The notes under the pieces were generated by a model. The model saw only the letters and a list, made by a program, of their open reading frames with translations. It did no database searches and had not been told where the DNA came from. Shown here piece by piece: positions 1 through 64,000 of a DNA stretch of 64,000 nt (position 1 is the stretch's first letter; each line of letters begins with the position of its first letter). Origin of the DNA: Diphasiastrum complanatum (lineage: Eukaryota; Streptophyta; Lycopodiopsida; Lycopodiales; Lycopodiaceae); the NCBI GenBank assembly GCA_029204225.1, contig CM055109.1, positions 44,827,054-44,891,053 of the forward strand, read 5' to 3'. The translations under genes were made by a program, and so were the position numbers.

Positions 1-358
1 TTCCAATACTTTACCTCCTCATGTCTCTTTTTCTTACACAACCTTTACCTCGAAAGTTGAATAAACCTTGGATTGTGGGACCACGTTGGAAAAAATTTGA
101 TTCGCGTATGCTTGAATATGAGCTCAACACATGGGATGCTCAAACGAAAATTCAAAGGAGTTCAAACAAGTTTGATTTGAGGAATTATCAAGCCTTAGCT
201 AAAAATTTCATGATATTAATCAAAATGGAGCATTTTTTCTATTATCATTTAATAATGGCATCATCATTGCATAATCATATTTCTACAAGCATAAATTCAT
301 CACCATCATATTTCTACAAGCATCAACTCATCACCATCATTCAATTTATTAGTATTGT
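1..358. other. AT-rich sequence without recognisable gene
   Basis: An open stretch from 21 to 437 on the plus strand gives a peptide without any family resemblance and overlaps the antisense of a Copia integrase fragment. A short imperfect duplication (catcatcat/tttctacaagcat, about 283-330) is the only structure seen. Confidence 0.4.
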
Positions 359-804
359 TCAGAATGCAAAAAGAGAATGTGGATTTATCAAACATGCATC
401 TCTACTCGAAACAACCTTCTTTGTGGTTGGATTGTAGAGTCTGTACACTTGTGATCCATTTGAGTACCTGACCATGATTGTTTGCTCTGATTTATCATCA
501 AACTTATTTCTTTTTTCTTTTGGAATGTACTTGTATGCTGCACATCCAAACACACGTATATATGATGGATCAGGCTTTCTACATGTCCACATTTTGTACG
601 GTGTCTTGTTTTCCAGCGTTGTCATTGTTGATCTGTTCTGCAGGTGTACTGTTGCAGCTATTGCCTTAGTCCATAATTGACTTGGCAATCGAGCCTGAGC
701 CATCATGCATTTGGCTCCTTCGACTAGTGTCTTGTTTCTTCTTTCTACGACACCATTATATTCTAGTGTGTACGCAGGAGTGTGTTGAATTTCACACGTG
801 TGGA
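359..804 (-). pseudogene. Copia integrase fragment (C-terminal part)
   Basis: Read on the minus strand from about 804, the translation gives HTPAYT, EYNGVVERRNKTLVEGA, then LPSQLWTKAIAA, NKTPYKMW, IRVFGCAAYKYIPKEKRNKFD and SNGSQVYRLYN. This is the end of the integrase core (the catalytic Glu lies in VVERRN) and the start of the integrase-RT linker of Ty1/Copia polyproteins. The upstream side is cut off at the LTR that begins at 783, and the downstream side stops shortly after KKVVSSRD. The same subfamily appears at 27120-27520 (QVYRLYN and KKVVSSRD in both). It is a fragment with no RT of its own attached. Confidence 0.8.
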
Positions 805-1862
805 CTGTCCACTACATGTACTTGTGATCTCCTAAGGTGTGTAGATGCACCAAGATCAAGACTAGATTGAGATTCAAGATCAATCTTGAATCCTATGGCA
901 AAAACACACTACTACATGCATTCAATCACTTCCAACTCTCACTCACACGTGTGGGAAGTATTCAAAAAATAATCTAAGTAAAAACAAGCTGCTCTCCTCG
1001 GGTAGAGAGAGAAAATGCATCAAGAGATCTCGGGTAGAGAGAGAAAGCTAGAAATCCAATAACTCACAAAATCCATGAAATCACCAAATCAATTGCATTC
1101 AAAATGAGGAGTACAATGATACTAGTAGGTCCACGAGCTACCACTATACTTAACTATGATTGGACCATATTTTGTCACCTCTTGATCCTATTGGATCGTT
1201 GATTTATGCACCTCTTAATTCTATTGGACTATATTCAAGCACACCTCAATTTCCTATTGGACCTCACAAGGTTCCACCTCTAAATCCTATTGGACCTCTT
1301 GGAATTCATCAAACAAAAACTTTACACTTGTCTACATGCATTCAATCACTTCCAACTCTCACTCACACGTGTGGGAAGTATTCAAAAAATAATCTAAGTA
1401 AAAACAAGCTGCTCTCCTCGGGTAGAGAGAGAAAATGCATCAAGAGATCTCGGGTAGAGAGAGAAAGCTAGAAATCCAATAACTCACAAAATCCATGAAA
1501 TCGCCAAATCAATTGCATTCAAAATGAGGAGTACAATGATACTAGTAGGTCCACGAGCTACCACTATACTTAACTATGATTGGACCATATTTTGTCACCT
1601 CTTGATCCTATTGGATCGTTGATTTATGCACCTCTTAATTCTATTGGACTATATTCAAGCACACCTCAATTTCCTATTGGACCTCACAAGGTTCCACCTC
1701 TAAATCCTATTGGACCTCTTGGAATTCATCAAACAAAAACTTTACACTTGTCTACACTCTAATTAGCAAGTGTTTAGCCTCTTACTCTATTTTGGCTCAA
1801 TAGTGGCATTACAAGTGGAAATGCATAATTTGCCATCTATGCCAAATTTATTCCTATCAACA
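783..1862 (-). repeat. Copia LTR (minus-strand element), 1080 bp
   Basis: The segment begins TGTTGA and ends TCAACA, a perfect 6-bp terminal inverted repeat of the TG...CA type used by LTR elements. It lies just downstream of the minus-strand RT-RNase H frame at 1955-3643, as a 3' LTR should. It interrupts the integrase fragment at 359-804, so the element appears to have inserted there. More than 800 bp of it is a 420-bp unit present twice; without the duplication the LTR would be about 660 bp. A diverged relative lies at about 4427-5170. Confidence 0.7.
912..1751. repeat. 420-bp tandem duplication inside the LTR
   Basis: Copy 1 (912-1331) and copy 2 (1332-1751) align at a constant offset of exactly 420. 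They look almost identical; one visible difference is A at 1083 versus G at 1503. Both contain a gggtagagagaga motif and a run of phrases of the type 'cctattgga' spaced through the unit. The near identity says the duplication is recent compared with the surrounding relics, or is kept homogeneous by recombination. Confidence 0.9.
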
Positions 1863-1954
1863 TCCTACACCTAGATGCTTGATGTAAAAAACATAAGACC
1901 CCTATATCTAACATAGATAATCTTTTTCAATTCTTCACACTCCTAAAAAATTAT

Positions 1955-3643
1955 CTATGAAGATTTGAGCATTGATCTTGATATAACTCCAAGATTAGAT
2001 CTATGCTTGATGAAAGCACTTTTGCTCAAAGGCTTGGTGAGTAGATCGGCAATACAAGAGGACGAGTTGACATGCTCCAAATAGATTTCTCCTCCAATAA
2101 GCTTGTCTCTCACAAAATGGTGTGCCACTTCTATGTGCTTGCTTCTTGCATGAAATATGGGATTATTGGCAAGAGCTTGGGCCGAGATGTTATCACACTT
2201 GATCATTGGTAGATCATCCTCCTTGATGCACTTTAGTTCCATTAATAACCTCTTGATCCAAAGCACTTCTTTGGTAGTTGTAGTGAGTGCTTTGTACTCG
2301 GCCTCACATGAAGAGAGAGATATAGTATCTTGTTTTTTGGAAAGCCAAGATATTAGATTGCCTCCAAGAAAGATAATGTATGCACTAATAGACTTTCGAT
2401 CCATCTTGTCACTTGCAAAGTCCGAATCCGAGTAGCCAATAATGGATAGATCTTCACTTTTATAGAGTAGACCATAATCACAAGATGAATATCTTAGAAT
2501 CCTCTTGGCCATCTTCCAATGATGGATCTTAGGATCTTGCATAAATTGACTTAATTTGTGCACACAAAAACTAAGATCGGGCCTAGTAATGGTAAGCCAA
2601 ATCAAGGAGCCTACAAGACTCCTAAAAAGTGTGATGTCCTCAAAGGATCTTTCATCACCTTTATTAGGATCTTTTACAATTTGCTCCATTGGAGTATCTA
2701 TGCTCTTAGAATTTTTCATATGGAATTTTTTCAACATAGAGTGAGCATATCTAGATTGGCATATAAAGACATGATTTTCATAAAAATCAATTTCTAGGCC
2801 TAGGATGTAATGTATCTCTCCTAGATCTTGCATTTTAAACTCACATCCAAGTGCTAGCTTGGTTTCATCAACTAGCTTGATACAACTTCCACAAAGAATA
2901 ATGTCATCAACATAAATTAGAAGAATGACAATATTGCTATCAACAAACTTTAGATACATGAAAGGATCATAGTAACTAAGAGTAGATCCTAGTGAGATAA
3001 GAAAAGAGTTAAGTCTTGAATACCATGATCTTGGTGCTTGCTTGAGTCCATAAAGACTTTTGAAGAGCAAGCACACTTTGGACTCATCCTTGATGAATCC
3101 TTGAGGTTGTTCCATATAGATCTCCTCCTCAAGATAACCATTTAGAAAAGCATTGGATACATCTAATTGGAACACCTTCCACTTGAAAAAACAAGCAAGA
3201 GAAATAAGAATTCTTATTGTCACCATCTTTGCAACGGGTGCAAAGGTTTCCTCATAATCAAGACCATGGATTTGAGCAAATCCTTTGGCACATAATCTTG
3301 CTTTATGCTTGTTGATGGTGCCATCATGATTGAGCTTGATCCGAAATACCCACTTGCAACCAATCACATGCTTGTTGGAAGGAGGATCCACAAGCTCCCA
3401 AGTATTGTTGGTGATCAATGCATCATACTCTTGCTTCATGGCATCATACCACTCCTTGGTATTGAGTGCCTCTTGTACATTCTTTGGCTCTTCATGAGAG
3501 ACATAAAAAACATAATTAGTGGAATCAAGATCCACTTGTTTGCCTTTGTCAACATATCCCCAAGTCATGCCATGTGAAGCAAGAGGAGAAGAGAGAAACT
3601 GGTAACGTAAACCCAATTGTCGACGGGAGAATCCCCACCTCAA
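1955..3643 (-). CDS. Copia reverse transcriptase - RNase H (open, 5' truncated)
   Basis: A 562-codon open frame encodes the RT and RNase H part of a Ty1/Copia polyprotein. In order it shows WYDAMKQEYDAL, GCKWVFRIK, KARLCAKGFAQ, FQLDVSNAFLNG, YGLKQAPRSWY, the catalytic IYVDDIIL box, LGLEI, then RNase H with SDSDFASD, SSCEAEYKAL and the terminal block HIEVAHHFVRD...ADLLTKPL. There is no internal stop or frameshift, so this copy may be young. Gag, protease and integrase are missing. Codons before about 3573 fall in the foreign LTR at 3573-3926, so the formal ATG at 3643 is not the original start. It would have been translated as part of a longer polyprotein. Confidence 0.85.
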   Translation of the reverse strand: MRWGFSRRQLGLRYQFLSSPLASHGMTWGYVDKGKQVDLDSTNYVFYVSHEEPKNVQEALNTKEWYDAMKQEYDALITNNTWELVDPPSNKHVIGCKWVFRIKLNHDGTINKHKARLCAKGFAQIHGLDYEETFAPVAKMVTIRILISLACFFKWKVFQLDVSNAFLNGYLEEEIYMEQPQGFIKDESKVCLLFKSLYGLKQAPRSWYSRLNSFLISLGSTLSYYDPFMYLKFVDSNIVILLIYVDDIILCGSCIKLVDETKLALGCEFKMQDLGEIHYILGLEIDFYENHVFICQSRYAHSMLKKFHMKNSKSIDTPMEQIVKDPNKGDERSFEDITLFRSLVGSLIWLTITRPDLSFCVHKLSQFMQDPKIHHWKMAKRILRYSSCDYGLLYKSEDLSIIGYSDSDFASDKMDRKSISAYIIFLGGNLISWLSKKQDTISLSSCEAEYKALTTTTKEVLWIKRLLMELKCIKEDDLPMIKCDNISAQALANNPIFHARSKHIEVAHHFVRDKLIGGEIYLEHVNSSSCIADLLTKPLSKSAFIKHRSNLGVISRSMLKSS

Positions 3644-3926
3644 TATATAGAGAGTAGAGTCCTGTGCATGAATTCATGCAATCCCATGCAGGTCAACTAT
3701 AAATAGGTCACATCTCTTCATGCAATCCTCCTGCCTATATTCGTCACACGTACATGCACTACTCCATATGTCTCAATTAGAGTGTTTGGGTCCTCTCAAG
3801 GTTATTAGTCACAAACAGGCCTCGACATGGAATTAAATCTCGGCGTGACTAATAATCTCGAATAATGGAGAGCCGATCTACCACATTAGGACTATTCCAT
3901 GTCCTTAATAGAATATGGCCATGACA
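3573..3926 (-). repeat. LTR of a second retroelement with polypurine tract
   Basis: On the minus strand the sequence reads CTTGAGGAAGGAAGAA (a polypurine tract, 3927-3942), then TGTCATGG at 3926, and runs to TTCACA at 3573, giving a TG...CA-bounded unit of 354 bp. It contains a TATTTATAG box (about 3696-3707) and the repeated phrase ATTCATGC. It directly abuts the upstream edge of the Copia RT frame, so the two elements were joined by insertion or recombination. The family is not identified. Boundaries are inferred from the motif pair only. Confidence 0.55.
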
Positions 3927-4426
3927 TTCTTCCTTCCTCAAGCTGGTTCTGACCTCAGAACGAATAAAGAAGACATGAAATTATTCCGTAAGCTTTCAAC
4001 TTTTAACTAGGAATTATTATTCTTAGTCTGATCTTTCCAATCTGAATAAGTACTCAGAGGTGCAACAATTCTTCAATTGCTTGAGTAACTCAAATTTCAA
4101 AGATACACTGATTCAAAAATGCTAAAAAGGTGTAAAGATTTGAGCCAATCCACTACATAATTGACAATGGAATTAATCTTATATGTCTTCATTTGTCAAG
4201 ATCAGCCGTAGTATTTGGTATGGAAGTTCCTATTAAAATTGAGGAATAGTCACCATATGTGCATATTTTGATTTAAATAATAGAGAATTTAATGTCAAAT
4301 AACTATAAGCACAAGTATCTAAGTGGTAGAGATTGTATGAGATCCAATATGACTCGAATTCTCCAAGACTAGCTAGTTTTCTAGCTTTCTAGAAAAGAGC
4401 TCAATTATTGTACAATCTATGTACTT
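3927..4426. other. AT-rich interval, probable retroelement internal remnant
   Basis: No intact frame is present. The position, immediately upstream of the polypurine tract of the minus-strand LTR, suggests the 3' end of that element's internal region, but stops in all frames prevent a domain call. Confidence 0.3.
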
Positions 4427-5170
4427 TTTCACACGTATGAGGACATCTCAAAAAATGTGAATGATCTCCTAAGATGTGTGTGATTGCACATAAATCTATC
4501 ACTCAAACGATACAAGCAACTTTCTTGAGAAATCTACTCACCATTCATCATAGTACATAAATGAGAGGCAAGTTTGGATGAAAAAACCTAAGTATAAAAT
4601 TGGCTTGCTCTCAAGTAGAGAGAGAACGTCAAGAGAAAACCAAGTATTAGAGCACACTCTCTCTAAATCTCTCATCAAAAAACTAAGTGTGGACTCAATC
4701 TCACTCTCACTCACTCATAGTAGCTCGAGATCCATGAAGAGTGGAAATGAAGCCCAATGATTGGCCCTCTCTAAATCACCTCTTGCATTGATTGCACCAC
4801 CTACATGCCACCTCTTATAATGATTGAACCATTGGTGCATACTTCACTATGATTGGTCCATATTGACAAATGAGATTATAAGATGCAATATTACTAGACC
4901 TCTACCATCAAGCCAAGTGTAAGCTACCTACACTAACATGATCCAATTCAAGTCTAAATTTGGCCTAATCACTTAATTACAAGTGTACAATGAGTGGTTT
5001 TGATAGAGTAACCCCAAACCTCAAGATAGATGGCTTTTACAATTTTCACACAATCTACTTGTGAAATTGCACTCAAACTTTTCAAAAACTAAATCAAGTA
5101 CATATGCATTCAATCAATTATGATATCCATGAAAAAATATGCCTTAATCCAACACGTAATACCTATCAAA
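4427..5170 (-). repeat. Diverged LTR related to 783-1862
   Basis: Several phrases occur in the same order as in the 783-1862 LTR: ttcacacgt (about 4427), gatctcctaag(a/g)tgtgt (4464), gtagagagagaa (4615), a run of short 'attg(g/c)acc...cacctctt' phrases (4760-4850), acaagtg (4980) and ctatcaaaa near 5163. The similarity is patchy, so this is either an old solo LTR of the same family or an LTR of a related one. Its ends are not resolved. Confidence 0.4.
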
Positions 5171-6412
5171 AGACACTATCAATTGAGAGCTTGAAAAACC
5201 CGGTATTTTTCTCTCATCTAAAATGTACATTGGTTTTATCCATCATAAGAACCTCAGTAAGTCAGATTTGATAATAGGCTTTACAATAGCTAATCTAACT
5301 CTCACTAATGTACCAACATTAAGCAAATACATCCACAAGTGGGTAGCCTCAAGTTTTGGGGTGATAAACAAATTCAACATGAATTAGATATGATTCTAGT
5401 TATGTACAAATGATGTTCATGTGGTAAAACAAGTCACATGACCAAAATACTATAGCTAGTTTTGCCAATACTAAAACTCCTCCTCAAAACTATGCTAATA
5501 CTCCAACATAGATCTACTTAAAGCATTATGTGTTGATCTAAACATAAAAAATGATCCTCTTGGAAGTGGATTTGTATACATGAAAGCAAAAGATCCACAT
5601 ACCAACGAACAAAATATTTGTATCATCTTCCAAAACTTCAGCTTTCATGCACGTTCCACTTTTCCAGTACATGAAACCACATCAAGCCTTCTTGAGATAA
5701 TAATGATATAAATGTCGTTGTACATGGCCCAGCTATTCTTGTAAGAAATTCTGGGGATGATTTTCACAAGTTTTTGCTTTCTCCACAAACAAGTCCCCTA
5801 TACTTTTGAACAAGCAAGCACAATTTCATACATTGTCTAATAGAGCTGTAGAAACCCAGACTTGCAACCAAACTGAAACTAGACCTTATAATAAATGCCA
5901 TCTTGTTGAAAGAAGATTAAAATCAAAGAAAACTGACCATCATCATTTTTTAAGATTGTAATTTCTCTGGTAACAAAGTGAACATAAAGAATCAGAAAGA
6001 GCTCATCTGTCTAAGTGTATAGAACCTTATGGCCATTAACATGATTTTCCCTCTTCACAAGCACACTGCCCAGGTCTTTTCCATAACTGTACTTTCTACA
6101 CCATGCCTTTCTCACAGGTGAGTAACAAGCTGCCAGCTACCCTTAACCATGCGTAATGGATGTGCATGAAGAACAAGCATCAACACTGGCGAATCTTTCT
6201 GAACGAGCTTGAAAAATAATATGCTATTACCATTTCCTTCAACCCAATCCTTTGCATATACTGCATTAAGCCTGTAACCCTGTTTCTTAGATTAACCATC
6301 TTCAAAGCTCAGATAGGCTGCAGATGTCAAAAGGGACAGAATATTCTAAAACATCAAGAAGTATCTTACAATCTTTACCCGAATCTCAAGTGCAGGTACA
6401 CCTACCGCATTT
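5171..6412. other. 3' flank of eIF4A-III, no other gene seen
   Basis: AT-rich sequence without a credible reading frame on either strand. The part nearest 6412 must include the 3' UTR of the minus-strand eIF4A-III gene. I could not identify an unambiguous AATAAA signal. Confidence 0.5.
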
Positions 6413-10924
<4,512 letters not shown>

Positions 10925-11081
10925 AGCCTACCTTACCCGATCAACCTACTTTCAAACAATCTCGATCAATGCAGCCGAAGAGCGACAAATCCACGAAATG
11001 AAAGCCCTCGTTCGCGAAAAGGAAGAGCAAAAGAAAAAGCAAACCTAAAATATGGATCGGGACGATCTGCGTGAAAATAAC

Positions 11082-11141
11082 GAGAGAGAGAGAGAGAGAG
11101 AGAAGCTAAATTTTGGCGAAGGGCTTCATGGCCTTATATAG
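11082..11141 (-). promoter_or_regulatory. eIF4A-III core promoter: TATA box and CT-rich leader
   Basis: On the minus strand CTATATAAGG lies at 11132-11141, about 210 bp upstream of the ATG at 10924. It is followed by an uninterrupted CT tract (GA on the plus strand, 11082-11103), which would fall in the 5' UTR. CT-rich leaders just after the start site are common in plant housekeeping genes. The transcription start itself cannot be seen. Confidence 0.6.
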
Positions 11142-11620
11142 TCTACGCCAAACCACTTGGATTTATACCACGCGTCATGATGCCACTTGGACTCTTGTTC
11201 ATAGAAAACGTGGCAAGATCTGGACGCGCATATCTAGATCGAACGGTCGTGGGCTTTGGGAGTGCTACTAAGATACGAGTGCTTTAAGTTTAGGGCTCGC
11301 TTTATTTTATGGGTATTGTTACCTCCCTTTGGACACTTGCAATTTTGTATTTATTTAGCTTTCTTTGCATTGCGGTCCGCCGCCTTGTCTTGGAAATAGG
11401 TCATGGCACATTATTGTGCCCTTCCACAACATGCTTCTATTTTCCAAGTCATAGTTTAAGCTTTCTGCCACAATAATAAGCTATACGTTATCCTTAAGAT
11501 TTCGTAAAAGCCTACATGTCTCTCCTTCCTTCGTTTTAACATGGCCAATTTCGTAAAAGCCTACATGTCTCTCTTTCCTTCGTTTTAACATGGCCAATTT
11601 GCAAATTCAACATCACCTAG
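11142..11620. repeat. Upstream flank with a 49-bp tandem duplication
   Basis: The interval holds no gene. The sequence starting ttcgtaaaagcctacatgtc at about 11501 is repeated at 11550 with one or two differences, giving a 49-bp direct tandem duplication (about 11501-11598). Nothing else was recognised. Confidence 0.6.
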
Positions 11621-11799
11621 CACTACAAGCAGTTGAATCTAAATGACTCAAGATGGAACATTAAAACATTGTCGAGTTCCCGAAGGCATGAGATGAAATG
11701 GCTTTCAAGTCTTTCATGATTAATGCAAATGCCATAGAAGCTAAGGTAAAATCCTGAAGGAACACATAAACAATTTGAAGTCTAGTTTGGAGTCAATTC

Positions 11800-13225
11800 A
11801 TTGAGATTATATAAACCCTAAACTAACGTTGAGTTTATGCCCTCAAGAATATATGCCTCATTTTTCGATGAATTGGAGTGGTCTATGTTCAACCTATTAG
11901 TTTCAAAGCACTTGATGACATGCAAATAGCCATTGAAGCACTTGAAGAGGAATAAGGCAAGTCGCAACAATTGTGCCAAACAACCAGGCAAATCACTCTC
12001 TACCACACACTCTAAGGATATTAGCATAAGAGTACGAGATTGCACTTTTTCACACCTTCACTTCAACGCTTTTCAATTCCTAAATGTCAAAAGATAGCCT
12101 CATGTTAATCTATCTCTCCAACATATCTTTTCGATCGTACCCTCAACATCAAAGTTCCAAAATGGTTTTGCTCTCCTCTCCCCATTTTTTGCCATGAGCA
12201 CGTACATGAGAAATAACAGTGGTAAACTTTCCACATGAGGTGTTGCTCTTCACATTCATAAACATGCGAATTACTCAAATATTGTGATGTTACTTTGCCA
12301 TGGCTTCTCTCTAAACTTTGCTTTGACATATTGACATTAAGAAGGCTACATTTTAATGTGACATGAATATGGATCTCGTGCTCCTTCAAAAAATTAGACA
12401 ATTCAACAGAAAGAATAAGTATGGAGAGTTTTAATTTTCTTACTATTACCTTTGTAGACTTCTTGAATTAATCAACAACTAATAGTACATTTCAATAATG
12501 CTTGAGGAACATGATTGTTGTCTCTCTTTAAAAATCGCCAATGAAAGATAAAAAAAATGAAATGCACCTCCAAGAAAAGGTCTATGCATCAAGTGACAAA
12601 GATTGCAATGAACAAGCTCCAATAGATTCTTGGTCTTGAATGATTTTCATATCGAATAAATTGTCCTTACATGCTTACTAGGCATACAAGATTCACGAGG
12701 TTCAAGTAAGTACTTGATAAAGATAGTAAGTCCAAGAAAGGCATATAATGATATGTTGATGCATATAATGCAATGACTGCATATTTAAATGGCCAAATCA
12801 TTTATGCTACAATTGGTTGTTGTTGGTTCATGAGGCCATGAAAGGCACAGCTATAATTTGATGGGAAACAATATCAAAATGTATGTCCTTGACTCCTTTG
12901 ACCAAGACATTTGAAAATTTTTCTTGGATCATACATTATTGTGAGTCAATTTTGACAATATAGCCTTGATTTGCAAATCAAGATATGGACAATAGATTCA
13001 ATGGGACATAAGTACATCCAAAAATGATCTTATAATGCCATTTTAGAATTTCAGTTGTGTAGAGCCAATGTCTTCAACTTTACTTGAAGTCGAATTTTAA
13101 AGATACATAGCACTATGGAAAAAATTTGAACCAATCTTTTTCAGAGGTCATATATGGTGTGGCCTCTAAATCCAAATACCAATTATCTGCATTGGTATTT
13201 AAAAAATGAGCCATGAAGGTTCCAA
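11800..13225 (-). pseudogene. Decayed Copia element: protease, pre-integrase and integrase remains
   Basis: Reading the minus strand from 13225, the translation gives NADNWYLDLEATPYMTSEKDWF, a mutated protease active-site region (normally DSGA). Further on (about 12680-12560) it gives TKNLLELVH followed by LCHLMHRPFLGGAFHFF, the start of a Copia integrase core. Later, 12401-12105 keeps a 98-codon open piece in the integrase region. Stops and frameshifts occur between these, the first catalytic Asp is gone (ELVHCN) and no RT follows. It is an old, dead copy. The limits are approximate and the left part (11800-12100) is assigned only by continuity. Confidence 0.55.
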
Positions 13226-13262
13226 GAAATTCTCTTCTATAGGCATGAATGAAAGAAGTTGA

Positions 13263-13335
13263 GTGTATTTCTACATACTGTAGCGACATTTAGAGTATTT
13301 CTGCGGATTGTTGCAACACTTAGTGTATTTCTGCA
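13263..13335 (+). repeat. Left arm of a long-distance inverted repeat
   Basis: The arm contains two copies of a tatttctgcagact-like phrase around 'gtagcgacatttagag'. Its reverse complement, with a few differences, occurs at 15033-15090. About 1.7 kb lies between the arms, including the GTCGA minisatellite. A single extra copy of the phrase (tatttctgcagactgt) lies at 14019. Confidence 0.6.
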
Positions 13336-13639
13336 GACTAGTTCTAAATACTAGTTTTTGGAAATCCTTGAAGATGGCCAAGTCTTCAATGACTTCAAGT
13401 AGTTAAACTTAACATTTGAACTTGAAATTAGGACATAATTGGTTATCCTTTGCTAGAGATCAGCCGAGAGCCCGTTGTAGACGTTCTTCAAATAATTTGG
13501 TTGTCTAAGTTGTGATTCCTGCAGGTATCAGATGAGCAGACGTAAAACCAAAGTTGGTTTCATCTTACCCTAGATCAACAATCAATAAACGTGCAGGAAA
13601 AATCATGAAATAGAAATATTTATTCACCAAGGAGACAAC

Positions 13640-13965
13640 TATGGGCTTAATTTCCAACAACATTGAAGCCTTGATCATATGTCGAAGTCGGAGACTTCGA
13701 TGTCGAGGAAGTCGATGATGTGGAAGTCGAAGACTTCGTAGCTAGCCTTTGATCAGACGTCGGAGACCTCGATGACATGGAAGTCGAAGACTTCGTAGCT
13801 TGCCTTTGATCAGACGTCGAAGACTTCGATGTCGAGAAAGTCGATGATGTGGAAGTCGAGGACCTTGTAGCTTCCGTTTGATCAGACATCGATGTCGGAG
13901 ACTTCGATGTCGATGAAGTGGAAGTCGAGGACTTCGATGTTGAGGCTGGGCTCAAAACCATTTGT
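13640..13965. repeat. GTCGA-rich minisatellite
   Basis: The block is built from 15-nt modules of the type gtcg(a/g)agacttcgat and longer units that each begin with gcc(t)ttgatcagac (about 13747, 13804 and 13872), so the higher-order spacing is about 57 and about 71 bp. The minus strand stays open for 104 codons (13961-13647) and would encode only Ser/Thr/Lys/Pro repeats (SSTSTSSTSKSPTS). The open frame follows from the repeat having no stop in that phase. I do not regard it as a demonstrated gene. Confidence 0.75.
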
Positions 13966-15032
13966 CAGGAAAAGTCGATGTCGGGCATGTCGATGCAGAC
14001 TATCATCGACTTTCCTTGTATTTCTGCAGACTGTAAGAATATTTACAAGAAAAAAATGAATGGATCTAGATTAGTAGAGAGAGATAGGGATGGAGAGGAT
14101 AGAAATCCAACACATAAGCATGAGATCTCCATTTTGAACATCTTTCTTGTGAAGGTGTTGATCATGCCAAGCTTTCAGCTTGACTTTTCTATAGCTAGCA
14201 CATGAGTTGATAAAAAGCATGTTCACACAAAATGTATAAGGAAATATCAATAACATAAAACTTCTATAAGTAAATTTATAAAGGACCTATAGGGTTAGCA
14301 GTTTCAACATTTTTATTTTATGCTGAATAATCTTGAGAGTCATCTCAACAAATCGTTGACTTGTTTTATTGAATTTAAAAGCAAATTGAGAGAAATTTAT
14401 TACACACAAATTTTGATTTAATTTTATTTCATAAGAGATAATATGCTGAAATGTTTTTATTGATTGATTATCATGTAATGTTTTTTGATATGAAGTATTT
14501 TGATTTTGTTGATTATTGCTACTTGTATCATGGAAACTCTCTATCAAAATATACATAATTATTCTCAACATTGTCGACATGACATTGTGTTCTCAATGTC
14601 AATTGAACTCCTATATAACATTGAATGATCTTATGTTTGCATTATGCGATATCCTAAATTTTGATATATTTTAAAGACATCAAAAAATTTGAAGTATAGT
14701 TTGTATTTGTTGTTTGAAATGTATGCTATTTGTTTTAAGACTTTTGTTTGTGAAACAGCTAATAAGAATTATAATCTAAATTTGTAAATTATTGAATTTT
14801 AAAATTCAAAATTTAATGTGCTTATCTCAAAAACATCTATACTTAGGATTTTTTATTTTTTTTAAGAGTCTCAAAATTTGACCCACTTTTCTATACTCAT
14901 TTACTTTCAACATTGCTCAATACACATTAGTGTTAAGATAAAATCCAAACTCTTTAAAGCAAATGCCAGAAGAAGGTTGAGCACAAGATAAGAGAATGCA
15001 GGCTTGGGCACAAGATAAGAGAATGCAACAAG
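13966..15032. other. AT-rich interval, no gene recognised
   Basis: Stops are frequent in all frames and base composition is strongly AT-biased between 14240 and 14930. No transposon domain was found. Confidence 0.4.
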
Positions 15033-15090
15033 CTTGTGTCGCAACAATCTGCAGAAATACTCTAAATGTCGCTACAGTCTGCAGAAATGA
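15033..15090 (-). repeat. Right arm of the inverted repeat
   Basis: This is the reverse-complement match of 13263-13335; the shared core reads aaatactctaaatgtcgctacag here. It sits immediately before the hairpin array at 15103-15440. A short direct duplication (aagataagagaatgca) precedes it at about 14985-15018. Confidence 0.6.
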
Positions 15091-15102
15091 ACTATCTTTT
15101 TC

Positions 15103-15440
15103 ACAATGTCGGCTTTTCCCGAAAAGCGATAGTGTCGGCTTTTTCCCAAAAAGCGACACTTCAGTATAGTTCACAAATTCAACTTTTTGCGACAGTGTCA
15201 ACTTTTTCACTTTTTCCCGAAAAGTGACAGTGTCGGCTTTTTCCCAAAAAGCGACACTTCAGCCCAGTGCACAAATTCAACTTTTTGCGACAGTGTCGAC
15301 TTTTTCGCATTTTTTCGAAAAAGAAACACTTGTCTTAAACTTCTTCCTTTCAACTATTTTGACGGAGTTAACTTGTTTTAAGGGCACCGTCGGCTTTTTA
15401 AAGGATAGTGTCACCTTTTTAAAGGCACTGTCAGCTTTTT
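15103..15440. repeat. Tandem array of hairpin-forming units (~100 bp period)
   Basis: The unit gtgtcggctttttcccaaaa followed by agcgacac is a stem-loop: GTGTCG at one end pairs with CGACAC at the other, and the inner GCTTTTT/AAAAAGC also pair. It occurs at 15132 and 15232 with a shared spacer (cttcag...cacaaattcaactttttgcgacagtgtc), so the period is 100 bp. Degenerate related units continue to about 15440. No protein is encoded. Confidence 0.7.
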
Positions 15441-15845
15441 CGCAAAATCCCTGAAGAGAGATAAAAAGAGACAGTCCTCTATTTTGCAACGAGGAACGTT
15501 CCAGGCACTTCCCGTAAAATGCGGAGTGAGAGAATTTGCAGCGTCCTCATCCGCGTCACCATTCCCTACACGTTGACTGTGTACACAATGTACAGTTGTC
15601 ATCTCAAGCCAATACTTCCAAGTACAACGACTTGCCAAATTAGATGACAAACATTTATTGTAATACATGGATGCAATCTATAAATGGATCATCCAGGCAC
15701 ACTCTACGTGATGCTCCGTCCATGAGACGTATGATTTGAGCCTCCTAGTTATGCTGCCATTCTGGTTGTAATTGCTATTTTATTATGCTTTAGTGTAATA
15801 TAGCAGCAGCATGCTTTTCTATCTGTGTATAACGTAGATGAATGC
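15441..15845. other. Flank of the Copia element at 16329, no gene recognised
   Basis: No conserved frame is present. Part of this interval may belong to the 5' LTR of the next Copia element, but I could not find its TG start. Confidence 0.3.
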
Positions 15846-16273
15846 TTGTTGTGATTGAATGCACTTTATCGATGTTTGATCACGCTTGTTTACTCACTCT
15901 GATCAGAACACGGACGTCTACAACTCTTCGCTTCTGATCAGACGATGGTTGTCTTTGGCACCTGAGGAACTCGCGATATCATACTGCTCTTCCATCTATT
16001 TCAGAACTAAACTTCATATTGAATCTAATTTCTAGTAATACCACACACAAACTACTAATCTCTTCGGTGGACTGTACTCTCATTTTTGTGAGTATGAACT
16101 AATTTTTTAAGATCCTGTTGGGCAACTAGAACACTTAAAGTTGTGATTATACTTAGCATAAGCTTTCTATTAGATTATTCTTGCATCTAGCAACTGATTG
16201 TAACGGGAGAGCTGTTCCGCAATATTCCTGCTCTCTTCTCCGTTCACATTCTTCTATCTCCCTTGTCCCATCA
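15846..16273 (+). repeat. Probable 5' LTR end of a plus-strand Copia
   Basis: The segment ends in ...cccatca at 16273 and is followed after 3 nt by a primer-binding site. It lies directly upstream of a gag-pol relic on the same strand. The left boundary (tgttgtgat at 15846) is a guess from the TG consensus, and there is no second LTR downstream to test it because the element is cut at about 19118. Confidence 0.35.
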
Positions 16274-16276
16274 GAT

Positions 16277-16288
16277 TGGTGTCAGAGC
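16277..16288 (+). promoter_or_regulatory. Primer-binding site complementary to initiator tRNA-Met
   Basis: TGGTGTCAGAGC matches the standard plant Copia PBS TGGTATCAGAGC at 11 of 12 positions. It lies 3 nt after the LTR end and 40 nt before the gag ATG. It would prime minus-strand cDNA synthesis. Confidence 0.7.
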
Positions 16289-16328
16289 AGAGCTCAAATA
16301 AACCTATTCCATTTGTATTACTGTTAAC

Positions 16329-19118
16329 ATGTCTCATATTGGTAACTCTTCGCCATCATCCAACGAGGCTAGAATCATTGACAAGCTCAATGGCTCTAAC
16401 TTCTACATTTGGAAGTTAAAACTCTGGATGATGTTGATTGATAGAGTCTTTGGGATGTAGTAGAAGGTGCTGATCTAAAACTAGAAGATGGTGATCAAGC
16501 AAAGGCATGGAAGATCAAAGATCAAAATGCCTTAGCATGTATCACACTCAATTTGGCCGACTCTCAAATATCCCATGTTACCACATGCAAAACCTCTAAG
16601 GATGCATTAGATTTGTTATCAAATCTCTATGAGACTCATGATGTAACCACTAGATTACATCTTGGAAGGAAGTTTTTTATTCTTAGCATGTCTGATTCTA
16701 CTGCCATCACTTCTCACATCAACAACTTCAAGTCTTTAATGGATCAGTTATCAGTTGTAGGATGTGCTATTCAAGATGATGATGTTGTTATGACCTAGCT
16801 TTCTTCTCTTCCAAAGTTGTATGAATACTTTGTGGTGATGATCTCCACACAACCCGACCTCACTTTTTAAAAGGTGATCGGTCATCTTCTTCAAGAAAAA
16901 AAATGGAGATAGACCAGTGGCCTGTCCATCAAAGACAAATTCATGGCCCTGTACACCAAGAAGAAAGACTATTCCAAGGGCAAGCATCAAGTGCAGCAGC
17001 AACATGAGAAGCCTCACACTCAAGGTGAAGATGGTGGATCATGCAAGAAGCTTTTCTGTAGATATTGCAAGAGAGCCAATCACAACATCAAGGAGTGTCA
17101 CATCCAAATCTACAACGAGGCAAAGAAGCAACAACAACAGCAGCAGCCAAACTCCTCCAATGCGGCGAAATTCAAGGAGCAAGATACACACTTGTTATTG
17201 GCTTACAGCAGTAGCAACAAAGACTGTGGACAGCAGTGGTACCCAACACATGACCTCTCGCAAGGAATGGTTTATCGAGTATGCAGCTTACAATAGAGAT
17301 CGGGGATTCAAGCACCATACGCATTGAAGGCAAAGGGACAATCAAGGTCACATTCAACAATGATATATCTACTTGTGTTCCCAACGTCCTTCACGTTCCT
17401 CAGCTATCAAAGAACCAGTTATCAGTCTCTAAGATAACTTATGAGGGTTACACTGTTACTTTCTCATCTGAGCAGTGTACAATATCCGAGGAAGACACTA
17501 CTCTGACTACATGCACTAGAGTCAGAAATCTTTACGTATTCTCTAATTCAGTTGCATTAGCTAGTATCTCTCATGAAAATGTAAACGATAATGCTATTAT
17601 GTGGCATAGTCGATTTGGACACAAATCATGCATCTATGGGAAGCATTGTAGAAGCAAGTTTCCCAAATCACATTCCATCAAAACAAAGCATGTATTGGAT
17701 CTTGTACATAACGATCTTTGTGGTTCAATGCAACTCCATCCTTAGGAGATACAATCTATTTTATCACTTTCATAGATGATTATTCTAAATGGTCTACAAT
17801 CATGTTCATTAAGCACAAATCTGAAGCCTTTGAATGCTTCAAGAAATTCAAGGCCATGGCTGAGACACAAATCTCTACAAAAGTGAAAGCAATATGAACT
17901 GATGGTGGCGGTGAACACCTCTCTAACGAGATGTCTGACTCATGGCTGAACATGGTATTAGAAGACAGTTCACCACATCCTATTCACTCAACAGAACGGG
18001 ATTGCAAAAAGGAAGAACCGAACTCTTCTCAACTCAGCCAGATCCATGCTACATCAATCACATCTACCTGCGAAGTTCTGGGCAGAAGCTACTGCCACAG
18101 TCTATTACTTACAAAACAGATCTAGCACCAAAGTTGTCAACAACAAAACTCCTTATGAAGTTTGGCATGGACACAAGCCTAGTGTCAGCGATTTAAAAAT
18201 CTTTGGTTGTATATGTTTTGTTCACATTCATAAACAACTTAGGAAGAAGCTAGATCATAAGGCAAATAAATATATTTTCATTGGCTATCATAATGAATAA
18301 AGCCTATAAAGTTTATGATCCATCCACCAATGTAGTATTTGTCTCTAGGGATGTAATATTTCAAAACATACATACTATGCTTTTAAACAACCATCGATAA
18401 ATGATGCTATGACATTTCATCCTATTTTGCATAGCATGGATTCTTCTAACGATGATATTTCTTTTATAAAACCTGCAGCTACAGCCACAGAAGTCGAGCA
18501 GCCGACAGTACCTGTCATCAGCTCGAGCAGATTTGGAGAAATTCAAGAAGAAGCATCATCGCATCCTGGTCAACCAAACGTCCGTAGATCCTCACAAACA
18601 ATTCCTGAGAGGTATACACCTCAATCATTCTAGACTTCATCAGAAGAACCAGAGAGCCTAGCCAAAGCAATTAACTCCAAGGATGCTATGAAGTGGCAAG
18701 AAGCTATGGAAAGCGAGTACAACTCACTTTTGACGAACCAGACCTGGACACTGGTCGACTTCCCCACTCACAAGAGAGTTATCGACAACAAGTGGATCTT
18801 CAAAAAGAAGATCAACTCTGATGGTTCCATTGCTATGGAAAGCACGATTGGTGGCTAAAGGATTCAACCAAGTCCAAGGAGTGGATTATCAAGAAATTTT
18901 TAGTCCTGTCATCAAGATGCAGTCAATCAGGGCTCTGATTGTATTAGCAGCCATAGAAGACCTCGAAATGCACCAAATGGATGTCAAGACAACATTTCTG
19001 AATGGCAACATCGAAGAGGAGCTGTATACCTTCCAACCGGAAGGATTCGAAGTCAAAGGCTAAGAGCACAAACTGTGCAAGCTGCACAAAGCAACCTATG
19101 GTCTGAAACAGGCTTGCT
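16329..19118 (+). pseudogene. Copia gag-pol pseudogene, truncated in RT
   Basis: The frame starts ATG TCT CAT (MSHIGNSS...). It keeps a UBN2-type Gag (ARIIDKLNGSNFYIWKLKLWMML, a frameshift near 16455, then AWKIKDQNALACITLNLAD...), a CCHC zinc knuckle (CRYCKRANHNIKEC, 17057-17098), a damaged protease, pre-integrase (IMWHSRFGH), integrase start (VLDLVHNDLCGSM), integrase end (LPAKFWAEA, NKTPYEVWHG) and the RT start (WQEAMESEYNSL, ARLVAKGFNQ, QMDVKTTFLNG). It then stops at YGLKQA. At least five stops or frameshifts are seen, for example after DDDVVMT and after YHNE. The catalytic YVDD, RNase H and 3' LTR are missing. It is dead. Confidence 0.8.
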
Positions 19119-19518
19119 AATACTTAATATTTCTCATCTAGCTTAACTATAAATTTTGGGTGTCACTAGGATGGGGATCATCCAAATTCAAGAATCGACA
19201 CAATTGGATACAAAATGTGTCCTCTCCTTAATTGAATTCTAATGAAATGATAGGGAAAATATTTGATTTCAAAGATGAAAATCTTCACATTGAGAGACCT
19301 TAGTAAACATGCCTTTAAAAGGCCGTAACTGTTAAAAATGAAAAATCATCTATCTTGACTTTAGGCTTGCTACAAACTTTTTTCTATGCAAGTATGTTGT
19401 TTCATAATGTAAATGTCAAATTTGGCCTAGAAGGAACTCGAGCTATATGGGTTTCTCAAGTCTAGTTGGTAGAATACAACTTGCATATATCCATTTTGAG
19501 AAACTGGTCTAGAAAATC
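19119..19518. other. AT-rich interval between Copia fragments
   Basis: No domain or repeat was recognised. It lies between two plus-strand Copia relics and may be LTR or untranslated sequence from one of them. Confidence 0.3.
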
Positions 19519-19756
19519 TTGTTTTGTGGAATATTTGAGATTTATCTCAAATACAGTTGCAAGTTTTTCACATGGGAAGGTAGTACATCCTTGAAAATAC
19601 CTATAGTGAAAGAGAGTAGCAATGATGAGATCCTAGCTAATGGATCTAGATATGGTGGAATCTTCAAGTTGAATTCTTATGAGAATGCAAGCTTTTGTGA
19701 AGTTGCTCTTTTGTCTAAGGAGGAGTTATGGCATAGAAGGTTGGGGCATCCTAGTC
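19519..19756 (+). pseudogene. Copia pre-integrase fragment
   Basis: The frame gives ILANGSRYGGIFKLNSYENAS and then LLSKEELWHRRLGHPS, the GAG-pre-integrase motif in which the WHRRLGH histidines begin the integrase zinc finger. It breaks at about 19757, where sequence of an oppositely oriented Copia begins. Confidence 0.7.
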
Positions 19757-21485
19757 ACCTCCCCAATCTGCATCCACATAGCCACACAACTCAGGTAAAC
19801 TCTCATGCTTCCTGTAAATCGAGCCATAATCTGAAGTGCCTTTTACGTGATGCAAAATGCGCTTAGCTACCTTCCAATGTGTTTCCGTAGGTGCTGCCAT
19901 AAACTGACTTATAATACCAACAGCATAGCATATATCTGGTCTAGTCGTGGTAAGGTAAATCAAGCTCCCTACTAACTCTAACTGCCTATACAGCGTAGCA
20001 TCAAGACCGTGACTCATCAAGCTTAGAAAGCTTATTACCTGGTTCAATAGGAGTATTCACTGATTTGCAATCCTAGAACCTAAACCTGTGCAGCAACTCT
20101 TTGACATATTTCACCTGTGTTAAACCCAATTCGTGTCCTTTTTGCCACACCTGTACTCCAAGGCAACAATGCATCAGGCTGAGATCTGTCATCTCAAATT
20201 GTTCCATGAGGTCTTTCTTGATCATGTCTATCATCTCTTGGTTATTCCCCGTAATAATCAAGTCATCAACATAAAGAACAATCAAAGCAACCATACCATC
20301 AAACATATTTGGATCATAATGTGTTCTTACCATCCCCTTTGAATGAAAGTAGGCATCAGTCCTACTATACCATGCACGTGGTGCCCGTTTAAGACCATAA
20401 AGTGCTTTCTTCAAGTGACATACTTTATTCTCCTGTCCTTTCGTTACAAAGCCTTCAGGTTGATCCATGAACAACTCTTCTTCTAACTCACCATTTAGAA
20501 AAGCGGATTTCACATCCATCTGATGCAAAGGCAAACCAAAATGTGAAGCTAAAGCAACAAGTAGACGTAGAGTATTCCACTTACATACCGGTGCAAAGGT
20601 CTCCTCATAGTCGATTACTTTACTTTGTGCATACCCTTTGATCACTAATCTTGCCTTGTGCTCTGCTATACTTCCATCTGCATGGTACTGTCTTGTATAC
20701 CCATTTGCAACCAATGGATTTCTTGCCGACTGGTGGTTCTACTAAGTCCCATGTGCTATGCTTAGCAATTGACTCCATCTCCTCTCCCATGGCCTTGACC
20801 CAAATGTCATCATCCTTCGCTTCACCATAAGTCGAAGGTTCTTTGCTTTGAATAATGCTAGATAAGAGAGCATAATTTCCTTCATACCTTTCAGGTTGTG
20901 TCTTCTCTCTTGTTGATCTTCGTAGCTCTCCCTGGCTAGATGATCCTGAAAAGTCATCCATGTCGCGGCTCTCCAACAATATCTCAAACCACTTAGGGAG
21001 CTTCCTGTCAAGTGATCGGCTTCCTGGTGAAAATGTATCCCACGGTACATCCTTCTCCTTGCGTTTGTCACCTGCAACTTCAATCCTTCTTGCACCAAAA
21101 GATTTGTCTCTACCTCTCCAACCTGTCTCTTGAGGTTGAATAGTAGTATCTTGAGATGTATCCTCATGTTCATCACTTGGAAAGTCAATAAATGGATCAT
21201 CATCAGGAGGTATCCTCACTAAACCATCTTTCCCACTGGATGTGTCTATCTTCTCAGCATCCTCGTCTTCATACATCTTGGATTCATCAAAGATAACATC
21301 ACGGCTTACATGGATTTTGTTTGCCACTGGATCAAAACATCTATAGCCCTTCACACAATCATCATATCCTAGGAATATACACTTGATAGCTTTCACATCA
21401 AGTTTACGTCTCTCTTCCTTAGGAATGTGTACAAAGGCCTTACATCCAAAGATTCGCAATTGGTTAACCTTTGGCTTCTTGTTAT
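19757..21485 (-). pseudogene. Copia integrase end - RT - RNase H, minus strand, two frameshifts
   Basis: From 21485 the frame runs KPKVNQLRIFGCKAFVHIPKEERRKLD, GYRCFDPVANKIHVSRDV, a long acidic linker, then RT: WVKAMGEEMESI, GCKWVYK, frameshift at about 20700, KARLVIKGYAQ, MDVKSAFLNGELEEELF, YGLKRAPRAWYSR, the catalytic LYVDDLIITG, and LGVQV. After another break at about 20050 come LVGSLIYLTTTRPD and YVDADWGGD of RNase H, which stop at the head-to-head junction with the plus-strand fragment. Gag, protease, most of integrase and the end of RNase H are missing. The subfamily differs from the other Copia copies here. Confidence 0.85.
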
Positions 21486-24400
21486 GTCCATGACCAGTAA
21501 GTAGGATTCAGTATATTCCTAGTCTTGGATACACGGTACTCCAATAAATCAAGCTGTTAGTTATGCCACATCATACTGGATGTGACCCGAAAGTAACTAA
21601 TATCCTTGTGAGGCCCAGAACACACTAAATGGAGTTTAGACAAGGTATGAGACAGTGTATGCATGTGTAGAGTTATCAATAGCAATTCTATGAATAGGTG
21701 GTCCATGCATAGGACTCTATTCTAGGTGTCCCAAAACTAATCTAGTTTCAGATTATTCAAAACAATCACTAGAGATTTTCTCTATTCCACTGGATAGTTC
21801 CACCATTGCACACATACTAGATTCCACAAAAAAGATCCAGAATTTCAATTAAAAATTTCCTAGGAGACAACGTATAAGATATCAAAGATTCGAAAAAAAA
21901 AAATCAGAAATGAGTATCCAATACTATTACAAACCGGACTTTTCTTTAAAATCATAAAATATCTTATCCTGAGTGATAGAAACATTGCTCTCAATAATCA
22001 ACTATTACATAGAGATAATCATTTGGACTCAGGAAGTCTAAATTCCACTTAATCAGTTGAAAGCATCCATTGATTCTGAGCTATACTCACAAAACTGATA
22101 TGGAAGCATAAATTCATAAACAGTCCTTCAAAACCTAGTTCTACATTGGAAGGAATTATATGAATCTCAATCCAATTGTCTCGTATTTAAGAAATTTCTA
22201 AAAAGTAGAGGTTTTTAAAATAAAACAAGAAATAACTTTTAAGGGTTTCCGATTTGGAATTTATGAGATACCTTTTAGGGATCCGGATCAATATCTCATA
22301 ATCTCCCCAAATACCCTAAACAAGTTTTAACCAATGGTTTCAATAGTTTGCATTACTAATAATGTAAATACTAACCACTGGTCTACAGATCATTCTCGCA
22401 CAAGAATTCTCCTTTGAAATCACTGATGTCCCATACCAACAGTTTTCTCTCCAAGAAAGTTCTTTGCTTTTAGATCTGTTCAACAGAAAATCAAAAAGAT
22501 TATCTGACCATCCTATAACCAAACATAGGATCCGATCTTCAAAAAGACCTTAAACCACATTATTCGATATTCCAGAGATCTCAAAATTCCATCTGGATTT
22601 CCAATACCAGATATGCACATATCTATTCCACCAAATACCGAAGTACCCCCATATTTGTTCCTAATGGATCGCAGTAATCCACTAACAAAATTGTGATTTG
22701 ACAAGAATCTGCACATGGTTTTATCGTCACATAAAACAACCCATTTGGCTGGTACTATCCATCCCAAATTCCTACCATCTGAGAGTTACAAATCTTAGGA
22801 ATAAGGTTCTTTACAGTACTAATGTGAATCCAGTGTCCATTCTCACTCCACGCCACAATTTCCAATAACAAATAGGGTCAACTCATGGTCCTATATATAT
22901 TCAAAAATAAATTCAACTTAACAAATTCAGTAAACCGGTCCTATGCAATTTTCTTACAGGGATTATTAACCAATCCAAACTACATAACACAGCCACATTT
23001 ATCTACTTTGGTGTCTCATTTTTTTCCTCCCTTAGATTTTACGGTCACCCGAAAAATTTCATTAGCGAAGGTCCCCCGAAAACTCCTTTGACACAAGTAA
23101 GCGCTAGGTTGACTTCCTTAGCTTAAATATTACTTCGTTAAAGTTTCCTAAATCAAATGGAAAATCCATAAAATTTGGATTCGGGTACTCTTTTACAATA
23201 TCCAATTCTAAATTTTATCGAATATAGAGCTACCTCCCAATTTATGACCTTTATTTCATTTATTCACTTTAACAAGTATTTTAAAAGCTTTAGCTTGCCC
23301 TATCTTAAAGATCAAAATCATTTCAGATAAGTCTATCAGTGCACCACCAAGCCCAAAAGGAAAAATCGAAAAAAAAAAAAAACCATTTAACTCATTTAAC
23401 CAAGAATATTTGTACTCCAGAGTTAAACCAATAAAAAGTACAGTACCAAGAAATCAAATTTCCAATAACAGGGCACTTGCCTGGAGAAAAAAAATTACCA
23501 TGAAGAATATTATTTTATTGCTAATCCTAAATCCATGGATCAATCACATAGACATCGTAGTTAGGATAATAAAATTATTCTCCAAACATTCTCTTGTTTA
23601 CTCCCAGGAGAATAGGTAACTCCATTCTCAACTGTCAATTTAGGTAGAATCACAAATTTTTTTCCTCAAATCGACCATTGCTTTAATTTTTTGCAAAGAT
23701 ATACAAAAAATCAGGTTTCGTAACATTAAAACTGTTATGAAAAGCCATGCATTCACACAAATGCACCAAATCCTTTGCAAAAACCTTGGAAACAATGTAA
23801 TTACAAGGCTACTATCTAGCAGCACTTCAGTGAACTAACACTTGCAACCACAAAAAAAAATGGTCAGGCCCCTTCTCAACAAGCATGCGGTTCACTCTTG
23901 ATAAAGAAAGAACAAAATTATGCAAAAACTTCAATTAAGCCCAAAGCCAATTCATGCAAGGTTATATAAGATTGGTTATAACAAAATCCCTAAGGGTTTC
24001 ACACAATCCCTCAGGCATAACAGCCGCTTCCATGGCAGATTTGGGTCGCGATGGCTGTTCGGCTCTCTACTGCACTTGCAGCTGCCTCATTTCAGAGGGA
24101 GAAGGAGAGAGGTTCAAGATCGTGCATCGCCCCTGGGGCACGCACAGTTTGCACCATCCCTTGGTTCGCATCAGCCAGCTGCCCATGCTCTCCACATATC
24201 CGAACAGTCTGCTAGCTGCCATCGTGTCCACCAGCCACAGCTCAATTCAATCAAAAGTTCCATTGAACACCGCTCCTTCAACAAGTGAAGGGAGACGCGC
24301 CCGTCCAATTGCCATCGAATTCAACACATGATCCTCTGCAGATTATAGCTATTCAATGACAAGAATGGATTCAACGGCTTCACAACTGTTTCAGACAGGA

Positions 24401-25105
24401 ATCCAACCTATCCACAGCTACTCTACTAGTCAACAGATCAACTGATCAAGGACAATCACAGACTTCCTCCATGCACTTCATCCAGAGCAACCTCTACTGT
24501 GAAAAAGCATCCAACAACCTCGTAGTCGCCCACTCTTCTACCAGTCAGGGTGTTCATCAACACCACCACTCTTCAATCTTCTTCCCAGCACCCAAAAAAG
24601 GGTGAAAAACATGTCTTTTTACTACTGGTACTCTATTGCAGGAACTCTAGTTCATATACACAGAACTGACTCTCATTCATGCATCAATCCCAGAAGAAAA
24701 TGATTGAATAATCTGGCAGAAGATTAGCTACTAAAACAGGGTTCCACAACATGCAACACTTAATCCAAATCTTTATCTGTTTTTCTAGATAATCGGCAAT
24801 TTCCAAATCCATTCCATATTTTCAGTTATCATTTTGCATAAAATACAAGAGGATTAGTCTTATAAAACCTTAAATCCTCACATGCAACCCAAAAATTCAA
24901 GATTCCAGTAACAATTTAGTTATATAGGGTAAATTGATTCCTCGTCAATCTATCAATAAACATCCTGCTGCTAAATCTGAATCCAAAACTGTCCAAATAT
25001 ATGGATTCATGCATCATACAGGTTAATTCATTGAAAATCAGAATTATCATAAGCGTTTGAATAGTTAGCTCTCTCTCTCTCTCTCGAGCCTGCGAGCTTG
25101 AACAC
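21486..25105. other. 3.6 kb AT-rich region without recognisable genes
   Basis: Both strands are closed by frequent stops. Longer open stretches (for example 22513-22767 minus and 23954-24331 plus) show no domain and no codon bias I can defend. A GC-richer patch lies at about 24010-24310. A 14-bp A-run sits near 23370. Some of this is probably old LTR sequence. Confidence 0.4.
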
Positions 25106-25109
25106 TCCC

Positions 25110-25345
25110 GAGCATTCTAGCTCACTTCTTAGAGTTGTTTTAGAGATTGCTATTGCGCTACTGCTCATCAGCATTGCGCATTAATTCAGACTTTCATTTT
25201 TAGCTGCTCAGAGATAGCATAGAGTACACGGCTTCAATCCGCAACTTATTGTACTCATTTACTTCTGTTTCGTTTTGAATCAATATTATTCTTTATTGTG
25301 TTCAGTTTCGTCTCAGAATGTATGCATTTCTGTATTTCTTCGCGA
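25110..25345 (+). repeat. Remnant 5' LTR of Copia 'A'
   Basis: Phrases tcagagatagc(a/t)tagagtacacggtt(c), tgaatcaat and gtcagaatgtatgc(a/t)t occur here and in the 3' LTR at 30835-31115 in the same order. This makes a diverged LTR pair that brackets a plus-strand Copia. The left edge is unclear; a (CT)n run at 25073-25085 precedes it. Confidence 0.6.
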
Positions 25346-25639
25346 CTAATTCGCGAACAATTCACGACTAATTATTTGTCTGATAATCTTCGATGCTTAA
25401 ATTGTTTGGCTACGTAATCATTGTAGTACTAACGATTTCAAAGTTAGTTACTATAAGTTCAAACGTGATTTCTATCACTATTGTCTTGTTTGAAATTGAT
25501 AGGCATAGTCATGCATTGGAAAGATGAAGATAGTTTATTCCGCCATGCACGAAAGGTTTTATTTCTAGACACACGAATTATTTTCATTCGTTTCTTTTCG
25601 AGCTAGACCTATCTTCTGCATACCACTTTCCGACACGTA

Positions 25640-26165
25640 GACCACCTATAAGGTATATCGATGAATCTGTTGCCTATATTGTTCAAGAGCCGACTACTGT
25701 CGAAGAGGCACTTAGTCAGCCCGATTCTGAGTGATCTTTGGAAGGAAGCTATCGATAAAGGGTATTAATCTTTTATCAAGAATCAGACGGTTCGGACTAT
25801 TGTCGAATTACTTGCCAACAGAAATGTAGCTGATTGCAAATGGATATTCAAAATTAAATACAAGGTAGATGGAAGCATCGATCGAAGAAAAGGTCAACTT
25901 GTCGCCAGAGGATTTTCTCAGGTATATAATGTCGACTACACTGAGACTTTCAGTCCAGTAGTTAAACATTCTTCAATCAGACTTCTATTGTCATTTGATG
26001 CTGCAGCAGATTTAGAGGTACATCAAATGGATGTACAAACAATATATCTTAATGGAGTTATCGAAGAAGATATTTACATGATGCACCCGAAGGTTATAAT
26101 ATCGAACGCAAACAAAATAATGTATGTAAACTCCACATAGCAATTTATCACTTTGTATGTGGATG
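25640..26165 (+). pseudogene. Copia 'A': RT N-terminal fragment
   Basis: RYIDESVAYIVQEPTTVEEAL is followed by a frameshift, then CKWIFKIKYKVDGSI, GQLVARGFSQ and EVHQMDVQTIYLNGVIEEDIYM. The next legible residues are FITLYVDE, equivalent to the normal LYVDD box, so the RT segment between KLH.AIY and YVDD has been deleted. Sequence of Copia 'B' then takes over. The rest of A reappears at about 30070. Confidence 0.7.
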
Positions 26166-29100
26166 AATAACTGAAAAGATAAATGTTGCAGAGTCGTCGA
26201 AGGATGCAAACAAGAGCGATGAAGCCTTCACTATATTCGATGAGGCTTCAACAAGCTATGCAAAGCAAGACTACGGCGTAGTCATCGACTCAGGAGCAAC
26301 TTCACACATTACTTGCAACAAGAAAGTCTTGATCAACTACAGAGAACTCAAAAACAGTTGAGTAGTGGTTCTAGGCAACGGGAGCCAACACGATGTCAAG
26401 GGCATTGGGACTCTACAACTATGAACACTGTCGGGACAAGCATAGCTGCCAGGAGCACTCTATGTACCCTCACTAAGAAGAGACCTACTATCAATCTTGA
26501 AGATGGCAGATCTCGAAATTTGAGTCATGTTCGATGACAATGTATGTTGGATGATCGAGAAAACAACAAACAAGCTGTTGAGTATTGGATTCAGAGAAGG
26601 TAATCTATGCCAAGCAAAGATCATCAACAGTTCTGATAACATACGAAATGCATTAGAGAACGAAGATCAACTCTGGCACAGAAGAATGTATCATCTGAAC
26701 ATGAGAAGCCTATACGACATGAGCAGAAAGGAGATTGTCACAAGTCTGAAGATATCCAGACCCGACACCGAATTCTGTGAAGCCTGCCAAAAGGGCAAGC
26801 AACATCGAAGTCCATTTGTGCATGAGGGAAGAAGGGCCAAGGAAGTTCTTGAACTCGTCCACTCAGATGTCTGTGGACCGATGAAAGTCGATTCGCTCTC
26901 AAGATCAAGATATTTCTTGACGTTCATTGATGACTACAGCCAGATGACAACGATCTATTATTTAAAAAAAAAAAAAAGGCTGAAGTGTTTGACTCTTTCA
27001 AGAAGTTCACAGAGAGACACACCTTAAAAAAGATACAGACCATCAGGTCTGACAATGGAGGTGAGTACAAGATCAAGGAGTTCTCAAGCTTCTGCCAAGA
27101 ACAAGAAATAGATCATCAATTCACTCCTGCATACACACCAGAATATAATGGTGTCGCAGAAAGAAGAAATGAGACCCTAAGTCAAAGGAGCCAGATGCAT
27201 GATGGCACATGCTCAATTGCCGAGTCAATTTTGGGTTGAGACAATAGCTGCAGTAGTACACCAACGATAGCCTTGGAAAACAAGACATTGTATGAGATGT
27301 GGACAGGTAAAAAGCCTGATATGTTCATACGTACGTGTGTTCGGATGTGCAGCATACAAGCACATACCAAAAGAAAATAGAGGTAAGCTTGACAAAAAGT
27401 CAGAGCAAATAGTCATGGTCGAATACTCGAATGGATCACAAGTGTACAGACTCTACAACCGAACCTCGAAGAAAGTTGTGTCCAGTAGAGATGTGAAGTT
27501 TGATGAATCCACATTTTCTGGATTGAAGGAAGAAAAAGGCCATGAGATCTTCACACTGCTGCCAATTCAAGAGGGAGATCGAGGCCAAACGTCAAATCAG
27601 AACATTGAGCCCTAGACTCTTGGGCAGCAAGAAGCTGAAGATCAACTTGATGAAGAAGAAACGAACCAATAGCGACAGACAAGACCAAGAAGGTCAACAA
27701 GACAAAGAAGACCTCCAAAACGATACACTGATAATCTTCAATGGAGCGAAGATACAGAGTTCAAATTCTGCAGCTTCACTGAAGAATCAACAACATATCA
27801 AAAAGCTATCTAGATAAAAGTTCTAGAAGCAGGCAATGTCAGAAGAGATCGAATCAATGAGGCAAAATGAGGCATGGACACTAGAGCCACTGCCCGAAGA
27901 CAAAAAGATTGTCTACTGCAAATGGGTCTATAAAAGAAAAATCAAATCAGATGGCACTGTCAGACGCTAAAAAGCAAGACTTGTCACCAAGGGCTACACA
28001 CAAAGGTACGATATTGATTATTTTGATACCTACTCAATAATGGTGAAGATGACAAGCATTCGACTGCTCCTTACATACGCCACACAATACAATTTGGAAA
28101 TACACCAGATTGATGTGAAAACATCCTTTCTCTACGAAGATTTAAAGGAAGAAATCTTCATGAAGTGGCCTGAAGGATTCGAAGACCCCGTCAATTGACA
28201 GTATGTTCGGTTGCAGCGATGCATTTATGGTCTGAAGCAAGCATCACGAGCTTGGTACACGAAGCTCGACAATCTTCTAAAGTCTCTAGACTTCGTTCCT
28301 ACACAACCAAACTATAATGTCAATATAAAGAAAGTAGGACGAAGCTTTGTGATCATTTTTGTAGATGACTCTTTAATGATAGAAAACTCTTTGATGTTGA
28401 TCAAAGAAACGAAGAGTCAAATATCTGCAAATTATGAAATCACAGATCTGGGAGAAGAAACAAAATGCCTTGGGCTGGAGATAAGAAGAGATCGAATCAG
28501 AGGAACAATGCATCTGAATCAATCAGAATATGCCGAAAAGGTGCTGCAATAGTACCAAATGGTGGATTGCAAAGAAAAAGCCACACCAATGATAGCTGGA
28601 GCCAGACAGATGAAGTAGGACTGCCCGAATATAGATGAGGAGAGACAGAAGATGGAAGGTATACCATACCAAAACTTGATTGGTAGTCTGATGTACCTTA
28701 CAATTTCTACCAGACCCGACTTGGCCTTCTCTATCTATGCATTGAGCCAATTCTACTCGAATTCTGGCATGGCACATTGGCAAATGGCAAAAGAATTCAA
28801 CAATATCTAAAAGGCACCAAAAATTTGGGACTAACCTACAAAGTAGAAAATGAAGAAAAAGGATTCGAGCTGCAACACTATAGTGATGCAAGCTGGGCAA
28901 GTTGTAAAGACGACAACAAGTCCTTGACAGGAGGATGTTCGATAGCATGCGAAACTGCAATCAGCTGGACATGCAAGAAAGAAACCTTGGTGGCTCAATC
29001 CTCATGCGAAGCTGAATATGTCACAGCTTCGAAGATGGAAAATGAGGTAATATGGTTACAGATGATGCTAGAGGCAATTGGCATACAACAAAGAGAACCA

Positions 29101-29330
29101 TGCATGATGATGATGGATTCTTAGAGTGCCATTTATCTGTCCCAAGATTCTGTCTTCCATTCGAAGACCAAACACATACCTTTGAAGTACCATCACATTT
29201 GAGACTTGATCTCGAAAGGAGAGCTGAAAGTCCAAAACATAAAATCAAAGGACATGGTTGCATATTTGCTCATGAAACCGCTCGACAAACCAGTGTTCAC
29301 AAAACAAAGAAATGTAATGGGATTGAACAA
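26166..29330 (+). pseudogene. Copia 'B' pol: protease, integrase, RT, RNase H
   Basis: Legible domains, all plus strand: protease VIDSGATSHITC (about 26280), pre-integrase QLWHRRMYHLNMRSL with CEACQKGKQH, integrase core VHSDVCGPM...FIDDYSQM and IRSDNGGEYK, TPAYTPEYNGVAERRN, then FGCAAYKHIPKENRGKLD. RT follows (KWVYKRKIKSDG, YGLKQASRAWYTKL) with the catalytic box changed to FVDD, and RNase H (YSDASWASCKDDNKS, AQSSCEAEYVTA, and a stop soon after). Frameshifts lie in an A-run at about 26960 and near 27240, and several stops occur in RT. Gag and the 5' LTR are missing. The fragment at 359-804 belongs to the same subfamily. Confidence 0.85.
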
Positions 29331-29359
29331 ACACAAAGGTTGCAACGTTCAAGAGGGAG

Positions 29360-29735
29360 TGTTGGAAATGGTGAACTCTTGCAACCATTCCTTGGTGTTC
29401 CCCAAAGTCCCGAAGTTCGAAGACGAACTGAAGGCCAAAGAAAAGATGAAGACCGAAGACGAGATGAAGGCCGAAGAAAAAGTGTTCGAGGTTTGTCCCT
29501 GCAAACAAATGACGAAGAAAAGAGAAACAAGTCGAGCTAACAGTTGGTAGCTCGACGAGCGTGGAGTCTTGTATTGTCACGCTCAGCCCCAAAGGCAACG
29601 TTATCAGAGGATAACTAACCAACAGTTTAGCATTAAACCTGTCCTGGAAACTGTTGATTAAGTAATCTTGATATTTTTCCAGATGGGATAAGTAAGGGAT
29701 CGATTACAGAACAAAACATTGATGGAACACAACAA

Positions 29736-29771
<36 letters not shown>

Positions 29772-30060
29772 TGCTAGCATACTGTTAGCATTATCAGCTA
29801 TGCATGAAAGTCTGCCAATGAGCAGAACATAGCAAATTCATGAGAGAAGTGACAGGCCGCCAATGAGCGAGACACTGATCAACTCACTCAAAACAAAATA
29901 CAAATACAATTGCTCTCTTCCAATCCACCTCTTCCATTGTTCGCATTGTTTCGTTGATTGAATGCTTCATAATATGTGATCTATAGTCGTTTGCTTAGGA
30001 TCCTACAAAACATAAAATTCCGCAGACAAAAGAAATTTCTACAAAATACATTCACAATGT
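29360..30060 (+). repeat. 3' LTR of Copia 'B' (start clear, end approximate)
   Basis: A polypurine tract AAGAGGGAG is followed by TGTTGG at 29360, the usual PPT/LTR junction of plant Copia elements, 30 bp after the end of the pol remains. The LTR contains a (GA)n run at 29738-29766. The right limit is set where RNase H of Copia 'A' resumes, so about 700 bp is an upper estimate. Confidence 0.55.
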
Positions 30061-30069
30061 CTTAATCAT

Positions 30070-30830
30070 ATATAATCTGATGAATTGCAAATTAGCTCAC
30101 TCACTGATGGACTCGGGACTCAAATTGCCAAAGGACCAATGTCCTTAGACGGTCGAAGAGAAGGAGCAGATGGATGAGTACCCTTATCATTCGATAATAG
30201 GATCTCTTATGTACACGATGATGTGTACCAGATCATACATAACTTTTGCAGTAAGTTCCTTAAGTCAGTTTATGACTAATCTTGGTTTTACATATTGAAA
30301 GGCTCTTATCAGAGTTTTGAGATATATTCGAGGTACTATAGACTTGTTCATTTGTTATGGAATAGTCGATAACGACAAACTTAATATTCTTAGTGATTAT
30401 TTAGATGCAAGTTGGGAAGGAGCTGTTCGTAAATCCACTTCTAAATTTACATTCTTCCTCAACAACAGTCCTACTTCATGGAACAGTCGCAAGCAAACTT
30501 CGATAGCTCTATCTTTTACTGAATCAGAGTATATCACAGCCTCTCAAGCTACAAGGAAGCAGTATGGTTGAGAAACTTACTTTCAGATGTTTGTTTGAAT
30601 TAATATGCTCCGACAACTTTATTTTGTGATAATCAAAGTGCTATTGCTTTATTAGCCAATCCTAGATTTCATTCTAGGAGTAAGCACATTGAAAAGTATC
30701 ACTATGTCAGAAGCAAAGTTCTCAACAAAGAGGTAAACTTGTAGTACTGTCGAACACAAGATATGCACACATAAAATTTTGTGTAGAACTAAGTTTGAAG
30801 GTCAAAACATTCACGGATTCAGATTAAGGG
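30070..30830 (+). pseudogene. Copia 'A': RNase H part (continued)
   Basis: HSIIGSLMY, VLRYIRGTIDLFI, SDYLDASWEGAVRKSTSKF, SWNSRKQTSIALSFTESEYITAS and remains of the HIEKYHYV block are readable, with several stops. With 25640-26165 it makes one Copia copy interrupted by copy B. It ends at the polypurine tract AAGGGGGAG. Confidence 0.7.
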
Positions 30831-30834
30831 GGAG

Positions 30835-31115
30835 TGTTGGATTGTTCTACTATCGGAGTGATTCATCCGAATAGTCAATCTTTAATCTACATCCATTTCA
30901 TTATCCAGTTCTATAGTTTTATTCGTGTTTACTGCTTATCAGCGGAAGTGCATCAGACAAAGTTTTCAGTTACTCAGAGATAGCTTAGAGTACACGGTTT
31001 CGTCCACTATTGTTTTGTGCTCTCATCATCTGATTTGTACATGCTAATTACTGAATCAATCTTGCGTTCAATATCATGTCAGAATGTATGCTTCTTTGTA
31101 GTTATTTGTACGTGA
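30835..31115 (+). repeat. 3' LTR of Copia 'A'
   Basis: It begins TGTTGG directly after the polypurine tract (30825-30834) and shares ordered phrases with 25110-25345. The right end is approximate, in front of a run of eight C at about 31123-31130. Confidence 0.65.
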
Positions 31116-33400
31116 TAAATCTCTCCCCCCCCGAGCGTGGCGGTTTCCAGCAACTCCGTAGAATGGAAAAAGTGTGCTGAATGCGAAAGTGGGCAAGTAC
31201 ACATGCAACATACAAATAACAAGCAAAAGAAAAGGTGAAAGACTAGACTAGCGGGATGACACACAAACAAGCAACAACGGTGACAATGTTGACGATATAA
31301 TCTACCTCCTAGGGTGGCTAAGGATTATCCTAGTAGATATGGTAGGAGATGGATTCTAACTATGGGTGACATGATTGGTCACCATATAGTGGTGAGCTTT
31401 TGGGGGTATGCGGTATGGCCTTTAATCTAGCAAATAACCTCTAAAAACTCTACTAAGAAGGTTATCAAACCCTCCATTAAGGCTTCCCTACTAGTGGGGG
31501 ATCCTAAATCTAAGCAACCCTAGCTAAGTTAACCTAAGACTAACCTAAGGGGATCCAAAGACTCTCCCTACTGAATGTGACCCCAGACCCTTTATGGCTC
31601 TCCCAACTAGAAGGTCTCTAACTAGCCTAGGCTAACTTCCAAAGGATATGGGCAAAGGGAATATAGCAAGGATACAAGCAACAAGCTAAATAAGAAGAAG
31701 GCACAAGCATATGTCACATAACATGAAAACTATAATGAGAAAGCCAAGTGGAGGCACAAACACCTTCCCACAAGGTATTCTATCCCACTATAGAGAACAA
31801 GCACAAAAGTGCACAAGTATTGCATCACAATGTGTTTATGTGTTTGGAATTTTCTGGCACTAAATTTTGCTCAAAACAGCAACACAATCATGCAATTCGA
31901 AACATTTTGGTGGTAAAAGTGATAGATAAAGACACAAAATTCTACACATTTTTGGGGTTCAAAGGGAGTCTAAGTCACCAAAGGCTTGATGCGGGAAGAG
32001 ACCGCGGAGAAATATATGAAGAAGTCACCGAGAATTCATACCACATTGAATTGGTAGGAGTGTCTCAGGGGGTCCTTCCAATGTCCCCAGACACATAGGT
32101 TTTTTTGTTATTGTTGTAAAATGTGGGGTAAGCCGAGTTGAGGGGAATTCATGTCCTCATTCACCCATGAGTAGTCAAAAATCATGGAATTGAAAAAAGT
32201 TAGGAGTTTACACGTAGTCTGACTAAGCTACTTACAAACTCAAAACGACTTTTAAACCAATATTTTAGATGATACTGATTAAAAACTTTAAATAAAAAAA
32301 TAGTAATAGATGGAATTAAAACCTAGGAAAAATTGAAAACACACAAATACAAGACAACAAACACGTGCTTTGACTCTCCACGTGGATTGCATAATTAAAC
32401 CATATGTGAATATTCGGGGCAACACAACAAATAAGAAACATAATGAAATTAACATAATCATGAGAATACTAAAAACATAAAATGGTAACTAATATATATA
32501 TATATATATATATATATTTATTGCATATAGAAGATAAGCTCCACCTCATGTTTTTGCCTCTTTGCAAGATTTATTAATATGGCATCAAATAAACTTGAAA
32601 GGAAAATTAGACAAAAATAGAATATCTGACATCACAAAATTAAAAACCAAATTAACTAAAACATCAAATCACAAAGGAAAGAGATCACCATTTTAGTTCT
32701 TGAACTCTACAAGCACCATAGTGCAAATACTCGTGAATCTAGGTAAAGTTGTATATCTTGAGTTCAACAATATTTCAATGTACCAAGTTGAGTCCAATTA
32801 GAAGCGTAGGTGAATCTTGTACATTACCAAAAGCTCCACTCTTCACTCGTACATCAATTTCACAATGGGTTGTCTACTTGAGGATGAAAAAGGCACAAGC
32901 TCTAAATGCTAGGTGATCATATGAAGGTCCAGGTTAAGTGAGAGAGTGTCAACTTGTTGGACTTGCGGATGGGCACTTGACTTAAAGTCGTGCACGGTCT
33001 AGTGAAAGATGTTGGCTACAAGAGCTTGGTCACTCATTTAACATTTTAGGGGTTGAAAGAAGGAGTGAGATGACCTAGGAAGGTCATGTTTGGATGTTTG
33101 AATAATACACTTTCCTTTCCATATATGTGATGTGATTTTCTATACCCTCTTTTAACTTCATACTCTAGTTCACAAATTTTGGCTTCTTAAAAGTGTGGAG
33201 GCCTCAACCCTTCAAATAAGAAAATTTTGGACGAGAATTTTGAAAAAAATTTGACGGGTGAAAGTTTGATCCTCTTGTTCATGTTTATAGCTTGAAGGGC
33301 GCACTTTAAAAATGGCCTTCTGATGACCGTTGCAAGCTTCTGTGCTTTTCAAAGAGAAAGCCCGTCTTCGGTTACGATGCATTTCTCAATTTCACAATCC
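31116..33400. other. Interval without recognised genes; (AT)n at 32492-32516
   Basis: A 116-codon open stretch at 31748-32098 (plus) shows no known domain and no start context. An AT dinucleotide run lies at 32492-32516. The right end should include the promoter of the IFT172-like gene, but no clear TATA box was found. Confidence 0.4.
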
Positions 33401-33404
33401 AGTG

Positions 33405-33408
<4 letters not shown>

Positions 33409-33458
<50 letters not shown>
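33409..33458 (+). repeat. (GA)n tract in the 5' leader of the IFT172-like gene
   Basis: A nearly pure GA dinucleotide run of about 46 bp ends 5 nt before the ATG at 33464, so it almost certainly lies in the 5' UTR. On the mRNA it would be a purine tract. Confidence 0.8.
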
Positions 33459-33459
<1 letters not shown>

Positions 33460-33463
33460 AATA

Positions 33464-34037
33464 ATGCATCAGCTTACTCATCTGCGATCTCTATTCACGG
33501 GGAGCAATCGCATTGACAAGGTGACAGCGCTTGCCTGGTCTCCAAACGGGTATGTCAATGATGCCTGTGCTCATTTCACATTGTATTCCACCTACAATAT
33601 TTTCAACTTTGAATGTATGTTCCTGCCCTAATTGCTACCACACTTACAACGGTCTGGAATATGATACCATAAGTATGAATCTTCATCTACATTTTACATG
33701 CTTCATGAAATGAAATTTGAGATGATTGGTTTATCTTTTACCCTGACTTCTAATGATTCAGCTTGTGTTAGAATTGACTTATTGGTTTTTTTAGTTAGTT
33801 TGTGTTTGTTATGCCATCGGTAAAAGATTAACGTCCAAACACTAGTCGCGAAAATTTGTCAAACAAGCTCTCGGTTGCTATTTGTCAAAGTATGTGCAGT
33901 AGGCATTCCTCACAAAGAATATCTTGATGATTCTCAGCCGAAAGTTAGCTGTGGCCACTCTTAGCCGCATTGTACATCTGTTTGATGAAAATGGAGAACT
34001 GAAGGATAGATTCGCCACTAAGCCAGCTGACTCCAAG
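33464..34037 (+). CDS. IFT172: IFT172-like protein, first two coding exons (partial)
   Basis: Exon 1 is 33464-33549 (donor GTATGT) and exon 2 is 33938-34037 (acceptor TTCTCAG, donor GTAACA). The phases fit (86+100 nt) and give 62 residues. Readable blocks are MHQLTHLRSLFTG, KVTALAWSPNGRKLAVAT, RIVHLFDENGELKDRF and ATKPADSK. This is the start of the N-terminal WD40 propeller of IFT172, a peripheral IFT-B subunit that carries cargo along the ciliary axoneme. Land plants without motile sperm have lost IFT genes, so the gene implies flagellate male gametes. No further exon was recognised to the right edge of the window (nearly 30 kb). Either intron 2 is very large and filled with transposons, or the gene is broken. 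The identification rests on two short exons but the order and spacing match the family closely. Confidence 0.82.
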
Positions 34038-34073
34038 GTAACATGTGCTGCTTTTCCCATTTTGCTAAGATGG

Positions 34074-34077
<4 letters not shown>

Positions 34078-34148
<71 letters not shown>
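34078..34148. repeat. (GA)n tract at the 3' end of LINE A
   Basis: About 70 bp of pure GA, read on the minus strand as (CT)n immediately after GTTAATAAAGCTTT, the 3' end of the LINE. It begins 40 bp into IFT172 intron 2. Confidence 0.9.
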
Positions 34149-34151
<3 letters not shown>

Positions 34152-37100
34152 TTTATTAACGTCTTTTGGGCCCCCTTGGGTGCATAAGACCAAAAAGAAA
34201 ATACGAACAAGCAACAGTGGGAGCATTATCCATAAGAGGATGTGGCTGTAAAATGCTATAAACTAGCTACGAATGAAAGTAGAACAAAGCAAAAGTGAAA
34301 TAAGCCCACAACCCGGGCTAGGTATAATAGAAGAACCACAAAAAAAGTGCCAATGCCCACAACCCGGGCCAGGTGGAGAATAAGTACATATCAGCGAAAG
34401 TAAGTGTGAAGTGTCCGCTGAGTGGAGTGTACAGTGGGCCCTGATGGAGGCAAGTGGCGACTACATCTGGGCTTTTTCCGCGGTGGCACAGGGATAGGAA
34501 TCTCATCATCGGAGTCATCAGCAAGTGCTCGAGTCCGAAAGAAGCCAGCGAGAAGCAGCTGCTGCGAGTCTAACCCCAACTGATCTGGTACAGGCAGATG
34601 AGACTGACGGAGAGTAAGCATCTCACGAACAAGAAGTCCCAAGCAATGAGCATCAGGATAGGAGACAAAACTGAGAAGTGTATGCGGGCCACCGCGAGAG
34701 ATGATGCATCCAGCTCCAAGAAATGGGTCCGGTAGAAAGCTGGCTTAACCACTAACTGGTTACGCCAAGTCTGCTCTAGATATGCATGATAGAGGAATCG
34801 TCTGATATACTGATGTGTGCCTGAGGGAAGCTCTGTGATGGAGATACCAAATGACTCAAGTAGGAGGTGAGATGCCTGAGAGAACCATGATAATCTGTAG
34901 CCTTGATCATGAAGACGCTGTGAGGAGGATAGTGCAATCTGTATGTATCGTCTGTCTATCTCTGGTAATGCCTGTATCCTCTATATAGGTAATGAGCTGT
35001 AGAGCTGCCTCGATCTGTATAGGTGGAACTGCAAACTCGGCCAGGAGAATCTCATGTGGAACAGTAGGCTTCGCTCGAATCAATCAAGCTAGCATGGTGG
35101 TCTGTAATCGTGAAAGACTAGCCCAGTGTGAAGAGGGGAGACCTCTACACCATGCCTCTGCCGCATAAGCCGTGGGGGTGACAATGGTATCAAATAGGCG
35201 ACACTTACTGCGAGAGTCTTGGATGGACTTTCGGAAACAAAATCGCTCTAGCTGAACAAGGGAGGCATGTCCCTTCCCCAGTCGAGTGGTAGCGGCCTAG
35301 GACTTGAGAAAAGGATCCCCAGGTATGTGAAGGAAGGGACCACCTCTAGAACTTGTCCACCCAAAGTAAGCTCCTGTCGCTGCATGAATGCTCGAGAAGT
35401 GTTGAAGACCATAACCTTGGTCTTCCCAATGTTCACCCCTAGGCCCCATCTGGTGCAAAACTCATGCAAGCAATCCAACTGTCGCTGTAGAACCTCTATG
35501 GTCGGTGACAAATCCTACATCAGCATAAAGGAGGATAGCAATCAAGATGTCCCCAAGCCTGCAACCAGCACCACCACACTGTGTAATGACACTCTCCAAC
35601 TCATCAATATACAAGCCAAAGAGGACTGGTGAGAGGGAGCAACCCTGCTTCACCCCAATAGTGCTCCAAATGTGCTCGGATATGCCACTGCTATGCCGGA
35701 AACATCCCAGGACATGCTCATAAAGTGTCATCACAGCAAGAACGATGTCGGTGGAGAAGCCGAGGTCTCGGAGTCTCTAGATGAGCAATGACCGAGGAAC
35801 AGAATCAAAGGCTTTCTTGAAGTCCACAAAACAACAGTAAACTCTCTCTCTCTTGTGCTTAGCCTCCTCAATCAAGGCCCGCAATGTGAAGATGTGATCT
35901 ATAATAGAATAATGGGCTCGAAAAATTGACCCATATCATGTAGTCCCCTAGTCTCTGTCTCTGAACTCACAACAGACTGAAGTATAGTACCATATAGCTT
36001 TGCCAAGACATGCCCAATCATGATGGTGCAGTGGTTACTTGAAATCATGGGGTCACCATTCTTATGGATGGGGTGGATAATGTTAGTGCACCAGGATGAT
36101 GGGAAACCGGAGTCAATCAGATCACCTGCTGTAGAGGATGAGTGGATGCCATCACAATTCCATACCCCAATCTGAAGATGGTATGGATGGGGCCTCGGGA
36201 TGCTCCCAATCCCGGGGGCCCCTAATTCCTAGCTCTGGGAACTGCTAGGGGTGCCAGCAACAAATCGTATCTAACTATCTCGATATATGACCCGTCTACC
36301 AGTCTCTCGAGCCACCTAGAAGGCTTTACGCCTCTCCTCAACTTGGATGTAGGTAAGATCATCATCCATATATATGGTAGTGCCACGTAACTGGGCTCTA
36401 CAGCGTAAAGCCTCTCTGCGGCTGTCTAGGGACGTGAAGCGAATGATCAGTGTAGTTGCATCTCTGGTGGTCCTCCAAGCAGGATATAGCCCATTTGTCA
36501 CGTGTCCTAGAGTGGTCTCGAGAAATCTCGTAGCTTCGGCAATGGCATCCTGTGTGTCCGGTATCCCACGAACCTTGATGTTATGGGCCTTTTGCTCCCT
36601 TGACCACTCTTTCGAAATGGTGGCTGAGATGACTGAGGAAATGGGGGCGCTAGGCTTGGTGCCTTTCTTCAAGACTGCTGTCCATGAATCTTTATGCTGC
36701 TCAATTTTACTTTCAAGCTCCCATATCATGGTGGTGGTCGTTTCCGAGGATGCAACCTGCTTAGTGTTGATCACTTGTTCCAATGAGGTGACTTTGGACT
36801 ACAACAAGTTCTTTTCCTTTAGTAAGGAGACCAGTACTCCTTTCAACGGTGAAAGTTCTTGCTTCAAAAGCTGGAAATCTGCTCTCATTTGGTCAGCTTC
36901 CCAAGAGGAAAATAGTTCGGTTGATTTGGAGGGAGTGTATGGGGTGAGTGCTGTAGGTGGGGGAGCTATGGATTCTTGGGAAATAGGAATGGGAAGGAGC
37001 CCAGTAGGAATGGCTAGATTGATAGGATTGGAGATCGATGAAGAGGTGGAAGATGAAGATGAAAGAGAAGAGCAGAAGATAGAGAAGAAGGGGAGGAAAG

Positions 37101-37342
37101 TGAGAGTGGAGAAGAAGAGGTAGGAGGGGGTACCACATCAACAGGCAGCGCTGCCACATCAGCAGTTTGCAACGTGATGGAGTCAACGAGCAGCGAGGGG
37201 GGAACTGTAGCAGGGGACGAGCCAACGGTGTGGGGGGGGGGGGAGGATGGGATGCCAGCGGTAGGGGAGCAGGTCTGTGTGGTGCGAGGTGGGCCTGACC
37301 CTCGAGGAGGAGCCATAACGGGATGCCAAAACTAGCTGCCAA
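34149..37342 (-). pseudogene. LINE A (L1-like retrotransposon, internally deleted)
   Basis: Minus strand from 37342: a proline-rich ORF1 start (MAPPRGSGPPRTTQ, ATG at 37316), then an RRM-like ORF1 block (36783-36316: HNIKVRGIPDTQDAIAEATRFL, RDATTLIIRFTSLDSRREAL, DDDLTYIQVEERRKAF). ORF2 begins with the endonuclease N-terminus (IGVWNCDG), which jumps at once into RT sequence (IIHPIHKNGDPM). RT continues with VYCCFVDFKKAFDSVPRSLL, GVKQGCSLSPVLFGLYIDEL, ILLYADVGFVTD (the usual YADD is YADV) and VNIGKTKVMVFN...FTYLGILF. After more damaged C-terminal sequence the element ends in AATAAAGC and (CT)n. The endonuclease core is missing and several frames are broken, so it cannot move by itself. Confidence 0.85.
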
Positions 37343-37354
37343 CGAGCAGTAGAT

Positions 37355-41684
<4,330 letters not shown>

Positions 41685-41689
41685 ACTTG

Positions 41690-44250
41690 ATAAAGCTTGT
41701 TTGTATATTTCATCACTAATTCTAAAGTGATATGATTTGCAAACAATCGTTTAGATTCTAGATTTCTAATAGGAAATAGATTCAGTTTTCTTTCAAATTT
41801 GTCAATAGGGAGAAAGAAAGACATAATTGGTTTCTTTAAGGTACCAAAAGGTACATAAGATCAAATAGTACATGTCAATTATGTTTTGGCCATTGGGGAG
41901 CAATATCTACAATAGACATTAAGGACAACCATATATATAGGCATAGCCACAATGTGGGGCCCAAAACTCTCACATTAGAAAAGCACTATACTGGTTCACA
42001 AGTATGCATGCAATCAGAACATTTCGAAAAATTTTCAAATCTTGTCTAAAAAATTGCCAAACTTCCGACGACCATAACTTTTGCTATAGGACTCCGATTT
42101 GAACATGACATAATCAACTAAAATAAAATACATAATAATGTCGCTCTCTACTATTGGTGTGACCTAAGATGGAAGAAATCTGTGATGATAGTGAGGGTGC
42201 CGGTGTCATGCCATGATGGTTTGGTAGCAATAAGTCATTGGGAGAAGAGGTGGGCACGGGGGATGAACTCACACCAAAAAGTGCCTATAAAGAAGCTGAA
42301 GAGAAGATTAACAAGCCATTTCCCTCCATTCACTTCATAAGTGCACCTTTTAGACCAAAATAAACGATGGTAGGATCACATGGCATGCAAGATGTGCCTG
42401 TATAATTTTAAACATATCAAATCAATTGTTTGCCATAAAACAATGATTTTATTATGAAGATTTCAAATCCTATATTAGCTCTTTTCCGTTTTTTTATTGA
42501 AATGAAGGTAGCATTTAGAGATTCTTTAGGTCTTGTCTATGTTAATTTATACATGTGACCTAAGACGGACTTTCAACACTCGTTGTAGGGCTGCAAAAAT
42601 TACACTGTAACTGCAATGAGTTTTTCACCTGATAGTATGAAACTTGCAATTGCACAAAGTGACGAAATCGTCTTCATTTACAAGCTCGGGTACTTGTTGC
42701 AAAGCTTATTAACTTATATTTTTGACATTACAGTCTAGTCTCGCAATTTTGATTGGGTATGTATTCGTTAAAAGCTGTAAGCTGAGAAAAATTGCATCTT
42801 GCCTATCCTAGAAATAACATCTATTATACAACATATGAAAAGTGTGGTATTGATAGTACAAGAAAACTTTGATTGATAGTTTGTACCATTTATGCACTAC
42901 CACATTTAGTGTTTTAGATATGATTAGGAATAAGATGGGAATTATGAGGACCATTAAGGAAAGAGCAAAAACACCTTCGCTATTATGTAGTGTAGCATTT
43001 TATATTTTTTTATGAGATATATTTGTTTGTTATCCACATACTCATGTCATTGGATATTTGTGTTTTTTTTGCTTTAGGGTTGAGAACAAGATTGTATATA
43101 GTCATAATCATTTAGAATAGTCTCTTTGTGCGTGGTTGACCTAAGGCCACGACACAATATTGTCTTTTGAATGGCCTTTGTAGGAGGAGATTGGGGCCTA
43201 GCCTTTTATAGCCATCTACAATGAACTAGATTAATATTGCTAACTTTCAAGGTTCAGTTGAAGAGTCAATGGAGGCGTTCTATGTCTTTAGTTATTTTTC
43301 TAAGCCTGTGTGAAGTCAAGAACTTTCTTGCAATGTTATCCTCCTTGCAATAATACCATAGTTTCTCTTATAGCTCAAAAGAGCAAAAGTTTCGGGCCTT
43401 AAGGATTCAAGATGAAAATATGCTCAAAATTGTGAAACGGCTTCGAGCAGACTTCCAAACAAAGGCACTATAGGAGAATTTGTGAGCAATATTCATGTAG
43501 AGGTCTTGCAATACCAGTTATTGTCAGTTGTTTTGAAATCTCGATTGGAGATTGATTATCTTTCTACAATCTGCTATGCATCCTTTCAATTCTACTCATA
43601 ATCTGTTCGCATTTGTTCTTAAATTGGTAGAAAGCACTTTCAAAGGCAAGGGGAAAGGTCTTTTTTCGGTTGGATTTATTGTGAACTTGATACAAAGAAT
43701 TTTCTAGGTCAAGGAGAAGGAATTTATAAAGGAAAAATCATATCTTGCCGTACAGGAAGTAGGCTTTCAATTATAAAGGAGGGACTTTAATCGTTAGAGA
43801 TCAAAATTGGCCTTTTCGAAAGCGAGCGTCAACATGAACAAAAATTGATTCAGAATTGGATCTTTGAATCTTATTGAAGAAGAGTGATCATATTCTAGCT
43901 CATTGAAGCCTAGAGGTTGTAGTATGGTACATTTATTGACTTGCATTTGCAAGAGGAATTAATAGTCTTAAACTCCAAGAGCTAGGTTAGATCCTTTTCC
44001 CTCTCTAAGACAAATATTGCTTCAGCATTGGACATGTTTCTCTTTGATTGGTTTTTTAGGATGTAAGTCCAAAAAGACTGTATTCGAGACTGGGCCTTGT
44101 CCCCATTGAATAATCACAAGCATACCACTTTCGACTAACTTGTATTATCAATTCACGATCTTGTTCCCACCAATTGATGGCCAATTGGTCAATATTTACA
44201 TAATCACAAGCTTACAAAGGATATATGATGTAACATCGTATTACATTCCT
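41690..44250. other. 2.5 kb AT-rich region, no gene recognised
   Basis: Possibly IFT172 intron. I looked for a third WD40 exon (AFSPD-like block with GT/AG borders) and did not see one. Short phrases recall LTR sequence but no pair or domain was found. Confidence 0.4.
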
Positions 44251-44257
44251 TCCATCC

Positions 44258-44512
44258 TCAAGCATTATCTTCCACGATGTTAAAATTTGGGTACTTGCAA
44301 ATGGTTGATCTTCCAAGTAGTGTGACTGAGAGGTCTACCAAGCTATGCGACCAAGTACAGATGGAGCAAACAATTGCGCAATTGTCTTTACCTCTTGTCA
44401 ATACCCTCACAAAACAAACAAATTTAGAGGTCAACAAGTTATCTCCATCGTGCAAAACACTCTTCAAGTGAGAAACATGAAAAGCAAGATGAATTTTAAA
44501 ATCTTGAGACAA
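44258..44512 (-). pseudogene. Possible Gypsy integrase-chromodomain linker fragment
   Basis: The frame contains DFKIHLAFHVSHLKSVL, which resembles the IHPVFHVSLLKP motif between integrase and chromodomain of Ty3/Gypsy polyproteins. It is on the opposite strand to the Gypsy remains at 44640-45270. One motif only, so weakly supported. Confidence 0.35.
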
Positions 44513-44639
44513 CGTTAGTCATCTCCTGAGACTATTTATCTCACGAGACAATGTTGTGAGATTGCATGGACTACGTTAGTCCATTATCTTAGATAGGGAC
44601 CCTAACCTCATGGGAACTTTTTGGTCAACAATGTTTTCT

Positions 44640-45270
44640 TGTTTGGGAAAAAAGTTGAGGATGAGCAATAGTGAGCACAAACCAATGGGCAAACATAAAG
44701 GTTAACCACATTTTAGAGGACATGCTTCAAGCATATGTCAGTGAGGCGCAAATTGATTGGGTAAAGCCCTTAGTTGAGTTCGTGTGTAATGTCCACATGT
44801 ATGAGTCCATTTGATTTGACTTATGGTTGCCGATCGGTGTGTCCGACTACCATAAGTATTCCATAGAAGGTACCAAGTGTTGCAGAGATTTTGATTTAGA
44901 TGCAGGATAGGCTTGAGGCTACAAGGCAATACCTTTCCAAGGCTTAGGCACGAGTGGAAAGTTATGCATGCAAGCATCGTACCTTTAACGAAATTGGAAG
45001 TGGGTGATTTACTGTTTAAGACAATTGGTGAGGTGGCGTAGAAACAAGACTACCTCAGGGATCTAAACCACATCCATATAAGCTACTTGTAGAAGTGCTT
45101 ACGTTAGGGTGACAATCTTGTAGAAGGCTTGGTCTCACTAGAGGAAAAAGATGTTTGGATCATGGACTAGCATTGATCCTAGATAGGAAGGAGAGATGAT
45201 TGAGAAATCATTTCCTTGAAGAGTATCTAGTTGCATGGATAGGACTTCAACAGGCAGTGACTAGGGTTAG
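44640..45270 (+). pseudogene. Ty3/Gypsy integrase C-terminus and chromodomain remnant
   Basis: Readable plus-strand pieces: VNHILEDMLQAYVSEAQIDWVKPLVEFVCN (end of the integrase core, normally ..ILEDMLRAYV....W...L...EFAYN), a damaged TPFEL-like block, and about 45170-45260 LDRKERRLRNHFLEEYLVAWIGL, which matches the start of a chromovirus chromodomain (ILDRREKRLRN...EYLVKWKGL). Stops and frameshifts separate them. It is an old chromovirus relic. Sequence up to about 45500 may belong to it. Confidence 0.6.
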
Positions 45271-45499
45271 GTGGTTGGAGACTAGAGTGCACCAGAGGGC
45301 CAATCAGGCACGAGGAGCATGGGGGTGGCAGTTCGTCTTAGCCAGTACACCTTATCGTGCGTGTTAGGGATTGTTTGGCCAGCCTACATGGATTAGCTAT
45401 ACATGCATGGACGCCACATGCCCCAGGTTCAGGGATATAAGGTAGCTAGCATAAGAGTTGGAGATTCATTCTTTCATCGACTAGTTGGTTTCTTGAGGA

Positions 45500-46055
45500 G
45501 CTTGGAGAGCTAAGCAAGTCACATCTACCCTAATCTTCAATATGAGGTAAAAGGGGTGCAACAAAATGTAAACCATGGATCAAGCTAGAATGAAAACCAC
45601 CAACATGCAAATGACACCATTCCAATGGAGCTTGCGAGAACATATACGTAACAGTCTAACTCATCTCCAATTAGTTCCATCTTGAAATCATTATCTACCA
45701 AGCCTCATCTTGAGATCATGAAAGGATACAGAGTAGCCATAATGATGCACTCATTGAAAACACTATTTTTAGCAAGAATCTATATCATGAGACGAGCATG
45801 CAAAATCCCCGTAGGCAAGTAGTATGAGAAAGGAGTGATGCAGGAGCATAAGGTTGCCATGCCAATGGCAATTAGGAGAATCTGGGTTTGGGACACGAAG
45901 ATAAACCTCTTGATCTAGTCTCTATGGTAGATATAAAGATCAATTCATGCAAGAGGACAATGCCATCATGCCACTACTAAGAAGAAGAATTTGTGTCTAG
46001 GAGAGGAAGGGTATCCCTCTTGATCTAATTTCCAAAGTAGATAAGAGAATCTCAG
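45500..46055. other. Flank with short internal repeats, no gene
   Basis: Two related phrases (aacctcttgatctagtctc... at about 45905 and atccctcttgatctaatttcc... at about 46013) suggest an imperfect duplication of about 108 bp. Nothing else was recognised. Confidence 0.35.
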
Positions 46056-46059
46056 AATG

Positions 46060-46205
46060 GAAACAACCTTTCACTCTCTTGTATTGACCCACAATCGCCA
46101 AGGCTGTTTGAATCGAAGCCAAGATTATGTGGTCTTTGGATAAGTAAGTGTCGCGGAACAGAGTCAAAGTCTTTACAGAAATCCACAAAACAATATTATA
46201 CCCAC
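46060..46205 (-). pseudogene. LINE RT fragment abutting the hAT element
   Basis: Minus strand reads CFVDFCKDFDSVPRHLLIQRP, the RT block that in LINE A (about 35800-35860) is CFVDFKKAFDSVPRSLLI. It stops within 15 bp of the left end of the hAT element, so the hAT element either inserted into this LINE or lies next to its 5' truncation point. No matching other half was found at the right end of the complete element. Confidence 0.65.
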
Positions 46206-46228
46206 TCTCGTATGTATATATATCATAG

Positions 46229-46312
46229 GTCCCGCGGTACTGGGTACCGCGGATCCCGGTACCGCGGGACCATACTGGTACCGCGGTACCATGATGGTAC
46301 CGCGGTACCACA
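46229..46312. repeat. Left subterminal palindromes of E1
   Basis: The perfect 14-bp palindrome GGTACCGCGGTACC occurs at 46277-46290 and 46296-46309. Further partial copies (CCGCGGTACTGGGTACCGCGG, GGTACCGCGGGACC) fill 46231-46274. They are plausible transposase-binding sites and would form strong cruciforms. An AT-rich stretch (46311-46350) follows and may hold the transposase promoter. Confidence 0.85.
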
Positions 46313-46594
46313 ATATAATAATATATTTATTATTTAATATTTTTTTTAATTTTTTTTTACCTAAACCTACCCGCCCCCCTCGCATTTCCTCTGAAATTTT
46401 TTTGAGCCCTCTCCGCCCTGCCATCGCTGCTGGTTTTTCTTGCCTGCCTTTGATTCCTTGCGTCGCCCATCGCCCACGCAACGCCCTGCCTTGCATCTGA
46501 TTTCCTTTGCCCTGCACTCGCCCATTTTCAGCGTCTCTCCAACAGTGAACCCTGCTGTTTTTTTTCCAGCAATCCATCCCTCATTTCATCTGCA

Positions 46595-49500
46595 ATGGTG
46601 CAATCCGACCTTTCCGGTCTGTGGGACGAGGTAGACATTGTCAGGCGGGTTGCCGACAAGGCCAACAAGACCGGTCAGAAGATCGTGCGCTGCCGATACT
46701 GTCTCGTCGAGTTTGCTGCATCCCTCACTCGCCTTAAAGGCCATCTGCTCGGTGCACGCGCCAAAAATGGTGCCACCTTGAATGCTGCCCCTTGTGGCAG
46801 CATGACCGTCCCCGACAGGCAGCGACTACTGGACACCTACGGGCCGCGGCTCGTGGCAGGGGAGAACACCATTTCGGAGGGCGTTCTCCGATTTTGCACC
46901 GCTCCTTATGTGACTAACCCAGAGTTGCTGCCTGCTTGGCTGGCACGCACGAGGAGAGGGAGTGCATCCTCCTATGGTCCCTTTGTCCCTCAGACAGCTC
47001 TGCCTCATGCACCCCCATCTGCTCAGATTCCGGTGGATCCCGTCCCATCGCGTCCGACAGTTGCCACTACGGTTCCACCACCACCCACTGTTGCTCGCAC
47101 TCCACCAGTCTACGACTTTCTCATGGACTCTCCGCCACCCGAGCAGGCCCAGGATGGTACTGGGCGGGCCTTCGAGGATGTGGAAGAGATCCCTTCTTCC
47201 TTCCCTTCCCATCCGGATGACCTCCTCAGCCAGCAGTTTTCGTACCCCATGCCAGATGTTGCCCCTCCACCAGTGCACCCCACCTATGCTGCTGCACCCA
47301 TCCCTGCCAGTGCATCCCACTCTCCCCATTCCACGTCTTCAGCCGATGCATCCACCAGCGCCCAGCCTGTCGCGTCATCGTCCATTCCCGTCACGGTTGG
47401 TGCACCGTGCTGGAGGTCCACCACCCGTCGTCCACCAGGGAGAGCCCTCGTGCAGCAGACCATTCGCGGCGCGCATCAGCCGCACATGGACAGAGAGGCC
47501 ACACAGGCCGTGGCCAGTCTGGTTTACGAGCTGAACCTGCCCTTTGCCATCACCGACTCTGAGCCCTTCAGAAGGGCCTTTCGCCTTGCACAGTCTGTCA
47601 GCCCTAGCTGGAGAGTCCCTAGTTCAGAGGTTGTCCGCACACACATGCTGAGGGATAGGGTCGAGTCCTTGTCTAGAGAGATGGAGCCTCTGCGTCGGCA
47701 CTGGGCCACTTACGGTTGCAGCATCATGTCCGATGGCTGGACTGATGTCAGGAGGAGGCCGATCCTCAACATACTGGTCTCTAGCTGCATGGGCACACAG
47801 TTTTTGAGGGCAGTGGATTGCAGCAGGGGGGGGAGAGTCATATCTGCAGAGTTCATGTTTGATGTCATCAGGTCTTCCATCCTAGCCATAGGCCCACAGC
47901 ATGTCGTCACGGTGGTGACGGACAATGCCACGAACTGCATTCAGATGGGTGTACTGCTAGAGGCCGAGTTCCCTCATATTGTTCATACCCCCTGTGCAGC
48001 CCACGGCATAGACCTTTTGATGGGGGACATTGGAGCACTTCCCTGGGTTAGAGCCATCGTCCGGGAGGCCCTCTTCCTGGTGACTTTTGTCACCAGAAAG
48101 AGGCGTGTTCTTGCCATGTTCCGGGTCTTTAGCCATCTGGACCTCCGTAAGCCAGCCCCCATGCGCTTTGCATTCGACTTGGTGGTCATCGACCGTTTGA
48201 TCAGGTGCAGGGCCCAGCTTCTACAGATGGTTGCCAGTGATCTTTGGGGTGCCAGTACATTTCCGCACACTGAGGATGGGGAGCACTTTTCTTCCACGGT
48301 GAGGGGAGACCAGTTCTGGAGGGATGCACAGACATTGTCAGGACTGCTTCGACCACTCTACATTGTGCTCCGCATGGCTGACAGCGAGGGGTCGACACTT
48401 GGACTGGTGTATGAGCTCATGGACCGGATTGGACAGTTCCTGCAGCTGCCCATCTTGCAGCCAGAGAGGTAAGCGGTACAGTGTTGCAATTGACCTTTAT
48501 CTTTTCAGTACTTGCTAGTTTGTTTTTCTGTCAATGTTAAGCTTTTTCGTAATGCCCTAAACCACATGCCCCTCACCTGCAGGATGACAGAGCTGAAGTT
48601 CATATGGGAGACGCGATGGAACTACTTCCACAGGAGTATCCACAGCGTTGCACACATGCTGCATCCCCTCTTCCTCTCTCCGACACAGATCGCAGACAGG
48701 GAGCTCGAGGCCGATTGGCTTCAGTACATTCACAGGGTGGGTCCACACATAGGTTTGGATCCTATCAGGCTCATGGAGGAGCTCGCTGCATTTCGTTTCG
48801 GCATGGGCACATTCGGCCACCCGGCTGCCCAGGATCCAGAGAGGAGGCAGCTACCCATTACCTGGTGGACCATGTTCGGTAGCACATACCCATCTATACA
48901 GCGTCTTGCACTGCGTGTCCTTTCTCAGGTATGCATCTCATTTTATCCTCCATTTTTTGTGTTTCGTTGAAGTTTCACCTTTGCCACAATGTGCTGAAGT
49001 ATTTCAATGCACGCACCACAGGACTGTGCTGCCTCTGTGTGTGAGCGTAATTGGAGCACATGGGCACTGATTCACACGAGGAGAAGAAACCGGTTGTCAG
49101 TGAGTCAGTTGGAGCGATTGGTGTTCTGTAGCACCAACGCACGTCTCGCCAGGAGGCTTCTGACCATTACGAGCGCATTGCAGGTGATAAGCTAATCTTT
49201 CATAGCATGTTGGTTGACTCCTGGTATGTTGATTTCATTTCTTGAAAAAGTTGTCTCTCTGACATGCAAATTTTAAACCTTGCAGACGAAGATATCTGAT
49301 TTGGAGCGCCAGGTTGACTTGCCTACGGACAGCACCCATCCCATGCCTGCAGATGACCTGGGCACACAGTTGATGGCAGAGAGAGAGAGGGAGCTTGCCG
49401 AGATGAGAGAGAGAGAGCTTGGGCTTGAGCACAGAGAGCCCCCATTGTATGAGGCAGATGAGCCAGTGTCAGAGGATGAGCATGATGAGGATGAGCCCAT

Positions 49501-50914
49501 TCGGGTTGTGTTTGCCAGACCAGAGAGGGATGAGGCAGATTATACAGGTGCAGGGCACACGCCACGGGCAGGGGTCACAGGTGCATCACGTGGCAGAGGT
49601 GGGACACATGGCACAGGTTATACCGGCAGACAGGCAGGGCACACAGGGGGGGGCAGTGGCATACCTACCTATGTCGACATGATGGAGGAGGCTCTTGATA
49701 GAGGGCAGAGTGGTTTAGATGCTGGTCCCGCAGATGTTTGGATGCGTGCAGCACAGAGTCATGGCCGTTACTACGACAGCACACCAGAGGAGGCACCTGA
49801 TGACTTTCATTGCACAGATTGGGAGGCCATGCAGGGTCTACAGGGTGCACATGATGAGGCACGGGATGAGGCTTGGGTTGATTCAGGGGTTGGTGCACAG
49901 GATGATTCAGAGGTCGGTGCACAGGATGATTTAGAGGCTGGTGCACAGGATGAGTCCCAGAGCCCAGAGCATTTGTATTCGGATGCCCAGCTGGCCGACT
50001 TGGTTGCCACATTGGATTCAGAGGCCCAGCAAATGCCGAGTGTCAGGGCGCCCCCATCATCTCTTGCCAGCATGCCACAAACAGAGTCCCAGCCAGAGCA
50101 GCCGCATGAGGTGCCTACAGTTCCTCCAGCTCCTCAGAGGGTGTATGTGCGTCGCACAGCTCCTCCAGTGCCACCGATGCCATTTAGGCCTGCATCCCCT
50201 CCATCGCCGTCCACTTCTGCAGCACCAGGTCTCCATGGCAGGCCACCATCTGTGCCCAGGTTTTCTCTTGCAGCGCCCACATCCACAGTGGCTCCTCCAG
50301 TGGCAGCACCCACGTCACATCCTCCTCCTTTGGCAGCACCCAGGATGTACCAGTACCGGCCACCACAGCGCCCCTTTCAGTACATATCGCCACTGTACTC
50401 GCCTCCTGCACAGCCAGTTCCTCCACCTGCAGCAGCCCCACGGGCACACACTCCACGAGCTCATCCTCCTCGCTCAGTTGCACAGGGAGTTCCCTCTTTT
50501 GCTTCCCTATCCCAGCCGGCCTCAGCTTGGGCCCAGCCTAGCCAGCCAGGTGATTTGCATGGGGGGGACGAGGCATTGACAGCTCCTCTTGTCCGCAAGA
50601 GACCAGGCAGGCCCAAGGGTGCACCGAACAAGAAAGGCAAGGCACAGAAACTGCCAGGGAGGAGAGGACGACCACGCAGGGCTCCAGGTACAGGTAGAGG
50701 TGCAGTATCACAGCCAGTTGGAGCAGGTGTTGTTGGTTTGGCCTGCTTGGGGGCTGATGCGGAGGCTGATTGGGAGGATGAGGATGACGAGTCTTCCCCC
50801 TCGGATACACAGCCCATGCCAGTTCCAGACAGGCAGAGATATCGGCTGCGAGAGTCAGCTCGGGGCCCTGAGTTGTCTCCAGAGCATTCGTCTGAGTCAG
50901 AGCCAGAGCATTGA
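46595..50914 (+). CDS. hAT-type transposase with AT-hook tail (E1)
   Basis: Four exons with GT..AG borders and preserved phase: 46595-48468, 48583-48928, 49022-49183, 49286-50914, predicting 1336 residues. Order: BED zinc finger (C33, C36, H50, C67); Pro/Ser-rich linker (about 90-290); DUF659/hAT catalytic core with SDGWTD (D380), VTDNATNC (D443) and HTPCAAHGIDLL; LPITWWTMFGS; and the hAT dimerisation block CERNWSTWALIHTRRRNRL (E748), which carry the presumed D-D-E triad of cut-and-paste transposition. Most hAT transposases end soon after the dimerisation block. This one continues for about 540 residues (exon 4): Glu/Arg coiled-coil-like start, Gly-rich part, acidic AQDD repeats, long Pro-rich stretch, two AT-hooks (RPGRPKG about 1233, RGRPRR about 1254) and an acidic end. 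All introns are reused at the same positions in the broken copies, which supports the exon model. It looks potentially active. Confidence 0.85.
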
Positions 50915-51437
50915 TTGTGGCTCTATTGTTTTAGTTTCAGTAGTTTGTCTCTAGCAGTCGGTCTACCATTGTACTCAGATGATTTTTCACATTATATACA
51001 GTGTTTGGCCTACATTATTTGCTGCACATTGTGCGTATGTCGCTTTGTACATGTGATGCTTTATTTTATGTTGAAGAATTCTATGTGCGTGTGTGAATCC
51101 TATTTTCATTTAATTTCGTTTGAAGTGAATGCTAGCTTCACATATATGCACCTACATCATGAGCACAACAATCACCCCTACACCCCAAACGACATTGAAT
51201 AAACACATGTAATACATCTGCATTTAAAAAAACCCTAAACATTGCATCTTACATGACCAGGCTCGCGTTGCACAAAAAACAACTATGTATATATTCAACC
51301 GTTGTATCAGGATAACATCACATATACTGTCATTTTTTTAAGCAGCCATCTAGTTATTTGCTGCACCATAAACTGCCGAAAACTACATAGCAACAGTCCG
51401 CCACATACGGGTGGACCTCATCTATTCTAAACATCCC
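50915..51437. other. Convergent 3' interval between the two hAT genes
   Basis: About 520 bp separates the transposase stop from the stop of the small minus-strand gene. It should contain both polyadenylation regions. A related sequence separates the same genes in copy E4 (60567-61063). No third gene was seen. Confidence 0.6.
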
Positions 51438-51803
51438 TCACTGATCCTCCACCGATTCCTCGCCCTCGTCTGGTGCATTGTTTTGTCGCTCTTGCTCTGC
51501 CTCCCGGTTAGCCCGAGCTGCCTCCTGGTTAGCCCGACGTCTGGCCGCCCTTTCCCTGACCATGATGAGCTGTCGTCGTGTGAAATTCATTCCGATCTGC
51601 TCATCCAGATCCAGCTCGACAGCGGGGACAGGATCCACAGCGGGGGCGGGTGGCTCCGGTTCCGGATTTCTCTGTCGAGTCTGTCGCAGCATCTCTCGGA
51701 TATCTGCCTCTTGCTTCCGATGCCTCTCGTTGTGCCTTCGGATATCTTCCTCAAGCTTTCTCCTGGCTTCGCCCTCGGGCTTCGGTGGTATTCGCTCAGC
51801 CAT
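51438..51803 (-). CDS. Small charged accessory protein of the hAT element (E1)
   Basis: A 121-residue frame starting MAERIPPKPEGEARRK. It is extremely rich in Arg and Glu (EEDIRRHNERHRKQEADIREMLRQTRQRN), then Pro/Val-rich (PEPEPPAPAV), then LDLDEQIGMNF, a second Arg/Ala helix-like part (RERAARRRANQEAARANREAEQERQ) and an acidic end (DEGEESVED). The composition predicts two charged helices or coiled coils around a short hydrophobic core. I know no family for it. An in-frame ATG lies 14 codons upstream, but MAERIPP is the start shared with copy E4 (61429-61064), where the protein has the same length and about 88% identity by eye. It converges on the transposase gene. Possible roles, all inference: transposase partner, DNA-binding regulator or repressor of the element. 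Confidence 0.72.
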   Translation of the reverse strand: MAERIPPKPEGEARRKLEEDIRRHNERHRKQEADIREMLRQTRQRNPEPEPPAPAVDPVPAVELDLDEQIGMNFTRRQLIMVRERAARRRANQEAARANREAEQERQNNAPDEGEESVEDQ

Positions 51804-51969
51804 CTCGATCGACCTTCTCCTCACAGCACCCTGATCCTTGAACACCCTCTCACAGCACCCTGGCTCTCAAACAGCCTCTCACAGCCTGTCACCGGCTCTC
51901 GCTTGCTCTCTCACTGTCTATCACTAGCCCTCTCACAGCCTCTGAAAATGCCGACCACAATGGCATTGT

Positions 51970-51990
51970 GAGTGCCTATTTATCCCCACA
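51970..51990 (-). promoter_or_regulatory. TATA-like box of the small hAT gene
   Basis: On the minus strand GGATAAATAGG lies at about 51976-51986, some 175 bp upstream of the MAERIPP start. The same position in copy E2 reads GGTTAAATAGG (about 53479-53489). Between it and the ATG is a leader built from ctctcacagcctctcac-type repeats, conserved in E2 and E4. In E4 the TATA-like sequence has been lost. Confidence 0.55.
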
Positions 51991-52025
51991 GCCTGATCGG
52001 CCATGTGGATCCCCATCATCCCTCC

Positions 52026-52205
52026 ATGTGCCTCCGTACCTGCCCCCATGTGATGCTCCCCCCTGTGTTGGTCTCCCATTGGGCCCATGGTCTGCTCACC
52101 CACAATGCCCATGTGCCTCTGTACTTGCCCCCATGTGATGCTACCCCCCTGTGTTGGTCTCCCATTGGCCCCTCGGTCTGCTCACTCGCAGTGCCCATGT
52201 GCCAT
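52026..52205. repeat. Subterminal ~85-bp tandem repeats with CCAAT boxes (E1)
   Basis: Two full units (starts at 52026 and 52111, next start at about 52195) share atgtgcct(c/t)gtac(c/t)tgcccccatgtg and ctcccattgg. Read towards the small gene, every unit contains CCAAT. The same repeat is present three times in E4 and about five times in E2. It probably serves as the upstream promoter region of the small gene and/or as a transposase recognition array. Confidence 0.8.
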
Positions 52206-52353
52206 TGTAACAGTCCCCTGCATCATGTACTGTACCCTCTTTTTTTACACCCAGAACCCCCTCTTTTTACTTTTTTTTGTCCTTTTTTGGTAGTTAATAT
52301 GCAAAAAAAAATTACTAAAAATATATTAAAAAATAAAAAAAAAATATTAAAAA

Positions 52354-52449
52354 TGGTACCGCCCTGGTACCGCGGATCCCAGGGCGGTACCGTACCGGCG
52401 GTACCACTGATATGGTACCGGCGGTACCATACCAGCGGTACCACGGGGT
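52354..52449. repeat. Right subterminal palindromes of E1
   Basis: Several GGTACCG(C/G)CGGTACC-like palindromes (for example ggtaccgtaccggcggtacc and ggtaccggcggtacc) precede the end at 52451-52461 (CTATGATATAT). They are the counterpart of 46229-46312, with a slightly different core. Confidence 0.85.
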
Positions 52450-52481
52450 ACTATGATATATATATATATATATATATATAT

Positions 52482-52740
52482 CTAAGGAAGCGGGACCCGG
52501 ACGCGGGGACGCGCCAGGGGTGTGTCCGCGTCCAAACGCGTCTGGTTTTTTTTAATTTTTTTTTTAAATTTAAAAAAAAAAAATGGCGTCCGGACCCCGG
52601 GACACATCTGTTTTTTCTTTTTTTAAAAAAAAAAAAAAATTGGACGCGTCCGACCCCGCGTCCGGGGGTCGGACGCGTCCGGGTCCGGACGCCGGACTCG
52701 GACGCGGACGCAGGCATTCCGGCCCGGACCCTCGTGTCTG
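52482..52740. mobile_element. Short GGACGCGTCC-rich element (MITE-like)
   Basis: About 260 bp lying between AT/AC dinucleotide runs. It contains the perfect palindrome GGACGCGTCC at 52642-52651 and 52671-52680 and many part copies (ggacgcg, gcgtcc), around T- and A-runs. Its right end (gaccctcgtgtctgatat) recurs at 63214-63230, where it is joined to hAT copy E5. No coding capacity. It looks like a non-autonomous relative using the same palindromic-end architecture with a different core. Confidence 0.55.
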
Positions 52741-52750
52741 ATATATATGT

Positions 52751-52781
<31 letters not shown>
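52741..52781. repeat. AT/AC dinucleotide run
   Basis: atatatatgt followed by (AC)n and (AT)n forms the boundary between the GGACGCGTCC element and hAT copy E2. Confidence 0.8.
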
Positions 52782-52782
<1 letters not shown>

Positions 52783-53013
52783 CATAGTGGCACGTGGTAC
52801 CGCCATTATGGTACCGCGGTACCATAATGGTGGTACCGCGGTTATGGTGCCGCCCTCAGACCAGCGGTACCAGGGCGGCACCACAAAAATAATATTTTTT
52901 ATTATTTAAAAAAAAAAAAAAACCCTTTCAACAGGCTAAAACTAGGTAAAAAATTTAGGAAAAAAAAGGGCTATGGTTTAGAAAAAAGATGTTACTGTAC
53001 AGGGGGACTGTAC

Positions 53014-53440
53014 TGGGGGCACTGTGGGAGAGCAGACCTGGTGGTCAATGGGAGTGCAGCATGTGGGGGGGCAGCAAATCTGGACAGGTACACCGTCACA
53101 TGGGCACTGTGGGGGAGCAGACCACGGACCCAATCGGAGTGCAGCATGTGGGGGAGCAATACATGGGGCAGGTACAGTAGCACATGGGCACTGTGGAGGA
53201 GCAGACCATGGACCCAATCGGAGTGCAGCATGTGGGGGAGCAATACATGGGGCAGGTACAGTAGCACATGGGTACTGTGGAGGAGCAGACCATGGACCCA
53301 ATCAGAGTGCAGCATGTGGGGGAGCAATACATCCGGACAGGGACACTGTCACATGGGCACTGTGGAGGAGCAAACCATGGACGCAATCGGACTGCAGCAT
53401 CTGGAGGAGCAATACATGGGGCAAGTACAGTAGCACATGG
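53014..53440. repeat. Five ~84-bp CCAAT repeats (E2)
   Basis: The phrase cacatggg(c/t)actgtgg starts units at 53097, 53181, 53265 and 53350, with one partial unit before and the next start at 53433, so spacing is 83-85 bp. Each unit carries gacccaatcgga(g/c)tgcagc or a close variant. It is the reverse complement of the arrays in E1 and E4. Confidence 0.9.
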
Positions 53441-53597
53441 GATCATCAACAAAAGCAAATTGGAAAACAGGCTGTGGGGTTAAATAGGCACTCACGAGAC
53501 AGTGAGAGAGCCAATGAGAGGATGTGAGAGGCATTGTGGGAGGCTGTGAGGGAGAGCCAGTGAGAGGCTGTGAGAGAGAGGCATTGTGAGAGGCTGT

Positions 53598-53668
53598 GTC
53601 TGGTGTCAATATCTCCTGCCCAATCTGCATCTGTGTAACCTTCAAGAATATTAGCAGTGAATAGAATA
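53598..53668 (-). pseudogene. Short Copia RNase H fragment inside E2
   Basis: Minus strand reads LFTANILEGYTDADWAGDID, a Copia RNase H motif of about 20 codons. On its left the E2 leader of the small gene breaks off, and on its right the transposase 3' UTR resumes (compare 60620-60690). The fragment therefore sits exactly where the small gene has been deleted. Confidence 0.7.
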
Positions 53669-53781
53669 CGTCCAACACTAAATATAATATGAAAAATGGT
53701 CTGAATATAGTGTTCGACCATCTGGTCGCCAAACATGGAACATGATATCAAACTGCTGAAAATAAAATGACAGAGCTACAA

Positions 53782-54783
53782 TCAATGCTCTGCCTCAAAC
53801 TCAGATGAATGCTCCGGAGACAACTCAGGGCCCCGAGCTGACTCTCGCAACTGATATCTATGCCTGTTTGGAGCTGGCATGGGCTGTGTATCCGAGGGGG
53901 AAGACTTGTCATCCTCGTCCTCCCAATCTGCCTCCGCATCAGCCCCCAAGCAGGCTAAACCAACAACACCTGCTGCAGTTGGCTGTAATACTGCACCTCT
54001 ACCAGCAACTGGAGCCCTGCGAGGTCGTCCTCTCTTCCATGGCAGTTTCTGTGCCCTGCCTTTCTTGTTCGGTGCACCCTTGGGTCTTCCTGGCCTCTTG
54101 CGGACGAGGGGAGCCGTCAATGCCTCATCACCCCCATGCAGATCACCTGGCTGACTAGGCTGGGCCCAAGCTGCGGCCGGCTGGGATAGAGTAGCCAAAG
54201 ATGGGTGTCCCTGTGCAGCTGATAGTGGAGGATAGGTCCGAGGAGTGTGTGCCCGTGGGCCTGCTACTGGTGGAGGAACTGGATGTGGAGGGGCCGTCCC
54301 TGCAGGAGGCAAGTACAGCGGCGATAAGTACTGAAAGGGGCGCTGTGGTGGACGGTACTGGTACATTCTGGGTGCTGCCAAAGGAGGAGCCGGTGCTGTG
54401 GGTGCTGCCAAAGGAGGAGCCCATGCCATGGGTGCTGCCAATGGAGGAGGATGTGCTGTGGGTGCTGTCACTGGAGGAGCGTCTGTAGATGTGGGCGCTG
54501 CAAGAGAAAATCTGGGCACAGATGGTGGCTTGCTGCTGCAAAACTGGATGACGATGAAGGGGCTGCAGGCCTCAACGGTATCGGTGGCATTGGAGGTGCT
54601 GTGCGGCGCACATACACCCTCTGAGGAACTGGAGGAACTGCAGGCACCTCGTGTAGCTGCTCTGGCTGAGACTTTGTGTAGGGCATGCTGGCTAGAGAGG
54701 ATGGGAGCGCCCTGATGCTCAGCATCTGCTGGGCCTCTGAATCCAAGTCTGCAATCAAGTCGTCCAGCTGGGCATCCGAATAT
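53782..54783 (-). pseudogene. hAT transposase exon 4 tail (E2)
   Basis: From 54783 the minus strand reads SDAQLDDLIADLDSEAQQM...LHEVPAVPPVPQRVYVRR, a frameshift at about 54545, then PSVPRFSLAAPTSTDAPP, a Pro-rich part with extra PPLAAP repeats, the AT-hooks (RPGRPKG, RGRPRR) and the acidic end ...ELSPEHSSE. It matches E1 exon 4 from about residue 1020. BED, catalytic and dimerisation parts are missing. Confidence 0.85.
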
Positions 54784-57188
54784 TTGGTGCACCGTGCTGG
54801 AGGTCCGCTACCCGTCGCCCAGCTGGGAGAGTTCTTAGGCAGCAGAGCATTCGCGGCGCGCATCAGCCGCACATGGATAGAGAGGCCACACAGGCCGTGG
54901 CCAGCCTGATTTATGAGCTGAACCTTCCATTTGCCATCACCGACTCCGAGCCCTTCAGAAGGGCCTTCCGCCTTGCACAGTCTGTCAGCCCTAGCTGGAG
55001 AGTCCCTAGTTCAGAGGTTGTCCGCACACACATGCTGAGGGATAGGGTCGAGTCATTGTCTAAAGAGATGGAGCCTCTACGTCGCCACTGGGCCACTTAC
55101 AGTTGCAGCATCATGTCCGATGGTTGGACTGATGTCAGGAGGAGGCCGATCCACAAAATATTGGTCTCCAGCTGCATGGGCACACAGTTTTTGAGGGCAG
55201 TGGATTGCAGCAGGGGGGGAGAGTCATATTTGCAGAGTTCATGTTTGATGTCATTAGGTCTTCCATCCTGTCCATAGGCCCACAGCATGTCGTCACAGTG
55301 GTGACGGACAATGCCACAAACTGCATTCATATGGGTGTACTGCTAGAGGCCGAGTTCCCTCACATTGTTCATACCCCCTGTGCCGCGCACGGCATAGACC
55401 TTATGATGGGGGACATAGGTGCACTTCCCTGGGTTAGAGCCATCGTCCGTGAGGCCCTCTTCCTGGTGACAAAAGTCACCAGGAAGAGGCGTGTTCTTGC
55501 CATGTTCCGGGTGTTCAACCATCTGGACCTCCGTAAGCCAGCCCCCACACGCTTTGCATTCGACTTGGTGGTCATCGACCGTCTGATCAGGTGTAGGGCG
55601 CAGCTTCTACAGATGGTTGCCAGTGATCTTTGGTGTGCCAGTACGTTTCAGCACACTGAGAATGGGGAGCACTTTTCTTCCACGGTGAGGGGAGACCAGT
55701 TCTGGAGGGATGCATAGACATTGTCAGGACTGCTTCGACCACTATACATTGTGCTCTGCATGGCTGACAGCAAGGGGTCGACACTTGGACTGGTATATGA
55801 GCTCATGGACCGGATTGGACAGTTTCTGCAGCTGCCCATCTTGCAGCCAGACAGGTAAGCGGTACAGTGTTGTAATTGTTCTTTATCTTTTCAGTGTTTG
55901 CTAGTTTGTTTTTCTGTCGATGTTACGTTTTTCGTAATGCCCTAAACCAAATGCCTCTCACCTGCAGGATGACCGAGCTGAAGTTCATCTGGGAGACACG
56001 GTGGAACTACTTCCACAGGAGTATCCACAGCGTCGCACACATGCTGCATCCCCTCTTCCTCTCTCCGACACAGATCGCAGACAGGGAGCTCGAGGCCGAT
56101 TGGCTTCAGTACATTCACAGGGTGGGTCCACACATAGGTTTGGATCCTATCAGGCTCATGGAGGAGCTCGCTGCATTTCGTTTCGGCATGGGCACATTCG
56201 GCCACCCGGCTGCTCAAGATCCAGAGAGGAGGCAGCTACCCATTACCTGGTGGACCATGTTCGGTAGCACATAACCATCTATATAGCGTCTTGCACTGCG
56301 TGTCCTTTCTCAGGTATGCATCTCATTTTATCCTCCATTGTTGTGTTTCGTTGAAGTTCCACCTCTGCCACAATGTGCTGAAGTATTTCAATGCACACAC
56401 CACAGGACTGTGCTGCCTCCATGTGTGAGCGTAATTGGAGCACATGGGCACTCATTCACACGAGGAGAAGAAACCGGTTGTCAGTGAGTCAGTTGGAGCG
56501 GTTGGTGTTCTGTAGCACCAACGCACGTCTCGCCAGGAGACTTCCGACCATTACGAGCGCATTGCAGGTGATAAGCTAATCTTTCATAGCATGTTGGTTG
56601 ACTCCTGGTATGTTGGTTTCATTTCTTGATAGAGTTGTCTCCCTGACATGCAAATTTTAAACCTTGCAGACGAAGATATCTGATTTGGAGCGCCAGGTTG
56701 ACTTGCCTACGGACAGCACCCATCCCATGCCTGCAGATGACCTGGCCACACAGTTGATGGCAGAGAGAGAGAGGGAGCTTGCCGGGATGAGAGAGAGAGA
56801 GAGAGAGCTTGGGCTTGAGCACAGAGAGCCTCCATTGTACGAGGCAGATGAGCCAGTATCAGAGGATGATCAGGATGAGGATGAGCCCATTCGGGTTGTG
56901 TTCACCAGATCAAAGCGGGATGAGGCATATGATACAGGTGTTGGGCACACGCCTAGAGAAGGGCTCACAGGTTTGTCACGTGGCAGAGGTGGGACACATG
57001 GCACAGGTTATACCGGGGGACGGGCAGGACACATAGGGGGGGGCAGTGGCATACCTTCTTATGTTGATATGATGGAGGAGGCTCTTGATAGGGGGCAGAC
57101 TGATTTGGGTTTACCTTCTGCAGCTGCTTGGATGCGGGCATCACAGAGCCATAGGCATTTCTATGACAGCACACCACAGGAGTCACCA
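54784..57188 (+). pseudogene. hAT transposase, copy E3 (start and end missing)
   Basis: It begins in the exon 1 linker (equivalent to E1 position 47398) and carries the catalytic region (SDGWTD, VTDNATNC, HTPCAAHGIDLM), exon 2 (MTELKFIWETRWNYF to LPITWWTMFGS), exon 3 (CERNWSTWALIHTRRRNRL) and the first part of exon 4, stopping at about 57188. Splice sites match E1. Damage: a G-run of 7 instead of 8 at about 55212-55218 (frameshift), a stop in place of Gln (TAG at 55718) and a TAA after MFGST. BED finger and AT-hook tail are missing. Confidence 0.85.
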
Positions 57189-60100
57189 GAGATCCCTTCC
57201 TCCCTCCCTTCCCATCCGGATGACCTCCCTACCCAGCAGTTTTCGTATCCCATGTCAGATGTTCCCCCTCCACCAGTGCACCCCACTTATGCTGCTGCAC
57301 CCATCCCTGCCAGTGCATCACACTCCCCCCATTCCACGTCTACAGTCGATGCATCTACTAGTGCCCATCCTGTTGCGTCATCATCCATTCCCGTCACGTT
57401 TGGAGCACCATGCTGGAGGTCCGCTACCTGTGGCCCAGCTGGGAGAGTTCTTAGGCTGCAGAGCATTCGCGGCGCGCATGGACAGAGTGGCCACACAGGC
57501 CGTGGCCAGTCTGATTTATGAGTTGAACCTTCCATTTGCCATCACCGACTCTGAGCCCTTCAGAAGGGCCTTCCGCCTTGCACAGTCTGTCAGCCCTAGC
57601 TAGAGAGTCCCTAGTTCAGAGGTTGTCTGCACACACATGCTGAGGGATAGGGTCGAGTCCTTGTCTAGAGAGATGGAGCCTCTGCGTCGCCACTGGGCCA
57701 CTTACGGTTGCAGCATCATGTCGGATGGCTGGACTAATGTCAGGAGGAGGCCGATCCTCAACATATTGGTCTCCAGCTGCATGGGCACACATTTTTTGAG
57801 GGCCGTGGATTGTAGCAGGGGGGGGAGAGTCATATCTGCAGAGTTCATGTTTGATGTCATCAAGTCTTCCATGCTGTCCATAGGCGCACAACATGTCGTC
57901 ACGGTGGTGATGGACAATGCCACGAACTGCATTCAGATGGGTGTACTGCTAGAGGCCGAGTTCCCTCACATTGTTCATACCCCCTATGCAGCGCACGACA
58001 TAGACCTTCTGATGGAGGACATAGGTGCACTTCCCTTGGTTAGAGCCATCGTCCGTGAGGCCCTCTTCCAAAAAAGTCACCAGGAAGAGGCGTGTTCTTG
58101 CCATGTTCCGGGTGATCAGCCATCTGGACCTCCGTAAGCCAACCCCCACATGCTTTGCATTCGACTTGGTGGTCATCGACCATTCGATCAGGTGTAGGGC
58201 GCAGCTTCTACAGATGGTTGCGAGTGATCTCTGGCGTGCCAGTACGTTTCAGCACACTGAGGATGGGGAGCACTTTTCTTCAGCGGTGAGGGGAGACCAG
58301 TTCTGGAGGGATGCATAGACATTGTCAGGACTACTTCGACCACTCTACATTGTACTCCGCATGGCTGACAGCGAGGGGTCAACACTTGGACTGGTATATG
58401 AGCTCATGGACCGGATTAGACCGTTCCTGCAGCTGCCCATCTTGCAGCCAGAGAGGTAAGCAGTATAGTAATGTAATTGGCCTTTATCTTTTCAGTAATT
58501 GCTAGTTTGTTTTTCTGTCAATGTTAAGTTTTTTTGTAATGCCCTAAACCACATGCCTCTCACCTGTAGGATGACCGAGTTGAAGTTCATCTGGGAGACG
58601 CGATGGAACTACTTCCACAGGAGTATCCACAACGTTGCACACATGCTGCATCCCCTCTTCCTCTCTCCGACACAGATCGCAGACAAGGAGCTCGAGGCCG
58701 ATTGGCTTCACTACATTCACAGGGTGGGTCCACACATAGGTTTGGATCCTATCAGGCTCATGGAGGAGCTCGTTGCATTTCGTTTCGGCATGGGCACGTT
58801 CGGCCACCCGGCTGCTCAGGATCCAGAGAGGAGGCAGCTTCCCATTACCTGGTGGACCATGTTCGATAGCACCTATCCATCCATACAGCGTCTTGCACTG
58901 CGTGTCCTTTCCAGTCATGCATTTCATTTCATACTCCATTGCTGTGTTTTGTTGACATTCCACCCGTGCACATGTGCTGAAGCATTTCATTGCACGTACC
59001 ACAGGACTATGCTGCCTCCGTGTGTGAGCGTAATTGGAGCACATGGGCACTCATTCACACGAGGAGAAGAAACCGGTTGTCAGTGAGTCAGTAGGAGCGG
59101 TTGGTGTTCTGTAGCACCAACGCACGTCTCGCCAGGAGACTTCCGACCATTACGAGCGCATTGCAGGTGATAAGCTATTCTTCCATAGCATGTTGGTTGA
59201 CTCCTGGTACGTTGGTTTCATTTCTGGATAAAGTTGTCTCTCTGAACGTGGTAGAGGTGGGACCCCTGCCACAGATTATACCGGGAGACGAGCAGGGCAC
59301 ACATGGGGGGGCAGTGGCATACCTTTTTATGTTGATATGATGGAGGAGGCTCATGATAGGGGGCAGAGTGATTTGGGTTTACCTTCCGCAGCTGCTTGGA
59401 TGCGTGCATCACAGAGCCATAGGCATTTCTATGACAGCACACTAGAGGAGTCACCAGATGACTTTGATTGTACTGATTGGGAGGCCATGCAGGGTCCGCA
59501 TGGTACACAGGATGAGGCACGGGATGAGGCACAGGATGATCTAGAGGATGGTGCACATGATGAGTCCCAGAGCCCAGAGCATTTGTATTCGGATGCCCAG
59601 CTGGACGACTTGATTGCAGAGTTGGATTCAGAGGCCCAGCAGATGCCGAGCGTCAGGGGGCCCCCATCCTCTCTAGCCAGCATGCCCTACACAGAGTCTC
59701 AGCCAGAGCAGCTACACGAGGTGCCTATAGTTCCTCCAGTTCCTCAGAGGGTGTACGTGCGCCGCACAACACCTCCAGTGCCACCGATGCCGTTGAGGCC
59801 AGCAGCCCCTCCATCGCCATCCACTTCTGCAGCACCAGGTCTCCATGGCAGGCCACCATCTGTGCCCAGGTTTTCTCTTGCAGTGCCCACATCCATAGTG
59901 GCTCCTCCAGTGGCTCCAGTGCCCAGGTTTTCTCTTGCAGCGCCCACATCCACAGTGGCTCCTCCAGTGGCAGCACCCAGGATGTACCAGTACCGGCCAC
60001 AACAGCGCTCCTTTCAGTACATATTGCCGCTATACTTGCCTCCTGTAGGGACGGCCCCTCTGCCGCCAGTTCCTCCGCCAACAGTAGCCCCACGGGCACA

Positions 60101-60566
60101 CACTCCACGGACCTATCCTCCACTATCAGCTGCACAGGGGCACCCATCTTTGGCTTCTCTATCCCAGTCGGCCTCAGCTTGGGCCCAGCCTAGCCAGCCA
60201 GGTGATTTGCATGGGGGTGACGAGGCATTGATAGCTCCCCTCGTCCGCAAGAGACCAGGAAGGCCCAAGGGTGCACCAAACAAGAATGGCAGAGCACAGA
60301 AACAACCAGGGAAGAGAGGACGACCTCACAGGGCCCCGGGTGCAGGTAGAGGTGCAGTATCACAGCCAGTTGGAGCAGGTCTAGTCGGTTTGGCTTGCTT
60401 GGCGGCTGATGCCGAGGCAGATTGGGAGGATGAGGATGACGAGTCCTCCTCCTCGGATACACAGCTCATGCCAGTTCCAGACAGGCATAGATATCAGTTG
60501 CGAGAGTCAGCTCGGGGCCCTGAGTTGTCTCCGGAGCATTCGTCTGAGTTAGAGGAAGAGCATTGA
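57189..60566 (+). pseudogene. hAT transposase, copy E4 (5' truncated)
   Basis: It joins E3 exon 4 to exon 1 sequence at IPSSLPSHPDD. Catalytic region, exons 2 and 3 and the 3' part of exon 4 are present, ending ...ELSPEHSSELEEEH and a stop at 60566. The AT-hooks are RPGRPKG and RGRPHR. Defects: a TAG at 57601, TDV changed to TNV, TDNATNC changed to MDNATNC, a deletion at about 58070 (CTGGTGAC lost), TAG at 58316, and loss of the first part of exon 4 including its acceptor (about 59228-59250). It cannot make transposase, yet its small-gene partner at 61064-61429 is open. Confidence 0.85.
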
Positions 60567-61063
60567 TTGTAGGTCTGTTATTTTATTTTTAGCAGTTTGA
60601 TATCATGTTCCATGTTTGGCGGCCAGATGGTCAAACATTGTATTCAGACCATTTTCCATATTATATTCAGTGTTGGGCGTACTTTATTCGCTGCACATTT
60701 TGTATTTGTCGATTTGTAATTGTGATGCTCTGTTTTCAATTTTATTTCGAATGGTATGTGTGTATTTTCAATTAGTTTCAACTGCAGAGATTGATAGCAG
60801 ATGCACAACACAGAAAAAAAACCCCCTTTATAGCATTTCATAAACACACATATTACACTGCATTACACTAGGCATGCGTTGCACAAAAAACACATTGAAC
60901 ATTAATTCAACAGTGGTATCAAAATAACAATACGTATCCTGCCACATACGGCTGGGGCTGTTCTTTACACTGTGTTAAGCACTAAAGGTTGCCTCATCTA
61001 TGCCGAAAACTACATAACAACAGCCAGCCACATACGGCTGGATCCTATCCATTCTAAACATTC
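60567..61063. other. Convergent 3' interval of copy E4
   Basis: Equivalent of 50915-51437 in E1. It contains two versions of ccacatacggctgga near 60943 and 61030. No gene is seen. Confidence 0.55.
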
Positions 61064-61429
61064 CTACGGATCCTCCACAGACTCCTCGCCCTCGTCAGGT
61101 GCATTGTTCTGTCGCTCTCGCTCTGCCTCCCGGTTAGCCCGAGCTGCCTCCTGGTTAGCCCAACGGCGGGCAGCTCTTTCCCTGACCATGATGAGCTGGC
61201 TTTGTGTGAAGTTCATTCCAATCTGCTCATCCAAATCCAGCTCGACAGCGGGGGCGGGGGGCACAGCGCGGGCTGGGTGCTCGGGCTCCGGATTTCTCTG
61301 CCGAGTCTGTCGCAGCATCTCTGCAATGTCTGCCACTTGCTTCCGATGCCTTTCGTTGTGCCTTCGGACATCTTCCTCGGGCTTCCTCCTGGCTTCGCCC
61401 TCAGGCCTTGGTGGTATGCGCTCTGCCAT
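61064..61429 (-). CDS. Small charged accessory protein of the hAT element (E4)
   Basis: 121 residues, MAERIPPRPEGEARRK to ...DEGEESVEDP, the same length as the E1 protein with about 14 substitutions and no insertion, deletion or stop. Changes cluster in the Pro/Val linker (PEHPARAVPPAPAV) and at a few Arg positions, while LDLDEQIGMNF and QNNAPDEGEESVED are unchanged. Its upstream leader and three CCAAT repeats are present, but the TATA-like box of E1/E2 is not evident. It survives next to a dead transposase. Confidence 0.72.
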   Translation of the reverse strand: MAERIPPRPEGEARRKPEEDVRRHNERHRKQVADIAEMLRQTRQRNPEPEHPARAVPPAPAVELDLDEQIGMNFTQSQLIMVRERAARRWANQEAARANREAERERQNNAPDEGEESVEDP

Positions 61430-61588
61430 CTCACGACACCCTGTTTCTCGAACTGGCTCTCACAGCCTCTCACAATGCCTCTCACAATGCCTCTCACAGC
61501 CTCTCTCTCACAGCCTCTCACTGGCTCTCACAGCCTCGTGAGTGCCTATCACAGCCTGTTCCCCCGTGCAGTTGTTGACGATCCCTCC

Positions 61589-61840
61589 ATGTGCCCTTGT
61601 ACCTGTCCCCATTTGTTGCTCCCCCACGCGCTGCACTCCCATTGGCCCCATGGCCTGCTCCCCCAAAATGCCCATGTGCTACTGTACCTGCCCCATGTAT
61701 TGCTCCCCCACATGCTGCACTCCGATTGGGTCCGTGGTTTGCTCCCCCACATTGCCCATGTGACGGTGTACCTGTCCGGATTTGCTGCTCCCCCACATGT
61801 TGCACTCCCATTGACCCCAAGGTCTGCTCCCCCACAGTGC
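61589..61840. repeat. Three CCAAT repeats (E4)
   Basis: Unit starts at 61589, 61676 and 61758 (period 82-87 bp) with atgtgc..(t)gtacctg.cc and ctcc(c/g)attgg. The third unit breaks off in ctgctcccccacagtgcc and is fused to transposase exon 1 sequence of copy E5, so the E4 terminus is missing. Confidence 0.85.
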
Positions 61841-62251
61841 CCCCTGCTGCCCCTTGTGGCAGCATGTCCATCCCCGTCAGGCAGCGACTACTGGACACCT
61901 ACGGGCCATGTCTTGTGGCGGGGGAGAACAACATTTCGGAGGGTGTTCTCCAGTTTTGCACCGGTCTTTACGTGGCTGACCCCGAGTTGCTGCCTGCTTG
62001 GCTGGCACGCACGAGGAGAGGGAGTGCATCCTCGTCTAGTCCCCCACAGTGCCCCCTGCTGCCCCTTGTGGCAGCATGTCCATCCCCGTCAGGCAGCGAC
62101 TACTGGACACCTACGGGCCATGTCTTGTGGCGGGGGAGAACAGCATTTCGGAGGGTGTTCTCCAGTTTTGCACCGGGCTTTACGTGGCTGACCCCGAGTT
62201 GCTGCCTGCTTGGCTGGCACGCACGAGGAGAGGGAGTGCATCCTCGTCTAG
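61830..62251. repeat. 211-bp tandem duplication at the E4/E5 junction
   Basis: The block from cccccacagtgccccctgct to gcatcctcgtctagtccc is present twice (offset 211: for example cccctgctgc at 61841 and 62052). It includes the repeat/exon 1 junction itself, so the fusion formed first and was duplicated afterwards. Only a few bases differ. Confidence 0.9.
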
Positions 62252-63210
62252 TCCCATTGCCCCTCATCTCCATCAGACAATTCCGCCACACGCACCCCCA
62301 TCTGCACCCATTCCCCTTGCGTCTCCCCTCCCGTCCGCCGGTTGCACTGCGGTTCCACCACCACGTCCTGTTGCTCGCTTGCCCCCAGTTTACGATTTTT
62401 TCATGGACTCTCCGCCACCCGAGCAGGGCCAGGATGCTAGTGATGAGGCCTTCGAGGATGTTGAGGAGATCCGTTCCTCCCTCCCTTCCCATCCGGATGA
62501 TGTCCCTAGCCAACAGTTTTCGTATCCCATGCCAGATATTGCCCCTCCAGTGCACCCCACTTATGCTGCTGCACCCATCCCTGCCAGTGCATCGTTGGAG
62601 GTCCACTACCTGTCGCCCAACAGGGAGAGCCCTTGTGCAGCAGACCATTCGTGGCGCACCGTCAGCCGCACATGGATAGAGAGGCCACACAGGCCAGTTT
62701 GGATTATGAGCTGAACCTTCCATTTGCCATCACTGACTTTGAGCCCTTCAGAAGGGCATTCCGCCTTGCACAGTCTGTCAGCCCTAGCTGGAGAGTCCCT
62801 AGTTCAGAGATTGTCCACACACACATGCTGAGAGATAGGGTCGAGTCCTTGTCTAGAGAGATGGAGCCTCTACACCGCCACTGGGCCACATACGGTTGCA
62901 GCATCATGTCCGATGGCTGGACTGGTGTCAGGAGGAGGCCGATCCTCAACATCTTGGTCTCCAGTTGCACGGGCACACTGTTTTTGAGGGCCGTGGATTG
63001 CAGCAGGGGGGAAGAGTCATATCTGCAGAGTTCATGTTTGATGTCATTAGGTCCTCCATCCTGTCCATAGGCCCCCCAGCATGTCGTTACGGTGGTGACG
63101 GACAATGCCACCAACTGCGTTCAGATGGGTGTCCTGCTAGAGGCCGAGTTCCCTCACATTGTTCATACCCCCTGTGCAGCGCACGACATAGACCTTTTGA
63201 TGAGGGACCT
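61841..63210 (+). pseudogene. hAT transposase exon 1 fragment, copy E5
   Basis: It starts at AAPCGSMSIPVRQRLLDTYGP (just after the BED finger), continues through the Pro-rich linker (VYDFFMDSPPPEQGQD) and the catalytic region (SDGWTGVRRRP, VTDNATNCVQ, HTPCAAHDIDLL) and stops in exon 1 at about 63210. It is fused there to the end of the GGACGCGTCC-type element. One G is missing in the AGGGGGG run at about 63007 and the linker has a deletion at about 62593. Not functional. Confidence 0.85.
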
Positions 63211-63230
63211 TCAGACCCTCATGTCTGATA

Positions 63231-64000
<770 letters not shown>

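Follow-up and report, generated by a model that had tools for sequence, protein, structure and literature searches.

A hAT transposon family in the lycophyte Diphasiastrum complanatum with a conserved second gene convergent with the transposase gene

In the 64,000 nucleotides of Diphasiastrum complanatum DNA analysed here (the window), the complete hAT element E1 carries, besides its transposase gene, a small minus-strand gene that is almost certainly a genuine accessory gene of the element. The substitutions that separate its copies show the small frame to be evolving under purifying selection on the encoded protein. The best explanation of the whole, to which we give a probability of about 0.5, is that E1 represents a family of young, high-copy two-gene hAT transposons in a lycophyte, in which the product of the selected accessory gene would help in trans, either with the action of the transposase or with its expression.

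Element E1 and its transposase gene

E1 is a member of the hAT superfamily, to which its 8-bp target-site duplication, TIRs, domains and motifs all assign it, and its exact borders lie slightly inside the 46218..52461 given earlier (Table 1). The short TIRs of hAT type, CATAG...CTATG, were also found in the inverted copy E2 (3' end) and in further copies; the hAT end consensus is YARNG, from which the third base of CATAG, T, departs. The duplication flanking E1 sits in an AT repeat, and most of the remaining copies are likewise inserted in AT-repeat sites where a duplication is not decisive, while three other copies have exact and unambiguous 8-bp duplications at the same end points, namely ATATAGCC (L015), GTTTCATC (L017) and GTAAGAGA (L024).

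Table 1. Positions in the window of E1, its parts and its neighbouring copies
Feature	Position	Strand	Remarks
Complete hAT element E1	46224..52455	+	6232 bp; ends CATAG...CTATG read from sequence
Left target-site duplication ATATATAT	46216..46223	.	Same as 52456-52463; low complexity, weak alone
Left subterminal repeats	46228..46309	.	GGTACCGCGGTACC-type palindromes
Transposase exon 1	46595..48468	+	DUF659 E 1.5e-40; motifs SDGWTD, TDNATNC, CAAHGID
Transposase exon 2	48583..48928	+	Predicted GT/AG borders
Transposase exon 3	49022..49183	+	CERNWST motif; end of hAT dimerisation region
Transposase exon 4	49286..50914	+	Long Pro/acid-rich tail with two AT-hook-like motifs; stop 50912-50914
Small gene	51438..51803	-	121 aa; helices 10-45, 76-108 predicted; linker 46-60 more variable
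TATA-like block CAGGCTGTGGGGATAAATAGGCACTCAC	51968..51995	-	Upstream of small gene; common to E1 and E2
Tandem repeat	52024..52203	-	2.1 copies of an 86-bp unit, each unit with one CCAAT box
Right subterminal repeats	52355..52447	.	GGTACC palindromes
Inverted copy E2	52777..54782	-	3' half; small gene deleted, TATA block retained
Corresponding small gene, old copy E4	61064..61429	-	Open, 121 aa

The plus-strand gene is best explained as a DUF659/hAT transposase gene with an unusually long C-terminal tail, its predicted splicing joining four exons with GT/AG borders into a stop-free protein of 1336 aa. Pfam yields only two domains on this protein, DUF659 and hAT dimerisation (Dimer_Tnp_hAT, E 0.0014, at 18.8 bits below the curated 21.4). 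Aligned with five plant relatives, the E1 transposase has the D, D and E residues that we take to be catalytic, as well as the CxxH motif, whose C is replaced by Y in the relative P0003. At the N-terminus a C-x2-C ... H pattern can be seen by eye, without a match to PF02892 (BED zinc finger). Fifteen further copies were aligned, with L009, L010, L017, L020 and L024 (best match <5.5 kb) left out, and seven of them have the complete 1336-aa frame. From the 150 places chosen by score, a sample of 20 was picked by eye across contigs. The plant DUF659 hAT clade, with relatives in Ceratopteris, Rhododendron and Vitis, shares with E1 the DUF659 domain and dimerisation region, the SDGWTD, TDNA, CxxH and CERNW motifs, the 8-bp duplication and the short TIRs; in contrast to that clade, E1 adds a C-terminal tail of roughly 500 aa and the second, convergent gene.

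The small gene and the constraint on its codons

The second frame of 121 aa is indeed there and faces the transposase gene; a TATA-like block is present as well, and the 86-bp tandem repeat contains two CCAAT boxes on the small-gene strand (52078-52082 and 52164-52168). The counterpart of this repeat in E2 comprises 5.0 copies of 84 bp; E2, which lacks the small gene, is itself truncated. The same two CCAAT units as in E1 stand in 51 of the 54 loci read, which is what young copies would show, and a gapped CCAAT pattern made for this analysis found no match.

When 50915-52240 was shuffled 2000 times with dinucleotides preserved, 26.3% of the shuffled sequences held an ATG frame of 121 aa or longer, so that frame length, being within chance, was rejected as evidence and the case for the small gene rests on conservation. 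Between E1 and E4 the gene differs at 43 nucleotides, distributed 7/10/26 over codon positions 1/2/3 (third-position excess, P 2.4e-4), with dN 0.062, dS 0.416 and dN/dS 0.15 by NG86. The 13 amino acid changes in 120 compare with 28.0 under a CpG-aware null (minimum 16 in 20000 trials) and with 18-35 in the five other frames. For the transposase the same pair gives dN/dS 0.31 (core) and 0.37 (tail), and by these ratios purifying selection on the small gene between E1 and E4 is at least as strong as that on the transposase. A third lineage (an older copy in L058/L051) differs from E1 at 46 nucleotides and by 15 amino acid changes, two of them stops, where the null expects 30.6 (minimum 20 in 10000 trials); its dN/dS is 0.16, a value that leaves stop codons out, while the tally of 15 counts them as changes. 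Ratios near 1, named beforehand as telling against the gene, are thus far from both comparisons with E1; between E4 and the third lineage, however, dN/dS is 0.49, on few changes, and the distance from 1 is smaller. Similarity is not confined to the frame: E1 and the third lineage also agree at 87% over the 54 nt below the small-gene stop, and E1 and E4 at 83% over the alignable part of the leader.

These comparisons bear on the thought that a chance open frame merely overlies conserved regulatory or RNA sequence. The share of shuffles reaching equal length would suit it, as would a GC-rich region with other antisense frames; nevertheless, we regard it as extremely improbable, for constraint tracks the small-gene codons rather than any other frame, third positions hold the excess of changes, and the codon constraint is repeated between E1 and the third lineage. 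As for the counterpart gene claimed for E4, it is indeed open over the full 121 aa, but E4 is a decayed copy whose transposase has stops, frame breaks and one deletion, and its TATA block is without 7 nt.

The small protein itself has no Pfam match. AlphaFold, from 3 sequences, models it as two long charged helices (pLDDT 73, pTM 0.29), and it is acidic overall (pI 5.4), so that DNA binding is not obvious. A profile search of the PDB gave nothing convincing, its one match (E 0.82, a ribosomal protein) being taken as chance, and the notion of a dimerisation-domain mimic was dropped when the weak BLASTP pair behind it (E 0.22) failed profile comparison. Among 83 candidates scored in a search of 5.8 billion proteins, a single relative was found at E up to 10, the annotated protein P0001 of Diphasiastrum complanatum itself (114 aa, 87% identical, E 1.3e-49); 46 pattern matches in viral contigs included no relative.

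Such isolation also matters for the reading in which a fragment of a host gene was captured in a Pack-type event and rides in the element as a passenger. Capture of host sequence by hAT elements is described (Pack-hAT; PMC8903248, in excerpt), and a host copy could lie beyond the best 150 of 3748 candidates scored in the genome, yet with one relative in so large a search, and with purifying selection within the element family that ill suits a passenger, we see only a slim chance of it.

Copies across the genome

In the plant's own genome (1.74 Gb) the small gene matches all 121 residues at 150 of 150 places scored, E1 included, these being the best 150 of 3748 first-look candidates; for transposase exon 1 the best 70 of 19907 candidates were taken, again including E1. 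Both lists were ranked by score with the best rows kept, which selects young and well-kept copies. Therefore the identity at 150 places does not show constraint, and the open frames and common promoters of young copies mostly reflect recent descent. E4-type and P0001-type copies fall outside these counts.

Small-gene sequence lies downstream and convergent at all 70 of the best exon-1 places (in L029-L057, 26 of 26 matches are convergent), and the gene is intact in length at 57 of them (46 identical, 11 open with 1-2 amino acid changes). The other 13 comprise one with the stop lost (L033, 130 aa), one with an in-frame 27-nt deletion, seven broken or frameshifted, two partly deleted and two seen only in part. 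Here 41 of the 70 were scored on the 121-residue match alone, with the stop codon unread, whereas the 29 without an identical gene among the best 150 were all read directly, the stretches of L045 and L046 starting inside the gene; the stop codon is absent in L033 and also in L001 and L009 (two loci, one place). A frame closed in most full-length copies, set beforehand as refuting the original prediction, is thus not what the transposase-bearing copies present. Additionally, five deletion derivatives (L002-L005 and L017) retain the small gene after losing most of the transposase gene; having been found via the small-gene search, they give no measure of how often the gene is lost.

Possible action of the small protein and its place among known systems

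From its own promoter-like region beside the right end, the minus-strand gene would yield a charged two-helix protein that may act in trans and raise the element's spread. It could do so as a partner of the transposase, through helix-helix contacts in assembly, stability or end-binding, or by keeping the element expressed. The gene would have been selected because copies retaining it left more offspring and, since selection kept it intact, it probably aids the spread of the element. Whether the protein is a helper, rather than a restrainer or a neutral passenger, we put at roughly even odds. Of the claims made at the outset, the real, conserved and convergent gene of the element has stood, while the evidence found does not support the further step that its product assists or restrains transposition.

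Restraint, by titrating or blocking the transposase and so limiting host damage, seems rather improbable. A separate convergent gene, present in derivatives without most of the transposase gene, would fit it, and in other elements there are deletion derivatives that make repressors. Nevertheless, selection on single copies would favour spread over restraint, profile comparison revealed no likeness of the small protein to the dimerisation domain of the transposase (hhalign 10.2, a score matched by 37 of 100 column shuffles), and the family has grown to 150 or more copies in which the coding sequence is intact.

An anti-silencing factor resembling VANC, which would bind the 84-86-bp tandem repeats beside its gene and free the other members of the family from repressive chromatin, is in our judgement unlikely on balance. 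The second gene does adjoin noncoding tandem repeats whose number varies by lineage (2.1 in E1, 5.0 in E2), and the targets of VANC are noncoding tandem repeats too, with expansions and contractions (PMC10398659, in excerpt). On the other hand, the protein is acidic and has no known domain, the repeats may be mere promoter elements or transposase sites, and the two CCAAT units are as uniform as those of young copies would be. A broader proposal has a separate family of accessory proteins arise, or become fixed, in lycophyte hAT elements and activate its own transposons in a sequence-specific way, by anti-silencing or promoter activation via the CCAAT-bearing 84-86-bp repeats. This is distinctly doubtful; if true, it would mean a hAT accessory system evolved independently of Mutator elements.

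The textbook hAT elements Ac, Tam3 and Tol2 all move with one protein; among two-gene elements of other superfamilies, the MuDR genes are in convergent order, and ORF1 of PIF/Harbinger elements is of another type than the E1 small gene. DNA transposons with accessory genes are a known kind, of which E1 is a variant. The hAT7 TET+ elements of rust fungi are, like E1, hAT elements with a second gene, but there the second gene encodes a recognisable TET/JBP dioxygenase and the target duplication measures 7 bp, against no Pfam match and 8 bp in E1 (PMC12730594, in excerpt). MuDR (mudrA/mudrB) and VANDAL (VANB/VANC) resemble E1 in pairing a transposase with an accessory gene, and VANDAL also in its noncoding tandem repeats, yet they differ in their Mutator superfamily transposase and 9-10-bp duplications (PMC6446971, PMC10398659, both in excerpt); Pfam and the copy ends revealed neither a MULE transposase nor a 9-10-bp duplication in E1. 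PIF/Harbinger ORF1 elements are likewise two-gene DNA transposons, but have a different transposase and a 3-bp duplication (PMC2528002, in excerpt); Pfam found no PIF-type transposase in E1, where the duplication is 8 bp rather than 3. Pack-hAT share with E1 the hAT ends around extra coding sequence, but are non-autonomous and carry host gene pieces (PMC8903248, in excerpt), whereas the E1 family encodes a transposase, absent from Pack-hAT by definition, and its extra gene is selected. Titles and abstract beginnings in the open-access literature, a scope outside which subscription papers and Repbase fall, that the searches listed showed no hAT element of plants in which a second gene is conserved.

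A hAT family that retains a second, unrelated protein under selection, here in a group of land plants whose transposons have been little studied, would extend the origin of accessory functions to the hAT elements of plants. Furthermore, a test system is at hand, with many near-identical copies, several of them with complete transposase frames, and with natural deletion derivatives in which only the small gene is complete and which are useful for function tests.

A complete hAT element with a second gene

The window contains a complete hAT element, E1, bounded by CATAG and CTATG. Its 8-bp duplication, ATATATAT, is weak by itself because it lies within an AT repeat; three copies elsewhere in the genome (L015, L017 and L024) share the end points of E1 and carry unambiguous 8-bp duplications, ATATAGCC, GTTTCATC and GTAAGAGA, respectively. 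AT microsatellites are apparently preferred, as at 46216-46223 and at loci L009-L028, AT-type repeats being seen by eye at one end at least in 15 of 20 sampled places (4 without, 1 undetermined).

The plus-strand gene is predicted to have four exons with GT/AG borders, encoding 1336 aa free of stops. Pfam places DUF659 in this transposase (E 1.5e-40), together with a hAT dimerisation match of 18.8 bits, under the curated cut-off of 21.4, and five plant relatives align at the motifs SDGWTD, TDNATNC, CAAHGID and CERNWST, with Y replacing C of the third motif in one of them (P0003). The Pro-rich and acidic tail of ~500 aa carries two AT-hook-like motifs; the 523-aa frame tested had no Pfam match.

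The original prediction of a second, 121-aa frame with a TATA-like box and a CCAAT repeat upstream held, all three having been located in E1; the repeat is an 86-bp tandem unit in 2.1 copies, each with a CCAAT box. Frame length is not significant: when 50915-52240 was shuffled 2000 times with dinucleotides preserved, 26.3% of the shuffled sequences contained a frame at least as long. The block CAGGCTGTGGGGWTAAATAGGCACTCAC is common to E1 and the truncated copy E2, despite the loss of the gene in E2, and the old copy E4 is without 7 nt of it. A leader match was found in 54 of 57 loci, and 52 of the 54 had the short CTATTTA form, counts that add little because nearly all loci are young copies.

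Features of the hAT elements and their surroundings in the window
Feature	Coordinates	Strand	Remark
E1, complete element	46224-52455		CATAG at 46224, CTATG at 52455
Transposase tail (last exon)	49286-50914	plus	
Small frame of E1	51438-51803	minus	convergent to the transposase gene
TATA-like block	51968-51995		upstream of small frame
GC-rich stretch	52480-52760		~280 bp, between E1 and E2; GACGCGTCCGG-type repeats; perhaps a small separate repeat element
E2	52777-54782		inverted, truncated; small gene missing
57-bp stretch in E2	53593-53649		at site of missing small gene; minus strand reads ILEGYTDADWAGDIDTRHS; presumably resembles Copia RNase H; perhaps filler DNA at the deletion
Cluster of same-family hAT copies	52777-63211		truncated, inverted or partly duplicated; abrupt junctions near 54783, 57189, 59245, 61845 and 62057
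Small-gene counterpart in E4	61064-61429		open

Copies across the genome

In the 1.745-Gb genome, all 121 residues of the small protein were matched at each of the 150 scored places, that of E1 included (best 150 of 3748 first-look candidates), which shows a high copy number; unplaced contigs may repeat some of these places, and the identity is no evidence of constraint because the places are sorted by score. Twenty places were picked by eye and fetched: an E1-type element of nearly full length is present at 16, and four (L009, L010, L017 and L024) show internal deletion or rearrangement. The complete 1336-aa transposase frame is present in 7 of 15 aligned copies, if these are spliced like E1. 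L002-L005 share a deletion (element positions 1367/4989) that removed most of the transposase gene and left the small gene, and L017 has a larger one of this kind; having been found via the small gene, these loci are no evidence of its preferential retention. L003-L005 lie consecutively on one contig (C5) at ~3.1 kb spacing. L001 and L009 are one place, where the small frame lacks a stop and extends to 135 aa.

Whether the small gene accompanies the transposase was also asked from the transposase side, starting from the best 70 exon-1 places of 19907 first-look candidates, E1 included, a set that favours young, well-kept copies. Convergent small-gene sequence was present at 70/70, and the frame, which might have been expected to be closed in most full-length copies were it no gene, is full length at 57/70. 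An identical protein occupies the expected convergent place at 41 (121 residues compared, stop codon outside the reading). The remaining 29 were fetched, four again as longer stretches, and yielded five more identical proteins (L031, L041, L042, L054 and L029, complete in L061) and eleven open frames with 1-2 aa changes and a normal stop (L030, L037, L039, L043, L044, L048, L049, L052, L053, L055 and L040, the last complete in L059, whose stop lies outside the reading). L033 has one change and a lost stop (130 aa), and L036 a 27-nt in-frame deletion. Stops or frameshifts interrupt a further seven (L032, L034, L035, L038, L050, L057 and L051, the last having an E1-type gene of its own that L058 shows to be frameshifted), two are partly deleted (L047 and L056, as L060), and L045 and L046 cover the gene in part only.

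Selection on the small gene

The small gene recurs in E4, where an open 121-aa counterpart lies beside a decayed transposase. Over 120 codons, E1 and E4 differ at 43 nt (7/10/26 by codon position) with 13 aa changes, against a mean of 28.0 and a minimum of 16 in 20000 trials of a null preserving base and CpG classes; the five other frames show 18-35 aa changes each. NG86 dN/dS in this pair is 0.149 in the small gene, compared with 0.314 in the core of the transposase and 0.365 in its tail. Identity over aligned columns is 88% in the frame, 83% in the leader (129 columns, 73 gapped), 75% between the two genes and 73% farther upstream.

A third lineage, an older element partly present in L058, has a small gene with two stops that is like P0001, the protein-search relative of the small protein, in the linker. 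It differs from E1 at 46 nt, with 15 aa changes (stops counted) against a null mean of 30.6 and a minimum of 20 in 10000 trials, and dN/dS is 0.16 (stop codons excluded); the E4 comparison, with few changes, is weaker (0.49). These ratios speak against the dN/dS near 1 across copies that an unconstrained frame would give. The 54 nt directly below the stop codon are 87% alike between E1 and the third lineage, conserved as well as the frame, and the alignable parts of leader and repeat 79% and 75%. Taken together, the sequence comparisons show that this hAT family possesses a second gene, one that codes for protein and has been under purifying selection.

Relatives and possible role of the small protein

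A search of 5.8 billion proteins, with 83 candidates scored, gave a single relative at E up to 10: P0001, from a 37-kb contig of Diphasiastrum complanatum (114 aa, 87% identical, E 1.3e-49). No match was found in Pfam, no convincing one in the PDB, and no relative on viral contigs. On a three-row alignment AlphaFold predicted helices at residues 10-45 and 76-108 with a mean pLDDT of 73 and a pTM of 0.29, so that the helices alone are usable in the model; variable columns among the three proteins number 7/15 in the linker (46-60), and 6/36 and 6/33 in the helices.

Second genes are described for Mutator (PMC6446971) and PIF elements (PMC2528002), and for fungal hAT7 elements, where it is a TET/JBP gene (PMC12730594). 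A plant hAT with its own conserved second gene was not found among the open-access titles and beginnings of abstracts that were listed. Because a transposon gene is selected according to how many offspring copies it leaves, the small protein most likely promotes the propagation of its own element, and a protein that restrains transposition is the less likely reading. It might promote propagation as a physical partner of the transposase, or else by sustaining expression of the element.
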